Part shown: piece by piece, positions 1-64,000 of the stretch
How positions within the stretch are numbered: the first letter of the stretch is position 1
Layout of the letters: every line of letters starts with the position of its first letter
Source: Veillonella seminalis
GTDB taxonomy: Bacteria; Bacillota; Negativicutes; Veillonellales; Veillonellaceae
NCBI RefSeq assembly: GCF_003992065.1
Contig: NZ_RQUZ01000009.1
Location: forward strand, 62,001 to 126,000
Direction of reading: 5' to 3'
Length of the DNA: 64,000 nucleotides
Position numbers and translations under genes: made by a program
The notes under the pieces: model-generated
Told to the model about the DNA's origin: nothing
Database searches by the model: none
What the model saw: the letters and a program-made list of their open reading frames with translations, nothing else

Positions 1-175
1 TCACCAATAAAGCTTTGGCGTAAGGCAATAAATCTTCTAAATCTTCAATGCAAGAACTCATGGCCGGCGATGCACCCACAGCCAATAAGCCGTTAGCGGT
101 AAAATTTTTAACCACATCATTGGTTAAACAAATTACGAGCGGATTTTGTTCTCGCAATAATTTTATATAAGACAT
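1..175 (-). CDS. thiM: Hydroxyethylthiazole kinase, N-terminal part (runs off the window)
   Basis: Only the first 58 codons are inside the window; the rest lies beyond base 1. ThiM phosphorylates 4-methyl-5-(2-hydroxyethyl)thiazole in thiamine salvage. The visible protein begins [14 protein letters not shown] and continues with a [20 protein letters not shown] stretch followed by SPAMS. This matches the conserved N-terminal substrate-binding region of ThiM, where the usual form is ITNxVVxNFxANxLLAxGASP. The start codon is at 175-173. The gene lies 46 bp downstream of thiD on the same strand, so the two probably form a thiamine salvage operon. Recognition is from the motif and is firm despite the truncation. 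Confidence 0.88.
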
Positions 176-221
176 AATTCTTCGTTCCTATTTTTTATTC
201 AATCTTAAAATCAGCTTTATC

Positions 222-1016
222 TTACACGATGACCATGTGATTTACCGGTCCATGACCCTTGCCGAGTCCCGGATTCTCTTTAATGGCTTTAGTGATAAAA
301 TCCTTGCCGATACCAACTGCTTCTACCAAAGATTTCCCCTTAGCGAGTTCTGCCGTAATTACAGCTGAGAAGGTGCAACCTGTGCCATGAGTATTCGGCG
401 TATCATAACGCGGACTTTCAAAGGTAACGAGTTTTTTACCCTTAATATATAGATAATCTTTCGCCGTTTCACCAAAATGACCGCCTTTTATAATAACGGC
501 CTTAGGGCCCATTTCATTCAAAACAAATTGAGCCGCTTTTTCTACATCGGTTTCGCTTTCGATTGAAAAACCTACCAAGTATTCGGCTTCCGATAAATTT
601 GGAGTCACTAACGTTGCTACGGGCATTAATTCGGCTTTAAATTGATCACGGGCCTGTGCATCAATAAGATGATCACCACTGGTAGCTACCATAACAGGAT
701 CCATGACATACGGTACCAAACCGTCCACATATTTACGGATAATACGCATCATTTCTACATTAGGAATCATGCCTGTTTTGAGAGCCAATGGCGGAATATC
801 TTCAAAAACACAGGCCAACTGTGCTTCGAGCATCTCTAAATCCACATTTTGAATGAGACGAACACCTTTTGTATTCTGTGCCACTACACTGGTAACAGCC
901 GCCATGCCATACACCTGACGGGCCTGAAACGACTTCAAATCAGCCATAATACCGGCGCCGCCGGACGGATCCGTGCCGGCAATAGTCAAAGCTGTAGGAA
1001 AGCTATTTTTATTCAT
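222..1016 (-). CDS. thiD: Hydroxymethylpyrimidine/phosphomethylpyrimidine kinase
   Basis: ThiD carries out the two successive phosphorylations of HMP to HMP-PP for thiamine synthesis, in the cytoplasm. The 264-residue length is normal for the ribokinase-fold family. Visible motifs are the N-terminal TIAGTDPSGGAG substrate loop, a VMDPVMVATSG stretch and the C-terminal GTGCTFSA anion-hole and catalytic motif. I start at 1016 because a GGAGG lies 5 nt before that ATG; an in-frame ATG four codons upstream would put the GGAGG inside the gene. It precedes thiM, consistent with salvage of both thiamine halves. No TPP riboswitch consensus is seen upstream. Confidence 0.95.
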   Translation of the reverse strand: MNKNSFPTALTIAGTDPSGGAGIMADLKSFQARQVYGMAAVTSVVAQNTKGVRLIQNVDLEMLEAQLACVFEDIPPLALKTGMIPNVEMMRIIRKYVDGLVPYVMDPVMVATSGDHLIDAQARDQFKAELMPVATLVTPNLSEAEYLVGFSIESETDVEKAAQFVLNEMGPKAVIIKGGHFGETAKDYLYIKGKKLVTFESPRYDTPNTHGTGCTFSAVITAELAKGKSLVEAVGIGKDFITKAIKENPGLGKGHGPVNHMVIV

Positions 1017-1037
1017 GTTGTCCTCCAATTACGCGAA

Positions 1038-1061
1038 CCCGAGACTCTCCTTAATCCCGGG
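1038..1061 (-). promoter_or_regulatory. Small hairpin in the thiD leader
   Basis: On the minus strand CCCGGGA and TCTCGGG pair as 7 bp with one G-U wobble; on the plus strand the wobble position becomes an A-C mismatch, so the hairpin fits minus-strand RNA better. The loop contains AAGGAGA, a Shine-Dalgarno-like sequence, some 20 nt upstream of the real thiD ribosome binding site. No U-tract follows, so it is not a terminator. Its role is unknown. Confidence 0.35.
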
Positions 1062-1274
1062 CCTGATACGAATACGGTACAACCCAATACTTAGTACTAT
1101 TTTACGTTATTCAGACAAATAATTCAAAACAAATTCTCTCCGTCCCCGATATTTTCCATGTCGGCACCTTGGTATATAAATTCGTAAAGCGCTATCGTGT
1201 TTCGCCGTTGCGCTTTTAATAATGTATGTAGCACTATGAACAATGAAACAAAACAGGTCCTCTCCCTCAGCCCC

Positions 1275-1556
1275 GATATCCTTTCTGACCAGCGCCTTGT
1301 TCGCAAGAACTTAGGGCGTGCCGCAAGGAGATATTTTAGGATGTTGCGACTTTCACTGAAGTTGATGCACTATTAATAAAGAAAACAAAACAGGTCCTCT
1401 AAGCAGCGACTTTGTTCTTAAGAACTCGGAACTGCGAGAGGACCTGTATTGCTTTCCTATATATTGTTAATTCTCATAGAAAGTCGCAACAAACGACTAA
1501 CATATTTCTTACTCACGCCCTAAGGGATACGAACCAAGTGCAGACAAGAGAATATC
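1275..1556. repeat. Nested inverted-repeat element A, between glnA and thiD
   Basis: Concentric complementary arms were found by eye: 1310-1320 with 1514-1524 (11 bp), 1343-1354 with 1479-1490 (12 bp, GTTGCGACTTTC), and 1390-1400 with 1437-1447 (11 bp, ACAGGTCCTCT). Imperfect pairing extends outward to about 1275 and 1556, which abuts the glnA stop codon at 1557. Two copies of the shared core lie at 1292-1318 and 1406-1434, each with an apical GTTC-tetraloop-GAAC hairpin (loops GCAA and TTAA). No open reading frame or transposase is present. The 1017-1556 interval holds nothing else convincing apart from the thiD leader hairpin. Confidence 0.7.
1379..1447 (-). terminator. Probable intrinsic terminator of glnA (innermost stem of element A)
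   Basis: On the minus strand an 11-bp stem ACAGGTCCTCT/AGAGGACCTGT encloses a smaller GCAG...CTGC and GTTC...GAAC hairpin, and is followed by TTTTGTTTTCTTT. It lies about 110 nt past the glnA stop codon. A second copy of the 3' arm with its T-tract (AGAGGACCTGT then TTTTGTTTC) lies at 1246-1263, so one 5' arm has two possible partners. Confidence 0.65.
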
Positions 1557-3449
1557 TTATAATACATTGCGTGTATATTCCGCGTATTTAGCTTCCAAAT
1601 CAAGCATTTTTTCATTCATTTCCATCTGCAATTTAGAAGCCGTATCATAATCACCGGCAGTAATAGCCTGGCCGATACGTGTGAACAAGGATGTATTGGA
1701 TCCTGTATCTTTTGCCAAATAATAACGCATTTCATTGATAGCATCCCAACGGGAGATATCCAAACCGTCATCACCGTGAATTGGTTTCATAGCACGAATA
1801 GTGTTGATATTGGCAGGAATCAAACGGTTAATCAATTCCAATTTCCAACGATTCAAAATACCGGCGATGAAGGATTCCATAAGGTCTTTGGCAAAAGCGC
1901 CGCCATTAACCAAAGCTTCAACTTTAGCAGGATTGTTTTTGAATCCTAAGATATTTTCCCAAACGGTTGCAGGTGGTACACCATAACGACTGTTACGTTC
2001 TTCTTCGGTATAATCTTCGAATACATTCTTTTCAGAACGATAAGCACGACCTGTTTCTAAATAATCTGCCGTATCTTCCGGATTTTTGGACAATTCAGCC
2101 AATAATTCTTCAGGCGTTTTACCGGATGTGATTACATAGCGCAAACCGTCAAGTACAGCAGAGTAAATCAAGGCAATAGCTGTGTAGGTGTTGGTGTAAG
2201 GGTTTGGCGAACGAAGTTCAAAACGAGTTGCCATTGGGTTACCGATATCACGAATCAACCCGCAAAGGATAGTACGGTTACGGCTTGGTTCATCCGGCTG
2301 ATTACCTAAGGATGTTACGATACAAATTGGTGCTTCAAAACCCGGTTTTAAACGATTCAAGGAGTCGGTAGTAGACGTAATGAATGGGTTAATAACTTCG
2401 TAGTTTTTAAGAAGCCCCATAATCGCACCGATACCAAGCGGGCTCAAGAAAGCTTTTTTCATATCTTCAGGGGAGAACAAGTTAACCATTTTACCGTTTT
2501 TCATTTTAGCCATTAAACCGAAATGTGTATGTTCCCCGGAACCGGCTACACCAATAATAGGTTTTGCCTGGAAGGTAACATCAAGACCGTTTTCACGGAA
2601 TACTTCACGAACGATAATACGAGCCTGTAATTCATTATCGGCAGTCTGCAAAGGATTGCCGGTGTATTTCCAGTCGATTTCAAGCTGTTCCAATACATGG
2701 TCCATATGGCCTTCGTCGTCTATTTTACCTTTAACGCCGCCTACTTCTTTATGACCCATTTCGGCTTTCAAACCGTAAGCATCAAGCATTTCAACAGCCT
2801 GTTCCATAGCGGTACGAACAGTGCCGTGAGTACGCTGCCAATACTGTTCCTGTAATTTCTGAGAAGTGGATAATTCTTTGGTGCTGACTACTTTAGATGG
2901 AGTTTTTACCCAAAATTCCAATTCCGTAGCCGTTGTGAAAATTAAATCGGCAATGTCATCTGCATTAACATGTTCCATGCCTTTTACTTTGTTTTTTTTC
3001 AAAAGTGTCATTAATTCAGCTTTAACAAAGTCTAAGGTTTCTTTCAAAATGGAACGGGAGTCAACATATCGTTCGTTGTGCATCAAGAATGCAGGAATAC
3101 GAAGCGTACCTGTCGGTAAACCTGTTGCCGGATCGATGTTTTCATAGTTGTAATCAATGAACCAGTTAACGCTTGGATCGCCCCAAATATCTACACGAGC
3201 ATTATTCAAGGTAGCAATACCGGTCAAAACAACGGAGGAACCGTCAGTCTGTACGGCACGACCTTCAAAGAAAGATTCATAATCATCAAAGAACATAGCG
3301 ATAGGAATTTTTTCATCCGTATCATTACCGGCCAAATCGACACCGACCAGAGAAACAAATTTAATTTCCGGATGCTGTTCCAATAAGGCCAAGACCCCTT
3401 CTTTACCATACTGACCGGCCGGGATGTAATACAACAAATCGTTTACCAT
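1557..3449 (-). CDS. glnA: Glutamine synthetase, long (about 630-residue) form
   Basis: This is a glutamine synthetase family protein, expected to condense glutamate and ammonia using ATP in the cytoplasm. At 630 residues it is longer than classical GSI (about 450). The catalytic barrel is recognisable from TELEFWVKTP (acidic metal ligands), GSGEHTHFG (ATP/metal histidine region), the arginine-rich SRNRTILCG segment and ATRFELRSPNPYTNTY near the C-terminal third. The N-terminal portion is less typical. A ribosome binding site GGAGG precedes the ATG. Its own consensus promoter and a leader hairpin lie upstream. Exact subfamily is uncertain, and a glutamine synthetase-like ligase with another substrate cannot be excluded. 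Confidence 0.85.
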   Translation of the reverse strand: MVNDLLYYIPAGQYGKEGVLALLEQHPEIKFVSLVGVDLAGNDTDEKIPIAMFFDDYESFFEGRAVQTDGSSVVLTGIATLNNARVDIWGDPSVNWFIDYNYENIDPATGLPTGTLRIPAFLMHNERYVDSRSILKETLDFVKAELMTLLKKNKVKGMEHVNADDIADLIFTTATELEFWVKTPSKVVSTKELSTSQKLQEQYWQRTHGTVRTAMEQAVEMLDAYGLKAEMGHKEVGGVKGKIDDEGHMDHVLEQLEIDWKYTGNPLQTADNELQARIIVREVFRENGLDVTFQAKPIIGVAGSGEHTHFGLMAKMKNGKMVNLFSPEDMKKAFLSPLGIGAIMGLLKNYEVINPFITSTTDSLNRLKPGFEAPICIVTSLGNQPDEPSRNRTILCGLIRDIGNPMATRFELRSPNPYTNTYTAIALIYSAVLDGLRYVITSGKTPEELLAELSKNPEDTADYLETGRAYRSEKNVFEDYTEEERNSRYGVPPATVWENILGFKNNPAKVEALVNGGAFAKDLMESFIAGILNRWKLELINRLIPANINTIRAMKPIHGDDGLDISRWDAINEMRYYLAKDTGSNTSLFTRIGQAITAGDYDTASKLQMEMNEKMLDLEAKYAEYTRNVL

Positions 3450-3513
3450 AAGAATTCCTCCTTCTCAAAAGCTCCAGGACTTAGTTTCTCAAACACCTTG
3501 TGAGCTAAAATGC

Positions 3514-3556
3514 AAAAAGACCCCTCAACACTGTTATAAAACAGTGTTTAAGGGGC
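3514..3556 (-). terminator. Intrinsic terminator or attenuator in the glnA leader
   Basis: On the minus strand AGGGG-containing and ACACTGTT stems fold into a strong hairpin (CCCCT and ACACTGTT arms at 3521-3534; complementary arms at 3539-3555), followed by CTTTTT. It sits downstream of a consensus promoter at 3587-3615 and upstream of glnA, so it would stop glnA transcripts as well as any readthrough from yqeY. This arrangement suggests control by transcription attenuation. No known riboswitch consensus is seen in the roughly 25 nt before it. Confidence 0.8.
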
Positions 3557-3586
3557 CTTCATTGACCTAATATTATCTTTAAGGGT

Positions 3587-3615
3587 ATATTAACATACTT
3601 ACTTTAGTATGTCAA
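3587..3615 (-). promoter_or_regulatory. Sigma-A type promoter reading toward glnA
   Basis: TTGACA (3615-3610) and TAATAT (3592-3587) are separated by exactly 17 bp. The -35 box begins only 8 bp after the yqeY stop codon, so this is a promoter internal to the gene row and dedicated to glnA. Confidence 0.8.
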
Positions 3616-3622
3616 CAAAAGG

Positions 3623-4078
3623 TTAACCGTTAACCTTTGCAATTTCTTCACGTACAATCGTATTAACTAATTTGCCATCAGCTTTACCTTTGGTTTCAGA
3701 CATTACCTTGCCCATTACATCACCCATTTTCACAGGCGCTGTTAAGCTGCTGATTACATTGACTACGATAGTGCGAATCTCGTTTTCACTCAGTTGAGCC
3801 GGTAAATATTTTTTCAATATTTCCATTTCTTCTTTAGTCTGGGCCACGAGATCTTCACGCTGACCTTTTTCAAACTCAGCCAGAGAATCTTGACGCATTT
3901 TCATTTCTTTCGCCAAAATCCCTAGTATATCTGTATCGCTAAGCTCACGCTTTTCGTTAATTTCTGTATTTTTAATTGCACCGTTAACCATGCGGATTAC
4001 CGATAAAGCTGTTTTACCCGCTTCGCGAGCTTTCATGGCTTCTTTCATGTCCGCTTTTAACTGTTCTTTTAAGGACAT
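3623..4078 (-). CDS. yqeY: GatB/YqeY domain protein
   Basis: A 151-residue YqeY family protein, the normal length for stand-alone members. The family shares its fold with the C-terminal tRNA-binding tail of the GatB amidotransferase subunit, but its own biochemical role is not settled. The sequence shows the helical N-terminus (MSLKEQLKADMKEAMKARE), the KKYLPAQLSENEI segment and the GDVMGKVM...KADGKLVN C-terminal part typical of the family. A GGAGG lies 6 nt before the ATG. It follows rpsU directly, a pairing common in Firmicutes, and is probably co-transcribed from the rpsU promoter. Confidence 0.92.
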   Translation of the reverse strand: MSLKEQLKADMKEAMKAREAGKTALSVIRMVNGAIKNTEINEKRELSDTDILGILAKEMKMRQDSLAEFEKGQREDLVAQTKEEMEILKKYLPAQLSENEIRTIVVNVISSLTAPVKMGDVMGKVMSETKGKADGKLVNTIVREEIAKVNG

Positions 4079-4099
4079 ACCGTGCCTCCAAGATAAATC

Positions 4100-4279
4100 T
4101 TACGCTCTGAATTTGCGCTTACGTGCAGCCTCAGATTTTTTCTTTCTTTTTACGCTTGGTTTTTCGTAGTGTTCGCGTTTTCTTACTTCAGATAAAACAC
4201 CCGCTTTTTGGCAGGAGCGTTTAAAACGGCGAAGTGCACTTTCAAGCGTTTCGTTTTTACCGACTTTAATTTCAGACAT
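4100..4279 (-). CDS. rpsU: Ribosomal protein bS21
   Basis: A 59-residue reading frame beginning [20 protein letters not shown]. It is bS21, a small basic protein of the 30S platform near the anti-Shine-Dalgarno end of 16S rRNA. The [11 protein letters not shown] segment and the very basic tail ([16 protein letters not shown]) are diagnostic. A doubled GGAGGGAGGG ribosome binding site precedes the ATG, unusually strong. It lies 21 bp upstream of yqeY and has a perfect consensus promoter, so it heads a two-gene unit. Confidence 0.96.
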
Positions 4280-4341
4280 CTATATCCCTCCCTCCAATTA
4301 TTCGATGGAAGTGCAGGTATTTACTATACGCACATAAAGAT

Positions 4342-4370
4342 ATTATAATGTTTGACACTATGTTTGTCAA
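4342..4370 (-). promoter_or_regulatory. Consensus sigma-A promoter of rpsU-yqeY
   Basis: TTGACA (4370-4365), 17-bp spacer, TATAAT (4347-4342), a perfect match to the housekeeping consensus, about 60 bp upstream of the rpsU start. Confidence 0.88.
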
Positions 4371-4464
4371 TATTTGAACGCAATTATGACTTGTGTTTAT
4401 GCAAGTTTTTTACATTAAAACAGTATAAAAAAACATAGGTCTCTTTATAAATGATTTATGAGCG

Positions 4465-4812
4465 TTAAATTTCAGGCCAACCTAATTCCTGACCGCCTAA
4501 AATATGAGCATGTAAATGGAATACAGACTGTCCCGCTTTAGCACCGGTATTAAATACAACACGATAGCCGTCAGCAGAAAGGCCGGCTTCTTTAGCCACG
4601 TCTTTAATGAATGGTAAAATACCTTCCACATAAGCTGCTTTTTCTTCTGTCAAATGAGCGATGTTGGCTACATGGTTTTTAGGAATTACAAGAATATGAA
4701 CCTTTGTTACCGGGTTAATATCGTGAAACGCTAAAAACTTATCATTTTCCAAAACTTTGTTGCAAGGGATTTCCCCTTTAATAATTTTACAAAAAATACA
4801 TTCGTCGCTCAT
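4465..4812 (-). CDS. hinT: HIT family nucleotide-binding protein (HinT-like)
   Basis: A 115-residue histidine triad protein, full length for the Hint branch. Members hydrolyse purine nucleoside phosphoramidates. The catalytic triad motif HLHAHILGG is near residues 99-107, and the N-terminal CIFCKIIKGEIP with paired cysteines is the usual zinc-binding start of this branch. A GGAGCGATGACGC-like leader precedes the ATG. It is placed between mtaB and rpsU in the conserved Firmicute heat-shock/translation row. The physiological substrate is not known from sequence. Confidence 0.94.
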   Translation of the reverse strand: MSDECIFCKIIKGEIPCNKVLENDKFLAFHDINPVTKVHILVIPKNHVANIAHLTEEKAAYVEGILPFIKDVAKEAGLSADGYRVVFNTGAKAGQSVFHLHAHILGGQELGWPEI

Positions 4813-4903
4813 GCGTCATCGCTCCTTTTATAGAACACGGATTTTAATTTGATAACTGCTGACAGAGAAAACCATCTAATATTTCATAACCTGAAAGCTT
4901 GTA

Positions 4904-6205
4904 TTACGCTTCGATAATCAAAGTTTCACCGTCAAAAGCGGTAACGGTGCCGCCGATGATTGTCCCTACGTCGTGTGCAGTTGTCCCTTTCTTTATTTTA
5001 CCGTGAATATATTCATTTGTAAAGCCCAGATAATAACCGTCTTCTTCACGTTCAATAAGGATTTCGGCAGGTTTGCCAATCATTTGTTCAGCAAACTTTT
5101 GTAAACCTTTTTGTCCTAAACTCTTCAAAAGCGCCACACGTGTCTTCTTAACGGCTTCCGGGACTTGATCTTCCATAGTCGCTGCCGGCGTACCTTCACG
5201 TTTTGAATATGGGAAAGCATGAATATGAGTAAAACCGATTTCTTCAACGGTTCTCATAGTTTCTTCGAAATCTTCGTCTGTTTCACCCGGGAAACCCGCA
5301 ATGATATCGGTGGTAATAGCCAACCCCGGAATGCGACTACGCAAACGAGCAATTAAATCTTTGAATTCCTGAAGATTATAATGACGATTCATGAGTTTTA
5401 AAATATGGTCGGACCCGGCTTGGAGCGGTAAATGTAAATGTGTACAGAAACGCGGATCCTTCGCCATTAAATCAACAAGCTCTTCCGAAACTTCCACCGA
5501 TTCAATAGATCCCAAACGAATGCGTTCCAATCCCGGAATCTCCAATAAAGCTTTAACAACATGAGCTAAATTGGGTTTTTCAAGTAATTCAATGCCGTAG
5601 TTGCCAAGATGAATGCCGGTCAATACGATTTCGTGATAACCATGCTCTACCAAACGTTTAGCTTCTTTTACAATATCTTCCACACGACGGGATTTAAGCT
5701 TGCCGCGAGTGTAAGGAATAATACAGAATGTACAGTAATTATTACAGCCTTCCTGAATTTTCATGAAGGCACGAGCTTTGTCTATTTCGTTGCCGTAAAG
5801 CGGCATCTCTTCGAAAGTGGCCTGCTCCATAATATTCCGAACTATACTGATTTGTTTTTCTGTAGATTCGAGTTGTTCTACTAACTCCACCACACGATGC
5901 CGATTGTTGGTACCGATTACCAAATTAACACCGTCAATAGTAGCAATGGCTTCAGGAGCCAGCTGAGCATAACACCCCGTAACAATAATATATGCATCTT
6001 CGTTGGTACGTTTTGCCTTGCGAATCAATTGACGGGATTTACGTTCCCCCATGTTTGTTACGGAACAGGTATTAATTACGTAAATATCTGCTTTTTCATC
6101 AAAATCTACCGGTGTATAACCGCTTTGTATAAATAAACCACGCATAGCGTCCGTGTCATATTGATTTACACGGCAACCTAAGGTAGTAAAAGCCACTGTT
6201 TTCAT
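4904..6205 (-). CDS. mtaB: tRNA t6A37 methylthiotransferase
   Basis: Radical-SAM methylthiotransferase that converts t6A37 to ms2t6A37 in tRNAs reading ANN codons. The 433 residues show the N-terminal UPF0004 domain (TLGCRVNQYDTDAM, with cluster cysteines at CSVT and GCYAQ), the radical-SAM CNNYCTFCIIPYTRG motif near residue 153-167, and a C-terminal TRAM domain (about 365-433). The TLGCRVNQ start and IIPYTRG separate MtaB from MiaB, which is a different gene in this window at 32802-34112. GGAG precedes the ATG. The gene follows rsmE as in Bacillus (yqeU-yqeV). Confidence 0.94.
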   Translation of the reverse strand: MKTVAFTTLGCRVNQYDTDAMRGLFIQSGYTPVDFDEKADIYVINTCSVTNMGERKSRQLIRKAKRTNEDAYIIVTGCYAQLAPEAIATIDGVNLVIGTNNRHRVVELVEQLESTEKQISIVRNIMEQATFEEMPLYGNEIDKARAFMKIQEGCNNYCTFCIIPYTRGKLKSRRVEDIVKEAKRLVEHGYHEIVLTGIHLGNYGIELLEKPNLAHVVKALLEIPGLERIRLGSIESVEVSEELVDLMAKDPRFCTHLHLPLQAGSDHILKLMNRHYNLQEFKDLIARLRSRIPGLAITTDIIAGFPGETDEDFEETMRTVEEIGFTHIHAFPYSKREGTPAATMEDQVPEAVKKTRVALLKSLGQKGLQKFAEQMIGKPAEILIEREEDGYYLGFTNEYIHGKIKKGTTAHDVGTIIGGTVTAFDGETLIIEA

Positions 6206-6311
6206 ATCTTTTTGCCTATTCTCCTATCAATTACAGATAAAAATACTGTATCTATCTTCAGTCCGGATAATTGAAATAATGTATGACTCATCCTGTATCC
6301 GATACAATTAT

Positions 6312-7055
6312 TTAATCCATATTCAGCGCATATTGTAACATGCCGACAGAGCTGACAGCTGCTGTTTCAGCACGTAATATAGTTGGTCCTAAGGTTACTA
6401 CCTGGGCACCGGCTGTTTCAAATTGAGCTAATTCTTCATTACTTAAGCCGCCTTCAGGCCCGATGAAGATAACAACGCGTTGAATTAAATCCTCTGCTTC
6501 CACCTGCTCCAAAGCTGCTTTTAAAGTCAAACTGTGCTCATTTTCATAAGCTACCAATAAAAGACTGCCTTTTGCCTGTTCTCGTGCCAATACATCGGCT
6601 AACGTAACCTCAGCCATAAATTCAGGTAATTTGGATCGGCCACATTGCTGAGAAGCTTCTTTCATAATTTTCTCCCAACGTTGTACTTTTTGCGGTAATT
6701 TATCCATTTTATATTGTACTACACAATTCTTCATGGGCACAGCATAGATTGAATGAACATTAAGTTCTGTTGTTTTTTGCAAAACCCATTCCAATTTATC
6801 GGCTTTTAAAAATCCTTGCACCAATACAATTTCAACTTCAGCTGAAACGCCATCGTTGATATCGCCTATAAGCCGAGCCTCAGCCTCGCCGTTAATCACT
6901 TCCAACAATTGATAAACACCGCTTTTACCGTCATTACCGCCAACCAAAACAGGTTTTTCCATTTTATGACGAAATACCGTTAAAAGATGATGGGTTGTAT
7001 CTTTCGGAATGGTTATTAATGTATCTAAAGGTGCATCGATAAATATTTTCTTCAT
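6312..7055 (-). CDS. rsmE: 16S rRNA m3U1498 methyltransferase
   Basis: RsmE methylates N3 of U1498 in helix 44 of 16S rRNA. The 247-residue protein has a PUA-like N-terminal domain (residues 1-70, containing HHLLTVFRHK) and a SPOUT domain with the trefoil-knot signatures IFIGPEGGLSNEE and LGPTILRAETAA near the C-terminus, both highly typical. It lies between prmA and mtaB, in the order known from other Firmicutes. A terminator-like hairpin separates it from prmA, so it probably has a promoter of its own in 7056-7190, although I do not see a good -35/-10 pair there. Confidence 0.95.
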   Translation of the reverse strand: MKKIFIDAPLDTLITIPKDTTHHLLTVFRHKMEKPVLVGGNDGKSGVYQLLEVINGEAEARLIGDINDGVSAEVEIVLVQGFLKADKLEWVLQKTTELNVHSIYAVPMKNCVVQYKMDKLPQKVQRWEKIMKEASQQCGRSKLPEFMAEVTLADVLAREQAKGSLLLVAYENEHSLTLKAALEQVEAEDLIQRVVIFIGPEGGLSNEELAQFETAGAQVVTLGPTILRAETAAVSSVGMLQYALNMD

Positions 7056-7188
7056 TATCTGTGCCTTTCGTGAGTAAAATATGTCAATTTGAATGTGTTA
7101 AATTATGGGAATCAACCTTCTTATCATATATCAAGGGACTCGACAATTCAACTCTTATTTCTAAATAATTCTATCTATAATTATAACA

Positions 7189-7252
7189 TAAAAAGAGTAA
7201 CCCCTCGGTTAATTCACAATGTCAATTGTAAAACTTCGAGAAATTACTCTTT
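7189..7252 (-). terminator. Intrinsic terminator after prmA
   Basis: AAAGAGTAA (7192-7200) pairs with TTACTCTTT (7244-7252), with internal CTCG/CGAG and ACAAT/ATTGT pairs, followed on the minus strand by TTTTTATG. It closes the hrcA-to-prmA transcription unit. Confidence 0.7.
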
Positions 7253-7311
7253 AATGTGTTTAAGCTCTTAATTTTCAACAAGCTTATAAAATTTTAACTC
7301 AACTAAGAGAC

Positions 7312-8160
7312 TCATTGCTTTAAGGCAAATGTGTGCCATGAGCCCTTAACCACTTCTTCGACAATTTGCCAATTATTTTTTATATACGGCATGATTTCCT
7401 CATAGCGGTCATCAATGATACCACTGATGATTAAAATGCCGTCTAAGGCTAATTTAGTGCTTATAGCAGGCAACAGAATCTTCAAAGGATCAACCGTAAG
7501 ATTCGCCATGATTAAACCCGCTTTACCGGTGAAATCGGTGGCCAAATCACCGCAGATAATTGTTGCTTCAACATCATTAGTCTTACAATTAGCCTTAGCC
7601 TGTTCTGCCGCCCTTTCCTCAATATCAATACCGACTAAATGGGGAATTCCCAGAGTATGAGCTACAAGGAGTAAAATCCCCGTCCCCGTACCGATATCAA
7701 GGCAAGTCTTTTTTTCTTGACCGTATTTAGCCATTAATTCAGCACAGGCTTTCGTCGTCTCGTGAGCTCCGGTGCCAAAAGATAAGTCGGAATCAATGGT
7801 TAAAACCTTTTCACCGGCTTTTGGTGTATATTCTTTCCACGCCGGTCGAATCACCACATTCGGTAAAATTTCACTTGGCTCAATATATTGCTGCCAATTA
7901 TTATACCAATCGTTGTCAGTAACTTCTTTGGCATATAAATGCTTGTAGTCAAACTGTGCCGTCTTTAAAGCATTACCAATCAATGTTTCCCATTCTTTCG
8001 GCGTCTTTTCAGCATCACCATATAAAGTAAGCTGTACCCATGCCGGTTCATTCGGTAAATCTTCTTCTATAAAACCGTTGCTGCTGAATGTGTCAAAAAG
8101 AGTAGTCACCTCTTCAATGACTACTCTTTCGATGGCAACGGATATTTCTATCCATTTCAT
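7312..8160 (-). CDS. prmA: Ribosomal protein L11 methyltransferase
   Basis: PrmA trimethylates ribosomal protein uL11. The 282-residue protein has a small N-terminal alpha/beta domain (MKWIEISVAIERV...) and a Rossmann methyltransferase domain with the SAM loop LDIGTGTGILLLVA and the IMANLTVDPL motif (NLxxxPL type). The start at 8160 is chosen because a GGAGG lies 6 nt before this ATG; an in-frame ATG 15 codons upstream lacks a good site. It lies 41 bp downstream of dnaJ, a conserved Firmicute arrangement. Confidence 0.94.
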   Translation of the reverse strand: MKWIEISVAIERVVIEEVTTLFDTFSSNGFIEEDLPNEPAWVQLTLYGDAEKTPKEWETLIGNALKTAQFDYKHLYAKEVTDNDWYNNWQQYIEPSEILPNVVIRPAWKEYTPKAGEKVLTIDSDLSFGTGAHETTKACAELMAKYGQEKKTCLDIGTGTGILLLVAHTLGIPHLVGIDIEERAAEQAKANCKTNDVEATIICGDLATDFTGKAGLIMANLTVDPLKILLPAISTKLALDGILIISGIIDDRYEEIMPYIKNNWQIVEEVVKGSWHTFALKQ

Positions 8161-8201
8161 TATATACCTCCGGTCCTGAACATGAAGTTCAGGCGAGCTT
8201 T

Positions 8202-9380
8202 TCAATCACCGCATAAGGCATCTTTGAATTTATCACCGATTTTTTCTAAAATGCTCTTACTCTCTTTTAACACAGATACATCTTCTTTGCCTTCTTTAGC
8301 AAATTGTACCAACAACTCACGTTGTTTTTGAGTTAATTTCTTAGGTGTCGTAACCGTTACACGAACATGTTGGTCACCGCGCTGACTCGGATTTCGTAAG
8401 TACGGAATCCCTTTGCCTTTTAAGCGGAAAATTGTACCGGTCTGTGTACCTTCAGGAATCTTAAGTTCTACTTTACCGTCTAAGGTATTAACCATGATTG
8501 TGGCGCCGATGGCTGCCTGAGCAAAGGAAATTTTAGCTTCGCTTACTACTTCATTGCCTTGACGTTCGAACTCGCGACTTGGTTTTACATAAATGTAAAC
8601 ATATAAATCGCCTTTAGGACCGCCTTTAATCCCCGGTTCACCTTCATTAGCTACGCGCAAACGGGAACCGCTGTCAACACCGGCCGGAATTTTTATTTCA
8701 ATCTTGCGACGAGCCACATTTTCACCACTGCCGTGACAAACTCTGCAAGTTTTTTCAATCTTTTTACCGGAACCGTGACAAACGGAACAAGTACGAGCAG
8801 AACGCATTTGACCGAACGGTGTATTTTGAACCACAGTTTCTTGACCACTACCATGACAACGCGGACAAGTTTCTACCTTGCTGCCCGGTTCACCGCCGGT
8901 ACCGTGACAATGAGTACATTCTTCGTGACGTTGCACTTCAATCGTCATTTTACGACCGAAAGCGGCATCTTCAAAGCTGATTTCCACATCATGACGAAGA
9001 TCGTCACCTTTTTGCGGACCGTTATTTTGTTGACCGCCACCGCCGAAGAACATGTCAAAAATATCTCCAAAGCCGCCGGCCTGGCCGCCAAACCCACCAA
9101 AACCGCCTTGACCGCCAAAGCCGCCGAAACCACCGGCCCCGGCGCCGCCACCTTGAGTGAAGGCGTCATGACCGTATTGGTCATACTGGGCTCGCTTGGT
9201 TTCATCAGACAATACTTCATAGGCTTCGTTTGCTTCTTTAAACTTTTCTTCCGCCTCTTTCGGATTGTCGCGGTTTACGTCAGGATGGTATTGGCGTGCT
9301 TTTTTTCTAAACGCTTTTTTTATTTCATCTTGAGAGGCATTTTTATCGACCCCTAAGACGTCATAATAATCCTTCGCCAT
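8202..9380 (-). CDS. dnaJ: Chaperone DnaJ (Hsp40)
   Basis: Co-chaperone that stimulates DnaK ATPase and delivers unfolded clients. The 392 residues show a J domain with HPD at residues 32-34, a glycine/phenylalanine-rich linker (about 75-120), four CxxCxGxG zinc-finger repeats ([32 protein letters not shown]) and a C-terminal substrate-binding domain. It lies 18 bp from dnaK and is probably read from the CIRCE-controlled promoter ahead of hrcA. An AAGAGG is 14 nt before the ATG, a longer spacing than its neighbours have. Confidence 0.97.
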
Positions 9381-9398
9381 CAGTTAATTACCGTCCTC

Positions 9399-11252
9399 TT
9401 AGTCTTTTTTATCGTCTTTTACTTCTGTGTATTCAGCATCTACAACATCATCGTTCTGCTGTGCGCCGCCTTGAGCACCTTGAGCGCCCTGAGCATCACC
9501 GGCAGTCTGCTGAGCAGCTTGGGCCTGTTCATACATCTTAGTAGATAATTCGTATAAAGGTTTAGTCAATTCTTCGCTCTTAGCTTTGATGTCTTCTACA
9601 TTACCGGATTCAATAGCGGCTTTCAAAGCATCTTTAGCTTTAGTAACTTGTTCAAGAGTTGCAGCATCAGCTTTACCTTCAAAGTCTTTAACAGCTTTTT
9701 CAGCTTGGTATACTAAGGAATCAGCGTTGTTTTTAACTTCGATTTCTTCTTTTTTAGCTTTATCTTCAGCAGCATGTGCTTCAGCTTCTTTAACCATGCG
9801 GTCAATTTCGTCTTGTTTCAAACCGCCGGAAGATGTAATGGTAATAGCCTGTTCTTTACCGGTGCCCATATCTTTAGCTTTTACATTAACGATACCGTTA
9901 GCATCGATATTAAATGTAACTTCAATTTTAGGTACTCCACGTGGAGCTGCAGGAATACCGGTCAATTCAAAACGACCAAGTGTTTTATTGTCCGCAGCAA
10001 AATCACGTTCACCTTGTAATACGTGAATATCTACAGCCGGTTGATTATCGGCAGCTGTGGAGAATACCTGGCTCTTGGATGTAGGAATCGTAGTGTTACG
10101 ATCGATAATGCGTGTGAAAACACCGCCCAATGTTTCGATACCCAAGGACAATGGAGTTACGTCGAGAAGCAATACGTCTTTAACTTCACCAACGAGTACA
10201 CCGCCTTGAATAGCAGCACCAACGGCTACACATTCATCAGGGTTAACGTTTTTAGTTGGTTCTTTACCAAGAACGCGTTTGATAGCTTCTTGAACAGCCG
10301 GAATACGGGAAGAACCACCAACAAGTAAAATTTTATCAATTTCGCCTACGCTGAGACCGGAATCGGCCAAAGCTTTACGAGTAGGTTCGATAGTAGCTTC
10401 TACCAAGTCGTGAGTCAATTCTTCAAATTTTGCACGAGTCAAAGTTAAATCCAAATGTTTAGGGCCGGTAGCATCAGCTGTAATAAATGGTAAGTTAATG
10501 TTAGTACTCATAACACCGGATAATTCGATTTTAGCTTTTTCTGCCGCTTCTTTTAAACGCTGATCGGCCATTTTGTCTTGAGACAAATCAATGCCGGTAT
10601 CTTTTTTGAATTCTTCAATCATCCAATTCATGATACGTTGGTCGAAGTCATCGCCGCCCAAGTGGTTGTTACCGCTGGTAGCTTTTACTTCGAATACGCC
10701 GTCACCGAGTTCAAGGATAGATACGTCGAATGTACCGCCGCCAAGGTCAAATACGAGAACTTTGCCTTCTTCGTCTTTATCTACACCATAAGCCAAAGCT
10801 GCAGCTGTTGGTTCGTTAATGATACGAAGAACATCGAGACCTGCGATAGCGCCGGCATCTTTAGTAGCCTGACGTTGGCTGTCGGTGAAGTAAGCAGGTA
10901 CCGTAATAACTGCCTGAGTTACTGTTTCACCAAGGTATGCTTCTGCGTCAGCCTTCAATTTTTGAAGAACCATTGCAGAAATTTCCTGCGGTGTATATTC
11001 CTTATCGTCGATTTTTACTTTGTAGTCACTACCCATGTGACGTTTAATGGAAGAAATAGTACGTTCAGGATTGGAAACAGCCTGACGTTTTGCCAACTGA
11101 CCAACTAAACGTTCACCATTTTTTGCAAAACCTACAACGGAAGGAGTTAAACGAGAACCTTCCTGATTTGTAACAACGACAGGTTCGCCGCCTTCCATAA
11201 CAGCGACTACAGAGTTTGTTGTACCTAAGTCAATACCAATTACTTTTGCCAT
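9399..11252 (-). CDS. dnaK: Chaperone DnaK (Hsp70)
   Basis: ATP-dependent Hsp70 chaperone. The 617 residues begin [20 protein letters not shown], with the phosphate-1 loop at residues 6-12; later come [29 protein letters not shown] and [12 protein letters not shown] of the nucleotide-binding domain, then a substrate-binding domain and a lid ending in a Q/G/A-rich linker and the acidic [11 protein letters not shown] tail. AGGAGG stands before the ATG. There is no CIRCE directly upstream, so heat-shock control must come from the operator before hrcA or through readthrough. Confidence 0.98.
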
Positions 11253-11359
11253 TTTAAATGACCTCCTATGTGTTCACATAAATTGCTATATATTGTCATG
11301 TTAATCTCAAATATAAGCTAACGGTTCAGATTTAATCTATTCCGTTTTACTTAGCGAAA

Positions 11360-11959
11360 TTAATCATTATGAACTACTTTAACCATAGCCGGACGTACCG
11401 TTTTACCATCTACGGTATAACCGGTTTGTAATACTTCGCATACTGTATCGTCATCATATTCATCAGACGGTACACGCATGATTGCTTGATGATAGTTCGG
11501 ATCGAACGGTTTCCCTACCGCATCGATTACAGCCAAGCCATGTTTACTGAGCATTGCCATAAGGTTCTGATGAATCATCACAAAACCGTCAAGGAATGCT
11601 TTTGTTTCAGCTGTTGTCGGAGCCTGTAAAGCCCGTTCGAAATTATCCAGCACGGAGAATAAATCTTTCATTACATCTGCTTTAACAAATCCGGCCAATT
11701 GATCTTTTTCCTGCAACGTGCGTCGCTTGAAATTATCAAAGTCGGCTTGCAAACGAACAAATCGTTTTTCTGCTTCCGCCAATGCTTCTTTAACGGCATC
11801 AGCTTCCGTCGTTACTGTTTCACCTGCAGCTTTCGCTTCAGTAGCTGCAACATCTTCTGCACTTTCTACAGTTACTTTAGGTTCGTCGGCAACGTTCATT
11901 TCATCAGTTACTGTTTCTTGCGTAAAGTCTTCAGCCTGTTTCATCTCGTCTGCTCCCAT
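11360..11959 (-). CDS. grpE: Nucleotide exchange factor GrpE
   Basis: GrpE releases ADP from DnaK. The 199-residue protein has an acidic, alanine-rich disordered N-terminus (about residues 1-65), a long helix (ADAVKEALAEAEKRFVRLQA) and the family signature FDNFKRRTLQEKD, then the beta domain with GKPFDPNYHQAI and GKTVRPAMVKV. I start at 11959 because GAGGTG lies 9 nt before this ATG; upstream in-frame codons overlap hrcA. It lies 16 bp after hrcA and is co-transcribed with it. Confidence 0.94.
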   Translation of the reverse strand: MGADEMKQAEDFTQETVTDEMNVADEPKVTVESAEDVAATEAKAAGETVTTEADAVKEALAEAEKRFVRLQADFDNFKRRTLQEKDQLAGFVKADVMKDLFSVLDNFERALQAPTTAETKAFLDGFVMIHQNLMAMLSKHGLAVIDAVGKPFDPNYHQAIMRVPSDEYDDDTVCEVLQTGYTVDGKTVRPAMVKVVHND

Positions 11960-11975
11960 CGTGAGTATCACCTCA

Positions 11976-13004
11976 TTACTTTCTGTTTTTATTTTCCGCC
12001 AATGCACGCATAAAATCTTGCATATACGATAAAATACCAATGATTCGGCTATACTCCATACGAGTAGGTCCTAATATAGCCAATGTACCGATTCGCTCAT
12101 CTTTATCACCAAAATCAGCCTGAATAACACTTAAATCTTTAAGCGGTTCCGCCTGATTTTCACTGCCGATGGTAATGCCGATACCGTTCTTCTTAGACGC
12201 AGCCAGTAACTGATTCAATTGATCCTGTTCTTCCAACATCGACAGAATCGGTTGTACTTTCTTTATGTCTTTGAATTCCGGTTGTTCCAAAAGTTCAGTC
12301 GTACCGACCGAATAGAACAGCTTACGTTTAGCAATGGCTCGATATAAAGTCTCAGCCAATATGAGTAATACCGCTCGCGGCCCTTCAATGAGCTGAACCG
12401 TAGCTTCCAAGTTCTGCATGGTCATACTCGATAGCCGTACATCCTTGAGGACATTGGTAAAGCGAATTGCCAATGAAGCTAAAACGTCATCACTGACAGC
12501 TTCTTTAAAATACATCGGCTCATTGTCCAATGCACCCTGATCGGTTACCACTACCATGATGGCCCGGTTCTCACCTATCGGTAGCACATGAATAAATTTT
12601 AAAACCGACGTATCATGCGCCGGCGCCAAAAATAAACTCATGTTATGACTGATTTGCGAAATCAGTTTGGCTACATTTAAGAAGAAATCTTCAAAGTTAG
12701 CCGGTTTTTCTTGCCATATTTTATTGATTTTTTCTGCATCTTCGCGCTCTGTGCCGTTCGAATGCAACATAGCGTCTACATAGAATCGGTAACCCTTAGC
12801 TGATGGAATACGACCTGCTGATGTATGCGGTTGTTCCAAGAAACCAAGTTCTTCCAAATCGGCCATTTCATTACGAACTGTGGCCGGGCTGACACCCAAA
12901 TTATAATTTTTAGCCAATGTTCTTGAACCGACCGGCTCGGCCGACTTTATGTAGTCTTGTATGATAGCGTGTAAGATGCGCTGTTTACGTTCATCCATGT
13001 TCAC
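11976..13004 (-). CDS. hrcA: Heat-inducible transcription repressor HrcA
   Basis: HrcA is the repressor that binds CIRCE and is kept active by GroEL. The 342-residue protein has an N-terminal winged helix (MDERKQRILHAIIQDYIKSAEPVGSRT, with the recognition region NLGVSPATVRNEMADLEELG) and a C-terminal GAF-like dimerisation region ending in a GPTRMEYSRIIGIL motif. It is the first gene of the hrcA-grpE-dnaK-dnaJ operon. The CIRCE operator ends 10 bp before its start codon, so the gene is autoregulated. Confidence 0.96.
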   Translation of the reverse strand: MNMDERKQRILHAIIQDYIKSAEPVGSRTLAKNYNLGVSPATVRNEMADLEELGFLEQPHTSAGRIPSAKGYRFYVDAMLHSNGTEREDAEKINKIWQEKPANFEDFFLNVAKLISQISHNMSLFLAPAHDTSVLKFIHVLPIGENRAIMVVVTDQGALDNEPMYFKEAVSDDVLASLAIRFTNVLKDVRLSSMTMQNLEATVQLIEGPRAVLLILAETLYRAIAKRKLFYSVGTTELLEQPEFKDIKKVQPILSMLEEQDQLNQLLAASKKNGIGITIGSENQAEPLKDLSVIQADFGDKDERIGTLAILGPTRMEYSRIIGILSYMQDFMRALAENKNRK

Positions 13005-13013
13005 ACCTCATTG

Positions 13014-13040
13014 TTAGCACTCATCAACATCGAGTGCTAA
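13014..13040 (-). promoter_or_regulatory. CIRCE operator for HrcA
   Basis: A perfect TTAGCACTC-N9-GAGTGCTAA inverted repeat, identical to the CIRCE consensus. It lies between the promoter and the hrcA start, where HrcA binding would block the whole chaperone operon. It is the only CIRCE found in the window. Confidence 0.96.
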
Positions 13041-13051
13041 TCACAGCTATA

Positions 13052-13079
13052 ATGTTATCATAAAACGTCAAAATGTCAA
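13052..13079 (-). promoter_or_regulatory. Probable hrcA operon promoter
   Basis: TTGACA (13079-13074), 16-bp spacer, TAACAT (13057-13052), placed so that the CIRCE starts about 12 bp after the -10 box. The -10 box is only a partial match, so the assignment rests mostly on the -35 and the operator position. Confidence 0.55.
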
Positions 13080-13130
13080 GCTTTTATTTCGTACAAATTT
13101 CGTATAACCTCGCCTATTTACTGATTAGTC

Positions 13131-13177
13131 AAAAAATCAAAGGGCCTTTAAAGATCTTTGACCTTTAAAAGCCCTTA
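13131..13177 (-). terminator. Intrinsic terminator after the OPT transporter gene
   Basis: On the minus strand AAGGGC-TTTTAAAGG pairs with CTTTAAAGGCCCTT around a short loop and is followed by TGATTTTTTGAC. It lies about 80 bp past the stop codon of the transporter gene and separates it from the heat-shock operon. Confidence 0.75.
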
Positions 13178-13256
13178 TGTAAAACATTTTAAATTAACTT
13201 ATAAATTACAAGTCATTTACATTAATGACTTACCACATAGTACATCGGCAACTAAA

Positions 13257-15188
13257 TTATTTAGCCACTCGTTTACGGGTTGCAATTTTATAAATCATTA
13301 CGCACAAAGCAAGATAAATAACGATACCGAGGTAAGTTGCTTCCGGAGTCTTTTCCCAAGCATCCAAGAACCAATCAACACCGGCAATTTTAAGCACGGC
13401 ACTGATTAAGGAGCCGATAGCACCGCCGGCTACGAAACCGGAGGCTACAGTACCGCCTTCAGCTACACGAGCTTCACTTTCAGCTTCGTCTTTGCTGCTG
13501 CGTTTAACTAAGTAAGAAATGAAACCGCCTACTAAAATCGGTATATTGATTTCCATCGGTAAGTAAGCACCAAGAGCGAATGCCAATGGCGGCACGCCAA
13601 TCATCCAAAGTAATACGGCAAAGATAGCACCGAGAATATATAATTCCCATTGAGCACTACCGCCGGTCATCAAAGGTTCAACGATAGCAGCCATAGCATT
13701 AGCCTGAGGAGCATTTAAAGCACCGTCACCTACGAAACCATATGCATTGTTAAGCAAAATCAAAACGCCAACGCATACGATGCTGGCGATGACAACACCA
13801 ACCAATTGCCACAATTGCATTTTTGCAGGCGTAGCACCGGTTAAATGTGCTACTTTCAATTCGGACATGAAGTTACCGGCTACACCGATAGTGGTTGCCA
13901 AGAAGGCTGCCATCATCAAGATAGCAATAATACCGGTTGTACCGCCCATACCAACTGCGGACAAAATAACGGCACTGATTAAAATCATGAAAATCGTCAT
14001 GCCGGATACCGGTTCATTACCGGTAAACGCGATGGAACTGATACCTACAACTGACAATAAGAACGATAAAATCAATACAATAAAGAAAGCTAAAACTGTT
14101 TGTAGGAATGTTTCAGCATAGAAAATGTGGAAGAAAATAGCAAATAAAATGGTTGTTAAAACGATACCTAAGCCCAATACGGAAGATGGTAAATCAAGCT
14201 GGGTACGCAATACAGTAACTGTAGTGGTTTTACCACGGCTGAACATATCAACAATAGCGCGTTTCATTATTTTGCTTACTACATTGGACATGGTCAACAA
14301 ACCGATAACACCGGCCATGGCAAGCATACCGATACCGATATGACGAACATAAGTCTTGAATACGTCACCGGTCGATGCATCGGCCAAGAGAATTTCTTTG
14401 CCCCCTACCATCATCATATGGTCGCCGCCGATGAAGTAAAATAACGGAACCATCACGAACCAGGCAAAGAAAGAACCGGCTGCAATAATAGAACCATAAC
14501 GAATACCGGTGAAATAACCTAAACCTAATAAAGCAATATCACTATCTAAAGATAAGTGCATTTTACTGTTCTGCTGGAAAACTTGACCCCAACGAAATGT
14601 AGTAGTGGAGAAAACTTCACGCCACCAACCGAGAGAGTTCAATACAAAATCATAACCTAAACCGAGTAAACCGCTAAGTGCCATGAGTTTTGCTTTACCG
14701 CCGTCATTACTGCTCAATACTTCGGCAGCGGCACGACCGCTTGGGAACGGATACGCATGGTGCATTTCTTCACAGAAATACTGACGGAAGAATACGCAAA
14801 GGAATACGCCCAATAAACCGCCTAATACGATAGGCACCATCATCTGAAAAACCGTTACGCTATGAATATCGAGAATAAAAAGAGCCGGTAAAATGAACAT
14901 TACCCCTGCAAGTACGTTAGTACCCGAGCTGGCAATCGCCTGAATGTGAACGGTTTCAGCGAAAGCATTCTTACGTTTGAAAAGAACCGCCATCCCCATA
15001 GCCAAAATAGATACCGGCGCAAAAGCGTCGACTGTCTGCCCGATCTTCAAGCATAAATAACCTACGGCCAAAGCAAATAATGCGGCAAAGAAGAGCCCCC
15101 AGAAAATAACATAACTGTTAATTTCCTCATAATTTTTGGTCGGATCCATAATCGGACGGACCTCATCGTGATGATTTTGTACTGCCAT
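13257..15188 (-). CDS. OPT family oligopeptide transporter
   Basis: A 643-residue polytopic membrane protein of the OPT superfamily, whose members import oligopeptides or metal-chelate compounds with protons. After a short cytoplasmic N-terminus it has roughly 14-16 hydrophobic segments. Recognisable family features are the VGYLCLKIGQTVDAFAPVSI first helix region, HAYPFPSGRAAAEVL (the conserved P-F-P-S-G motif) and VPPLAFALGAYLPMEINIP near the C-terminus. The substrate cannot be read from sequence. The gene has its own consensus promoter 220 bp upstream and a hairpin at the start of the leader. Confidence 0.9.
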   Translation of the reverse strand: MAVQNHHDEVRPIMDPTKNYEEINSYVIFWGLFFAALFALAVGYLCLKIGQTVDAFAPVSILAMGMAVLFKRKNAFAETVHIQAIASSGTNVLAGVMFILPALFILDIHSVTVFQMMVPIVLGGLLGVFLCVFFRQYFCEEMHHAYPFPSGRAAAEVLSSNDGGKAKLMALSGLLGLGYDFVLNSLGWWREVFSTTTFRWGQVFQQNSKMHLSLDSDIALLGLGYFTGIRYGSIIAAGSFFAWFVMVPLFYFIGGDHMMMVGGKEILLADASTGDVFKTYVRHIGIGMLAMAGVIGLLTMSNVVSKIMKRAIVDMFSRGKTTTVTVLRTQLDLPSSVLGLGIVLTTILFAIFFHIFYAETFLQTVLAFFIVLILSFLLSVVGISSIAFTGNEPVSGMTIFMILISAVILSAVGMGGTTGIIAILMMAAFLATTIGVAGNFMSELKVAHLTGATPAKMQLWQLVGVVIASIVCVGVLILLNNAYGFVGDGALNAPQANAMAAIVEPLMTGGSAQWELYILGAIFAVLLWMIGVPPLAFALGAYLPMEINIPILVGGFISYLVKRSSKDEAESEARVAEGGTVASGFVAGGAIGSLISAVLKIAGVDWFLDAWEKTPEATYLGIVIYLALCVMIYKIATRKRVAK

Positions 15189-15361
15189 GTCATCATCTCC
15201 TTAGATAAAAACACAATAACAAAGTGAAAAATTAAAGATAATTAAAAGCTTTACCTAAGGAAATTTCTTCGGATGCCTACAATCAACCAAGAATCCCACC
15301 TGCTCCGAACCGATTCTTATCTAGTCCACTACACAAAAACTTTTCTCTTTCACTATTACAC
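15189..15361 (-). other. Long untranslated leader of the OPT gene
   Basis: About 215 nt separate the predicted transcription start (near 15404) from the OPT start codon. On the minus strand AAGAATC and GATTCTT (about 15321 and 15291) can pair around a G-rich loop. No T-box, SAM, or other riboswitch consensus that I know is visible. A GGAG lies just before the ATG. Unusually long leader of unknown function. Confidence 0.4.
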
Positions 15362-15394
15362 AATCAAAGGGGCTCTCCACTACGTGGAAGCCCC
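15362..15394 (-). promoter_or_regulatory. Hairpin at the 5' end of the OPT transcript
   Basis: GGGGCT and AGCCCC (6 bp) plus CCAC/GTGG (4 bp) form a strong hairpin at 15369-15394. On the minus strand it begins about 10 nt after the predicted start site and is followed by TTTGATTG, a weak U-tract. On the plus strand it is followed by CTTTTT. It may be an attenuator, a 5' stabiliser, or the terminator of the trk genes. Confidence 0.6.
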
Positions 15395-15410
15395 CTTTTT
15401 CTCTACTTGA

Positions 15411-15439
15411 ATTATATGTTTAATGTTACTCTTTGTCAA
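15411..15439 (-). promoter_or_regulatory. Consensus sigma-A promoter of the OPT gene
   Basis: TTGACA (15439-15434), 17-bp spacer, TATAAT (15416-15411), a perfect consensus match directed toward the OPT transporter. The rest of 15440-15581 shows nothing I can name. Confidence 0.85.
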
Positions 15440-15581
15440 CGAGCAGTGCACATAGCATGCATAATCAGTATATAAGCCCTCAAAAAACGGCCCATTACTA
15501 ACTTAAGTCATATCTCATTAATTAAGATTTATTGAGAAAGCACATACGTCCCCTGCTATCGTTCACTTTTGATTGTAAATT

Positions 15582-16232
15582 TTATTGACTCAGTTTAGTT
15601 ATATCTTCATTACGCCCGATTACAATTAACATATCATCATCTTGCAGCGGATTATTCGGATTCGGCGGTGCAATGACATTTTTATCACGTTTCACCGCCA
15701 CAATATTTACATTATAATGTTTACGAATATCAAGTTCCACCAATGTATGACCTACCATAAATTGCGGTATTCCCATTTCCACCAAGCCGATATCTTGCGA
15801 CAATTGGAAATAATCAACAATATTTTCACGAGTCAGCATTTGAGCAACCCGTTCTGCCATATCCATTTCCGGGAAAATAATCAAATCGGCACCGACACGT
15901 TCCAATAACTTACTTTCCATCGTTGTGGACGCTTTTGCGACAATATAAGGAGTATGTAATTCTTTAAGGACCATGGCAGATAAAAGCTTAGCCTTTAGAT
16001 TATCGCCGATAGCAATTACTACCACATCAAGTTCCTGTAAATTTAACTGACGAATCGTATCTTCATCACTGAAGTCGCCCACAATACTATGCGTTAAATA
16101 CGGAGCCAGTTTTTGCACCAACGTTTCTTCAATATCAATGCCTACCACTTCATGACCTAAAGCCGCAACCTGTTTGGCCAATGTACCGCCAAAACGTCCT
16201 AAACCTATAATACCGATTGTTTTACGCTTCAT
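15582..16232 (-). CDS. ktrA: Potassium uptake regulatory subunit TrkA/KtrA
   Basis: A 216-residue cytoplasmic RCK protein that gates the adjacent K+ channel-like subunit. An N-terminal Rossmann nucleotide-binding domain (IGLGRFGGTLAKQVAALGHE, GxGxxG at about residues 10-15, acidic end of strand 2 at IDIE) is followed by a C-terminal RCK_C domain (about 140-216, MLIVIGRNEDI near the end). The single RCK unit and size fit KtrA better than the double-RCK TrkA of Escherichia. It lies 60 bp downstream of the membrane subunit gene, in one operon. Confidence 0.92.
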   Translation of the reverse strand: MKRKTIGIIGLGRFGGTLAKQVAALGHEVVGIDIEETLVQKLAPYLTHSIVGDFSDEDTIRQLNLQELDVVVIAIGDNLKAKLLSAMVLKELHTPYIVAKASTTMESKLLERVGADLIIFPEMDMAERVAQMLTRENIVDYFQLSQDIGLVEMGIPQFMVGHTLVELDIRKHYNVNIVAVKRDKNVIAPPNPNNPLQDDDMLIVIGRNEDITKLSQ

Positions 16233-16292
16233 TTATATTACCTCTGTTTTTTAATAACCGACTACACATGCCATCAACCATAACCTTTTCAG

Positions 16293-17666
16293 CTACAACA
16301 ATACATTGTCTTCCGGATAATAAGCCGTCGTCGTACTGCGGCGTTTTAAGAAGAAAGCCCCTATCAAGGTAAGCACTCCGATACGTCCCGTATACATCAC
16401 TATAATAAGTGTTAATTTACTGATTGTTGAAAGTTCCGGTGTAATCCCGATGGTAAGCCCCACCGTGGCAAACGCTGACGTAACTTCGAATAATAAATCT
16501 AAAAACGGGAATGTTTCAACACCGGCTAACACAAAGGTGCCCAATACCACCAATATAGCCGAAAAGAACACAATACCGCAAGCCTTATAGATAACACTTT
16601 GACTTAAACTTCGTTCAAAAATTTCAACTCGTCTTGTGTTTGTAAACAATGATCGAGACGTAGCCCAAAGTACCGCCATAGTGCTGATTTTGATACCTCC
16701 ACCGGTCGAATTTGGTCCGGCCCCGATAAACATGAGAACAACTGTAATAAAAACGGTTATAGGATGTAAGTCCGCATAATTTAAAGTCGATATTCCCGCT
16801 GTACGCGGCGTTATAGCTTGGAACAAAGCCCCCTGGAATTTAGTAGCCAATGGTAAACCTTGCAACGTTTGATTCCACTCCCAGCCTAAAATACTAAGCG
16901 TACCAAAAGTAACTAAAATAAGTTCACCCATGAGCATTACCTTGGTATGTAATGTTAAATGAGTAAAGCCCCGTTTACGATTATTCCAGATATCAAAGGA
17001 CGCCATATACCCAAAACCGCCAATAAGGATGAGCACGCAAGTTGTAAGAGTAAAGCCCCAGTCACCCACCATTTTATACGGTAAATTATTATCGAAGAAA
17101 ACAAAACCTGCATTACAGAACGTAGATACCGCCTGATAAAATCCGTAATAAACAGCACTGTAACCTAAGTACGGATATAGATCCAAAGTATAAGCTATGC
17201 CGCCCAAAAACTCAAAGCCAAAAGTAAGAATCGCAATCTGTTTAAGCACAGTCCGGACAGAAATATTGTCTTGACCAATATCTTCTTGTAACAACAATTT
17301 ATTCTCTAAGCCTACGCGGCGTCGTAACACAATGAAGATAAATGTAGTAAACGTCATCGTTCCCAAACCGCCGATTTGAATAAGTAATACCATCACTGTC
17401 TGCCCGAAAATGCTCCAATGTTGAAAAGTGTCTACGGTACTTAGTCCCGTTACAGACACACAGGAAACAGCCACAAAGAGTGCGTCTACAAAAGGCGTTC
17501 TGCTCCCGTCAAGCGTTGCCCAAGGCAGACTCAATAAAAATCCGCCAAACAGCATGAGTAAAGCAAAGCTTAATGCCAATAAGCGCTGCGGATTGGTCAT
17601 TAAGGAGTTTTTGAATTTTTCTTGCCACGTTAGCGGCCGATGTGTAAAATTCGGTCCTAATATCAT
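16293..17666 (-). CDS. ktrB: Potassium uptake membrane subunit TrkH/KtrB
   Basis: A 457-residue integral membrane protein of the Trk/Ktr/HKT family that forms the K+ conduction pathway. It contains four repeats of a TM-pore-TM motif, with selectivity-type segments such as SVTGLSTVD, STFCNAGF, TPRTAGIST and SAFATVGLTIG visible in order. The length matches KtrB. It is first in a two-gene operon with ktrA. The C-terminus (RRSTTTAYYPEDNVLL) is short and charged, as usual. Confidence 0.93.
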   Translation of the reverse strand: MILGPNFTHRPLTWQEKFKNSLMTNPQRLLALSFALLMLFGGFLLSLPWATLDGSRTPFVDALFVAVSCVSVTGLSTVDTFQHWSIFGQTVMVLLIQIGGLGTMTFTTFIFIVLRRRVGLENKLLLQEDIGQDNISVRTVLKQIAILTFGFEFLGGIAYTLDLYPYLGYSAVYYGFYQAVSTFCNAGFVFFDNNLPYKMVGDWGFTLTTCVLILIGGFGYMASFDIWNNRKRGFTHLTLHTKVMLMGELILVTFGTLSILGWEWNQTLQGLPLATKFQGALFQAITPRTAGISTLNYADLHPITVFITVVLMFIGAGPNSTGGGIKISTMAVLWATSRSLFTNTRRVEIFERSLSQSVIYKACGIVFFSAILVVLGTFVLAGVETFPFLDLLFEVTSAFATVGLTIGITPELSTISKLTLIIVMYTGRIGVLTLIGAFFLKRRSTTTAYYPEDNVLL

Positions 17667-17852
17667 AATTTCCTCGAATCGCCGTTTTTAATAATAGTAA
17701 AATACTGAAGCCTGTAACCATTTTAATATTATAACTGTTTACATGTTAACCTTTTAACCGTTTAACCGGTTCTATTGCCGGCTTTATACTTTAAAAACTT
17801 CCATAGCTCTTCCGCTATTTTTCATATTCATATTATACATCAATCAGGGAAT

Positions 17853-17905
17853 AAAAAGAAAAACTCTTTTAAGATGACCGATAAAATCAATTCTTAAAAG
17901 AGTTT
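17853..17905 (-). terminator. Intrinsic terminator after the siroheme reductase-like gene
   Basis: A 14-bp stem AAACTCTTTTAAGA (17861-17874) and TCTTAAAAGAGTTT (17892-17905), followed on the minus strand by TTCTTTTTA. Confidence 0.85.
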
Positions 17906-17932
17906 AATTGCATTCAAGGTGATAGTATTTAA

Positions 17933-18541
17933 TTATTCAACTTCGGCTGTTGTTGCGAACGGATTACCTAAGCGAGCCAACATGTGATCGAATTTTTCTT
18001 TTGGCATGGCATTATCTTTGTACCATTGCATTAAAAATTCAATTTTATTCTGTGCTTCTTCAGGTGTTAGTTTTTTTGCCAATACTTCGCCCCCTTTAGG
18101 ACGATTACCGCTTTTACCGCCGGCTACCAATACATAACCGTCAGGCATGCCGTACAAACCGATATCTTTAATCATCGGTTCCGCACAACAACGCGGACAA
18201 CCGCTGATACCGATGCGAAGTTTATTTGGCATATCTTCACCGAAATGATGCTCGTCAATATATTTTGCTACCGGAATAGTCTGCATAAACGCATGGGAGC
18301 AACCGTCAGTACCGCGACAAGCCGTAACAGAGTTAACCGCCGCATGCTTAACCTGTTGTACCCCTTCAGGTAATTGTTCCAAAATCGCCGCCTTGTCTTC
18401 CTTGGTAATGTCATAAATCTGAATCCCTGTAGCTACGATTCGAAAATTCCCTTTATATTTGTCAACTAATTCTATAATAGCGTGTAGTTGTTCGCGTGAA
18501 AATTCACTAAATAAAGAGTGTAAAATAATGGATGTTTTCAT
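17933..18541 (-). CDS. Small nitrite/sulfite reductase-like siroheme [4Fe-4S] protein
   Basis: A 202-residue protein resembling a single half of assimilatory sulfite or nitrite reductases. Residues 1-60 look like the ferredoxin-like half domain (GNFRIVATGIQIYDI), and the following segment has the siroheme/[4Fe-4S] ligand pattern: C75 and C81 in ACRGTDGC, then C115 and C119 in GCPRCC. Short stand-alone proteins of this sort are known in anaerobes as low-molecular-weight sulfite reductases, though physiological roles are rarely proven. The usual flavoprotein partner is not adjacent; the neighbours are potassium transport genes and a membrane protein. It seems to be a single-gene unit. Confidence 0.75.
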   Translation of the reverse strand: MKTSIILHSLFSEFSREQLHAIIELVDKYKGNFRIVATGIQIYDITKEDKAAILEQLPEGVQQVKHAAVNSVTACRGTDGCSHAFMQTIPVAKYIDEHHFGEDMPNKLRIGISGCPRCCAEPMIKDIGLYGMPDGYVLVAGGKSGNRPKGGEVLAKKLTPEEAQNKIEFLMQWYKDNAMPKEKFDHMLARLGNPFATTAEVE

Positions 18542-18785
18542 ATGTACTCCTCAGTCATTTGATTAACAATAAACGTATATTGTTGTACCCTCAGTTTGAT
18601 ACAATCACTTACAATACCGACAGACCTTACACTTTATACCGTTATGTATAATTCATTATATTATTTGTATCATATTCTTATTTTAAAGGGCTGTGACAAA
18701 TATCACCAAATAACTAAAAGTTATGATTTAACGAAGTAAAGTTTTTGAAAATTAAGTGCTTAATCGCTGTCAGCATAAAGAGAAA

Positions 18786-19520
18786 CTATACTGAAGCTTT
18801 GGAACCGCCTATAGATTCAATATCGGTAGCTTTTTCGACTTCTTCTTTGTTTACCGCAGCCTCGGTCATACCTGTCAAACTGTCATCCGATGCATACGAA
18901 GATTTTCCCCTTTCAAAACGCCCCCTTTTCTCACGATTACTGTTATCGAGAGATGATTCACCGGCTTCAATAATAGCCGTTATTACGTCGGTAGCATCCA
19001 CCTTATCTTTAGCCTCTTCCGTATTGAGTAAGGCCACATTCTTCTGTAAAAAACGTCGCCATACATATTCCACACTGGCCGTCGTATATAGTAAAAAGTA
19101 AAAATAAGTAGCTGCCGATGCCCCCATATAAAGCAAGTAAATATTCATACCGTTATATGTATCGACTATCTGTCCCGACTGCATTTCCTGCATTAAAAGC
19201 ACCATAATCAACATAGCAATAATACCGAGCACAATCGCCACGGTTAACGCTACCGCATATAAAATAAAAAGAAAGGCAGTATTAGATACATGTGTATCGG
19301 GAAACCGTTTAGTCAAACCTTTGGTGTATAAATTACGACATAAAAGTCCGGCAACGGTAATAACAACAAATAAAACAACACCGGAAACTAAATAAAATCT
19401 GTCACCCGTTACATATCCGTAAATGCCTTTACTCACTAAAAATACAGCACATAAACTTAATAAGTCGAAAATTATGCCGGCAAAGCAAGCTCGCCAGCCA
19501 AAATTCACATAGTCTTTCAT
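18786..19520 (-). CDS. Hypothetical membrane protein
   Basis: I do not recognise this 244-residue protein. It has four likely membrane segments (about residues 13-33, 42-60, 80-110 and 128-150), with charged loops between. After residue 165 it is hydrophilic, rich in E, K, S and D, and probably disordered and cytoplasmic. No signal peptide or enzyme motif is seen. It has its own region 265 bp downstream of a plus-strand tRNA gene and 244 bp upstream of the reductase-like gene, so it is probably monocistronic. The overall composition suggests a real gene, but function is unknown. Confidence 0.65.
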   Translation of the reverse strand: MKDYVNFGWRACFAGIIFDLLSLCAVFLVSKGIYGYVTGDRFYLVSGVVLFVVITVAGLLCRNLYTKGLTKRFPDTHVSNTAFLFILYAVALTVAIVLGIIAMLIMVLLMQEMQSGQIVDTYNGMNIYLLYMGASAATYFYFLLYTTASVEYVWRRFLQKNVALLNTEEAKDKVDATDVITAIIEAGESSLDNSNREKRGRFERGKSSYASDDSLTGMTEAAVNKEEVEKATDIESIGGSKASV

Positions 19521-19681
19521 GGTCCAATCTTCCTTACTTTACATCACTAAAATATTCCATTTATTAATAGTAAAAGCATACCACGAATACATACCTCTGA
19601 CAAGTTACACATGTATATTCTCCCTTGATCGAGCTATGTAAATTTATCATATTTATTTTGTCACTGTCACGTAAATTTTTA

Positions 19682-19711
19682 TTGACAAAAGTCTAATCTA
19701 TTTAGTATTAT
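19682..19711 (+). promoter_or_regulatory. Promoter of tRNA-Ala
   Basis: TTGACA (19682-19687), 18-bp spacer, TATTAT (19706-19711), ending 16 bp before the tRNA 5' end. Confidence 0.75.
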
Positions 19712-19727
19712 ATTATCTGTAATGCAT

Positions 19728-19803
<76 letters not shown>

Positions 19804-19810
19804 CATTAGA

Positions 19811-19838
19811 AAAGACGCACATGAGTGCGTCTTTTTTT
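19811..19838 (+). terminator. Intrinsic terminator of tRNA-Ala
   Basis: AAAGACGCAC and GTGCGTCTTT form a 10-bp stem with an ATGA loop, followed by a run of seven T on the plus strand. Confidence 0.93.
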
Positions 19839-19888
19839 GTTATCTGATTGAATTATACCAATCAACAAGTCGGTATACCAATCTTCAC

Positions 19889-21067
19889 TTACCGAATAAA
19901 CTGACTAAACACATAATTACCATGCTTAGCTCCGTCACGAGTGAGTCGCCAAGTATCTACGTCCGCTATTAGTAAACCCTGCTTTATTAACAAATCTATT
20001 TCATCGCCGAAAATATCTCGAACGGACATATTGAAACGTTCATTAAAGGCTTTTTCGGAAAGCCCCCACTTCGTACGCAATGCCAAAAAGCAAAAATCTT
20101 CTACTGCGCGGTCTTCACTGATTTTCTCTTCAACCACAACCGGCAATAATTCCTGCCGCAAACGATTTATATAAGGTACTACATAGGGCTCGTTATTGCG
20201 TCGTACATTATTATAGAAGGAATAGGCCCCGGCACCGAAAGCTAAATAGTCTTTATACTGCCAATAACGCAGATTATGATAGCTGTAGGAACCGTTATTG
20301 GTAAAGTTGGAGATTTCATAACGCTCAAAGCCGTTAGCACTAAGTTCATCAAGCATACAATCATACATGGCTTCGTTTTCGTCATCTGACGGCAAATCAA
20401 GGTCCCCCAATTCCACCTGTTTATGTAAATTAGTGCCCTCTTCCAACTGCAAACCGTAAATCGAAATATGACTGACACCCAAATCGACCAATGTTTTTAC
20501 ATTGGTCTTTATGTCGTTTAAGGACTGTCCCGGCAGTGCATAGATTAAATCACCACTTACCGATTGAAAACCAACGGATAAAGCATCGGTAATCGCCTGT
20601 TTCGCCATATGCGCATTATGACCACGTCTGAGCAGCTGCAACAAATCATCATCAAAAGTCTGAACGCCGTAGCTAAGGCGAGTAACACCTAGGGATTTTA
20701 GCCCTTTCAGGTAGTCAATGTCGATTTCCCCCGGATTCGCTTCCATGGATAATTCACGGACAGAATCACAAGGATAGTAAGTATATAAAGTATCTAAAAT
20801 CTGCTCTAACTGAATTAACGATAACTGTGTTGGTGTACCGCCACCAAAATAAACCGTGTTTACCGGAATTTTAGCACTTTTAGGATATGTTTCGGCCCAT
20901 AGTTTTATTTCAGCACACAAAGCATCAACATAATCATCATAATAGGCTTCCAAACCTTCGTAGGAGGCAAAATCACAGTAAGAGCATTTTTTACGACAAA
21001 ACGGGATATGAAGGTACACCCCCATATCCCGAGAAGTCGCAAAAGAGGGTGTGAATGTTAAATCCAT
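19889..21067 (-). CDS. hemW: Heme chaperone HemW / coproporphyrinogen oxidase-like radical SAM protein
   Basis: A 392-residue radical-SAM protein of the HemN/HemW family. The N-terminal GVYLHIPFCRKKCSYCDF motif supplies CxxxCxxC for the [4Fe-4S] cluster; TVYFGGGTPTQL and EANPGEID follow, and the C-terminal HemN_C domain starts about residue 310. HemW is thought to insert heme into target proteins rather than to oxidise coproporphyrinogen, and the compact motif without a fourth adjacent cysteine fits HemW. The ATG at 21067 has GGAG 7 nt upstream; a TTG two codons earlier is a weaker choice. It lies downstream of lepA, as in other Firmicutes. Confidence 0.92.
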   Translation of the reverse strand: MDLTFTPSFATSRDMGVYLHIPFCRKKCSYCDFASYEGLEAYYDDYVDALCAEIKLWAETYPKSAKIPVNTVYFGGGTPTQLSLIQLEQILDTLYTYYPCDSVRELSMEANPGEIDIDYLKGLKSLGVTRLSYGVQTFDDDLLQLLRRGHNAHMAKQAITDALSVGFQSVSGDLIYALPGQSLNDIKTNVKTLVDLGVSHISIYGLQLEEGTNLHKQVELGDLDLPSDDENEAMYDCMLDELSANGFERYEISNFTNNGSYSYHNLRYWQYKDYLAFGAGAYSFYNNVRRNNEPYVVPYINRLRQELLPVVVEEKISEDRAVEDFCFLALRTKWGLSEKAFNERFNMSVRDIFGDEIDLLIKQGLLIADVDTWRLTRDGAKHGNYVFSQFIR

Positions 21068-21159
21068 ACACAATCTCCTTTATCTTTTTGAAAAACCAGT
21101 ATCTGAACTATTATTAAGCCCAAATTGAAGTGGTAATATAATTTAAAATTTAATCTGAA

Positions 21160-22962
21160 TTATTTGTCGTCAACTTTAAGAATGGCCATGAACGCTTCTT
21201 GCGGAATTTCTACACTACCTACCGCCTTCATACGTTTCTTACCTTCTTTTTGTTTTTCCAACAATTTACGTTTACGGCTGATATCGCCGCCGTAACATTT
21301 AGCCAACACGTCTTTACGCCAAGCTTTAACCGTTTCACGAGCCACAATTTTATTACCGACTGCTGCCTGAATCGGAATTTCAAACATTTGACGCGGAATG
21401 AGTTCTTTTAACTTTTCAGCCAAGGCACGTCCGCGTGTAGCCGCTCTGTCTTTATGAACAATAATACTCAAAGCGTCAACCGGTTCCCCATTTAAGAGAA
21501 TGTCCATCTTAACCATCGGCGATGCCTGATAACCGATGAGTTCATAGTCTAATGAAGCATAGCCTTTCGTAGCGGATTTCAATTTATCAAAGTAATCGTA
21601 AATGATTTCGCCCAATGGCAAGTGATATACGATGGATACACGAGTTTCGTCCAAATATTCCATGGATTGGTATTCACCGCGCTTATCCTGCGATAATTCC
21701 ATAATGGCACCTACAAAGTCCTTAGGAACAATGGTTGTTGCCTTTACATACGGCTCTTCGATGAAGTCAATTTCCGTAGGTGGCGGCAATTTGGACGGAT
21801 TGTCAATTTCTAAAATCTCACCGTTTGTCTTATGTACTTTGTAGTTTACGCTCGGCGCCGTCGTAATTAACGTTAAGTTGTATTCACGTTCCAAACGTTC
21901 CTGAATAACGTCCATGTGCAAAAGACCAAGGAAACCGCAACGGAAACCGAAACCCAAAGCGATGGATGTTTCCGGTTCATATTCAAGAGCTGCGTCATTT
22001 AAGTTCAGTTTTTCAAGAGCATCACGCAGATTGTCGTAATCCTTGCTGTCTGTCGGATAGAGACCGCAATACACCATGGATACCGCTTTGCGATAACCCG
22101 GTAACGGTTCTGCCGCCGGATCGTCAGCTTTAGTAATTGTATCTCCTACATGGCAGTCGCCTACATTTTTAATGCTCGCCGCCACACAACCTACACTGCC
22201 GCATGACAATTCATCCACCGGCAATAAGTTTGGTGTGAAAACGCCAAGCTCGGTCACTTCAAAGTCTTTATTATCGTGCATCATACGAATGATGTCACGT
22301 TTTTTAAGAGAACCTTCTTTAACGCGTACATAAGCGATAGCGCCTTTGTAAGAGTCAAAACGGGAGTCAAAAATAAGAGCGCGTGTCGGTTGATCCGATT
22401 TGTCTTCCGGTGCCGGAATACGTTCAACAATGGCTTCCAAAATATCCTGAATACCGATACCGGATTTAGCACTCGCCAAAATCGCATCGGATGCATCAAG
22501 ACCGATAATATCTTCAATTTCTTTTTTTACACGTTCCACATCGGCACTCGGTAAGTCTATTTTATTAATTACCGGAATAATTTCCAAGTCGTGTTCCAAC
22601 GCCAAGTAAACATTGGCCAAAGTCTGTGCTTCAACGCCTTGTGCTGCATCTACAACGAGCAAAGCCCCTTCACAAGCAACTAAGGAACGGGATACTTCAT
22701 AACTGAAATCCACGTGGCCCGGGGTATCGATCAAGTTTAAGGTGTATTGGTTACCGTCTTTAGCGGTATGCAATAAGCGAACGGATTGGGCTTTAATGGT
22801 AATCCCACGTTCACGTTCCAAATCCATGGAATCAAGCACCTGAGCCTCCATCTCACGTTTTGTGAGCGTTCCCGTTGCTTCTATCAAACGGTCAGCCAAG
22901 GTGGATTTCCCGTGGTCTATATGGGCAATAATACAGAAATTACGAATATGGTCAGTTGACAT
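21160..22962 (-). CDS. lepA: Elongation factor 4 (LepA)
   Basis: A 600-residue translational GTPase, the standard EF4 length. G1 is [14 protein letters not shown] (about residues 13-26), G2 lies around [11 protein letters not shown]3 is DTPGHVDF, G4 NKIDLPSAD and G5 SAKSGIG. The characteristic LepA C-terminal domain is visible at [20 protein letters not shown] and [18 protein letters not shown]. It back-translocates or remodels stalled ribosomes in the cytosol. It is followed by hemW, the usual Firmicute pairing. No regulatory site is evident in the 276 bp upstream other than the mnmA terminator. Confidence 0.97.
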
Positions 22963-23171
22963 GCTCTATTCTCCTCACAAATGGCTTAACTTCGTCATTT
23001 TCAACGATTTAAGTAGCAAAATAATTGAATAGCACTTAAATCTCGATAAATATAAAAGAACTAAAATTATTAAATAATTCTAGTTTAACTTTGCTTACTA
23101 TATACATATACTATAATCTATTTAAATATTATAACATTAGTATGGCATATCGTCTATTATTACTAAGGTAC

Positions 23172-23206
23172 AAAAACGCCTGTAACCGCACTTGGTTACA
23201 GGCGTT
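23172..23206 (-). terminator. Intrinsic terminator of mnmA
   Basis: A 13-bp stem, AACGCCTGTAACC with GGTTACAGGCGTT, has a 6-nt loop, and TTTTTG follows on the minus strand. It lies 33 bp past the mnmA stop codon. Confidence 0.92.
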
Positions 23207-23238
23207 CTGCATATAGTATTATATTTGCTTACCAATCT

Positions 23239-24300
23239 TTAGCAAACAGTTTCGATTACACCGCCGCCTAATACTTGAGTGCCTTCGTAGAATACTACGG
23301 ATTGACCCGGTGTAATAGCGCGTTGTGGCGTTTCAAAGACAACTTCCATGGTTTCATCGTCAAGGATACGGGCTACACATGGCGAAGGGTTCGCTGCATA
23401 GCGAATCTTGCCGGCTGCATGTAATTCCTTTGGAATCGTACCGGATAAGAAGTTGTAATGTTTACAAATCATGCGATTTGTGAATAAACTTTCATCAGGA
23501 CCGACGATAACTTCGTTCTTTTCACCATCAAGGCGTACTACGTAAAGCGGATACTTATAAGCAACGCCGAGACCTTTACGCTGACCGATAGTGTAGTTGA
23601 ACAAACCGTTGTGACGGCCTAAAATTTCACCGTTTTCATGAACAATATTGCCCGATTTAGGTGCTTCAGTCAATTGTTTTTGAATAAAGCCCTGATAATT
23701 GTGATTTGGTAAGAAGCAAATATCTTCGCTATCCGGCTTGTTAGCTACCGGTAAATCGCGGTCATTTGCCATTTCACGAGTCAAGGTCTTCTTCTGAGCG
23801 CCCAATGGGAACATCAAATGGCTTAAGATATCTTGATTCAAGGTGTAGAGTACATAACTCTGATCCTTGGATGGATCTGCCCCTTTATGAACTTCATAAA
23901 GCTTTGTTGCTTCATTATAACGCACCTGTGCATAGTGACCTGTTACCATATGCGTAGCACCCAATTCAAGCGCACGTTTTAACAACAGATCAAATTTAAT
24001 ATTTTTATTGCAGAATACACAAGGATTCGGTGTACGCCCAGCGGCATACTCGTTAACAAAATAATCAACTACATTTTCGTAAAAAACATCCCGAGCATCT
24101 ACTACATGATGCTCAATGCCGAGAAAATCACACATTTTCTTAGCATCCGTTACGGCTAACGGCACATCCTCAGGATCTGCATCGCTTACCCATAAACGCA
24201 AGGTAATACCAAATACCTTATACCCTTGTTCTAACAGCATCGACGCTGTTAAGGAGCTGTCGACGCCCCCACTCATTGCAACTGCTACAACGTTTTCCAT
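23239..24300 (-). CDS. mnmA: tRNA-specific 2-thiouridylase
   Basis: MnmA thiolates U34 of tRNA-Lys, -Glu and -Gln using sulfur from a cysteine desulfurase relay. The 353-residue protein has the N-terminal PP-loop AMSGGVDSSL, the first catalytic cysteine in TPNPCVFCN, and the second in the C-terminal half, in the SPCVARI context. The DSEDICFLPN and YTIGQRKGLG motifs are also typical. I start at 24300 because GGAG precedes this ATG; an in-frame ATG 18 codons upstream has none. Neither a cysteine desulfurase nor IscU gene is adjacent. Confidence 0.95.
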   Translation of the reverse strand: MENVVAVAMSGGVDSSLTASMLLEQGYKVFGITLRLWVSDADPEDVPLAVTDAKKMCDFLGIEHHVVDARDVFYENVVDYFVNEYAAGRTPNPCVFCNKNIKFDLLLKRALELGATHMVTGHYAQVRYNEATKLYEVHKGADPSKDQSYVLYTLNQDILSHLMFPLGAQKKTLTREMANDRDLPVANKPDSEDICFLPNHNYQGFIQKQLTEAPKSGNIVHENGEILGRHNGLFNYTIGQRKGLGVAYKYPLYVVRLDGEKNEVIVGPDESLFTNRMICKHYNFLSGTIPKELHAAGKIRYAANPSPCVARILDDETMEVVFETPQRAITPGQSVVFYEGTQVLGGGVIETVC

Positions 24301-24707
24301 GCTTTCTCCTTCTGTAGGTCGCCTGACCTGTTCAGTAAACTCAATATACATCATACAGAGTGAAAGTCCGAATATGTATATACCGACTAATAAAAATAAA
24401 AATACACAAATGCTTTAAAGTAATTAATTTTTTCAAGAAAAATCGCTATTAATCAGAACTAGCATCTTATCGTTCTAAAAAATCTCAATTATTCTAAAAA
24501 ATACACATTACTTATACTAAAGCAACAGTTAGTATACCATAAAACAGGCGTAATATATAGAGATATCTTAATCTTATGATTTTTGGAATCACATTACATC
24601 CTATACTTACGCCTTATTTTACATCTTAAATTTGCACTTACATTAAAGCTCAGATCTAAATCTTACATGATTCGTAAGAACTACTGCTATTTACGGCTCA
24701 AAAACTA
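24301..24707 (-). other. AT-rich 407-bp intergenic stretch
   Basis: Between mnmA and the PLP lyase gene. It contains the mnmA ribosome binding site, AT-rich sequence in which I see no convincing -35/-10 pair, and a probable terminator of the lyase gene at 24540-24615. No reading frame in it shows coding character. Confidence 0.5.
24540..24615 (-). terminator. Probable terminator of the PLP lyase gene
   Basis: AGGCGTAA-TATATAG (24546-24560) is complementary to CTATACTTACGCCT (24601-24614) with one bulge. On the minus strand TGTTTTATGG follows. The loop is long (about 40 nt), so the call is moderate. Confidence 0.55.
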
Positions 24708-25952
24708 TTACGCTTTTCGATTAGCTAAAATTTCTTCAGCTGATCCTAAAATACCGAGCATCGAATGTTCAAATACAAGGCCGCCTTGCATGAAAATAGT
24801 ATATGGTGCACGTACCGGACCATCGGCACTGAGTTCAATGGATGAACCTTGTACAAAAGTACCGCCGGCCATGATAATTTGATCCGTATAGCCCGGCATA
24901 TCGCCCGGAACCGGACGAACATGCGCATCTACCGGCGAATAAGCCTGCATACCGCGACAAAACTGTTCCATTTCATCCGCATTATTAAGATTAATAGCTT
25001 GAATCAAGTCAAAACGATCGGAATCAACTTTCGGAAATACTTCATACCCCAAAAGTGTACCTACCGCTGCTGTATATACAGCACCTTTCAGTGCCTGCAA
25101 TACTACATGAGGAGCCAAGAATAAGCCTTGGAAGAATAAGCGATAACCCGGCGAATAAGAACCCATGTGATCACCTAAGCCCGGTGCCGTCAATTCATAG
25201 GCCACGTCTTCCACTAGCGTTTCTTTGCCGGCTACATAACCGCCGGTCGGAGCAATACCGCCACCGGCGTTCTTAATTAAAGAACCGGCCATAATATCGG
25301 CGCCGTGTTCCAATGGTTCTGTAGTTTCCGTAAATTCACCGTAACAATTATCAACGAAACAAATTGTCTTCGGATTCTTAGCCTTAACAGCCTTACAAAT
25401 CTTTTCAATATCCAATACGGAAAGCGGTTCACGCGTACTGTAACCGCGTGAACGCTGAATAACGACAACACGTGTACTTTCGTTAACCGCAGCCACAATA
25501 CCGTCCAAATCATAGGTATTGTCTTTTAAAGGCACTTCTTTATAAATAAAACCACGTTCAACCAAAGAATTGCGCACCGGATGCGGTACACCGATTACTG
25601 ATTGCATCGTATCATACGGGGCACCTACAGCATATACAAACTCTTTACCCTGTTTACCACTGCCCAATAAGGCAATTAAGGTTGTTGCCAAAGCATGCGT
25701 ACCGGAAACAAAGTGAGCACGAACCAACGCTTTTTCCGCTTTAAAAACATGGGCAAAAACTTCATCCAATTTTTCACGACCGCTGTCATTATAGCCGTAG
25801 CCGCTGGACCCGTTAAAGTGATAATCACTTAATTGGCACTCTTTAAAAGCTTCCAATACTTTCTTCGTATTATGTAATGCAATAGGTTTAAATTTCTTAA
25901 ATTGAGGCTCTGCCATACGCAAAGCTTCGTCCCGTATACTATCTAAATTCAT
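24708..25952 (-). CDS. PLP-dependent methionine gamma-lyase/aluminium-resistance family protein
   Basis: A 414-residue fold-type I PLP enzyme of the family often named after aluminium resistance and related to cystathionine/methionine gamma-lyases. Visible features are HFNGSSGYGYNDSGREKLDE at the N-terminus, FVSGTHALATTL, CFVDNCYGEF (aspartate for the PLP ring nitrogen) and MAGSLIKNAGGG with the probable Schiff-base lysine. In vivo substrate is not established for the family. It sits upstream of mnmA and downstream of miaA; neither neighbour explains its role beyond sulfur and amino acid metabolism. A rather weak ribosome binding site precedes the ATG. Confidence 0.85.
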   Translation of the reverse strand: MNLDSIRDEALRMAEPQFKKFKPIALHNTKKVLEAFKECQLSDYHFNGSSGYGYNDSGREKLDEVFAHVFKAEKALVRAHFVSGTHALATTLIALLGSGKQGKEFVYAVGAPYDTMQSVIGVPHPVRNSLVERGFIYKEVPLKDNTYDLDGIVAAVNESTRVVVIQRSRGYSTREPLSVLDIEKICKAVKAKNPKTICFVDNCYGEFTETTEPLEHGADIMAGSLIKNAGGGIAPTGGYVAGKETLVEDVAYELTAPGLGDHMGSYSPGYRLFFQGLFLAPHVVLQALKGAVYTAAVGTLLGYEVFPKVDSDRFDLIQAINLNNADEMEQFCRGMQAYSPVDAHVRPVPGDMPGYTDQIIMAGGTFVQGSSIELSADGPVRAPYTIFMQGGLVFEHSMLGILGSAEEILANRKA

Positions 25953-26086
25953 TATCTAATAACTTCCTAACTTAAAAATTAATATTAGAGCTCCAAACAG
26001 TAAGCTCCCTAAAAAATAACATTGACGATTAATTGAGTAATTAATTTTTAATCATCTGCTCAATTATACGCCTAAACATTAGCTGT

Positions 26087-27019
26087 TTAAACCATTAATC
26101 CCGATTTATGAATTATTTCTAAAGCCTCTTCAAAAATAGAATCCCCTGTGCGATTAGAATCACAATCAAGCCAAGTTATATATGGCATACGCTTATACCA
26201 AGTAAGCTGACGTTTGGCAAAATGGCGCGTATTTTGCTGAATAGCATTAATGGCTTCGGCCTTCGTATACTCACCGTTAAAATAGGCCACCACTTCTTTA
26301 TAGCCGATGCCTTTAAAAGCCTGACACTGAGGTGAAACACCGGCCGCCAAAAGTTGTTCTACTTCTTCAAAGAGACCCTGCTCCACCATTATATTTACGC
26401 GCAAATTAATGCGTTCATACAGTTCATTACGATTGCGTCGTAAGCCGATTACAGGTCCTTCATAGGACAGCCCCGCCTTAGTTTGATTGGTAAGAGCTTC
26501 ATAATTTCCCTGCTCCATCAATTCGATGGCTCGGAATAAACGGTGTTTATCGGTAAAACGAAGTTCTATATTAGCTTTTTGAGCCAATACCTTAGCATAC
26601 GCTAAGAGTCCTTCATCACCTTTAGTCTGCCATAACTCATCAAGTCGATCACGTATTTGTGTATTCGGTCCCTCGACGGAAAAATCATACCCTTCCAGAA
26701 GAGACTGTACATAAAACCCGGTACCGCCTGATAAAATCGGCATATGACCGTCTTTATGAGCTGCCGTAATTTCCAAACGTGCCTCGTGCTGAAAATCAGC
26801 CGCACTATAAGATTCATCAGCCATGCGAATATCAATTAGACGATGAGGTACCGCTTGCAACTCCTCAATAGAAGGTTTGGCCGTACCGATATCCAAGCCT
26901 TTATAGATTTGGTAGGCATCGCCGGAAATGACGATACCGTTCAGACGTTTTGCCAAGCTCAATGTCAAATCGGTTTTGCCTACGGCGGTAGGTCCCAAAA
27001 TTGTAATCAATTGCTCCAT
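26087..27019 (-). CDS. miaA: tRNA dimethylallyltransferase
   Basis: MiaA adds dimethylallyl to A37 in tRNAs reading UNN codons; MiaB (32802-34112) then methylthiolates it, so both steps are encoded nearby. The 310 residues show the P-loop GPTAVGKTDL, SGDAYQIYKGLDIGTAKP (the usual D-S-x-Q-x-Y has Ala here instead of Ser), PHRLID, and GTGFYVQSLLEG. The start at 27019 has GGAGG 6 nt upstream and is preferred to an in-frame ATG 13 codons earlier. It lies 63 bp after the methyltransferase gene. Confidence 0.95.
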   Translation of the reverse strand: MEQLITILGPTAVGKTDLTLSLAKRLNGIVISGDAYQIYKGLDIGTAKPSIEELQAVPHRLIDIRMADESYSAADFQHEARLEITAAHKDGHMPILSGGTGFYVQSLLEGYDFSVEGPNTQIRDRLDELWQTKGDEGLLAYAKVLAQKANIELRFTDKHRLFRAIELMEQGNYEALTNQTKAGLSYEGPVIGLRRNRNELYERINLRVNIMVEQGLFEEVEQLLAAGVSPQCQAFKGIGYKEVVAYFNGEYTKAEAINAIQQNTRHFAKRQLTWYKRMPYITWLDCDSNRTGDSIFEEALEIIHKSGLMV

Positions 27020-27082
27020 ACGATACCTCCTTTCTATTAAACTCAACGAATAATTCAATGTTACTCAAAGCTGCAAACTATT

Positions 27083-27889
27083 TCAAACTTTATAAACACC
27101 AAAAGCGACACGGCTATATTTACCACCAAATAGTTCATCCGGCGGCAGCGTTTGAAAAATCGAACTAAACGGACGCTCTTTAACGATAACTCGCTTTTTA
27201 GCTACCCGTTTAGCTTCCTGTAATACAGCTTCGGTAAAACCAGTTTCCACCAAATGCCCCCGCAAACTTAAGAACTGCGGACTTTCTGTCACCGGTACTT
27301 CAAACATGGGATCAAAATAAACCATATCAAAGCTGTTATCAGCAGATTTTTTCAAGAAATCTTCAAAGCGAATAGCACATACTTGAATTCGCCGTAAGGC
27401 AGCCGTAACCTTATCATTCTCATGGACAAAATGACGTAAACCATAATTAGTCACATAGGCCAAAAGCGGATTACCTTCAAGAGCTACCATCTTTTTACAC
27501 TCGGGCTTGGCATAGGCCACAACAATACTGTCACTGCCAAGACCGGCTGTACAATCTAAAAATGATGTAATAGGCTCAGTACCGACAGCTTCAATTAAAT
27601 GGTCTGTTTGTCCCCGGTCATAAGCAATTAAACGCAAGTGCGCCATAGAAAGATGAAACTCATGAGCCTTACCTTCACCCGTATACAGTTGAGGCCCTTT
27701 TTGACTGAATATTAAAATATCCTTGCCTTTATGTGCGGCTTGCAAATTAGCCAATGATACGCGCTTACGCTCTACATAGGATGCTCCTAATAAAAGAGCG
27801 ACTGCCTTAGCCTCTTCTATCAGATTCCCCTTGCCTTTTTGTGAAGTTATCACAATAGAACAACTCTTTAAATTACTATCACTCATCAT
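27083..27889 (-). CDS. Class I SAM-dependent methyltransferase, RsmJ-like
   Basis: A 268-residue protein with a Rossmann methyltransferase core: FLDCTAGLGSDSIVVAYA (SAM loop near residue 112), VALEGNPLLAYV (acidic strand-2 end) and the catalytic-loop sequence MVYFDPMFEVPV. DPMF fits the RsmJ/YhiQ group, which methylates G1516 of 16S rRNA in Escherichia; that function is not proven for Firmicute members. Its ATG overlaps the mutL stop codon as TAATG, so its translation is probably coupled to mutL. The start codon choice between two adjacent ATGs is not decisive. Confidence 0.75.
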   Translation of the reverse strand: MMSDSNLKSCSIVITSQKGKGNLIEEAKAVALLLGASYVERKRVSLANLQAAHKGKDILIFSQKGPQLYTGEGKAHEFHLSMAHLRLIAYDRGQTDHLIEAVGTEPITSFLDCTAGLGSDSIVVAYAKPECKKMVALEGNPLLAYVTNYGLRHFVHENDKVTAALRRIQVCAIRFEDFLKKSADNSFDMVYFDPMFEVPVTESPQFLSLRGHLVETGFTEAVLQEAKRVAKKRVIVKERPFSSIFQTLPPDELFGGKYSRVAFGVYKV

Positions 27890-29973
27890 TAGCTCCGTAA
27901 GAACAATTTACCCAGTTCGTCCGGTGTAAACTTAATAATCGTCGGACGTCCGTGAGGGCATACATATGGTTTATCGGTGTGGAATAAATCTTCAATCAAA
28001 ACAGACATTTGATAGGTATTCAAGGTATGACCGGCCTTAATAGCACCGCGACAAGAAGCATATGCAAGCATTTCATGACGCAATTGTGCTTTCGTTGGGG
28101 TCTGATAATCTTTTAACAAAGAAAATACATAGCGCAAGATTTCTTCCCCTTTGCTTTCCACTAAATCAATAGGCATACCTTCGATTTTTAATTGTGTCGG
28201 ACCGCCTTGAACCACTTGAAATCCTAGATTTAAAAGAGTCTCATTTTGTTCTTCCGCAATAATTAACTCCTCTTCATTGGCATCGATATATTGCGATATC
28301 AAAAGTTCCTGCATGGGAATCGATTCTGCCGATTTGCAGAGTTGATCATAACGAATTCGCTCGTGAGCCGCATGCTGATCAATAATATAAAGATTATCGC
28401 CTTTTTTAGCCAATATGTAACAAGCTGCTACCTGTCCCAACGGCAATAAACCGGTAGTATTAACACTGAAGGAACGTGTATTTGATTCACTTGCGCCGGC
28501 TGTATTTTGAGAAATCGGTGCTTGGCCCGCCTCGCCGTACTCGGAATTACTCCGTAGATTGGCGGCTAACTGACGAAATCGTTCCTTGTCCTCAGCCGTA
28601 TAACTCTTAGGTATCACGGCATCTTCAAAATCACCGGATTCAATCCAAGAACTTTGCTCATAGGTTGTTCGTTTTGGAGCTTCATAGCCTTCACTGCGAA
28701 TTTTATTGATAAATTCATTTGTTTTCTCACGAGCCTGCTCGGTTACCCCGGTAAACGGATATGTCGGCTGAGATGTATTTCCCGGATTACTAGAATTAAC
28801 TGAATCGAACTCAAGATTAATGGCACCTTCTCCGTCTACCTTAATATCGATATCATTAATTTTTGCTATATCATGACGAGTAAAAGCTTTATCATAATTA
28901 ACCGCCGTCGTAATGCTGTCATCACCGGTCACGAAACCATCCATAGCCGACATAGCTACGTCATTACGGCCTGCTACCTGTTGCATAGGATTTTGCAACG
29001 CTTGTAAAATTGCATGATATACGGCCTTAAAAACAGGCTTATCGTCTTCAAATTTAACTTCACTCTTGCGCGGATGCACATTAATATCTACAGTTCCCGG
29101 CGGTACGGTAATAGTGAGTAATACTAAAGGATAGCCGCCTTTTGGCAATAATGCATGATACGCATTATCAATCGCCTTAGTGATAGCTTTATCGCCGATA
29201 ACACGATTATTGACTACTACGGTTTGCCAAATACGGCTGCTCTTTAACAAAGTAGGCTTACTTACAACGCCTTGAATATGTATGCCTTCCGATTCATAAA
29301 CAATGGGAAAAATATCATCACTGACTTTATAACCATATAAAGCAGACACTGTATCAATAAGATTGCCATTACCCGGTACAACAATACTTACCGTATCATT
29401 GTTAATTAATTTAAAGGCTACATGCGGGTTACTGAGAGCCAATTTCCCTACAATATCCTGTATTTTGGCACTTTCGGTTCGTTCCGTTTTTAAAAACTTA
29501 CGACGAGCCGGTGTATTGAAAAATAAATCCCGTACTTCAATGGTCGTTCCAGGCTGTGCCCCAAAAGGCAAACAATCGGTAAACTTACCGCCATCGATAA
29601 GAATTCGAGTCCCCAGTTCTTGATCTACTTTACGCGTTGTAAGGCTAAAATGGGATACCGAAGCGATACTGGCCAATGCCTCACCACGAAATCCTAATGA
29701 AGCAATATCAAATAAATCATCAACGGAACGAATCTTACTCGTTGCATGGCGTAAAACCGCCAATCGAGCGTCCTCTTCTGACATACCTGAGCCATTGTCG
29801 GTAACACGCATATATGTAGTGCCGCCGTTGGCAATTTCAACTTCGATGGACGTAGCTCCGGCATCAAGCGAGTTTTCCAATAACTCTTTAATAACCGATG
29901 CCGGTCTTTCTACGACTTCACCGGCCGCTATTTTATTGATTGTCACTTCATCAAGGACATGAATCAAAGCCAT
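27889..29973 (-). CDS. mutL: DNA mismatch repair protein MutL
   Basis: MutL couples MutS mismatch recognition to strand incision. The 694-residue protein has the GHKL ATPase N-terminus (KIAAGEVVERPASVIKELLENS, DNGSGM, GFRGEAL), a long disordered linker (about 360-490), and a C-terminal dimerisation/endonuclease domain. The metal motif is DQHAAHERIRYDQ, where the last acidic residue is Asp rather than the usual Glu, and CPHGRP is present near the end, so it is probably a nicking MutL. It overlaps the mutS stop as TAATG; it starts at 29973. Confidence 0.96.
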   Translation of the reverse strand: MALIHVLDEVTINKIAAGEVVERPASVIKELLENSLDAGATSIEVEIANGGTTYMRVTDNGSGMSEEDARLAVLRHATSKIRSVDDLFDIASLGFRGEALASIASVSHFSLTTRKVDQELGTRILIDGGKFTDCLPFGAQPGTTIEVRDLFFNTPARRKFLKTERTESAKIQDIVGKLALSNPHVAFKLINNDTVSIVVPGNGNLIDTVSALYGYKVSDDIFPIVYESEGIHIQGVVSKPTLLKSSRIWQTVVVNNRVIGDKAITKAIDNAYHALLPKGGYPLVLLTITVPPGTVDINVHPRKSEVKFEDDKPVFKAVYHAILQALQNPMQQVAGRNDVAMSAMDGFVTGDDSITTAVNYDKAFTRHDIAKINDIDIKVDGEGAINLEFDSVNSSNPGNTSQPTYPFTGVTEQAREKTNEFINKIRSEGYEAPKRTTYEQSSWIESGDFEDAVIPKSYTAEDKERFRQLAANLRSNSEYGEAGQAPISQNTAGASESNTRSFSVNTTGLLPLGQVAACYILAKKGDNLYIIDQHAAHERIRYDQLCKSAESIPMQELLISQYIDANEEELIIAEEQNETLLNLGFQVVQGGPTQLKIEGMPIDLVESKGEEILRYVFSLLKDYQTPTKAQLRHEMLAYASCRGAIKAGHTLNTYQMSVLIEDLFHTDKPYVCPHGRPTIIKFTPDELGKLFLRS

Positions 29974-32684
29974 TAACGGCCACCTCCCTTACGGGCATCT
30001 TCCTGTAATTTATAAAGTACATTAAGTGCCTCAATCGGTGTCAAACTCATCACGTCGACGGCCAACAAATCATCAAGAACGGATGTGGTAAACAGATTGG
30101 CATTAGTGGGCATAGAAAATGTCGTATCATTGCTATTACCGGAATGAACAGGATTCGTTGTTCCCGTACCTGTTTGAGGATCCGTATTATTTATAATAAC
30201 TTGACCGGCTGTACCGGTCATGGCAGCTTCGCGGACACTACCGTTATTTACGTGAGATACGGCGGCCTGTTCCGTAGCCGAGCCTTCCAGTGCAGCTAAG
30301 ATTACTTCGGCACGCTTTAATACGGAATTTGGTAAACCTGCCAGTTTGGCTACATGAATACCATAACTTCGGTCTGCACCGCCACGCACAATACGGCGTA
30401 AAAAGACAACATCTTTGCCTTTTTCTTTAACTGCTACGGTGTAATTTTTAAGCTTTTCATATTGTTCTTCCAAACAAATAAGCTCGTGATAATGTGTAGC
30501 GAACAATGTTTTACCGTGAATATGTTTACAAATATATTCCACCACGGCTTGAGCAATACTGAGACCGTCAAAAGTACTTGTCCCACGCCCGATTTCATCG
30601 AGGATGAGCAAACTGTTGGATGTGGCATTATTAAGAATATACGCTACTTCTTTCATTTCTACCATAAATGTACTTTGACCGGTAGAAATATCATCACTGG
30701 CCCCGACACGTGTAAAAATACGGTCAACCGGTGAAATTACAGCCTCACGAGCCGGAATAAAAGAACCGATTTGGGCCATAATCATGAGTACCGCAACCTG
30801 ACGCATATAGGTGGATTTACCGGCCATGTTAGGTCCAGTAATGAGTAGGAATTCTTCACCGTTATGATTTAACGTAACATCATTCGGCACAAACACTTCT
30901 CGTTTTAAAAACTTCTCAATTACCGGATGACGACCGTCACGAATTGTGATTTGACCGTTCATCGTCATAGTCGGACAAATATAATTTTCTTCGTAGGCCA
31001 CTTGGGCCAAACCGGATAATACATCAAGATTCGCCAACGCATGAGCCGTTGCCTGGATTGGTTTAACTGCGGCTTTAACAGATTCACGAATTTCCTGATA
31101 TAATTTCTGCTCCAAGGAAATAATTTTATCTTTGGCACTTAAGATATTAACTTCAAATTCCTTGAGTTCAGGCGTAATATATCGCTCTGCATTCGCCAAG
31201 GTTTGTTTACGAATAAAATAATCCGGTACATCGGCCGCATTGGCATGCGATACTTCAAAATAATAACCAAATACTTTATTGTAACCGGTTTTTAGTCGGA
31301 TCCCTGTTTTGGAACGAGCCTCTTCTTCCAAACGATGCAACCATTCCTGGCTGTTTGTTGCCATAGAACGTAAATCATCAAGTTCTTGATTGAAACCGTC
31401 TCGAATAACACGGCCATCCTTCAAAGTAAGGGCCGGCTGTTCCGCAATAGCTCGATTTAATAAATCATACACATCCGTATGACAATCAATTTGACTTACT
31501 GTTTCTTGTAAAAGCGTACTTTCAAAAACACCGGCAATCGTTACCAAGTCCGGCAAAATACGCAAAGACTCACGAAGTGACGTAAAATCACGCGGTGAAA
31601 CGGAGCCTGTTTCTACGCGAGCCAAAATACGTTCAAAGTCAAAAATAAGCTTCAATAATTCACGTAAACGACCCTGTTCAGTCGGTTTCACAATGAGTTC
31701 CGTAATAGCTCGTTGGCGTCGTTCAATGTGATGAATATCCATCAGCGGACTTTCCACCCATTGTTTCAGAAGACGGGCCCCCATAGGAGTCAAGGTTTTG
31801 TCCAAAACCTGCAAGAGCGTTCCCTTTACACCGCCATCACGCAAATTATGAGTTACTTCCAAATGACGAAGGCTCGATGTATCGAGCACCATGCGATCGC
31901 CGATATGAAGCGGATGAATGTAATTAATGTGCGAAATGTCTGTTTTAATGACTGTAGCAAGGTAGGTTAATAAATATCCCAAACCTTCCAATACATCTTC
32001 TTCCAACAAACCGGCATCGGCAAAGTGAATCATGCCCTGTTCACGAACATCGGCTACCGGTAAATTAGGCATGAACGGCGATAATGCAACGTTTTCCAAT
32101 TGAACATCGATAAAGTCCTGTAATTCTTTGCCCAGCGGCAAACTACCAACCGTTACAATTTCCGATGGACGATACATAGTCAATGCATCTTGTATGGCAC
32201 TTTGGCGCTCACCATGATTAATTCTATCCCAAATGACTTCACCGGTGGAGACATCACAGAAAACCAGAATTAACGCCTCATCGGTACGATAGAAAAGTGC
32301 CAGGAAGTTATTTTCGCGAGCTTCCGTACCATTTTCGGTTAACACCGTGCCCGGCGTAATAACGCGAATTACATCGCGTTTAACAATGCCCTTAGCCTCT
32401 TTCGGATCTTCTACCTGCTCACAAATAGCTACCTTATAGCCTTTTTTTATTAACTTTTCAATATAGCTTTCTGCTGCATGATACGGCACCCCGCACATAG
32501 GCGCTTTCTCTGCCTCGCCTGAGTTGCGTCCGGTCAGGGTTATATTGAGCTCTCTTGAAGCCGTTAAAGCATCATCATAAAAGAGTTCATAAAAATCACC
32601 GAGGCGAAAGAACAACAACTCTTCTTTATATTTTTCTTTTATGGAAAAATACTGATCCATCATAGGCGTTTGTTTTTTACTCAT
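29973..32684 (-). CDS. mutS: DNA mismatch repair protein MutS
   Basis: The 903-residue protein recognises mismatches and small loops. The N-terminal mismatch-binding domain begins TPMMDQYFSIKEKYKEELLF and contains the Phe-x-Glu type wedge in FRLGDFYELF; the lever/clamp follows, then the ATPase with Walker A GPNMAGKSTYMRQ, STFMVEM, LLILDEIGRGTSTFDG and the ATHYHEL switch. A low-complexity S/T/N/G-rich tail (about 815-865) precedes the C-terminal dimer segment and may be disordered. The ATG at 32684 has GGAGG upstream; an in-frame GTG four codons earlier overlaps it. Confidence 0.97.
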   Translation of the reverse strand: MSKKQTPMMDQYFSIKEKYKEELLFFRLGDFYELFYDDALTASRELNITLTGRNSGEAEKAPMCGVPYHAAESYIEKLIKKGYKVAICEQVEDPKEAKGIVKRDVIRVITPGTVLTENGTEARENNFLALFYRTDEALILVFCDVSTGEVIWDRINHGERQSAIQDALTMYRPSEIVTVGSLPLGKELQDFIDVQLENVALSPFMPNLPVADVREQGMIHFADAGLLEEDVLEGLGYLLTYLATVIKTDISHINYIHPLHIGDRMVLDTSSLRHLEVTHNLRDGGVKGTLLQVLDKTLTPMGARLLKQWVESPLMDIHHIERRQRAITELIVKPTEQGRLRELLKLIFDFERILARVETGSVSPRDFTSLRESLRILPDLVTIAGVFESTLLQETVSQIDCHTDVYDLLNRAIAEQPALTLKDGRVIRDGFNQELDDLRSMATNSQEWLHRLEEEARSKTGIRLKTGYNKVFGYYFEVSHANAADVPDYFIRKQTLANAERYITPELKEFEVNILSAKDKIISLEQKLYQEIRESVKAAVKPIQATAHALANLDVLSGLAQVAYEENYICPTMTMNGQITIRDGRHPVIEKFLKREVFVPNDVTLNHNGEEFLLITGPNMAGKSTYMRQVAVLMIMAQIGSFIPAREAVISPVDRIFTRVGASDDISTGQSTFMVEMKEVAYILNNATSNSLLILDEIGRGTSTFDGLSIAQAVVEYICKHIHGKTLFATHYHELICLEEQYEKLKNYTVAVKEKGKDVVFLRRIVRGGADRSYGIHVAKLAGLPNSVLKRAEVILAALEGSATEQAAVSHVNNGSVREAAMTGTAGQVIINNTDPQTGTGTTNPVHSGNSNDTTFSMPTNANLFTTSVLDDLLAVDVMSLTPIEALNVLYKLQEDARKGGGR

Positions 32685-32801
32685 AGACGCCTCCACTTTC
32701 TAATAATCTATTTATATAGAGTCAATAATCAAGAATACTGTATTTTTACGATAAATACTTACATTTTAACTTGATTATCTCATATTGCCATCAATTAGTA
32801 A

Positions 32802-34112
32802 TTATACGATTGTACCGTATAAAATCCACGTTTGTGCACGATCAACACGGGCATTTACAGTTTGTCCGATTTTTAAATTCTCATCTTTAGGGAATAAGAT
32901 CATCTTATTGCCGGAAGTGCGGCCAAACCAAACATCTTCATCATTACGGCTCGGACCTTCAACAATGATTTCATACGTTTTACCTTCCATTTCCTTGTTA
33001 AGTTCTAAGGAAATTTCATTTTGTACGTCCATCAAAGCTTGTAAACGTACGCGTTTCACTTCTTCAGGCACCTGATCTGCCATCGTAGCAGCCGGTGTAC
33101 CCGAGCGTTTAGAGAAAATAAAAGTATATGCCATGTCATAGCGAATATCTTTTAATAATTGCAAAGTAGCTTGGAAATCTTCTTCCGTTTCGCCGGGGAA
33201 ACCAACAATTAAGTCGGTAGTCAACGTAAGTCCCTTGATTTTTTCACGACAATAGTCGATTAATTCTTTATAATGTTCTACCGTATAGCGGCGGTTCATT
33301 TTTTGTAAAATGCGGTTAGAGCCGGATTGAATCGGTAAATGCAACTGGGTAACCACATTGGTTGAACGACCTAGAGCATCAATCATTTCTTTATTCATAT
33401 CCTGAGGATGGCTTGTCATATAACGAATACGTTCAATCCCCGGAATACCGTCGAGTGCATCGATTAAATCGCCAAAATGAGTACCGTCTTTAAAGTCCAA
33501 ACCATAAGAGTTAACATTTTGGCCCAATAAAGTAATTTCTTTATGACCGCTTTGACCTAATTTTTTAACATCTTCTACAATGGCCTCAATCGGTCTGCTG
33601 ATTTCACGACCGCGCACATGTGGAACGATGCAATAGGTACAGAACTTATTACAACCGTTCATAATCGGTACCCATGCGGAGAATGTCCCCATCGGCTTTG
33701 CTTCCAATTCATGAAGCACTGTATTATCCATTTCAATATTAATCTGATGTTTATGAGTACGTTGTACTTCTGCTACCATTTCATTGATATGACGCAAGTT
33801 ATGAGTTCCCAACACGATATCAATGTGTGGAGCTCGTTTAAACATATCCGCCTGGTTTTTCTGGGCCATACAACCGGTAATTGCAATAATTAAATTCTTA
33901 TTCTTTTCCTTTAAGTGTTTTAATTCACCGATGCGGCCGTAAATTTTATGTTCTGCGGTTTCACGCACACAACAAGTATTTAAAATAATTAAGTCCGCTT
34001 CTTCAAAATTTTCTGTATTCGTATATCCGGCTGTTTCCAACTGATGGGCCAAACGTTCCGAATCACTTTCGTTCATTTGGCAACCATACGTAAATATATA
34101 GTACTGCTTCAT
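32802..34112 (-). CDS. miaB: tRNA-2-methylthio-N6-dimethylallyladenosine synthase
   Basis: MiaB converts i6A37 to ms2i6A37. The 436-residue protein has the UPF0004 domain starting YIFTYGCQMNESDSERLA, cluster cysteines in NTCCVRE and GCMAQ, the radical-SAM motif CNKFCTYCIVPHVRGRE near residue 155, and a C-terminal TRAM domain. FTYGCQMNxxDSE and IVPHVRGRE are diagnostic for MiaB as against MtaB. It is 118 bp upstream of mutS on the same strand, a common Firmicute linkage. Confidence 0.96.
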   Translation of the reverse strand: MKQYYIFTYGCQMNESDSERLAHQLETAGYTNTENFEEADLIILNTCCVRETAEHKIYGRIGELKHLKEKNKNLIIAITGCMAQKNQADMFKRAPHIDIVLGTHNLRHINEMVAEVQRTHKHQINIEMDNTVLHELEAKPMGTFSAWVPIMNGCNKFCTYCIVPHVRGREISRPIEAIVEDVKKLGQSGHKEITLLGQNVNSYGLDFKDGTHFGDLIDALDGIPGIERIRYMTSHPQDMNKEMIDALGRSTNVVTQLHLPIQSGSNRILQKMNRRYTVEHYKELIDYCREKIKGLTLTTDLIVGFPGETEEDFQATLQLLKDIRYDMAYTFIFSKRSGTPAATMADQVPEEVKRVRLQALMDVQNEISLELNKEMEGKTYEIIVEGPSRNDEDVWFGRTSGNKMILFPKDENLKIGQTVNARVDRAQTWILYGTIV

Positions 34113-34153
34113 ATCGTCTCCTTAGATTCCTTCTTTATTCTTCTGTTACTTCT

Positions 34154-35002
34154 TTAAGCATGCTTAGGTTCTACCAAATTATTGACTACAATTGCCAATC
34201 GTTCTACCGACATACCCGTAATATATTCTATTTCATTACTGATGGCTTTATGCATTTCATTCATTATCTTCTTCACGGGACGTCCGCGATATAAGGAAAC
34301 ACCCATTTCAAGCATTAATGCATTTGTACCTTTAGTGGTCTTTTTGATTTTAATATCTTCACAACCGACAATTCCCGGAACTTTAACCAAACTGTTCTTA
34401 ATTAAAGCCTCAATCACCTGATCTGAGAATGTTAAACGCCCATAATAACTGAATACCGGACGAATAACCGACTTTTCAAAATCTTCGGTTCCGTTGCCAT
34501 TCGGTTTATTGCTGCGCGTACGTCGCAAAATAGATTTTATCGGATCAATCAAATATCCTTTAAAATGCGGTTTTAATTCCATGGTAGGCACCGGAATGAT
34601 GTGCTTACCTTCTTTAAGGCGTGCATTTTGTGCTTTTTCAATTTCACGAGTGGAAGCCACATCTTCGATATGAATATAACGAGATGGCTTGCCAATCCCC
34701 AATGCCGTTGAAATCTTGCTTACCATATTTTCAGATGTGCCCAAGATAAGAATACGAGCCGGTTTTATGATATCTAATTGTTCTTTAACTGAACGAATTT
34801 GTTCCGGATCCTGAAAAATAGCACGTCGAACCGCCTTTAAACGACTGGCTTCTTTTTTGGCGGAAAAACCTGCAACAATTTTATTATTGTGAATCAAAAT
34901 GCCGTCATCAATGATGCATTCTGCATTATTCTCATGAGCGACCACAAGCGCACGATGGCTTTTGCCTGTACCACTGGGTCCTACAAAAGCAATAACTTCC
35001 AT
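34154..35002 (-). CDS. P-loop ATP-binding protein with Asp23/Gls24-like C-terminal domain
   Basis: A 282-residue two-part protein. The N-terminal half has a clear Walker A, FVGPSGTGKSHRAL (residues 4-17), then a strand like ARILILGTSENM, suggesting a nucleotide-binding domain of unknown activity. The C-terminal part (about 170-282: SYYGRLTFSDQVIEALI, PGIVGCEDIKIKK, SLYRGRPVKKIMNEMHKAI, MSVERLAIVVNNL) resembles the Asp23/Gls24 envelope-associated fold. The start at 35002 follows GGAG; an in-frame ATG seven codons upstream is less likely. It lies between miaB and the PHP gene. The function is unknown. Confidence 0.7.
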   Translation of the reverse strand: MEVIAFVGPSGTGKSHRALVVAHENNAECIIDDGILIHNNKIVAGFSAKKEASRLKAVRRAIFQDPEQIRSVKEQLDIIKPARILILGTSENMVSKISTALGIGKPSRYIHIEDVASTREIEKAQNARLKEGKHIIPVPTMELKPHFKGYLIDPIKSILRRTRSNKPNGNGTEDFEKSVIRPVFSYYGRLTFSDQVIEALIKNSLVKVPGIVGCEDIKIKKTTKGTNALMLEMGVSLYRGRPVKKIMNEMHKAISNEIEYITGMSVERLAIVVNNLVEPKHA

Positions 35003-35122
35003 AGTGTATCTCCGTCTTCTCAATAATACTGTATATGTTATTAGGACATAGTTGCTAAAACTAAAATTTCAGCTGAGTTAAAAAATAACTGTGCCTAAAA
35101 ATTCAGATGTTTTACCTGTCGA

Positions 35123-35944
35123 TTAATGTGCTTGTAATACATGTAAAAAATCTGCAACTTTTTCACTTTGAATTAAATAGTCACCGATAGCCAATGGCAA
35201 TTTATCGGGAATACCGTGGAAATCCGAACCGCCGGTAACCAATAATTTACGCTGTATAGCCATCTTGCGGTACCAAGCCGAATCCTCTGCCTTCTGTATA
35301 ATATGATAGGCTTCGATACCGTCAAACGGTAATTCGAGCAATTCTTTAACATATTCATCATTCTTTAAAAGTTTCGGGTGAGCCATCACAGCCAAACCGT
35401 TGGAATCATGAATTAAGTTAATCACATCAACCGGATCTGCTTTAAATTTCGGTACATAATAAGGACTGCCCCGTCTTAACAGAGTTTCGAAGCCTTCATC
35501 TACTGTTTTCAAATAACCTTTTTTGATTAAAAGCTGTGCCAACAACGGACGACCTAACGAATTGGCATCCGGAAACATGGCTTTAAATTCTTCAACGGAC
35601 ACATCGTAACTGTCTTTGGCCAACAAGTCAATCATTTTGAAAATACGGTTTTCACGAGACTCTCTAAAGAATGTTAAATAGTCTACTAACTCTTTATTTG
35701 TGTAGTCAAACGCATAACCAAGGATATGAACATCTTTGTCTTTATAGGTAGAGCTAAATTCACAGCCCGGAATAACGGTAATATCTAAATCCGGCTTTTT
35801 CAACATAGCTAAAAAGCCTTCAATCGTATCATGATCGGTTACGGACATCATCTTAATACCGGCCGCTTTATTGGCATCGCGCAAATCCAAGGGACGCATT
35901 ACGCCGTCAGATGCCGTACTGTGCATGTGAAAATCTACTAACAT
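35123..35944 (-). CDS. PHP domain phosphoesterase (TrpH/RNase AM-like)
   Basis: A 273-residue PHP domain protein with metal-ligand motifs in order: DFHMHSTASDG (motif I), TDHDTIEG (motif II), PGCEFSSTY, HILGYAFDY, MAHPKLL and GSDFHG (motif IV). The length and arrangement match TrpH/YciV, for which 5'-3' exoribonuclease or 3',5'-nucleoside bisphosphatase activity is known in Escherichia; the substrate here is inferred only from family. The start at 35944 has GGAGG 8 nt upstream, better than two earlier in-frame ATGs. It lies upstream of the P-loop/Asp23 gene. Confidence 0.88.
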   Translation of the reverse strand: MLVDFHMHSTASDGVMRPLDLRDANKAAGIKMMSVTDHDTIEGFLAMLKKPDLDITVIPGCEFSSTYKDKDVHILGYAFDYTNKELVDYLTFFRESRENRIFKMIDLLAKDSYDVSVEEFKAMFPDANSLGRPLLAQLLIKKGYLKTVDEGFETLLRRGSPYYVPKFKADPVDVINLIHDSNGLAVMAHPKLLKNDEYVKELLELPFDGIEAYHIIQKAEDSAWYRKMAIQRKLLVTGGSDFHGIPDKLPLAIGDYLIQSEKVADFLHVLQAH

Positions 35945-36030
35945 AATCATTACCTCCTTATATTGACTATTACGCAACAAGAATTAATGACAGCAAAGGC
36001 AGTCGATAGAATCCCATCGACTGCCATAGA

Positions 36031-37749
36031 TTATAAAGTATTTAACGTATCGGCTACAGCTTTTTGAACATCTGCAATAGCGACTTCAACAGCTTCACCG
36101 GTTTTACGAGTTTTTAATTCTACAGCACCTGATTCCAAGGTATTTTTACTTACCGTAATACGCAAAGGATAACCAATCAAGTCAGCATCTTTAAACTTAA
36201 CACCGGCACGTTCTTTACGATCGTCAAGCAATACGTCTACGCCTGCCGCTTTAAGTTCTTCATAAATCTTAGTACTTGCTTCCATAAGTGCTTCGTCTTT
36301 AGCATTAATAGGTACAACCACTACTTCAAACGGTGCAATAGCTCGTGGCCAAATGATACCGTTTTCATCATGGAACTGTTCAATAGCAGCCGCTAAGGTA
36401 CGAGATACACCGATACCGTAGGAGCCCATAATATATGGATTAGGACGGCCATTCTGATCAAGGAAAGTACCGTTTAAGGATTCACTGTATTTAGTGCCCA
36501 ATTTAAATACCTGACCTACTTCAATGCCCTTAGCGATTCCTAAATGGCCGCCACAGTTAGGACATACATCGTCAGTCGTAATTAAACGAATTGGGGCTAC
36601 AATAATATCTTCCAAATTGAAGTCACGTTTAGGATTGATATTAATGAAGTGAGCATCTTTTTTATTGGCACCGCCGCAAGCATTGAACATTTCCATTACG
36701 GATTCATCCACCACGATTTTGAATGTTTCCGTCTGTTTCAAGCCTACAGGGCTGATGAAACCACCGGTCAAACCGGCCGCTTGCAATTCTTCTTCGCTGG
36801 CCATTTCCGGTTCAACGCCGCCGTCAACAGCATGTTGTACGGCAATTTCATTCACTTCATGGTCACCGCGTACCATAGCTAAAACTACGACACCGTCAAC
36901 GGATAATACAACGGCTTTCATAGTTTTATCCAAAGGCAAGGATAATTGTTCGGCTACAGCATCAATTGTTTTAGCATCCGGAGTAGCCACTTCGGTAAGT
37001 TCCAATAAAGGTTCTTCCGCTTGTTTCATCACACTCGGTTTACCAATTTCAATATTGGCTGCATAATCACAGCTATCGCAGTGAATAACATCAGCTTCGC
37101 CGGAATCAGCTAAAGCCATAAACTCATGACTGTTGCTGCCGCCGATAGCACCGGAATCAGCTTCTACCGGCTTAAAATACAAACCGCAACGGCTGAATAC
37201 GCGTTCATAGGCATGATACATATCCCAATAGGATTTATCCAAACCGGCTTCATCAAGGTCGAAAGAATACGCATCCTTCATGATGAATTCGCGGCTACGC
37301 ATCAAACCGTAGCGTGGACGACGTTCGTCACGATATTTATTTTGAATTTGATATAAAGTCAAAGGCAACTGACGATACGATTTAACTTCGTCTTTTACGA
37401 GTGTCGTAATCATTTCTTCGTGAGTCGGTCCTAAGCAATAAGAACGGTCGTGACGGTCGTTAAAACGAATCATTTCCGCACCATATACATTCCAACGGCC
37501 CGATTCCTGCCAAATTTCAGCCGGTTGAATAATCGGCATCATAATTTCCTGAGCATCAATAGACGCCATTTCTTCATGGATAATGGCTTTGATTTTACGA
37601 ATGCTCTTCCATGCTAATGGTAAATAGGAGTAAATCCCCCCTGCCATTTTGCGGATCATACCGGCACGCAACATATATTGTTGACTGACTACATCTGCAT
37701 CAGCAGGTGTTTCTCTTAATGTAGGGGCATATAACTTACTGGCTAACAT
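36031..37749 (-). CDS. proS: Prolyl-tRNA synthetase
   Basis: A class II aminoacyl-tRNA synthetase charging tRNA-Pro. The 572 residues are the bacterial type: MLASKLYAPTLRETPADADV at the start, motif 1 around ELLRAGMIRKMAGGIYSYLP, motif 2 including YRDERRPRYGLMRSREFIMKDAYSFD, an inserted editing (INS/YbaK-like) domain about 225-400, motif 3 GIGVSRTLAAAIEQ, and a C-terminal anticodon domain. It is only 4 bp downstream of ispG's stop and so is part of the isoprenoid/envelope operon. Confidence 0.97.
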   Translation of the reverse strand: MLASKLYAPTLRETPADADVVSQQYMLRAGMIRKMAGGIYSYLPLAWKSIRKIKAIIHEEMASIDAQEIMMPIIQPAEIWQESGRWNVYGAEMIRFNDRHDRSYCLGPTHEEMITTLVKDEVKSYRQLPLTLYQIQNKYRDERRPRYGLMRSREFIMKDAYSFDLDEAGLDKSYWDMYHAYERVFSRCGLYFKPVEADSGAIGGSNSHEFMALADSGEADVIHCDSCDYAANIEIGKPSVMKQAEEPLLELTEVATPDAKTIDAVAEQLSLPLDKTMKAVVLSVDGVVVLAMVRGDHEVNEIAVQHAVDGGVEPEMASEEELQAAGLTGGFISPVGLKQTETFKIVVDESVMEMFNACGGANKKDAHFININPKRDFNLEDIIVAPIRLITTDDVCPNCGGHLGIAKGIEVGQVFKLGTKYSESLNGTFLDQNGRPNPYIMGSYGIGVSRTLAAAIEQFHDENGIIWPRAIAPFEVVVVPINAKDEALMEASTKIYEELKAAGVDVLLDDRKERAGVKFKDADLIGYPLRITVSKNTLESGAVELKTRKTGEAVEVAIADVQKAVADTLNTL

Positions 37750-37753
37750 TGAA

Positions 37754-38833
37754 TTACGACTCCTTTGCTTTTGACTCTAAATACATTTCTATTTCATGGA
37801 ATAAAGCATCCACTAATTCACTTTCATCAACAGTTTTAATGACTTCACCCTTGCGAAAGACAATACCGCGACCGTCACCGCCGGCAATCCCAAAATCGGC
37901 TTCACGTGCTTCGCCCGGACCGTTTACAACACAGCCCATAACGGCTACACGAATCGGTTCTTTAATGCTCTTTAAACGTGCTTCCACAGTTTCCGCCATG
38001 CTGAACAAATCAACGCGACAACGACCGCAGGTTGGGCAGGAAATCATGGTAGCCCCGTAAGTACGAAGACCTAAGGAACTTAAAATGGTTTTACCTACTT
38101 CAACTTCATGAATCGGATCCCCTGTCAAGGAAACACGCAAAGTATCACCAATACCCTGAGCCAATAATGCACCAATACCGATAGAAGATTTAACAGTCCC
38201 CTGCGTAATAGTACCGGCTTCCGTTACTCCTAAATGAAGCGGATACGGTACTTTAGCGGACAGCTTCTGATACGCTTCTATCATGAGCGGTACATCGGTA
38301 GCTTTAATGGAAAGCTTCATTTCTTTATAATCTAATGACTCCAAAATGCGCACATGTTCCAGTGCGGCTTCTACCATACCGTCGGCACAAGGATGGCCGC
38401 CATAGGCGTCCAAAATATGAGTCGGTAAAGAACCTGCATTTACACCGATACGAATCGGAATCTGTTTTGGTTTGGCCTTTTTAATAACGGCTACTACATT
38501 GTCGATACCGCCGATATTGCCAGGGTTAATACGTAAGCCGTCAACACCGCTGTCAATCGCTTCCAGAGCCAATGTATAGTCAAAATGAATATCCGCAATC
38601 AACGGGATCCGGGCGCCTGCTTTAACGGCTTTAATAGCCTTGGCAGCGGCCATATCCGGTACGGCCAAGCGCACCAAATCACAACCGGCCTCAGCAAGGC
38701 GGTTAATTTCGGCAATAGCCTTCTCCGTTTCTACCGGATTCGTGGTAATCATGGATTGAACGCTGACCGGTGCAAAATGACCAATCGGTACCGAACCCAC
38801 TTTAATTCGAGTTGTTTCTTTTCTGTTAATCAT
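37754..38833 (-). CDS. ispG: 4-hydroxy-3-methylbut-2-enyl diphosphate synthase
   Basis: IspG (GcpE) converts MEcPP to HMBPP in the MEP isoprenoid pathway. The 359-residue protein has VQSMITTNPVETEKA and a TIM barrel (NPGNIGG, GVNAGSL), and the C-terminal [4Fe-4S] cysteine motif, SCPTCGRC, then CVVNGPGEA. It requires reduced ferredoxin or flavodoxin. It sits between rseP and proS. Together with dxr in the same operon it supplies isoprenoid precursor for undecaprenyl diphosphate made by UppS, also in this operon. Confidence 0.97.
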   Translation of the reverse strand: MINRKETTRIKVGSVPIGHFAPVSVQSMITTNPVETEKAIAEINRLAEAGCDLVRLAVPDMAAAKAIKAVKAGARIPLIADIHFDYTLALEAIDSGVDGLRINPGNIGGIDNVVAVIKKAKPKQIPIRIGVNAGSLPTHILDAYGGHPCADGMVEAALEHVRILESLDYKEMKLSIKATDVPLMIEAYQKLSAKVPYPLHLGVTEAGTITQGTVKSSIGIGALLAQGIGDTLRVSLTGDPIHEVEVGKTILSSLGLRTYGATMISCPTCGRCRVDLFSMAETVEARLKSIKEPIRVAVMGCVVNGPGEAREADFGIAGGDGRGIVFRKGEVIKTVDESELVDALFHEIEMYLESKAKES

Positions 38834-38848
38834 AGGTTAACTCCTATA

Positions 38849-39868
38849 TTACAGACGGCTGATGTCATGAGTCGTAGCATATACGAAGAGCGCCAACAAA
38901 ATGACAATCCCCGTCATTTGAATATACTGCAATGCTTTCGCCGGCAAACGTCGTCTCGTAATTCCTTCAATAATTAATACGATTAAATGGCCACCATCCA
39001 AGGCCGGAATCGGCAATAAGTTGATGACACCGAGATTTAAACTTAAAAGGGCCGTAAATTGAAGCAAATTGGCAAAACCGCTTTCCGCCACTTGCCCGGC
39101 CATTTGGGCTACCCCGATAGGGCCGGCTAATTCAGCATTCGTATGGCCCGTAATCATAGACCAAATGCCGTCAACCATGCTAACCAATACAAAACCGGTG
39201 GTATGCAAGGATTGAACCACAGCTTCAGCCACATTTAACGGCATGGAATTCATAACCGGATTAATCCCGATAACAGCACGACCTTCATTACCAACAGCTT
39301 CCGGAATAACGGTCAATTCCTGATTAACTCCGTCACGGTTAACTACAATCGGCACTAAAGTATTAGCTGTCCCCTGTAAAGATTTAGAAATGTCGGTCCA
39401 CTCATTAACCGGTTTACCGTTAATCGATACAATACGGTCATTCACCGTCATATGAGCAGTCATAGCCGGTGAATTGCTCATCATATTCCCTACAACCGGT
39501 TCCATAGATGGAGTCTGAATACCGTTTACGGCATAAATCATAAAGAAAATAACGATAGCCAATAAAAAGTTAAAAACAGCACCGGCTGCAATAACGATAA
39601 ATCGTTTCCATACCGGTTTATTTAAAAATGAACGATCATCCAACGGCTCTTCCGGATCCATACCGGCAATTTTATTATAACCGCCCAGTGGGATAGCTCG
39701 AATAGAATATAAAGTTTCACCCTTGCGTTTCTTTGCAATAGCAGGACCGAAACCGATAGCAAATTCGTCAACGCGCATACCGCTGGCTTTGGCCGTAATA
39801 AAATGACCAAATTCATGTATAAACACAATAATGCCAAACACAAAGATTGTGGCAAGAATAGTTAACAT
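38849..39868 (-). CDS. rseP: Site-2 intramembrane zinc metalloprotease RseP
   Basis: A 339-residue S2P-type protease in the cytoplasmic membrane. The active site FIHEFGHFITAK lies in the first TM (HExxH at about residues 18-22); one PDZ domain (about 118-195, NDRIVSINGKPVNEW) follows, and the third zinc ligand is in NLLPIPALDGGH. It has about four TM segments. Family members clip membrane-bound anti-sigma factors or remove leftover signal peptides. No anti-sigma gene is adjacent. It is 9 bp from dxr, in the same operon. Confidence 0.96.
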   Translation of the reverse strand: MLTILATIFVFGIIVFIHEFGHFITAKASGMRVDEFAIGFGPAIAKKRKGETLYSIRAIPLGGYNKIAGMDPEEPLDDRSFLNKPVWKRFIVIAAGAVFNFLLAIVIFFMIYAVNGIQTPSMEPVVGNMMSNSPAMTAHMTVNDRIVSINGKPVNEWTDISKSLQGTANTLVPIVVNRDGVNQELTVIPEAVGNEGRAVIGINPVMNSMPLNVAEAVVQSLHTTGFVLVSMVDGIWSMITGHTNAELAGPIGVAQMAGQVAESGFANLLQFTALLSLNLGVINLLPIPALDGGHLIVLIIEGITRRRLPAKALQYIQMTGIVILLALFVYATTHDISRL

Positions 39869-39876
39869 AGTCTCTC

Positions 39877-41022
39877 CTATTTAATCAAAGCCCGGGCCGT
39901 GTCACGAGCCCATAAATCAATTTCACGCAAATGTTCCAGCGTAAATGTCGGTTCTGATTCCATTTTATCTAAAACAGCAACAACCGTTTTATAAATATCG
40001 GCAAAACGAATTTTGCCATCCAAGAATGCATAAACTGCGATTTCATTGGCCGCATTGAACACAGCCGGTTTGAAGCCGCCTGCACGCCCTACTTCAAAGG
40101 CCAATTTAAGAGCCGGAAAATCTTCATAGCGAGGTAGGAAAAATTCCAATGTCAATGCATCAGCAAAGGTAAGCGTATCCATCTTGAGAGGTTTACGTTC
40201 AGGATAAGTAAGCGCATATTGAATAGGCTCACGCATATCCGGATTACCCAACTGTGCCAAAATTGCACCGTCTTTCATCATAATCATAGAATGAACAATA
40301 CTCTGCGGATGAACGGTCACTTTAATATGATCAAAGTCAAAATCGAACAGCCAATGAGCTTCAATTACTTCGAGGCCTTTATTAAATAAAGTTGCCGAGT
40401 CGATTGTAATTTTATTGCCCATATTCCACGTTGGATGACGCAAGCAATCAGCGGCCGTAGCCGTTGCAATTTTTTCAGACGACCAAGTACGTAACGGTCC
40501 GCCCGATGCCGTAATCAACAATGAGTCTACATTTTCACGAGACTGACCTTCCAAACATTGAAAGATTGCACTATGCTCACTGTCAATCGGCAATAATTGA
40601 ACACCGTATTCCTTGCACAAAGACGTAATCAAAGGACCTCCGGCCACCAAAGTTTCTTTATTGGCTAACCCAATCGTTTTCTTAGCTTTGATAGCTTCAA
40701 CTGTAGGTTCAATGCCGGCTGCTCCCACTACGGCAGTAACCACAAGTTCGGCACTCGGTAAAGTAGCGGCTTCAATTAACGCTTCTTTCCCGCCGATTAA
40801 ACGGGTAGGCCCCTGATAGCGTTTCTTTAACTCTAAAAACGCTGTTTCATCTACAAGTCCGGCTACTTCCGGTTGAAATTCTTTAATTTGAGCTTCCAAG
40901 ATATCCACATTTCGGTATGCTACCAGCCCTTTTACCGAAAATAAATCGGGATGTTGTCGTACCACATCCAATGTTTGCGTGCCGATAGAACCGGTACTCC
41001 CAAGAATACTCAGTGTTTTCAT
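39877..41022 (-). CDS. dxr: 1-deoxy-D-xylulose 5-phosphate reductoisomerase
   Basis: Dxr (IspC) makes MEP from DXP using NADPH, the first committed MEP pathway step. The 381-residue protein has the N-terminal NADPH motif LGSTGSIGTQTLDVV, the catalytic-loop sequences LANKETLVAGGPL, PIDSEHSAIFQCL and SGGPLRTW, and HPTWNMGNKITIDSATLFNKGLE (cut here only for clarity: HPTWNMGNKI). It lies between cdsA and rseP. Metal ligands Asp-Ser-Glu are present in the PIDSEH segment, so it should be active. Confidence 0.97.
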   Translation of the reverse strand: MKTLSILGSTGSIGTQTLDVVRQHPDLFSVKGLVAYRNVDILEAQIKEFQPEVAGLVDETAFLELKKRYQGPTRLIGGKEALIEAATLPSAELVVTAVVGAAGIEPTVEAIKAKKTIGLANKETLVAGGPLITSLCKEYGVQLLPIDSEHSAIFQCLEGQSRENVDSLLITASGGPLRTWSSEKIATATAADCLRHPTWNMGNKITIDSATLFNKGLEVIEAHWLFDFDFDHIKVTVHPQSIVHSMIMMKDGAILAQLGNPDMREPIQYALTYPERKPLKMDTLTFADALTLEFFLPRYEDFPALKLAFEVGRAGGFKPAVFNAANEIAVYAFLDGKIRFADIYKTVVAVLDKMESEPTFTLEHLREIDLWARDTARALIK

Positions 41023-41076
41023 AGAAACTCCTTTGCTTTATTTTTACTACTGTTCTCTATTATTTATTATATTCAA

Positions 41077-41889
41077 TTACAAAAGGTAAATTAATACCAT
41101 TGGTGCTGAAAATAAAAGACTGTCAAAACGGTCTAATACACCGCCGTGCCCCGGTAATAAAACACCTGAGTCTTTAACGCCGCAATAACGTTTCAATTTG
41201 GATTCAAACAAATCACCTAACGGTGCCACAATACCTGTTAAAAGACCGGCTCCGAATCCCAAAGAAAACGGAATGCCTACAATGACAGCATACAGAATCC
41301 CGGTTAATAAACACCCGATAAACCCGCCTACATAGCCTTCCAAAGACTTACTCGGACTGATAGTAGGCACAATTTTGCGTTTGCCCCATTTAACACCGGC
41401 AAAATAAGCAAAAGTATCGCTGGCCCAAGTTGTGAGCAATAAAAGCCAAATAACGAGTATACCTATATGATCAGTAACCACAGAAACCGATAACAATTCA
41501 TAAATAGAGTTCTCACGTAAAGCCATAAAAGCGGCAAAACCGCCATTAATGTAGAAAAAGCCGAAAATCGAACAACTGATTACTGATAAATCAAGTCTGG
41601 CAGGTCCGAAAATATAAAGTAAACCGATAGTCATAATTGCTGCCGCAGCCGCAATAACAGCCCACTTATATAAACCGAAAGCCAAGGCTCCCATCAAGAG
41701 GATGGTAAATAAATAGCCCCATCGCTCCGGTAATACTACATTAACTTTACTCAACATTCGCACATATTCTCGCCAGCCTAACAAAGCCAGTATGAGAATA
41801 ATACCGTTAAAAATATATCCGCCTGCTGTAATAGCAATGATTGCTATCAGTAAGCCGATTAATGCCGTAATCACACGAGTTTTCAGCAT
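41077..41889 (-). CDS. cdsA: Phosphatidate cytidylyltransferase
   Basis: CdsA makes CDP-diacylglycerol, the branch point for phospholipids. The 270-residue protein is very hydrophobic with seven to eight TM segments and the C-terminal signature SPSKSLEGYVGGFIGC, then PLGDLFESKLKRYCGVKDSG and LPGHGGVLDRFDSL, which carries the catalytic aspartates. It lies 1 bp from uppS, so translation is probably coupled, with the standard order uppS-cdsA-dxr. Confidence 0.96.
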   Translation of the reverse strand: MLKTRVITALIGLLIAIIAITAGGYIFNGIILILALLGWREYVRMLSKVNVVLPERWGYLFTILLMGALAFGLYKWAVIAAAAAIMTIGLLYIFGPARLDLSVISCSIFGFFYINGGFAAFMALRENSIYELLSVSVVTDHIGILVIWLLLLTTWASDTFAYFAGVKWGKRKIVPTISPSKSLEGYVGGFIGCLLTGILYAVIVGIPFSLGFGAGLLTGIVAPLGDLFESKLKRYCGVKDSGVLLPGHGGVLDRFDSLLFSAPMVLIYLL

Positions 41890-41890
41890 A

Positions 41891-42667
41891 TTATTCCTCC
41901 GTCTTCAAACCGCCGAAGCGCCGTTCTCGTTGCTGGTAGGCATACACAGCATCCAATAAAGTTTGAGCTGTAAAATCAGGCCAGTGAGTTTCGGTAAACC
42001 AAAACTCAGCATATGCCAATTGCCATAATAAGAAATTACTGATTCGATAATCATTGCTTGGTCGAATCAATAAGTCCACATTATCGAACTCTTTGGTATA
42101 TAAATGTTCACCAAATGATTTTTCATTAATATCTTCAATCGCCAAAGTACCTGCTTGTACTTCCACTACTGTAGCTTTAACAGCTCTTACTATTTCATCG
42201 CGTCCCCCATAGTTAATCGCTAACTGCAAGGTAAGACCCGTATTATTCTTAGTTAATTGTTCTGCATCAGCAATAATCTGTTGCAATTCTTCCGATAAAC
42301 CGCCAATATAACCGATAAAACGAATACGCACATTATGTTCATGCATATCACGCACATTTCCCAGTAAATATTCACGAATCAAACTCATCAATAAAGACAC
42401 TTCCGTAGCCGGACGTTTCCAGTTTTCGGTGGAAAAACCGTATACAGTTAATGCTTTGATCCCGATTTCGTCAGCGGCAATTACGATTTTCTTTAATACA
42501 TCAGCCCCCGCACGATGTCCCATCGTACGCGGTAAACCACGGCGTTTCGCCCAACGACCATTGCCATCCATAATAATAGCTACATGGTGAGGTATATTGT
42601 TAGGATCCAGCACAACATCATTTGTTGAACCGGTCGCCTCTTTCTTACGAAGTAAATTCTTTAGCAT
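41891..42667 (-). CDS. uppS: Undecaprenyl diphosphate synthase
   Basis: UppS condenses isoprenyl units in cis to give the C55 lipid carrier for peptidoglycan and LPS O-antigen. The 258-residue protein has HVAIIMDGNGRWAKRRGLPR (catalytic Asp in MDGNGRW), GHRAG, TVYGFSTENWKRP, and C-terminal LLIRPSNDYRISNFLLWQ and FWFTETHWPDF. Start at 42667 is chosen for GAGG 6 nt upstream; this start lies inside the preceding small gene, which it overlaps by 23 bp. An earlier in-frame ATG exists eight codons upstream. Confidence 0.95.
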   Translation of the reverse strand: MLKNLLRKKEATGSTNDVVLDPNNIPHHVAIIMDGNGRWAKRRGLPRTMGHRAGADVLKKIVIAADEIGIKALTVYGFSTENWKRPATEVSLLMSLIREYLLGNVRDMHEHNVRIRFIGYIGGLSEELQQIIADAEQLTKNNTGLTLQLAINYGGRDEIVRAVKATVVEVQAGTLAIEDINEKSFGEHLYTKEFDNVDLLIRPSNDYRISNFLLWQLAYAEFWFTETHWPDFTAQTLLDAVYAYQQRERRFGGLKTEE

Positions 42668-42905
42668 ATTGTACCTCAGTGCAGTTTTCAAAACCGCTTG
42701 CTATCATAGGGCGATACAGCAAAATCTGCCACAAGCCCTCTTCCTCTACATACGCCACTCGGCCTACGTAAAAATCATTGTCAGCAACAGTAAAAAATCT
42801 ATTGTAGTTCTCCCCCATAGTTACTGAAAAAGGGATATTGGCAGCCTGCAACATCTTCTGTGCAAGCTGCCAAGGTAATCCAACAATTAAGTTCGGCGTA
42901 TTCAT
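42645..42905 (-). CDS. Small conserved-looking protein between frr and uppS
   Basis: An 86-residue reading frame whose ATG overlaps the frr stop codon as TAATG, and whose 3' end overlaps uppS by 23 bp. This tight embedding in the operon supports a real gene. The sequence (starts [20 protein letters not shown], with YVGRVAYV and WQILLYRPM later) suggests a small alpha/beta protein with alternating charged and hydrophobic residues and no membrane segment. I know no function and see no catalytic motif. It might be a small regulator or inhibitor acting near envelope or translation genes, but that is a guess. Confidence 0.7.
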   Translation of the reverse strand: MNTPNLIVGLPWQLAQKMLQAANIPFSVTMGENYNRFFTVADNDFYVGRVAYVEEEGLWQILLYRPMIASGFENCTEVQYAKEFTS

Positions 42906-43464
42906 TATACCTCTAATACGTCCTTTTCTTTCTTGTCTTTCAAGTCATCGATAACTTTAATTTTTTTATCCGTTAATTTTTGGATTTTATCTTGACCTTG
43001 TTTAGCATCATCTTCGGTGATGGTTTTAGCTTTTTCTTCTTTTTTAAGAGCATCGTTGGCATCACGGCGAATATTACGAACCGCAACTTTAGCTTCCTCC
43101 GCTTTTTTGCTTACTACTTTAACGAGTTCTTTACGACGTTCTTCGGTAAGCTGAGGAATAGCCAAGCGGATGGTATCGCCGTCATTGCTAGGGTTAAGTC
43201 CTAAGTCGGATTGTAAAACTGCTTTTTCAATCGGTCCGATCATGGATTTTTCCCATGGTTTTACTAAAATCAAACGTGGTTCCGGAGCCGTTACATTAGC
43301 AACCTGGTTAATTGGCGATGGTGTGCCGTAGTAATCAACCATTACTTTGTCCAATAAGGCTGTACTGGCGCGGCCGGTACGAATGGAAGCAAACTCATGT
43401 TTTAAAGCCTCGATGGTTTTGTCCATACGGCCTTCTTCACGGGTTAATAACTCTTGAATTTCCA

Positions 43465-43465
<1 letters not shown>
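42905..43465 (-). CDS. frr: Ribosome recycling factor
   Basis: RRF splits post-termination ribosomes with EF-G. The 186 residues are the usual length and show the three-helix bundle and domain II, with [57 protein letters not shown] and the C-terminal [19 protein letters not shown]. It overlaps pyrH's stop codon (TAATG), and its own stop overlaps the next small gene, so this operon is tightly coupled in translation. Confidence 0.97.
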
Positions 43466-44211
<746 letters not shown>

Positions 44212-44222
44212 CTATTACAAAA

Positions 44223-44250
44223 TAAGAGAACACGTGACGGTGTTCTCTTA
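44223..44250 (-). terminator. Terminator or attenuator between tsf and pyrH
   Basis: AAGAGAACAC (44224-44233) pairs with GTGTTCTCTT (44240-44249), 10 bp, and ATTTTGT follows on the minus strand. It could lower expression of pyrH-frr-uppS relative to tsf. Confidence 0.65.
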
Positions 44251-44262
44251 TCTCTTTAACTC

Positions 44263-44943
44263 TTATTGACCAGCGGCTGCACGAACTTCAGCTTCGAAGT
44301 CATCCTGACGCTTTTCAATTCCTTCGCCTAAAGCGTAGCGAACGAAACGACGTACGTTAATGTTTTCACCGATTTTAGCAATTTTTTCAGTAATAACATC
44401 AGTAATAGTTTTGTCACCATCTTTAATGAAAACTTGTTCCATAAGGCAGTTTTCTTTATAGAATTTTTCAACACGACCGTTAACCATTTTTTCAAGCACA
44501 GCTTCAGGTTTTGGTTTGCGGCCTGCTTTAACGTCTTCTTCAGCTTCTGCTTTAGCTTGTTCTAAAAGAACAGCTTTTTCATGTTCAATAACTTCAGCAG
44601 GAACTTCTTCACGTTTTAAGTACGTAGGATTTGCTGCTGCGATCTGCATAGCAATATCTTTTACGAGGTCTTGGAAGTCTTCGGTTTTAGCTACAAAGTC
44701 AGTTTCGCAGTTAACTTCTACAAGAACACCAATACGTCCGCCACCATGAATATAGGAAGCAACCACACCTTCAGCAGCAATACGACCTGCTTTTTTAGCA
44801 GCAGCCGCTAAGCCCTTTTCACGAAGTAAGTCGATTGCTTTTTGGATATCGCCATTAGCTTCGGTTAATACTTTTTTGCAATCCATCATGCCTGCGCCTG
44901 TAATTTCGCGCAATTCTTTTACTAATGCAGCAGTAATTGCCAT
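44263..44943 (-). CDS. tsf: Elongation factor Ts
   Basis: EF-Ts is the nucleotide exchange factor of EF-Tu. At 226 residues it is the short form, with one rather than two core dimerisation subdomains as in the ~290-residue Escherichia protein. The N-terminal UBA-like domain ([20 protein letters not shown] and [16 protein letters not shown]) and the core [12 protein letters not shown] signature are plain. It lies downstream of rpsB with an unusually long 270-bp gap holding a perfect hairpin just before its ribosome binding site. Confidence 0.96.
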
Positions 44944-44966
44944 TTAATATATACCTCCTATACATT

Positions 44967-45000
44967 AATTAAGGTAAGGTCTGATAGCCTTACCTTAATT
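44967..45000 (-). promoter_or_regulatory. Perfect 13-bp hairpin in the tsf leader
   Basis: AATTAAGGTAAGG (44967-44979) and CCTTACCTTAATT (44988-45000) are fully complementary with an 8-nt loop. On the minus strand the hairpin ends about 12 nt before the AGGAGG of tsf, and no U-tract follows, so it is unlikely to be a terminator in the direction of tsf. It may be a translational control or RNase processing site. Confidence 0.6.
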
Positions 45001-45213
45001 TTATATCGTTCTACATTTTTTATCAAATAAATTTTTGCCGATTATATAATATTTTATACTTTATACGGAGTATTCACTCTGAAAAAAGCAATATTGCTGT
45101 TTTCGCAGTTTATCCTCACCGTAAAAAGCTTATTCATCAAATATTTTTAAGCAAAACTTTATCCAATGTCAGATACATTTTAAGTTTGTAAAGCTGTGCT
45201 GTTAAAAGCTATA

Positions 45214-45996
45214 TCAGCCCTGACCGTCCTGAACCATATCAACGGAATCAGAAACCATTTGTTCTAAAGCTTGGTCAGCAGCTTCTTGGTGTTCACCCTG
45301 GTCATCCAAGGATTCGCCTTGACGGCCTTCCAATACAGCGTCAGCCATTTTGCCTGTTAACAATTTAACGGCACGGATAGCATCATCGTTTGCAGGGATT
45401 GGGAAGTCGATTTCGTCAGGATCACAGTTAGTGTCAACTGTAGCTACTACAGGGATACCCAATTTTTTAGCTTCTGCAATTGCAATGCGTTCTTTTTTAG
45501 GATCGATTACGAATAATGCGCCTGGCATTTTTGGCATATCTTTGATACCGCCAAGGTATTTTTCCAATTTTTCCATTTCATGACGCAGGCCGATAACTTC
45601 TTTCTTAGGAAGAAGTTCGAATGTGCCGTCTTCAGCCATTGTTTCAAGCTGTTTTAAACGTTTTACACGAGTTTCGATAGTTTTGAAGTTAGTAAGCATA
45701 CCACCTAACCAACGTTCGTTTACATAGAACATGTTAGCACGGATAGCTTCTTCTTTAACGGATTCCTGAGCCTGTTTCTTTGTGCCCACGAAAAGAATTA
45801 CTTCACCGTTCTGAGCAACTTCACGAAGGAAATCGTAAGCTTCTTCTACTTTTTTAACTGTTTTCTGAAGGTCGATGATATAAATACCATTACGTTCAGT
45901 GAAGATGAACTTAGCCATCTTAGGGTTCCATCTTCTTGTCTGGTGACCGAAGTGTACGCCGGCCTCCAATAATTGTTTCATTGATACTACTGCCAT
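45214..45996 (-). CDS. rpsB: Ribosomal protein uS2
   Basis: A 30S protein that contacts S1 and the platform. The 260 residues open with [20 protein letters not shown] and [20 protein letters not shown], and contain [34 protein letters not shown] and [22 protein letters not shown], all textbook uS2. GGAGG precedes the ATG. It leads the rpsB-tsf operon, with a likely promoter at 46108-46137 that lies inside element B. Confidence 0.97.
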
Positions 45997-46090
45997 GTTG
46001 GCACCTCCTGTTAATAAACCTCCGCAGCTTCATATCCGAGTATAAATCAGGAAAAGCCCTGACACAGATGTCGGATCAGATCTGCGTGCG

Positions 46091-46376
46091 TAATTTCATA
46101 CTTTATGAGTATATCACACGAACTGTTACTATGGCAAGCGGTTTGAGGCAAAATATTTTATCTCTTATGCGATGCAGCAATTAAATCGTTATAGAGGGTG
46201 GTGTAACCGTTTTTGCTCCTGGTTTGCTTCGCAAAAAAAGTCGCTTCAAACGTTCACACCACCCTCTTCACTATCATACAGCCTATCTAATTGCTGCATC
46301 GCTTCCCTCTAAAATATTACTCTCTCGAACGGCTTGCCGGTAGCATAGGTTCTCGTGCTATAAAAGTATGAAATTA
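46091..46376. repeat. Nested inverted-repeat element B, upstream of rpsB
   Basis: Concentric arms: 46091-46103 with 46364-46376 (13 bp, perfect), about 46133-46144 with 46327-46338 (7 perfect plus partial pairs), 46169-46183 with 46288-46302 (15 bp, GCGATGCAGCAATTA, perfect), and 46194-46204 with 46256-46266 (11 bp, GAGGGTGGTGT). At the centre, on the minus strand, the shared core GCGACTTTTTT with TTTGC-GAA-GCAAA lies at 46218-46244. The element covers much of the gap between rpsB and the autotransporter gene and contains no reading frame. Confidence 0.75.
46108..46137 (-). promoter_or_regulatory. Probable promoter of rpsB-tsf
   Basis: TTGCCA (46137-46132), 18-bp spacer, TATACT (46113-46108), about 110 bp from the rpsB start. 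It lies in the left arm of element B. The right arm contains a partly symmetric TTGCCG-N19-TATAAA reading outward on the plus strand (about 46335-46365). Confidence 0.6.
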
Positions 46377-46386
46377 AAAGCAAGAT

Positions 46387-46527
46387 GTGCCGTATAGGTC
46401 TTTTTATTATAACACAATTACTCTTTAGAAGGTTTTGGAGTACAAAAGCAAGGATTTGGGAGGATTATGCTTAGTACTGTTAGTTACTATCTATCAAGGA
46501 ATGTGAGTCATAAGACTTATACGGCAC
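46387..46527. repeat. Second inverted repeat beside element B
   Basis: GTGCCGTATAGGTCTT (46387-46402) is complementary to AAGACTTATACGGCAC (46512-46527) with a single G-U type difference. The 109 nt between show no coding character and no strong inner hairpin that I can see. On either strand the distal arm lacks a good U-tract. Confidence 0.6.
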
Positions 46528-46627
46528 GTTTATTATTATTCGGCGGCAATACTGCCTTTTTATAAAACTGTTATAGTTATCCGGTATAGCTATCTGTGTT
46601 TATTTTTATATACTATATTTTTGATTT

Positions 46628-46744
46628 TCAAACTGAAAGTTTTGTCATAAATAATTCCAGTTTTTGACGAAGTTCTTCATTCTCTTTTGCGAGCTGGTCA
46701 ATTCGCTGATTGGCTTTTTGATTATCTTCTTTTAACATGGTCAT
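46628..46744 (-). pseudogene. In-frame C-terminal coiled-coil continuation of the autotransporter gene after a stop codon
   Basis: Directly after the autotransporter's TAA (46747-46745) the same frame runs on for 38 codons to TGA at 46628-46630. It starts MTMLKEDNQKANQRIDQLAK and continues as a heptad-like, charged coiled coil (NEELRQKLELF). Trimeric autotransporters of Negativicutes often carry such a coiled-coil segment after the barrel, so this looks like the severed end of the same gene. The TAA could come from a single change of GAA. No Shine-Dalgarno precedes the ATG, so independent translation is less likely. Confidence 0.65.
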
Positions 46745-48574
46745 TTAATCGTTCAATATGTAAACGGTACTAATCGGAGCCATGCGCTCGCCGTTTATTT
46801 CGGCACGACGTTTTTCGCTCGGACCGATTTTAAAGGTAGCGGATACGTTATACATGTTGTCATTATTACCTACACTGGTACCAAATGCCAGAAGCACATC
46901 TTCATTAGGTTGATACGATGCACCTAAGGCCATGGCTGAAGCTTCCCGATAAAAGCCACCGGCCACTGAAAAGTTCAATTTACTGCTCGGATCAAATGCC
47001 AAATTTCGAAGTCCTGCTAAAGCAGCCGACATGGCACCTACATCATGAATTTCCCCTTTCATCCCGGTAACATCTCGTTCTACTGTATTAACACGACCGT
47101 CCAAATCATCAACGCGATTATTTAAATCGTTAATTTGATTAGTGTGTTTATTTATAATCGTTGTATAGCCATCAGTATATTCTTTAACCGTAGCTCCAAT
47201 GTCATTTTCAACAGAACGAAGTTGTGCCACATTAACGGCATCACTGTCTTCCGAGCCGGCAGCTACATTCGTAATTTGACGGGTTCCATCATCATTACCT
47301 ACCGAAACAGCTCCGTAATTTCCTTTAACAGTACCGGCAATTGAAGTTTTATCGGTGGCCGAAGACTTTTCGGCACCGTACACTTCATTCTCAGACGCAG
47401 AAACTTTATTGGTTACCGACACATCCTTCAAACTATACCGATTAGCAATTGCCTGATTGCCTAATGCTACTCCGCCTTGTATTTCAACAAAAGACTCCGC
47501 TCCTATTGCTATACCGCCGGCACTGGTTGAATCAGCTTGACGTCCTATAGCAATAGAATCCGTATTTCTTGCATGTGTATCCGATCCCATGGAAATGGCG
47601 TAATCGCCACCGGCATTTGCATCATTATTGGCATTTGCATTTCGCACAGTGTTAGTACCGATTGAGATGCCGTGAAGTCCTGATGTTTGTACATTATACC
47701 CTAACGATGTAGACATACGACCGTCAGCTTGAGTATTAGTCCCTAATGAAGTGCTCCCCACTGCGGTTGCAATCGCATCAGACCCTAACGCTACAGCATA
47801 TGTATTTTGAGAACGTGCGTCATTGCCGATAGCCGTAGCATTCAGGCCATCTGCTTTAGCAATGGTGCCAAATGCTGAAGCGCCCCAGCCATTAGCATGT
47901 GCTTGATTACCGATTGCCGTATCACTCTCACCCAAAGCTTCTGCCTTTGCCCCGAGAGCTGTCGAAGCAATCCCCGTTGCTTTTGTTTTCAAGCCGATGG
48001 CAATACCTCGACCGGCCCCAACATAAGCTTCCTTACCAATTGCAATAGCGTTATTCATATTGTAAATAGTATCAAAATACGTATAAGTCTCGCTCATCGA
48101 AGCACCGCCGAATGCAATACTGTTTTCGCCAACGGCGTTAGCTCCATTGCCGAAGGCGGACGCATTTAGACCATTTACTTTAGCGCCCGCTCCTACGGCT
48201 GTTGCGCCACTCCACTTTGTTTCAGCATTAACACCTATAGCTACCGAAGTCTGTCCGCTTGTTTTTCGTTTATCCGAATTTGACATAGTATCACTATAAT
48301 TATCCGAGGCCGATACTTTGGCATTAGTTCCTACCGCTATGCCATAAGTAGCCACATTGACAACACCGGTACCATTACCTATGGCAATACTATTTACTGC
48401 CTCAGCTGTAGATTCCGGTCCCACAGCTAAACTGTTAGTCCCGGTTGCTACCGGAACTGCATCATCGGAATTAACAGCCAAATAATCTGTAGCTGCTGCC
48501 ACTTCATTTACGCCACATATAGCAAATGCCCCCAAAGCAAGTGCTGTCAGTATATCTCTTTGTTTCTTCTTCAT
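46745..48574 (-). CDS. Trimeric autotransporter adhesin (YadA/Hia-like)
   Basis: A 609-residue type Vc secreted surface protein. A signal peptide (MKKKQRDILTALALGAFAIC, cleaved near AAA-TDY) is followed by a YadA-type head of many SIAIGxxAxA-like 14-residue repeats (about 35-400, for example AIAIGKEAYVG and NTVRNANANN later), a neck with NVAAGSEDSDAVNVAQLRSVE, a short coiled-coil stalk (DLNNRVDDLDGRVNTVERDV), and a four-strand anchor barrel (about 520-600). Such proteins trimerise in the outer membrane and mediate adhesion. The product ends in YILND at a TAA that appears premature. Strongly AT-rich sequence lies upstream. Confidence 0.93.
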   Translation of the reverse strand: MKKKQRDILTALALGAFAICGVNEVAAATDYLAVNSDDAVPVATGTNSLAVGPESTAEAVNSIAIGNGTGVVNVATYGIAVGTNAKVSASDNYSDTMSNSDKRKTSGQTSVAIGVNAETKWSGATAVGAGAKVNGLNASAFGNGANAVGENSIAFGGASMSETYTYFDTIYNMNNAIAIGKEAYVGAGRGIAIGLKTKATGIASTALGAKAEALGESDTAIGNQAHANGWGASAFGTIAKADGLNATAIGNDARSQNTYAVALGSDAIATAVGSTSLGTNTQADGRMSTSLGYNVQTSGLHGISIGTNTVRNANANNDANAGGDYAISMGSDTHARNTDSIAIGRQADSTSAGGIAIGAESFVEIQGGVALGNQAIANRYSLKDVSVTNKVSASENEVYGAEKSSATDKTSIAGTVKGNYGAVSVGNDDGTRQITNVAAGSEDSDAVNVAQLRSVENDIGATVKEYTDGYTTIINKHTNQINDLNNRVDDLDGRVNTVERDVTGMKGEIHDVGAMSAALAGLRNLAFDPSSKLNFSVAGGFYREASAMALGASYQPNEDVLLAFGTSVGNNDNMYNVSATFKIGPSEKRRAEINGERMAPISTVYILND

Positions 48575-48815
48575 ACTATCACCTAACTAATCTCAACCCA
48601 CAATGAAATAAATCATAATATTTTCATATTACAAAATAAATCAAATTGTAAATCAAGACATTATATAATTAAGTGATAAATCTATTAATAAGATAGGTTT
48701 TTATTTTCTAAAAAAATACTTTTTACATTACTTTTATTAAACATAACGAAAATAAAAAAGAATTATATTTTTAAACAAATTGAATATAAATAAAAATAAA
48801 ATATACCTTTTCAAC
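48575..48815 (-). other. Very AT-rich upstream region of the autotransporter gene
   Basis: About 240 bp of sequence with long A and T runs, far richer in A+T than the neighbouring genes. It could be bent DNA or a silencer-type target. No reading frame is seen. Candidate promoters lie at its start-proximal end. Confidence 0.5.
48628..48656 (-). promoter_or_regulatory. Candidate promoter of the autotransporter gene
   Basis: TTGATT (48656-48651), 17-bp spacer, TGTAAT (48633-48628), about 55 bp from the start codon. A second candidate with TATAAT (48665-48660) and a weak TTAATA box lies just upstream. Random matches are likely in such AT-rich DNA, hence the low score. Confidence 0.4.
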
Positions 48816-48851
48816 AAAAAAGAGGTTGCTTTCCAATGAAGCAACCTCTTT
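48816..48851 (-). terminator. Intrinsic terminator of gntP
   Basis: AAAGAGGTTGCTT (48819-48831) and AAGCAACCTCTTT (48839-48851) form a perfect 13-bp stem, and TTTGTTG follows on the minus strand. It lies 91 bp past the permease stop codon. Confidence 0.92.
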
Positions 48852-48941
48852 GAGTAATTGTTATAGTCATTATTATACCAATTACGTTATTCTTTTATCA
48901 CCTGTTTATAAAATGGTTGTAATACACAAACAATCAATATT

Positions 48942-50261
48942 CTAAACAAATAAATTCAAGATTTCTACACCAATTAAACCGCATACGGCAATGGCTGTTT
49001 CTACGGCACACCAGGTACGAACGGTTTGTTTAACGGTGAGACCGAAGAATTCTTTGAAAAGCCAGAAGCCGGGATCGTTTGGCGGACTGAAGATTACACT
49101 ACCGGCACCAACAGCCAGTACCATTAATTCAGGGCTTACACCGGTAAGCGGAATAAGCGGCGCTACGATACCGCCGGCTGTAAGAGCCGCAACAGTCGCG
49201 GAACCAACAGCAATACGAATAACGGATGCAATAATCCAAGCCAATAATAATGGGGATAAGTTAGCGCCCATTACCAAATGACCGATATAGTCGCCTACAC
49301 CGCTGTCGATGAGGACTTGTTTCAAAGCACCGCCGGCACCTACAATGAAGAGAATCATGGCAACTGTAAGAATTGCTTTTTCGGAAGTTTCCATAATTTC
49401 TTTAGTCGTTTTGCCACGCGCATAACCGAAAGTATAGAATGCAACGATGATGGAAATCGTTAAAGCTACACTCGGATCGCCGATAAAGTTAAAGATATGC
49501 ATGATAGGCGCATCTTTAGGAATACCCATCATTTTGCCTACAGCACTGATAGCCATCAAGATAACCGGCGTTAAAGCTGTTAAAATACTGCTCAAGAAGG
49601 AAGGCATTTCTTCATCAGTGAAGTTTTTATCATTGTGAAGACCTTCCGGAATTTCCGTTTTAATATCTTTTACAGTGTTATAAAGCAAAGGACCGGCAAT
49701 AATAACAGTCGGAATACCGATAATCAAACCATAGATTAAGGTTTTGCCGATATCAGCGTTAAAAATAACGGAAATAGCAGTCGGACCCGGATGCGGTGGC
49801 AAGAAACCGTGAGTTACGGATAAGGCGGCCGCCATAGGGATACCTACTTCAAGAAGCGGAATATCAGCTGCTACAGCAATGGTAAATACCAATGGGATTA
49901 AGAGTACGAAGCCGATTTCATAAAACAGAGCAATACCAACAATAAATCCGGTTAAACAAACTGCCCATTTTACGTTTTCACGACCAAACATGTTGATTAA
50001 GGTTGTAGCAATACGCTGTGCCCCACCACTGTCGGCCATGAGTTTGCCGAGAATTGCACCAAAGCTGACTACAATTGTTAAGCCGCCCAAGGTAGCACCC
50101 AAACCTTTTTGAATGGTCGGGAAAATTTTATCAATCGGCAAGCCTTCACCGAAAGCCAATAAAATACACACTAAAATAAGAGATAAAAAGCTATTCAACT
50201 TCACTTTTACAATAAGGAAGAACAATAGCACGATGCCTAATGCCAATATAACCAGTGGCAT
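48942..50261 (-). CDS. gntP: Gluconate/H+ symporter, GntP family
   Basis: A 439-residue inner-membrane permease with about 12 TM segments. It matches GntP proteins in the N-terminal MPLVILALGIVLLFFLIVK, the family-typical HGFLPPHPGPTAI motif, and SVIFSPPNDPGFWLFKEFFGL near the C-terminus. Substrate specificity in this family covers gluconate and related sugar acids; the adjacent kinase gene supports gluconate. The start at 50261 is chosen for GGAGG upstream; an earlier in-frame ATG lacks one. It is 228 bp downstream of the kinase on the same strand. Confidence 0.92.
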   Translation of the reverse strand: MPLVILALGIVLLFFLIVKVKLNSFLSLILVCILLAFGEGLPIDKIFPTIQKGLGATLGGLTIVVSFGAILGKLMADSGGAQRIATTLINMFGRENVKWAVCLTGFIVGIALFYEIGFVLLIPLVFTIAVAADIPLLEVGIPMAAALSVTHGFLPPHPGPTAISVIFNADIGKTLIYGLIIGIPTVIIAGPLLYNTVKDIKTEIPEGLHNDKNFTDEEMPSFLSSILTALTPVILMAISAVGKMMGIPKDAPIMHIFNFIGDPSVALTISIIVAFYTFGYARGKTTKEIMETSEKAILTVAMILFIVGAGGALKQVLIDSGVGDYIGHLVMGANLSPLLLAWIIASVIRIAVGSATVAALTAGGIVAPLIPLTGVSPELMVLAVGAGSVIFSPPNDPGFWLFKEFFGLTVKQTVRTWCAVETAIAVCGLIGVEILNLFV

Positions 50262-50489
50262 AGAAGCGCCTCCTTTCACATGAACCAACACAATAAGTTC
50301 AAAAAAAATAATATATCATTACGGCAACAGAACTCGAATACAAATAGTAATAATTTCGCACTTTACTACATGTTACCTATAATCACCCCGTACAAGATTC
50401 TTCGACAATCACGCAGTAAAGCAATTAATATTCAAGTACTGTTGCATGTAACTAAGCAAATAACACTAACTCATTCCCCAAAAACTATG

Positions 50490-52046
50490 TTATAAACTAT
50501 TAAACGGATGGTTCTGTTGGAAGTGAACTAAACGAGCCAAATCATCTTTCATATTTACATATAAAGACTCATATATGCTGAATAATTCGTCATACACTTC
50601 ACGATTAGCCGCTTTTGGTGTATATACTTCCTGAGCCGTAACAAGTTCAGCGGTATCTTTAATATCCTTTAAAGTGCCGTCAGAGATGAAACCTAACACA
50701 GCAGCACCGAAGGAAGCCCCTTCACTGTTGGTCGGCAATGTAATGGATTCGTTGAATACATCAGCCATGATTTGCATCCATAATTCCGACTTGGTAAAGC
50801 TACCGCTTACGCGAATATCTTTAACGTCTTCAAAATCACGAAGAGCCTGTAAAACACAGAGAAGATTATAGCAAATACCTTCCATGGTAGCACGAATCAT
50901 ATAGGAACGACTGTGATTTAAAGATAAACCGATAAAAGCACCTCGCAAATCGGAGTTCCAGTATGGTGCTCGTTCACCGGTAAAGAACGGCATTAAGAGT
51001 AATCCGCCGGAACCGGCCGGTACGTGACGAGCTTTCATTGTCATTAAGTCGTACGGATCCACATCAAGCTGTTCCATTTGCGGCCCGTGTAAGTGAAGAA
51101 TACGATCACGCATCCAACGCAAAATCATACCGCCATTATTAATGGCACCGCCGGCAACCCACATATTATCGGTTAAGTTATAGCACCATGTACGATTCTG
51201 TTTATCCATACGCGGCTTTTCAGTCAACATACGAATCGCACCACTAGTACCGATTGTACAGCTGAGTTGGCCTGCCGAAACAGCACCGATACCGACATTT
51301 ACCAATACACCGTCGGTAGCGCCGATAACAACCGGTAACCCGGCCGGTAAACCTAAACGATTAGCCACATCCGGTAGCAACGCATTGCTGTGAGTAGTAG
51401 ACACAACTTCAGGCAAACATTTTTCTGTAATACCGATAAAGTTTAAAATTTCTTCATCCCAGCACTCTTTATGAGCGTTATAGAGACCGCTGCTGCTGGC
51501 AACAGATTTATCTGTCACCCATTCACCGGTCAAATTGCGAAAAATGAAGTCTTTAATAGAACCGATATGAGTCATTCGTTCAAATACAGACGGCTGATTT
51601 TCTTTCACCCACAAAATTTTAGCCAATGGATAGCACGCATGTAACGGACATCCTGTATTAAAATAAAATTCTTTAACTTTAGGATCCTGTTCCAAACGAC
51701 GAACAATAGCTGCACTGCGGCTATCGGCCCAAGTCATCATATTGCCCAGGAGCTGGAACTTATCATCCTGCGGAATAAAGCTGTGCATTACAGAACTTAA
51801 AGCCAGACCGGAAATGGTCACCAACTTATACTGTAGTTCAGCCACTGTGCCTTTAACTACTTCTTCAACGGCATCATAAATTTGCTGTGGGTTTTGTTCT
51901 GCCCAATCATACTGTGGCGTTTCCAAACTATAAAACGCTTCGGTTGAAGCTACTGCTTTACCGGTAGCCGTATACGCCGTGGCACGCACGCCGGTCGTAC
52001 CTACATCAACACCAATCCATACCGGAACTTTTACTTTTAAGGTCAT
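50490..52046 (-). CDS. gntK: FGGY carbohydrate kinase, probable gluconokinase
   Basis: A 518-residue FGGY family kinase with GVDVGTTGVRATAY at the N-terminus, DWAEQNPQQIYDA, ATDGVLVNVGIGAVSAGQLS in mid-protein, and GSGGLLLMPFFTGERAPYWN in the C-terminal half. FGGY kinases of this sort phosphorylate gluconate or xylulose; pairing with GntP makes gluconate the best choice, giving 6-phosphogluconate for the pentose phosphate pathway. GGAGG precedes the ATG. No GntR-type regulator gene is present nearby. Confidence 0.85.
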   Translation of the reverse strand: MTLKVKVPVWIGVDVGTTGVRATAYTATGKAVASTEAFYSLETPQYDWAEQNPQQIYDAVEEVVKGTVAELQYKLVTISGLALSSVMHSFIPQDDKFQLLGNMMTWADSRSAAIVRRLEQDPKVKEFYFNTGCPLHACYPLAKILWVKENQPSVFERMTHIGSIKDFIFRNLTGEWVTDKSVASSSGLYNAHKECWDEEILNFIGITEKCLPEVVSTTHSNALLPDVANRLGLPAGLPVVIGATDGVLVNVGIGAVSAGQLSCTIGTSGAIRMLTEKPRMDKQNRTWCYNLTDNMWVAGGAINNGGMILRWMRDRILHLHGPQMEQLDVDPYDLMTMKARHVPAGSGGLLLMPFFTGERAPYWNSDLRGAFIGLSLNHSRSYMIRATMEGICYNLLCVLQALRDFEDVKDIRVSGSFTKSELWMQIMADVFNESITLPTNSEGASFGAAVLGFISDGTLKDIKDTAELVTAQEVYTPKAANREVYDELFSIYESLYVNMKDDLARLVHFQQNHPFNSL

Positions 52047-52147
52047 AAAAACCTCCTTTTACTGTCTACTGTGTATTATTTAACAGTTGTATTTTTTAAC
52101 ATTGTTTTGATTAACAATGCCTGTTAACAAATTTTCAATACTATTTA

Positions 52148-55100
52148 TCAGAATAAACTCATTTGTTCGTCTTCCGGTAAATCTTTAAAACACCCCATAT
52201 CACGCATAGTTGCAATGATGCTGGCGGATACTTTACAACGACGTTGTAAATCCTTTATTGAAGTAAACGCTTTCTTTTGTCGTTCGGCCACAATCGAATC
52301 CGCTACTTTTTCACCCAGGCTGTCTACAGCCAAAAACGGTGGCAATAAAGCACCATTATGAATCGTAAAGCGACGTGCTTCCGAATAATTAAGATCCGCT
52401 ACCAGGAAATCAAAACCGCGTTGTTTCATTTCCATAGATACTTCCAGGGCACTCATCATATCTTTGTCTTTATTGGAAGCTTTGCGGTCTAAAGCCTTCA
52501 AACGATCAAATTCGGCACGTTGTTCAGTGAGCGAACCGGCCATAATTCTCATATCATAAGCCTTGGCACGAATAGAGAAATAAGCGGCGTAGAAAGCAAG
52601 CGGATAATTAATTTTAAACCATGCTATACGGAATGCCATCATAACGTAAGCCACCGCATGAGCACGTGGGAACAAATAGGAAATTTTATTACAAGACTCA
52701 ATAAACCATTCCGGAATACCGCCGTCACGCATTTGTTCTTCGTAATCCGTTTCCTTTTCACCCAGTTTGTTTAATTTATCGATTTTCTTACCTTTACGCA
52801 CGTTTTCCATGACCTTAAAGCATGTAATAGGCTTAATACCGCGATGCATTAAGAAGTTCATGATGTCATCACGGGTGGAAATGGCTTCATTCAATTTACA
52901 AGTACCGTTTTTAATTAAAGTTTGCGCATTGTCGAGCCAAACATTGGTACCATGAGAAAAGCCGGAAATACGTACAATATCGGAGAAACATTGCGGTTTA
53001 GAGTCTTCCAACATGCGACGTACAAAGCCGGTACCACATTCAGGTACAGCCAAAGACGCCACTTTATCCCCCATGAGCTGTTCCGGCGTTAAACCGATAG
53101 CTTTAGTAGAAGAGAACAAACTGAGTGTTTCCGGATCGTCGAACGGAATAGTTTGAACGTCAATACCGGTAATATCTTCCAACATACGAATAATTGTCGG
53201 ATCATCATGGCCGAGAATATCCAGTTTCGTCATACAACCTTCGAAGGAGTGATAATCGAAGTGCGTCGTGATGATACCACTTTCTTTTTTGTTGGCCGGA
53301 TATTGTACCGGTGTAAATTCATGCACATCCATGTCGCGCGGACAAACCATGATACCACCCGGATGCTGACCGGTTGTATTTTTTACGCCCGTAAGCCCTA
53401 CAGCCAACGATTCTAAAAAGCCTTGACGGCCCTGAATATTATTGACTTCGGCGTATTTTTTAGCATAACCTATGGCTGTTTTAGTCGCTATCGTACCGAT
53501 AGTACCGGCACGGAATACATTATCACGGCCGAATAATTCTTCCGTATATTTATGAGCTCGCGGCTGATAGTCACCGGAAAAGTTAAGATCGATATCAGGC
53601 ACCTTATCCCCGTTAAAGCCCATGAATATGGCAAACGGAATATCATGGCCGTTCGTATGGAGCGGTGTACCGCATTCCGGACAATTTTTGCGTGGTAGAT
53701 CAAAACCGCCGGCATATTCGCCTTTTTCAAAAAACTCACTATATTTACATTTTGGACAAACATAATGTGGTGGTAACGGATTTACTTCCGTAATATCCGC
53801 CATAGTCGCTACAAAAGAAGATCCGACGGAACCACGGGAACCTACCAGATAACCGTCATCCAGTGATTTACGAACCAACTTATGAGCAATGTAGTACAAC
53901 ACGCCATAACCATTGCCGATAATACGAGTCAGTTCATAATCCAAACGTTCCGCTACAACTTTAGGCAACGGATCACCGTAAATTTCTTTGGCCTTCTTAT
54001 AACACATTTCCGTCAACGCATTATCGGCCCCTTCAATTTTAGGAGAATACGTCTTCCCTTGAGGCACCGGCTGTAAAGAATCAATACTGTCATTAATTTT
54101 ACGAGTATTCGTAACAACTACTTCGTAGGCCTTCTCTTCGCCCAAATACTTGAATTCTTCCAACATTTCATCCGTAGTACGCAAGTGCAATGACGGCGTG
54201 AGCTCAGTATCTTTGAAACCTGCTACGGTAAGCATAATCTGACGATAAATTTTTTCGTCTTCATTTAAATGATGCACATCACAGGTAGCTACTACAGGTT
54301 TATTTAATGCATCACCTAATTCGACAACCTTCTTATTAATGTTAATCAAGTATGACTCATCATGAACTTTTTTTACTATGTCACGATTATTGGCATCCTT
54401 TTCTTTTTTATACATTAAGAATCGATTGTTTTCCAACGGTTGAATCTCAAGATAATCATAAAAAGAAGCAATTTCCAATAAACGATCTTCCGGTTCCTCA
54501 TTAACAATTGCTTGAATTAATTCCCCCGATTCACAGGCAGAACCGATTATAATACCTTCGCGATGGTCTTTAATAACCGATCTTGGTAAGTTAGGACGAC
54601 GTTTATAGTACTTCAAATGTGAAATGGAAATCATCTTATACAGATTGCGCAGACCTACCCTGTTTTTAGCTAACAGAATAATGTGGTGTCTTTTAACTGC
54701 TTTTTCACTCTTTTCTTCATCGCTATCTTCAATTAAATAACCTTCCACACCGTAAATGACCTTAACTCCTAATTTGCCGGCTACTTCCTGTGCTTCAGGG
54801 AATGCTTGGATAACACCGTGATCCGTAATTGCTACAGCGGGATGCCCCCATGCTTTAATGGTCTGCAATAATTCTTTTACATTGACTAAAGCATCACGAT
54901 CACTCATTTTGGTATGAAGATGTAATTCAACACGAGAATCTTCACGATTTTCGGTACGTTCAGCTTTTGGCGCTAAGGCCTCTACACTGCGCAGTTTAAA
55001 GGTAAAATCGTGCTCAAATTTATTATCCAATTCAACATCACCTTGAACACGAACAGCCTTTAAACCTTTCATCACCTTTAAAAGTTTATCAGCTTCCTCA

Positions 55101-55750
55101 GCGGAATCCGTAAATTTAGCAAAGCGAATACTATTGGTAGCATCCACAATATGCCCTTTTATAAGGCCTTTCCCCTTTTTGGTTGTTATCATTTCCAGCG
55201 AAACAAAAACGCCTTCAAACACGATATTGTGAGCATTTTTACTGATTGAAGAAATAGCAACTGTCTCACCATAAATTGCGGGTCCCAATACCATGCCCGG
55301 ATCCGTCACATCTTTTTTAAAACTTCGTCTGCCCGTACCTCGATACGCAAAATCGTCACCTTGCATATCAACAGAAGTGCTCTCTGTCGGAACATAATGA
55401 CACTCAACCGGTTCATCATACATGCTGATTGGTTCATCATCCAATGTAGCAAATGGAAAAAAATCATCTTCAAAGCCCGGCGGCATATCGGCATCTTCAA
55501 GAAATTCTTCAGCCGAATTATCGCGGTTTGCTAATGACCAACGGTATGACAAAGTGTTGTTATCGTCTGAATTTAAACTGGCAATCGGTATTTGTTTTAT
55601 CTCATACCAATTCTCTAATTTCTGCTGTAATTCTTTAAACGCTGCCTCTTTGGATAAGACATTTTTTATATTAACAGTTCGATTTTTTGTCTCAATAAGT
55701 ACGGCTGTTCGCTGTTGTTTCTTTGGAACTATATGATATCGTACTTGCAT
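52148..55750 (-). CDS. polC: PolC-type DNA polymerase III alpha subunit lacking the exonuclease domain
   Basis: The Gram-positive type replicative polymerase. The 1200-residue order is a variable N-terminus (1-150), an OB-fold (about 155-260), a PHP domain (HLHTKMSD at 277-284, TDHG at 309-312, CDVHHL later), a Cys4 zinc module (CPKC...CPEC), and the polymerase palm with PDIDLNFSGDY. Usual PolC is about 1430 residues with a DEDDh exonuclease inserted in the PHP domain after the YxVEGY segment; here VEGYLIEDSDE (335-345) runs directly into RHHIILLAKN, with no DxETTG motif anywhere. Proofreading must then be provided by another protein or the PHP domain. Confidence 0.95.
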   Translation of the reverse strand: MQVRYHIVPKKQQRTAVLIETKNRTVNIKNVLSKEAAFKELQQKLENWYEIKQIPIASLNSDDNNTLSYRWSLANRDNSAEEFLEDADMPPGFEDDFFPFATLDDEPISMYDEPVECHYVPTESTSVDMQGDDFAYRGTGRRSFKKDVTDPGMVLGPAIYGETVAISSISKNAHNIVFEGVFVSLEMITTKKGKGLIKGHIVDATNSIRFAKFTDSAEEADKLLKVMKGLKAVRVQGDVELDNKFEHDFTFKLRSVEALAPKAERTENREDSRVELHLHTKMSDRDALVNVKELLQTIKAWGHPAVAITDHGVIQAFPEAQEVAGKLGVKVIYGVEGYLIEDSDEEKSEKAVKRHHIILLAKNRVGLRNLYKMISISHLKYYKRRPNLPRSVIKDHREGIIIGSACESGELIQAIVNEEPEDRLLEIASFYDYLEIQPLENNRFLMYKKEKDANNRDIVKKVHDESYLININKKVVELGDALNKPVVATCDVHHLNEDEKIYRQIMLTVAGFKDTELTPSLHLRTTDEMLEEFKYLGEEKAYEVVVTNTRKINDSIDSLQPVPQGKTYSPKIEGADNALTEMCYKKAKEIYGDPLPKVVAERLDYELTRIIGNGYGVLYYIAHKLVRKSLDDGYLVGSRGSVGSSFVATMADITEVNPLPPHYVCPKCKYSEFFEKGEYAGGFDLPRKNCPECGTPLHTNGHDIPFAIFMGFNGDKVPDIDLNFSGDYQPRAHKYTEELFGRDNVFRAGTIGTIATKTAIGYAKKYAEVNNIQGRQGFLESLAVGLTGVKNTTGQHPGGIMVCPRDMDVHEFTPVQYPANKKESGIITTHFDYHSFEGCMTKLDILGHDDPTIIRMLEDITGIDVQTIPFDDPETLSLFSSTKAIGLTPEQLMGDKVASLAVPECGTGFVRRMLEDSKPQCFSDIVRISGFSHGTNVWLDNAQTLIKNGTCKLNEAISTRDDIMNFLMHRGIKPITCFKVMENVRKGKKIDKLNKLGEKETDYEEQMRDGGIPEWFIESCNKISYLFPRAHAVAYVMMAFRIAWFKINYPLAFYAAYFSIRAKAYDMRIMAGSLTEQRAEFDRLKALDRKASNKDKDMMSALEVSMEMKQRGFDFLVADLNYSEARRFTIHNGALLPPFLAVDSLGEKVADSIVAERQKKAFTSIKDLQRRCKVSASIIATMRDMGCFKDLPEDEQMSLF

Positions 55751-55794
55751 ATCTACCCTTCCTTCATAGTTTTAAACTCAATTTATTGTCCGGA

Positions 55795-57213
55795 TTATGC
55801 CGGTCCCTTTTTATCCGTATGAGTTGTTGTATTGTTTTTATCCGTCGCAGACGTTGAGTCCTCTTTATCAACCTTATTGGCATCTTTGTCTTCTTTTGCT
55901 TTAGGCTTAGCTGGTTTTACACTATACGTTGTTACCGGATCGTATACAGAATTAAATGATTCTGTTTTTGTGCGACCATCTTTATAGGTAATTTGCACCG
56001 TCGTGTCCACACTCAAACCCGGATGACCTTCTGTTACCTTTTCTTCAGAAATAGAAGAATCAATGCTCGTTTCTACATCATTCGGTATAGACTGTTCGTT
56101 ACCGACTGCAACAGATACCGACTTAGGTGCGTCAGAATCAAAACCTAAAATACTAATAGTGAGTGTATCACCGGAGGTATGTGCCAACACATAAATCGGA
56201 TGATTATACGGGTTGCTGAAAATGAAATCAAGATAACCGTAAGCAACCGTAGCATCGCGTCCGGCCGGCATATAACCTACCGGTGCAAAATGTGGTGTTC
56301 GTTCCACAATTTTCATACCGGATAACAAAGCACTGTTAAATAAAGTAGAACTTACTTGACAAATTCCTCCGCCGATACCGGGTACTAAGGTACCATTCAT
56401 AAATACCGGTGCATCATCATACCCTGCTTCAGGTGTACGTTCTCCGACAACCTCATTAAAGGAAAAGTTTTGATGAGGCTGAATCACCACATTATTGATT
56501 TTATCGGTTGCTATTTGAATATTATGGGTACGGCTTGTATCACCTGAATTAAAAGTAGTGGAATATGTGCCCAATACAGCATTAATTCCCTTTAAATCTT
56601 CGGCAGTTACCTTTGGTTTGGCCTGATTATCAATTACAAGTTCCAGCGTCGTTACTTCACCTTTAGCCAATTGTTCTTGTAAATTAGCCACCGTTTTAGC
56701 GATATCTAATCGTTTTCCCGGTTCTTCCTTATGCAATACAACTTGTCCGTTTTCAACCGTCAAGTAAGCATCATGCCCCGTATAACCGATTTCGTTGCTA
56801 TACGATTGCAATAAGGCCTCTAAAGCCGGTACATTCACATCATATACAATAGCTTTTGAAACCGGTGACATTAAAGCATGCCAACGATTACTGATATATT
56901 CTTCAACTGTCGGTTCGTAACCATAAGTCATCAATGCCTCAACCGTTTTATCTACATTAGGTTTAACACCGATATCTTTTAATGCTATGGTAGTCACTTT
57001 GCCATCCTGCCATTTTACCTTCATATGTATCGGGCCCTTAGCTGCTTCCGCTTCCACAATATCCGCCAATTCATCCTTATTGGCTTGTGAAACGTTACGA
57101 TCGCCCAAATACATACCCTGAATAACATTTCCGGTAGGATATAAAAAGGCACCTGTACTTAATGAAATCAATCCTAACACCACACCGGCTGCAATACCGA
57201 CTTGCTTTTTCAT
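55795..57213 (-). CDS. VanW family protein with peptidoglycan-binding-4 type domain
   Basis: A 472-residue envelope protein with an N-terminal hydrophobic anchor or signal (MKKQVGIAAGVVLGLISLST), a periplasmic PG_binding_4-like region (about 80-200), and a VanW domain (about 225-360) with ATDKINNVVIQPHQNFSFNE, GIGGGICQVSSTLFNSALLS and NPYNHPIYV. A G5-like region follows (about 390-430), and the tail is K/D/T/E-rich. VanW is linked to vancomycin clusters elsewhere, but these proteins are common in Firmicutes and their role is unknown. It lies between polC and holA. A GTG four codons upstream is an alternative start. Confidence 0.88.
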   Translation of the reverse strand: MKKQVGIAAGVVLGLISLSTGAFLYPTGNVIQGMYLGDRNVSQANKDELADIVEAEAAKGPIHMKVKWQDGKVTTIALKDIGVKPNVDKTVEALMTYGYEPTVEEYISNRWHALMSPVSKAIVYDVNVPALEALLQSYSNEIGYTGHDAYLTVENGQVVLHKEEPGKRLDIAKTVANLQEQLAKGEVTTLELVIDNQAKPKVTAEDLKGINAVLGTYSTTFNSGDTSRTHNIQIATDKINNVVIQPHQNFSFNEVVGERTPEAGYDDAPVFMNGTLVPGIGGGICQVSSTLFNSALLSGMKIVERTPHFAPVGYMPAGRDATVAYGYLDFIFSNPYNHPIYVLAHTSGDTLTISILGFDSDAPKSVSVAVGNEQSIPNDVETSIDSSISEEKVTEGHPGLSVDTTVQITYKDGRTKTESFNSVYDPVTTYSVKPAKPKAKEDKDANKVDKEDSTSATDKNNTTTHTDKKGPA

Positions 57214-57228
57214 ACAACACCCCACTAC

Positions 57229-58197
57229 CTACGATTTACAGTAGGCTAAACAAAGATCCTTAAAATAAGATAAATCGCCTTCACCGCGACGACTGTTACG
57301 CATAACCTCATACAAACCGCGTAATAATTTGGCCAAAGCACGTACCGATACGCCTCTTTGCCGATAAGCCAATGTAATCGGATATGACTTAGTGGAAGAT
57401 TCATTCTTTTTAAATAAATCCTGTACTTCACGCTCCGTCAAACCGCTCCCCTTGCATTCACTTACCATCAATTGCAAGCGTAACTGGCCTTCTATATATG
57501 ACATCGCCCTTTCCGACTCCTTATTTTGCAACATATAAGGAAATAAAGCCAGTAAAGTAGCCAAATCCTTTTGTAATAGTGCTTCTTTAAATAAAAAAAT
57601 ATTTTTGGCACCGTAATCGCTGCCGTTATGAATCAAAAAATCCTGCGTAATTTTACCCTTTGGCGGCAACAAGAGAAAATAGCGATCAAATTCTGTCCGT
57701 AAAAAACTCACAGGTACATCTTGCCATAACTCCAACAGATGCCGTAAATATTCAATGCCGTCAGCCGTAATCATAAAACCGTTTTGTTTAGCATACGACT
57801 CCAGCCATTGAATCATTTCAGGGCCCTTCAAACGCATACAGGCAACATTATCAATCTTCTTTAGAAATTCACTATTATGCTTAGTCCGTTTGTCAATCGT
57901 GTCATGATATATGATTAAAATCGGATTCGCCCCATCATACCGAAGTAATAAATCATATAATAGTTGCCAATCATCGCTAACTTTTTTATTCGGTTTTACA
58001 AAAATAGGCGGATTGATTAAACAATATAAGGTCGGTTCACCGAATAACGAGTCTTCACTTAGCTTTTCACAAATTCGACCCGGTTCGACTTCATCATTTA
58101 AAGATTGTACCGCCATATCTTTGTATTTTGTTAAAAACTCACGTTTCTTTTCATCAATGAGCTGTGACTCATCACCATAAAGCAGTAAAATTGCCAT
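57229..58197 (-). CDS. holA: DNA polymerase III delta subunit
   Basis: HolA is the clamp-loader wrench subunit that opens the beta clamp. The 322-residue protein shows the family's AAA-like fold without the ATPase motifs: MAILLLYGDESQLIDEKKRE at the start, ESLFGEPTLYC-like segment (SEDSLFGEPTLYC) and a C-terminal helical bundle (SYIEGQLRLQLMVSE, GLYEVMRNSRRGEG). It follows comEC by 8 bp, as in Bacillus (comEC-yqeN), although rpsT, usually next to it, is absent here. Confidence 0.9.
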   Translation of the reverse strand: MAILLLYGDESQLIDEKKREFLTKYKDMAVQSLNDEVEPGRICEKLSEDSLFGEPTLYCLINPPIFVKPNKKVSDDWQLLYDLLLRYDGANPILIIYHDTIDKRTKHNSEFLKKIDNVACMRLKGPEMIQWLESYAKQNGFMITADGIEYLRHLLELWQDVPVSFLRTEFDRYFLLLPPKGKITQDFLIHNGSDYGAKNIFLFKEALLQKDLATLLALFPYMLQNKESERAMSYIEGQLRLQLMVSECKGSGLTEREVQDLFKKNESSTKSYPITLAYRQRGVSVRALAKLLRGLYEVMRNSRRGEGDLSYFKDLCLAYCKS

Positions 58198-58205
58198 AGC
58201 TCCTC

Positions 58206-60581
58206 CTACAATAAAAAATCCGGGACAACGCGTGTGCCCGTAATATATCTGGTTGAATCCGCCGGATCTACATCAGCATGACTGCCGGAATTAGGCCAAT
58301 ACACCATCCCCATCATTTCCGACTTTTCGTTGTACGATTTTGATGCCATTGCACTATTTGTAGTTCCTACAATATATGGTTTCATCTCTTCTAATTTTAG
58401 ATTGTTTTGTGTAATTTGTCTATTACCGAATATGAATCCTTCTTTCGCCCCATCCACTAAAATCATCCCCGGATACTCCTTGATTTCACGCTCAAAATCA
58501 CGACTATACAGTCCTATATAAGTATCTTTATTTATAGAACTCTTTTGCGCATTTGCTATAGGACATTGTAAGCTATGCAACAAGGACATAACACTATCTT
58601 TTGATTTTTCATTCACCTCCTGCAGTATAACGCCGCTCAGCCTTTGTATACCATAATAATGAATACTGTTAATAATTGAGCTTTGTGTCATATTGGATAA
58701 GGCTTTACCGCCTGTAGTTACATATAAAAACCCTCTGGGCATATGCAGTGACTCTTTTTTTACAACTAAAAAGGCAGCCCCTTTAGTGACGGGAATTATA
58801 TGTACAAAAACCTTCTCTCCAGTTAAATGAATCATCGGTAGCAGCAGCAATATAAATAAAGCGCCCATAGTCAGCATCTCATATGACAATGAACAAACCT
58901 TCCATTCCTGCATAACAGCGTATAGCTGACGACAGCCAAGTACATACAAAATGCCAAGCCATACCGGCAAAGCACCTAACCACATAACAGCTCCCGGTAA
59001 AGAAGCAACTGAAAAATTTAGAAAGAGTGCCAGTTTTAACAACAATCCCAACCAAGACCACAAAAAATTCACTGATAAAATAATCTGTAACAGCAGTAAT
59101 ACAGCCGTGCCCAATATGGCTAAATCAAGTAGCGGACCTACAATGATAGCGGCTAATAATGAACCGTAACCCATGAGATGAAAATAATATAATTGGAGCG
59201 GCCAAATAAGTAATTGAGCACTAAGGCATAAGCTAATCGGCCCCATAATATAAGGCCGGCCTTTCGGCAACCTTTGATATAAAGTGCGACTAAACAACAG
59301 AATTCCGTAAGTAGCCCCCAATGAAAGTTGAAAACTTATATCCAATAGTAACAGCGGTTCATACGCCAGCATGAGCGCAGCACTGATATTCAAAGCCTGA
59401 CGACTGTGATATAAATTACCGCGTATCAGCCCTACCCCCATAATTATCCCCATTACGGCTGATCGTACTACCGGAGGATTAAAGCCCACCACCGCACAAT
59501 ATAAAATAACAAAGATAATTGCACCATATGTGGCCGGTTTCTTTTTTACCTTAAATATCTTAGCTATGACAAAAACAAAACCGAATAACAAGGCTACATG
59601 AGAACCCGAAACGGATAAGATGTGAATTAAACCGGTTTTGGCAAACGAATCCATTACGGCTCCGTCAATAGAACTGTACCCTCCTCCCAAGAGTAAACTT
59701 TGACCCACAGAACCCAATTGCCCCTGTAAATTTACACTAATACGGTTCATGAGACTCCACCTGGCTAATCCCACGAAATATTCACATCGATCAATGATAC
59801 GGGTATACCAAAACAGCTTCACCGATGTATCAAGTCCTAAATAGGTTCCCTCATATAAATTCCCCACTCGACCATCCAAAATATAACGTGGTCTTAAATC
59901 GATTCTACCTTCTTCCGGTGTCTGCATTAATTGACCGGTACGCCCTTTTACCAACACATATTGCCCGGGTAAAACCGGAGTCAGCTTCATCGCCTCAGTC
60001 GGTTTAATATATATCATAAGCTGACCCGACGCTTTGATTGGCTTAGCTTCTGTTGCCGCTTTATCCGGAATCATCGTTACTAATTCACCATTAAATTTCA
60101 GATATTCTTCTCCCTGTAAGATAACGCTTTCCGGAAGTGTCATAACCCTTGCTGTATAAGTTCCTTCAGCACCTAAATAATAGGCATTAATTTCATTATA
60201 CCTATCAATTTCATTACATGTATGAAATGCTCCGATCCCGGCAAGTACCATTAACATTACTAGAATAAGAAATTTTACCGCCGGCGATGTAATGCCGGGA
60301 CGTATTATATTTTTATTAATACTATAATTACCGACATATATATAACTTTGCTTTTTATTTTTACAATTTCGTTGCCAAATGAGCCACCCAAAATACCATA
60401 TACTGCCAAGGAATATTTTCATCGGACTAGTAAACTCATAACGCAATCCGTAAGCCAACACAATGCCCCAAGCTGGAGCGAGCCAGAATAATGAACCCCA
60501 TTCGGTATATGTGAAAAAATACCTTACTCTGCCACATATTGACACTATTTCGCCTCTTTTATCGAATAACTGCAAACACAT
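58206..60581 (-). CDS. comEC: ComEC/Rec2 DNA uptake channel protein
   Basis: A 791-residue polytopic membrane protein that carries transforming DNA across the inner membrane. After several TM segments and a soluble OB-like region (about 110-260) comes the Competence domain core (about 300-560), with GLIHILSVSGSHVALLFGFV and FNPPVVRSAVMGIIMGVG. The C-terminal part (about 580-791) takes the place of the usual metallo-beta-lactamase domain, but no HxHxDH motif is found, so nuclease activity from this region is doubtful. The ATG at 60581 follows GAGGGGG at close spacing; a GTG 12 codons on has AGAGG and is an alternative start. Confidence 0.88.
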   Translation of the reverse strand: MCLQLFDKRGEIVSICGRVRYFFTYTEWGSLFWLAPAWGIVLAYGLRYEFTSPMKIFLGSIWYFGWLIWQRNCKNKKQSYIYVGNYSINKNIIRPGITSPAVKFLILVMLMVLAGIGAFHTCNEIDRYNEINAYYLGAEGTYTARVMTLPESVILQGEEYLKFNGELVTMIPDKAATEAKPIKASGQLMIYIKPTEAMKLTPVLPGQYVLVKGRTGQLMQTPEEGRIDLRPRYILDGRVGNLYEGTYLGLDTSVKLFWYTRIIDRCEYFVGLARWSLMNRISVNLQGQLGSVGQSLLLGGGYSSIDGAVMDSFAKTGLIHILSVSGSHVALLFGFVFVIAKIFKVKKKPATYGAIIFVILYCAVVGFNPPVVRSAVMGIIMGVGLIRGNLYHSRQALNISAALMLAYEPLLLLDISFQLSLGATYGILLFSRTLYQRLPKGRPYIMGPISLCLSAQLLIWPLQLYYFHLMGYGSLLAAIIVGPLLDLAILGTAVLLLLQIILSVNFLWSWLGLLLKLALFLNFSVASLPGAVMWLGALPVWLGILYVLGCRQLYAVMQEWKVCSLSYEMLTMGALFILLLLPMIHLTGEKVFVHIIPVTKGAAFLVVKKESLHMPRGFLYVTTGGKALSNMTQSSIINSIHYYGIQRLSGVILQEVNEKSKDSVMSLLHSLQCPIANAQKSSINKDTYIGLYSRDFEREIKEYPGMILVDGAKEGFIFGNRQITQNNLKLEEMKPYIVGTTNSAMASKSYNEKSEMMGMVYWPNSGSHADVDPADSTRYITGTRVVPDFLL

Positions 60582-60645
60582 TCCCCCTCATGCCTATATA
60601 AACGTTTCAGTTTTTAATTCAGCTACGATTTTTATAAAAATTTAC

Positions 60646-61317
60646 TCATATCGTAATATGAGGAGCCAATTTTTTAAAAGTAACTTCCCCTATACCTTTA
60701 ACTTTCTTTAAGTCTTCAATAGCTTTAAACGGGCCTGATTGTTCCCGATAGGCAATAATCTTCTTAGCTGTTCCCGGACCAATCCCCGATAACTTTGTCA
60801 ATTCCTGTTCGGAAGCTGTATTAATATTTACTTTTTGCTTGCGTAATAATTCCTCCGGATTGCCTATGAAATTAAACGTCACATGAATGTGGCTGCCACT
60901 TGAAACTATTTCCGCTAAATTTAATGTATCCACCGATGCATACGGCAACAAACCGCCGGCCCCCTGAATCACATCACCTACTGTTTCACCCTCTTTGATT
61001 CTATATAACCCCGGCATTTCCACCGCCCCCGTTACATACACATATTCATTATCGCCACCGGTATGATTACCTTCATTAGTATCAGAATCAGTTGAATTAT
61101 TGGAATCCGACTTACCCATATCAGTCTGAGATAATTTATCCGTATTATTAACTTTCGGACCTGCCTTATTAGAATTAGTATCAGTAGCCGTCACCGTTCC
61201 CGACGTATTCATTTGATCCGTTGAATCTGATATAATAGGCCGTAGTACGATTAAATATAAAAAAATTGATATACTTAACAATATCCAAATCTTTTTGTGT
61301 TTTTTGAACTGTTCCAT
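60646..61317 (-). CDS. comEA: ComEA DNA-binding competence protein
   Basis: A 223-residue membrane-anchored DNA receptor. One N-terminal TM helix (about residues 8-27) is followed by a long T/S/D/N-rich linker (about 30-90), an SLBB-like domain (about 92-145, YVYVTGAVEMPGLYRIKEGE) and two helix-hairpin-helix motifs (about 165-223, INTASEQELTKLSGIGPGTA and KKVKGIGEVTFKKLAPH). The start at 61317 follows GGAG; a further in-frame ATG upstream is unsupported. It is 64 bp from comEC, and a comEB-like deaminase gene lies close at the window's right end. Confidence 0.93.
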   Translation of the reverse strand: MEQFKKHKKIWILLSISIFLYLIVLRPIISDSTDQMNTSGTVTATDTNSNKAGPKVNNTDKLSQTDMGKSDSNNSTDSDTNEGNHTGGDNEYVYVTGAVEMPGLYRIKEGETVGDVIQGAGGLLPYASVDTLNLAEIVSSGSHIHVTFNFIGNPEELLRKQKVNINTASEQELTKLSGIGPGTAKKIIAYREQSGPFKAIEDLKKVKGIGEVTFKKLAPHITI

Positions 61318-61499
61318 TAACAAGCTCCTCTCAAGATTGCAACTTACACTCTTGCTTAGAGTTTCGTTATGGAATATATAAATCCTACCCAATTACACTA
61401 CCGGTACGGATAAGCACCAATGGTATGAGTCTGCATCAAAAAAGCAGTTACTAAATTTACTAAATACAAATTATTTTTAATACAGGAAGGATGTATTTT

Positions 61500-62729
61500 A
61501 TGGAAACAAAGCGTTTACAGAATTATGCGCACGCTCTTTTAACCACCGGCGTAAATCTTCAAAAAAATCAAACACTCGTTATATCCGTTGATGTAGAAAA
61601 CAGCGATTTTGCTCTCATCGTAACTAAAGAAGCTTACGCCTTAGGTGCCAAGGAAGTCGTAGTTAATTGGCGTTCCACTGAAATCGGCAAAGAACGCTTA
61701 CTACATGCAGCCGAGGAAGTATTGGCTAACCCGGCTCCATGGATTCCAAGTTATTATCAAACATACGTCGATGCCGGTGCTGCTTTTTTATCTTTAATCA
61801 GTGCCAACACTAAAGCCTTGGCCGGTGTTCCATCGGAACGCATTGCCACTCAATCACGCAATCTCAATAAAGCTCTCGCTTTTTATCACGAAGCCATCAT
61901 GGACTCCACTCTCACTTGGTGTGTAGCCTCCGTTGCGACCTTGCGTTGGGCCGATTTATTAGGTTTCACAGGTAGTGATTCCGAAAAAACAGATGCACTT
62001 TGGTCTGAAATTTTCACACTCTGCCGCCTTGAAAATGTATCTGAAGAAGAAAACTTACCAAAACACTTAGAACGCCTCAGTCATCGCACCAAAGCCATGA
62101 ACGAATATCACTTTAAAACACTCCATTACACCTGTGCCAACGGTACAGACTTAACAATCGATTTGCCTAAAAACCATTTATGGCAAGGCGGTGCGGAATC
62201 CGCTAAAAACGGTACCATCTTTGATGCCAATATTCCTACCGAAGAAGTATTCACCGCACCTCAATACGACGGAGTTAACGGCGTTGTTTACAGTACCAAG
62301 CCGCTTATTTACCAAGGCAACGAGATTAATGATTTCCACTTCAAATTTGAAAACGGTAAAATCGTTGATTATGATGCCAAAGTCGGCAAAGAACATTTAA
62401 AACACTTGATTGAAACTGATGAAGGCTCTGCTTATTTAGGCGAAGTTGCTCTCGTAGATCACTATTCACCAATCAGCCAATCCAATCGTATTTATTTTGA
62501 AACTCTTTATGATGAAAATGCGTCCTGCCACCTCGCCATCGGTGCTGCCTACCCTACCTGCTTAGCCAATAGCGACGGTCTCAACAAAGAACATTTAAAA
62601 GCCGAAGGACTCAATGACTCTTTAACACATGTTGACTTTATGGTAGGTCATGAAACCATGAATATCGAAGGCACCACATTCGATGGGAAAAAAGTGCAGG
62701 TCATGAAGGAAGGTCGGTTGTTAATATAA
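61500..62729 (+). CDS. pepS: M29 family aminopeptidase
   Basis: A 409-residue cytoplasmic metallo-aminopeptidase of the M29 family (AmpS/PepS/aminopeptidase T), one of two plus-strand genes. Metal ligands expected for the family are seen: Glu in TEEVFTAPQYDGVNG, Glu in YLGEVALVDHYSP, His in CHLAIGAAYP, and His-x-Asp in LTHVDFMVGHETM. The N-terminal domain begins METKRLQNYAHALL. The start at 61500 is chosen because AGGAAGG lies 9 nt upstream; an ATG three codons earlier overlaps that site. It converges on comEB across two nested inverted repeats, and its stop codon lies at the edge of element C. Confidence 0.93.
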   Translation: METKRLQNYAHALLTTGVNLQKNQTLVISVDVENSDFALIVTKEAYALGAKEVVVNWRSTEIGKERLLHAAEEVLANPAPWIPSYYQTYVDAGAAFLSLISANTKALAGVPSERIATQSRNLNKALAFYHEAIMDSTLTWCVASVATLRWADLLGFTGSDSEKTDALWSEIFTLCRLENVSEEENLPKHLERLSHRTKAMNEYHFKTLHYTCANGTDLTIDLPKNHLWQGGAESAKNGTIFDANIPTEEVFTAPQYDGVNGVVYSTKPLIYQGNEINDFHFKFENGKIVDYDAKVGKEHLKHLIETDEGSAYLGEVALVDHYSPISQSNRIYFETLYDENASCHLAIGAAYPTCLANSDGLNKEHLKAEGLNDSLTHVDFMVGHETMNIEGTTFDGKKVQVMKEGRLLI

Positions 62730-63065
62730 GGTCTCGCCGTTTCGGTTCTTATGAGCGGGCTCGGAAATATCAATTAGAAGAAAGCCGGCAAATACCTTTT
62801 CAATCCAGGCTCTTATGAGCTTAGGAGTGAACACAATAGTAAAGAAAAATGACAGTAACCTCTCCTCCCGGGCTCTACAGAGCAAAGGTCGTTCAAGGTC
62901 ACTGTCATTTTTCTTTATGGCTATAGTGCTACACATCTACTTCCACACGCAACTCCTAAGCTCATACATGCCAAAGCATTTGAGTTTACTGCCGGCTTTC
63001 TTACTTCTCCTTAAATACATTCCGAGCCAGCTCATAAGAGCAAATAGCGCACGAGGCCAATATAT
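62722..63065. repeat. Nested inverted-repeat element C, following pepS
   Basis: Concentric arms: 62748-62756 and 62758-62766 with 63030-63038 and 63020-63028 (18 of 19 positions paired), 62778-62790 with 62990-63002 (13 bp), 62815-62828 with 62952-62965 (14 bp, ATGAGCTTAGGAGT), and 62841-62856 with 62901-62916 (16 bp). Weaker pairing reaches about 62722 and 63065. The minus-strand core lies at 62865-62891: CGACCTTT, then GCTC-TGTA-GAGC, then CCGGGAG. The outer left arm overlaps the pepS stop codon. No coding character. Confidence 0.78.
62841..62916 (+). terminator. Probable terminator of pepS (inner stem of element C)
   Basis: A 16-bp perfect stem, AAAGAAAAATGACAGT with ACTGTCATTTTTCTTT, whose 3' arm is itself T-rich. 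It should act as an intrinsic terminator for the plus strand and, because the 5' arm is A-rich, also on the minus strand. Confidence 0.65.
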
Positions 63066-63161
63066 TAACAACCTGTGGTGGGAGGAGAAAGAATAATACA
63101 GAATCGAAAAGCCACGTAAGAATTTAACAAGAATCAGCTCTTTCAATTCCTTTTCTTCCCC

Positions 63162-63629
63162 AACATTAGCCGTATAGCGCGCCCAGTTTTCTTCTTGGTC
63201 GTTGAGATTTGAGGCTAAATAATAGAAGGCAGTCAGATTGCTATCAGATACCAGGCATAAGCCCGCAATACTTTACTTTTACTTAGATTAAAAAAAAGAC
63301 AGACAAAGGATGTCCTCATATTCTCAATGATGTAACCCGCCATAAGTCTCTACTGTAATGTATAGCTCAAACAATATAAAACAGACTAACAAGGTCGAGC
63401 GACTTTTTTCGTAAGAAAACCCGAGCGAGTCCTTGTTAGTCTGTTTTAATTCTTTCTATGAATGTAGTTAAAATGGCGGGGTACCTATCAACATAGACTT
63501 CTTGTCTGTCTTTTTTTAACAATAACCATTTCTTAAGAAATAGCGGGCTATACTAGTATGATAAATACCTGACTGCCCCTATTTTTGCAAATTTAACCAA
63601 GAAGAAACGACGTGCTATACGCTAATGTT
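63162..63629. repeat. Nested inverted-repeat element D, abutting comEB
   Basis: Concentric arms: 63162-63170 with 63621-63629, 63172-63178 with 63614-63620, 63188-63199 with 63596-63607 (12 bp, TTTCTTCTTGGT), 63228-63236 with 63569-63577 (GGCAGTCAG), 63260-63266 with 63543-63549, 63291-63306 with 63502-63517 (16 bp), and 63378-63394 with 63431-63447 (17 bp). The plus-strand core is at 63399-63427: GCGACTTTT, TTTTC-GTAA-GAAAA, CCCGAGCG. The right arm includes the last codons and stop of comEB, so the left arm is an inverted near-copy of that gene end. Confidence 0.8.
63378..63447. terminator. Bidirectional terminator at the centre of element D
   Basis: A 17-bp perfect stem, AAAACAGACTAACAAGG with CCTTGTTAGTCTGTTTT, with A-rich outer left and T-rich outer right ends, which should end transcripts from both converging genes. 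Confidence 0.7.
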
Positions 63630-64000
63630 TACCGTGCGTCCTGTCGGTATATATTCGGTGATCTGTACCCCGGCAGTTCTCAACATGCGTTTGGAGGCGA
63701 TAACTTCCGGTGTATCTTTATATTTATCCTGCCAATAAATGACTTCGCGAATACCGCTTTGAATAATTGCTTTGGCGCATTCATTACAAGGAAATAAGGT
63801 AACATAAATTTTACTGCCTTCCAAAGAGCCGCCACGGTAATTTAAGATGGCATTCAATTCGCTGTGAACGATATAAAAATACTTATTATCATGTTCCACA
63901 TCACGGCCCCAAGCGAATTCATCATCGCTGCAACCGAGTGGCATACCGTTATACCCGATTGACAGAATCTTATTATCTTGACTTACAATGCAAGCACCGA
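63615..64000 (-). CDS. comEB: dCMP deaminase / ComEB-like zinc deaminase (5' end outside the window)
   Basis: The frame continues to the window edge, so the N-terminus is missing; at least 127 residues are visible. It is a cytidine/deoxycytidylate deaminase fold protein making dUMP from dCMP. Motifs seen: SIGYNGMPLGCSDDEFAWG, the zinc-ligand HSELNAI (His and catalytic Glu), and FPCNECAKAII (two Cys ligands). In Bacillus comEB lies between comEA and comEC; here it is separated from them by pepS and inverted repeats. The last codons and stop lie in the right arm of element D. Confidence 0.88.
   Translation of the reverse strand, partial: GACIVSQDNKILSIGYNGMPLGCSDDEFAWGRDVEHDNKYFYIVHSELNAILNYRGGSLEGSKIYVTLFPCNECAKAIIQSGIREVIYWQDKYKDTPEVIASKRMLRTAGVQITEYIPTGRTVNISV

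What the first reader, a model, noticed from the sequence alone, without database searches (positions are those of the whole stretch)
62865..63427. A family of nested inverted repeats with a shared, covarying core
Four intergenic elements (1275-1556, 46091-46376, 62722-63065, 63162-63629) carry five copies of one short core near their centres. Each has GCGACTTT or a close variant on one side, an apical stem-loop, and a C/G-rich strand on the other. The apical stems differ but keep pairing: GTTC-GCAA-GAAC, GTTC-TTAA-GAAC, TTTGC-GAA-GCAAA, GCTC-TGTA-GAGC, TTTTC-GTAA-GAAAA. Complementary changes point to selection on structure. The concentric outer arms are unique to each copy. This may be an undescribed structured RNA/DNA element, terminator family or non-autonomous mobile repeat.
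Basis: seen in the sequence. Interest (0 to 1): 0.8.

Follow-up and report, generated by a model that had tools for sequence, protein, structure and literature searches.

The report
Capped concentric palindromes at gene ends
In a group of Veillonella bacteria, some genes end in unusual hairpins that share one short conserved tip while their long arms differ from gene to gene yet still match themselves, which looks like an undescribed kind of transcription stop signal sitting inside a palindrome that keeps being rewritten.

Summary
All four elements fold as concentric hairpins (z -8 to -15) and share a ~26-nt cap, GA-CTT(T)-[4-5 bp stem]-(T/C)C-(R)GGA on one strand. A covariance model finds matches in 6 of 7 genomes of the genus (V. 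ratti group; 7 in the own genome) and one in another genus of the family; three more distant hits are false. Covariation beats shuffles on four of five measures. Unlinked loci share essentially the cap only.

New here: (1) the inner hairpin looks like an intrinsic terminator with a directional T-tract; (2) cap strand is fixed: antisense to the nearest facing gene end in 42 of 47 elements; (3) other long hairpins of the same genome lack outer arms; (4) outer arms include inverted copies of coding tails (14 of 43 against 0 of 24) and show no wobble signature; (5) at rpsB the inner arms differ between close relatives while cap and outermost arms are shared.

Best reading: a conserved, strand-specific terminator tip embedded in DNA palindromes renewed by template switching. 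The last step is inferred; E1 and E4 do not show it. Y1-transposase or reverse-transcriptase mobility is not supported.

The parts
1275..1556 (.). E1, whole concentric palindrome downstream of the glutamine synthetase-like gene 1557-3449 (-)
   Evidence: fold z -8.2; outer flanks z 13.3; Pfam PF00120
1381..1456 (.). E1 innermost hairpin, 20-nt arms (90% complementary), T-tract on the minus (mRNA) strand
1406..1431 (+). E1 cap (F strand GCGACTTT-GTTCTTAAGAAC-TCGGAA), antisense to the gene it follows
   Evidence: CM R2 42.7 bits, E 3.8e-10 (E1 is one of the 16 rows of the model); orientation
1292..1318 (+). second core inside the outer left arm of E1 (GCGCCTTGTTCGCAAGAACTTAGGGCG)
   Evidence: pairs in part with the right arm
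46091..46376 (.). E2, concentric palindrome upstream of rpsB (45214-45996, -); its outermost right arm (minus strand) carries a promoter-like TATACT
   Evidence: fold z -12.5; outer flanks z 14.6; Pfam PF00318; promoter-like box read by eye only
46193..46267 (.). E2 innermost hairpin; arms at background identity to those of V. ratti and KGMB01456 at the same site
46217..46244 (-). E2 cap GCGACTTTTTTTGCGAAGCAAACCAGGA
   Evidence: CM R2 32.1 bits, E 1.7e-6 (a row of the model)
62716..63073 (.). E3, concentric palindrome after the M29 aminopeptidase gene (61491-62729, +); outermost arm includes its last codons
   Evidence: fold z -15.4; outer flanks z 12.6; PF02073
62840..62917 (.). E3 innermost hairpin, 22-nt arms (95% complementary), A-tract and T-tract
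62866..62892 (-). E3 cap ACGACCTTTGCTCTGTAGAGCCCGGGA, antisense to the peptidase gene
   Evidence: CM R2 38.0 bits, E 1.6e-8 (a row of the model); orientation
63162..63629 (.). E4, concentric palindrome at the 3' end of the dCMP deaminase (comEB-like) gene (ending 63615, -)
   Evidence: fold z -10.9; outer flanks z 10.1; PF00383
63377..63448 (.). E4 innermost hairpin, 18-bp perfect arms, A-tract and T-tract
63399..63426 (+). E4 cap GCGACTTTTTTCGTAAGAAAACCCGAGC, antisense to the deaminase gene
   Evidence: CM R2 50.9 bits, E 5.9e-13 (a row of the model); orientation

Best explanation
Each element has two parts with different logic. (A) The innermost ~75 nt is an intrinsic transcription terminator with an unusually long stem (about 18-25 bp) and a conserved, strand-specific tip. 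Read in the mRNA that ends there, the tip is 5'-UCCGA-GUUC-UUAC-GAAC-AA(A)-GUC-3' (stem and loop exchangeable, flanking mismatches conserved). The arms need only pair, so their sequence is free. The fixed orientation argues that the tip works in the transcript, most likely as a binding site (protein, or RNA polymerase itself) that tunes termination or protects the mRNA 3' end. (B) Around this hairpin the DNA is often a much larger concentric palindrome. Its outer arms are inverted copies of local flanking DNA, sometimes including the last codons of the gene, most likely made and renewed when replication switches template at the capped hairpin. This copying, together with recombination between caps, replaces or extends the arms while the cap stays. 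Shown by computation: cap family, covariation, orientation, directional T-tracts, outer arms specific to cap-bearing hairpins in the sampled contig, inverted coding tails, different arms with the same cap at one site in relatives. Inferred: termination in vivo, the tip acting as RNA, template switching as the copying mechanism, any binding partner.
For: Cap family: R2 matches in 6 of 7 genus genomes (E<=1) and in G014 of another genus. Of 31 hits folded, 27 have full long arms reaching beyond the model and 4 are tandem copies with truncated arms. Covariation: 80.8% cells paired against 64.1 shuffled, 41 double-change cells against 13.3, score 0.479 against 0.200 (0 of 500 shuffles), 0.234 for the best slid structure. 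Terminator: on the mRNA strand a T-tract (6 or more T in 8) lies downstream in 13 of 15 tandem-context elements with antisense cap, an A-tract upstream in 6 of 15; in the other 32 the numbers are 25 and 21; misplaced tracts (upstream T, downstream A) 4 and 0 of 15, 3 and 5 of 32. Contexts by ORF calls: 28 convergent, 18 tandem, 0 divergent, 1 unknown of 47. Orientation: cap F strand antisense to the nearest facing gene end in 42 of 47 elements (p 2.5e-8) and 14 of 17 hand-labelled loci (p 0.013); merging linked loci after one search gives 11 of 13 (p about 0.02, worked out by hand). Outer arms: E1-E4 z 10-15, 28 of 47 elements z>4; 27 other long hairpins of contig C1 mean z 0.4, 1 above 3, that one (C1:171342) itself cap-like. 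Inverted coding tail (last 40 coding bases plus 5) z>4 in 14 of 43 elements at 6 loci, 0 of 24 controls. E3 against V. ratti: 20 Watson-Crick to Watson-Crick double changes on the three-species consensus structure, 21 against 16 single broken on the own structure; the 26 double-changed pairs are clustered (12 adjacent neighbours against 4.9 permuted, p 0.0004). rpsB site: cap identity 0.78-0.89 but inner-arm identity 0.43-0.59 among three close relatives (unrelated-locus background 0.53, 95th percentile 0.66), outermost arms homologous. Inner arms of tandem-context elements lean to G-U over A-C on the mRNA strand (11 against 3); outer arms do not (20 against 14, and 53 against 63 in the rest).
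Against: The rpsB-site elements (E2 and G006:C4:2986) break the rule: no T-tract by the 6-of-8 count, sense orientation. Also sense: G004:C24:31771, G001:C1:1747344, and G006:C30:14297, a near tie between two genes (373 and 400 nt). Against V. ratti, E4 shows 9 double Watson-Crick changes against 34 single and 13 double broken pairs with 39 gapped, and E1 shows 0 against 4 and 1, so the double-change signal rests on E3 alone; one search used a structure fitted to the compared sequences. The 11:3 wobble lean is small and partly repeated orthologues. The antisense strand of the cap has RNA-like features (GNRA-type loop, opposed GA/GA), which would fit an antisense RNA or DNA hairpin too. 19 of 47 elements lack significant outer arms, so the two parts are separable. 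At E3 and E4 the inner arms are the better conserved part and middle layers changed, so growth is not strictly inside-out. Over all 121 same-locus cross-species pairs cap identity (mean 0.78) is only moderately above that between loci (0.69). The data cannot by themselves separate template switching from selection on pairing. No expression data were available.
Confidence: 0.5

Rival explanations
1. DNA-level element: the cap is a mismatch-bearing DNA hairpin or cruciform tip recognised by a DNA-processing protein, and the palindromes exist for that; termination is incidental.
For: Outer arms extend beyond the T-tract of the inner hairpin and into coding sequence; no wobble signature in outer arms; inner arms almost purely Watson-Crick (1074 of 1162 aligned pairs); E2 is not terminator-like.
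Against: Orientation follows transcription, 42 of 47, also within one convergent locus where opposite caps sit by opposite genes, which a symmetric DNA site or replication direction does not explain; T-tract direction follows the gene.
Confidence: 0.22
2. Ordinary long-stem terminators plus mutational bias: long hairpins in this genome grow and self-correct by quasipalindrome template switching, and the common cap is a relic or a fold-stabilising tip comparable to UUCG (the comparison is recalled).
For: Long-stem hairpins are common in this genome (33 with score 14 or more in 331 kb); clustered double changes in E3; quasipalindrome-associated template-switch mutation is a known process (PMC7202029, start of abstract in the listing).
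Against: Other long hairpins show no outer arms (1 of 27) and no inverted coding tails (0 of 24); a tip of 21-35 nt at 88-100% identity between differently labelled loci (40 hits, 38 of them at 92% or more) exceeds a stabilising tetraloop.
Confidence: 0.13
3. Non-autonomous mobile repeat: the cap, or cap plus arms, moves into terminators.
For: Near-identical caps at unlinked loci; G001:C1:554222 and G002:C1:378725 share arms at different loci (81 nt at 79%); tandem copies in G006 and G002.
Against: No Y1 transposase and no reverse transcriptase in 5 of 6 carriers each, the own genome among them; several sites occupied in more than one species; arms not shared between most loci. Other transposase families were not searched.
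Confidence: 0.1
4. Antisense small RNA: the F strand is transcribed from the opposite side and acts on the 3' end of the mRNA.
For: F strand carries GNRA-type loop and opposed GA/GA; orientation antisense.
Against: In tandem contexts it would need a dedicated antisense promoter (not searched for); Rfam has no match above gathering and only chance-like ones below it.
Confidence: 0.05

Closest known systems
Intrinsic (Rho-independent) terminators
   Same: Stem-loop then T-tract at gene 3' ends, A- and T-tracts between convergent genes
   Different: Stem 18-25 bp plus a capped tip of about 34-36 nt, beyond the limits used by TransTermHP (loop at most 13 nt, whole stem-loop at most 59 nt; passages of PMC1852404); conserved oriented tip; concentric outer arms
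Terminator stems with conserved tip nucleotides (HRC-8-4 motif; [quoted passage not shown]
   Different: Those riboswitch classes act as ligand-dependent switches; here the position is at 3' ends of varied housekeeping genes
DNA uptake sequence terminators (Neisseria, Pasteurellaceae)
   Same: Repeated sequence built into terminator hairpins
   Different: There the conserved word forms the hairpin and generally occurs 1,000 times or more (PMC1852404, passages); here the tip is conserved, arms differ and carriers have 7-15 model matches
REP/BIME elements with RAYT transposases (properties recalled)
   Same: Intergenic imperfect palindromes with family resemblance
   Different: No Y1 transposase in 5 of 6 carriers; arms differ between loci
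Quasipalindromes corrected by template switching
   Same: Imperfect inverted repeats whose arms homogenise; clustered changes in E3
   Different: Not known to me (recalled) to carry a conserved central cap or to be specific to one hairpin class

Membership tests
Intrinsic terminators | Hairpin followed by a U-tract at gene 3' ends | tested here: met
   T-tract downstream on the mRNA strand in 13 of 15 tandem and 25 of 32 other elements; E2 fails
Intrinsic terminators | Terminates transcription in vivo | not testable with these tools
   no transcript data
Tip-conserved terminators / riboswitches (HRC-8-4, guanidine-IV) | Conserved tip nucleotides on a terminator stem | tested here: met
   cap alignment and cap-only sharing
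Tip-conserved terminators / riboswitches (HRC-8-4, guanidine-IV) | Match to a described RNA family | tested here: not met
   Rfam: only a tRNA above gathering in the window; below gathering only miRNA/snoRNA models in three loci
Tip-conserved terminators / riboswitches (HRC-8-4, guanidine-IV) | Common functional theme of linked genes | tested here: not met
   20 neighbouring genes: varied metabolic and housekeeping functions
REP/RAYT | Y1 transposase in the genome | tested here: not met
   PF01797 in 1 of 7 genus genomes (G005 only); 5 of 14 control genomes rang
REP/RAYT | Conserved palindromic sequence including the arms | tested here: not met
   unlinked loci share the cap, with two partial exceptions
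Retroelement-derived hairpins | Reverse transcriptase in the genome | tested here: not met
   PF00078 in 2 of 7 (G003, which has no R2 match, and G005)
DNA uptake sequences | Hundreds to thousands of copies | tested here: not met
   0-15 matches per genome at E<=1
Quasipalindrome template switching | Clustered complementary changes in both arms | tested here: inconclusive
   met for E3 (p 0.0004); E1 and E4 show no excess of double changes
Quasipalindrome template switching | Observed conversion of one arm from the other | not testable with these tools
   needs dense strain series or evolved lines

The most novel reading that the evidence does not exclude
A self-renewing genetic element: a 26-nt, strand-specific terminator tip that nucleates palindrome formation in whatever DNA lies beside it, so that the cap is inherited while its arms are repeatedly overwritten by inverted copies of neighbouring sequence, including the ends of genes. 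That would be a heritable element defined by a tip and a copying process, with no conserved arms and no encoded enzyme.
Probability: 0.22. Interest if true: 0.85.

Novelty: new variant of a known kind. Interest (0 to 1): 0.6.

Why it matters
If right, bacteria carry terminators whose identity lies in a conserved RNA tip outside the size limits of a standard terminator finder, and whose arms are rewritten while pairing is kept. It gives a natural system in which template switching, selection on pairing and a conserved binding motif can be separated, and a marker for how inverted repeats grow into coding sequence. The strict orientation makes a binding partner a directly testable prediction.

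Tried and rejected
Consensus pattern with 2 mismatches: no better than its reversed control. First covariance model R1: 5 of 11 loci inspected had no arms (L111, L088, L093, L100, L095), replaced by R2. R2 hits outside the family (L186, L187, L188 in G248, G121, G169) have no long arms and are taken as chance; that class-wide search used stricter filters. Rfam weak matches were miRNA- and snoRNA-like shapes only. Mobility by Y1 transposase or reverse transcriptase: rejected for 5 of 6 carriers each. Strict inside-out growth: fits the rpsB site but not E3 and E4, so not claimed. RNA selection on outer arms: no G-U excess. A known RNA for 46387-46527: no convincing Rfam match. Papers: searches listed no description of such elements; only listings were seen, except passages of PMC8632094 and PMC1852404.

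Limits of counts: of 54 R2 rows in the genus 46 entered the 47-element set (plus G014); 8 rows were left out (G002:C1:285259 and 285392, which are tandem copies, and G002:C7:24549, G005:C6:40851, G005:C23:10896, G004:C15:20754, G001:C1:245435, G001:C1:785277, not inspected). Of 33 hairpins in contig C1, 27 were tested as controls and 3 as capped or spacer-alike (241206, 241291, 242977); three (67493, 69004, 295820) were not tested. The capped hairpin at C1:256397 was tested too although one search did not list it. The coding-tail control used 26 of those 27 hairpins, 24 with a facing gene within 250 nt. Genes were called as open frames of 90 aa or more; a doubtful 93-aa frame overlaps E3. The strand of G005:C2:103918 was entered wrongly and corrected from then on. 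Locus labels were made by hand; one search showed that SDF1, C24_31 and SDF3, SDF2 and arginase, and pycB and MTase are linked or related, hence the merged count. Several elements are orthologues or tandem copies, so element-level p values overstate independence. The covariation structure was drawn from the same sequences, which favours it over slid versions. The output was cut; one search recounts it from the same file.

Full report
What was checked. The four elements E1-E4 were read and folded: stretches of 302-488 nt, energies -105 to -168 kcal/mol, z -8.2 to -15.4, 0 of 100 shuffles as good for each. In a scan of the window with 260-nt windows the four places are the strongest on the plus strand; on the minus strand E4 ties with 23001. 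In all four the innermost arms are 18-22 nt long with 34-36 nt between them (I2, I6, I7, I8). The only Rfam match above gathering in the window is a tRNA. A 643-aa protein of the window is 96% identical in Veillonella ratti ATCC 17746 and Veillonella sp. KGMB01456; the genome has 2.25 Mb in 26 contigs.

The family. A first model found further copies in related genomes, some of which were folded (5 of 11 inspected loci had no arms). A second model from 16 cores gives 54 matches in the seven genus genomes at E<=1, 7 of them in the own genome and none in G003. Of 31 hits folded, 27 show long arms reaching beyond the model; the other four are tandem copies with cut arms. Among 21 other genomes of the family one has a match (G014), with long arms. 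Among 380 genomes of the class, searched with stricter filters, the three further hits have no long arms.

Cap anatomy. On the strand called F the cap reads NN-GA-CTT(T)-[GTTC GTAA GAAC or another 4-5 bp stem]-TC-GGA-NN or GACTTTT-[stem]-CCAGGA; a second type reads CCATT-[GTTCGTAAGAAC]-GCCGG. GA faces GA. Covariation over 16 cores: 80.8% of cells paired against 64.1 (sd 2.0) shuffled, 11 pairs with double changes against 6.6, 41 double-change cells against 13.3, score 0.479 against 0.200, none of 500 shuffles as high; the best slid structure reaches 0.234; the fifth measure, further pair types, did not exceed shuffles (146 of 500). Between differently labelled loci, 40 BLAST hits centred on both caps are 21-35 nt long at 88-100% identity (38 at 92% or more) and 10 are longer; 8 of those 10 join linked loci, the other two are G001:C1:554222 with G002:C1:378725 (81 nt, 79%) and G006:C21:6563 with G006:C3:36122 (51 nt, 80%) (from the file).

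Terminator character and orientation. By open-frame of 47 elements lie between convergent genes, 18 in tandem contexts, 0 between divergent genes, 1 unknown. On the mRNA strand 13 of 15 tandem-context elements have a downstream T-tract and 6 of 15 an upstream A-tract; among the other 32 the numbers are 25 and 21; misplaced tracts are rare. The F strand of the cap is antisense to the nearest gene whose 3' end faces the element in 42 of 47 elements and 14 of 17 hand-labelled loci, or 11 of 13 after merging linked loci. The five sense cases are the two rpsB-site elements, G004:C24:31771, G001:C1:1747344 and G006:C30:14297. At the deaminase locus minus-strand caps lie on the side of the plus gene and plus-strand caps on the side of the minus gene in the species with two or more caps, with G006:C30:14297 near the middle, so replication direction cannot be the cause. 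Twenty neighbouring genes were identified: glutamine synthetase, M29 peptidase, dCMP deaminase, a class I (I/L/M/V) tRNA synthetase, topoisomerase, SAM synthetase, a carboxylase subunit, malic enzyme, three dicarboxylate symporters, an arginase-family protein and others.

Outer arms. In 331 kb of contig C1, 27 other long hairpins have flanks no more complementary than shuffled (mean z 0.4; the one above 3 has a cap-like tip), whereas E1-E4 score 10-15, and C1:241291, 242977 and 256395 score 20.3, 13.8 and 4.0; the neighbouring hairpin 241206 scores 0.1. Over seven carrier genomes 28 of 47 capped elements exceed z 4, 19 do not. The last 40 coding bases plus 5 have an inverted copy on the other side of the cap (z>4) in 14 of 43 elements, at six loci, and in 0 of 24 controls. 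These outer arms lie beyond the T-tract, and their mismatches show no G-U preference (20 G-U and 14 A-C; 53 and 63), so they look like a DNA-level product.

Turnover. On a consensus structure of three species E3 differs from V. ratti by 20 Watson-Crick to Watson-Crick double changes, 13 transitions and 7 transversions; the 26 double-changed pairs are clustered (p 0.0004). On the own structure alone the count is 21 double changes against 16 single broken pairs; the same count for E4 is 9 against 34 single and 13 double broken with 39 gapped, and for E1 0 against 4 and 1, so this signal rests on E3. At the rpsB site the own genome, V. ratti and KGMB01456 share the outermost arms and the cap but have unrelated inner arms, although the first 345-364 nt of the compared stretch, mainly rpsB, are 96-98% identical. 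At the glutamine synthetase site the caps of G001 and the own genome are 0.81 identical while inner arms are at background (0.52). In other cases (E1, E4 and the SDF1 and UPF0014 sites) inner arms are conserved between close relatives (0.82 or more). In G006 one copy combines the left arm of one neighbour with the right arm of another (G006:C30:13946), as expected from recombination at the cap.

Reading. The simplest account is a terminator with a conserved tip acting in the transcript, embedded in a DNA palindrome made and renewed by template switching. The first half rests on orientation, T-tracts and covariation; the second on outer arms, inverted coding tails, arm replacement at rpsB and the clustered changes of E3. 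Neither was tested by experiment. The E2 site upstream of rpsB does not fit the terminator part.

Noticed in passing
window 46387-46527 (-): A separate uncapped hairpin (RNA z -6.9) upstream of rpsB with a conserved interior, present in V. ratti and KGMB01456; possible unannotated small RNA, no convincing Rfam match. The V. ratti E2 inner arm resembles its arm.
   Followed up: partly
L146 (G002:C1:283500-287500): Four tandem copies, about 133 bp apart, of one capped hairpin behind the glutamine synthetase-type gene; only one keeps full arms.
   Followed up: partly
G000:C1:242977-243053 (L175) and G000:C1:171342-171401 (L171): Concentric palindromes with cap-like tips that are not among the R2 matches; the family is probably larger than counted.
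   Followed up: partly
window 1246-1264: An extra direct copy of the E1 inner arm (AAACAAAACAGGTCCTCTC) just outside the element, not seen at that place in V. ratti L052.
   Followed up: no
L161 (G005:C2:56000-59500) and L162 (G004:C9:46500-50000): Cap-like stretches without matching arms beside the rpsB element, and a partial tandem duplication of a cap-plus-arm unit in KGMB01456.
   Followed up: partly
L149 (G004:C24:30000-36136): The two capped elements at 31771 and 34431 match each other over about 500 nt at 73%, and the own-genome copy at C4:143396 has the arms of one next to the gene type of the other: a possible rearrangement between capped elements.
   Followed up: no
window 46748-48574 (-): A trimeric autotransporter adhesin gene (YadA head, stalk and anchor domains).
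   Followed up: no
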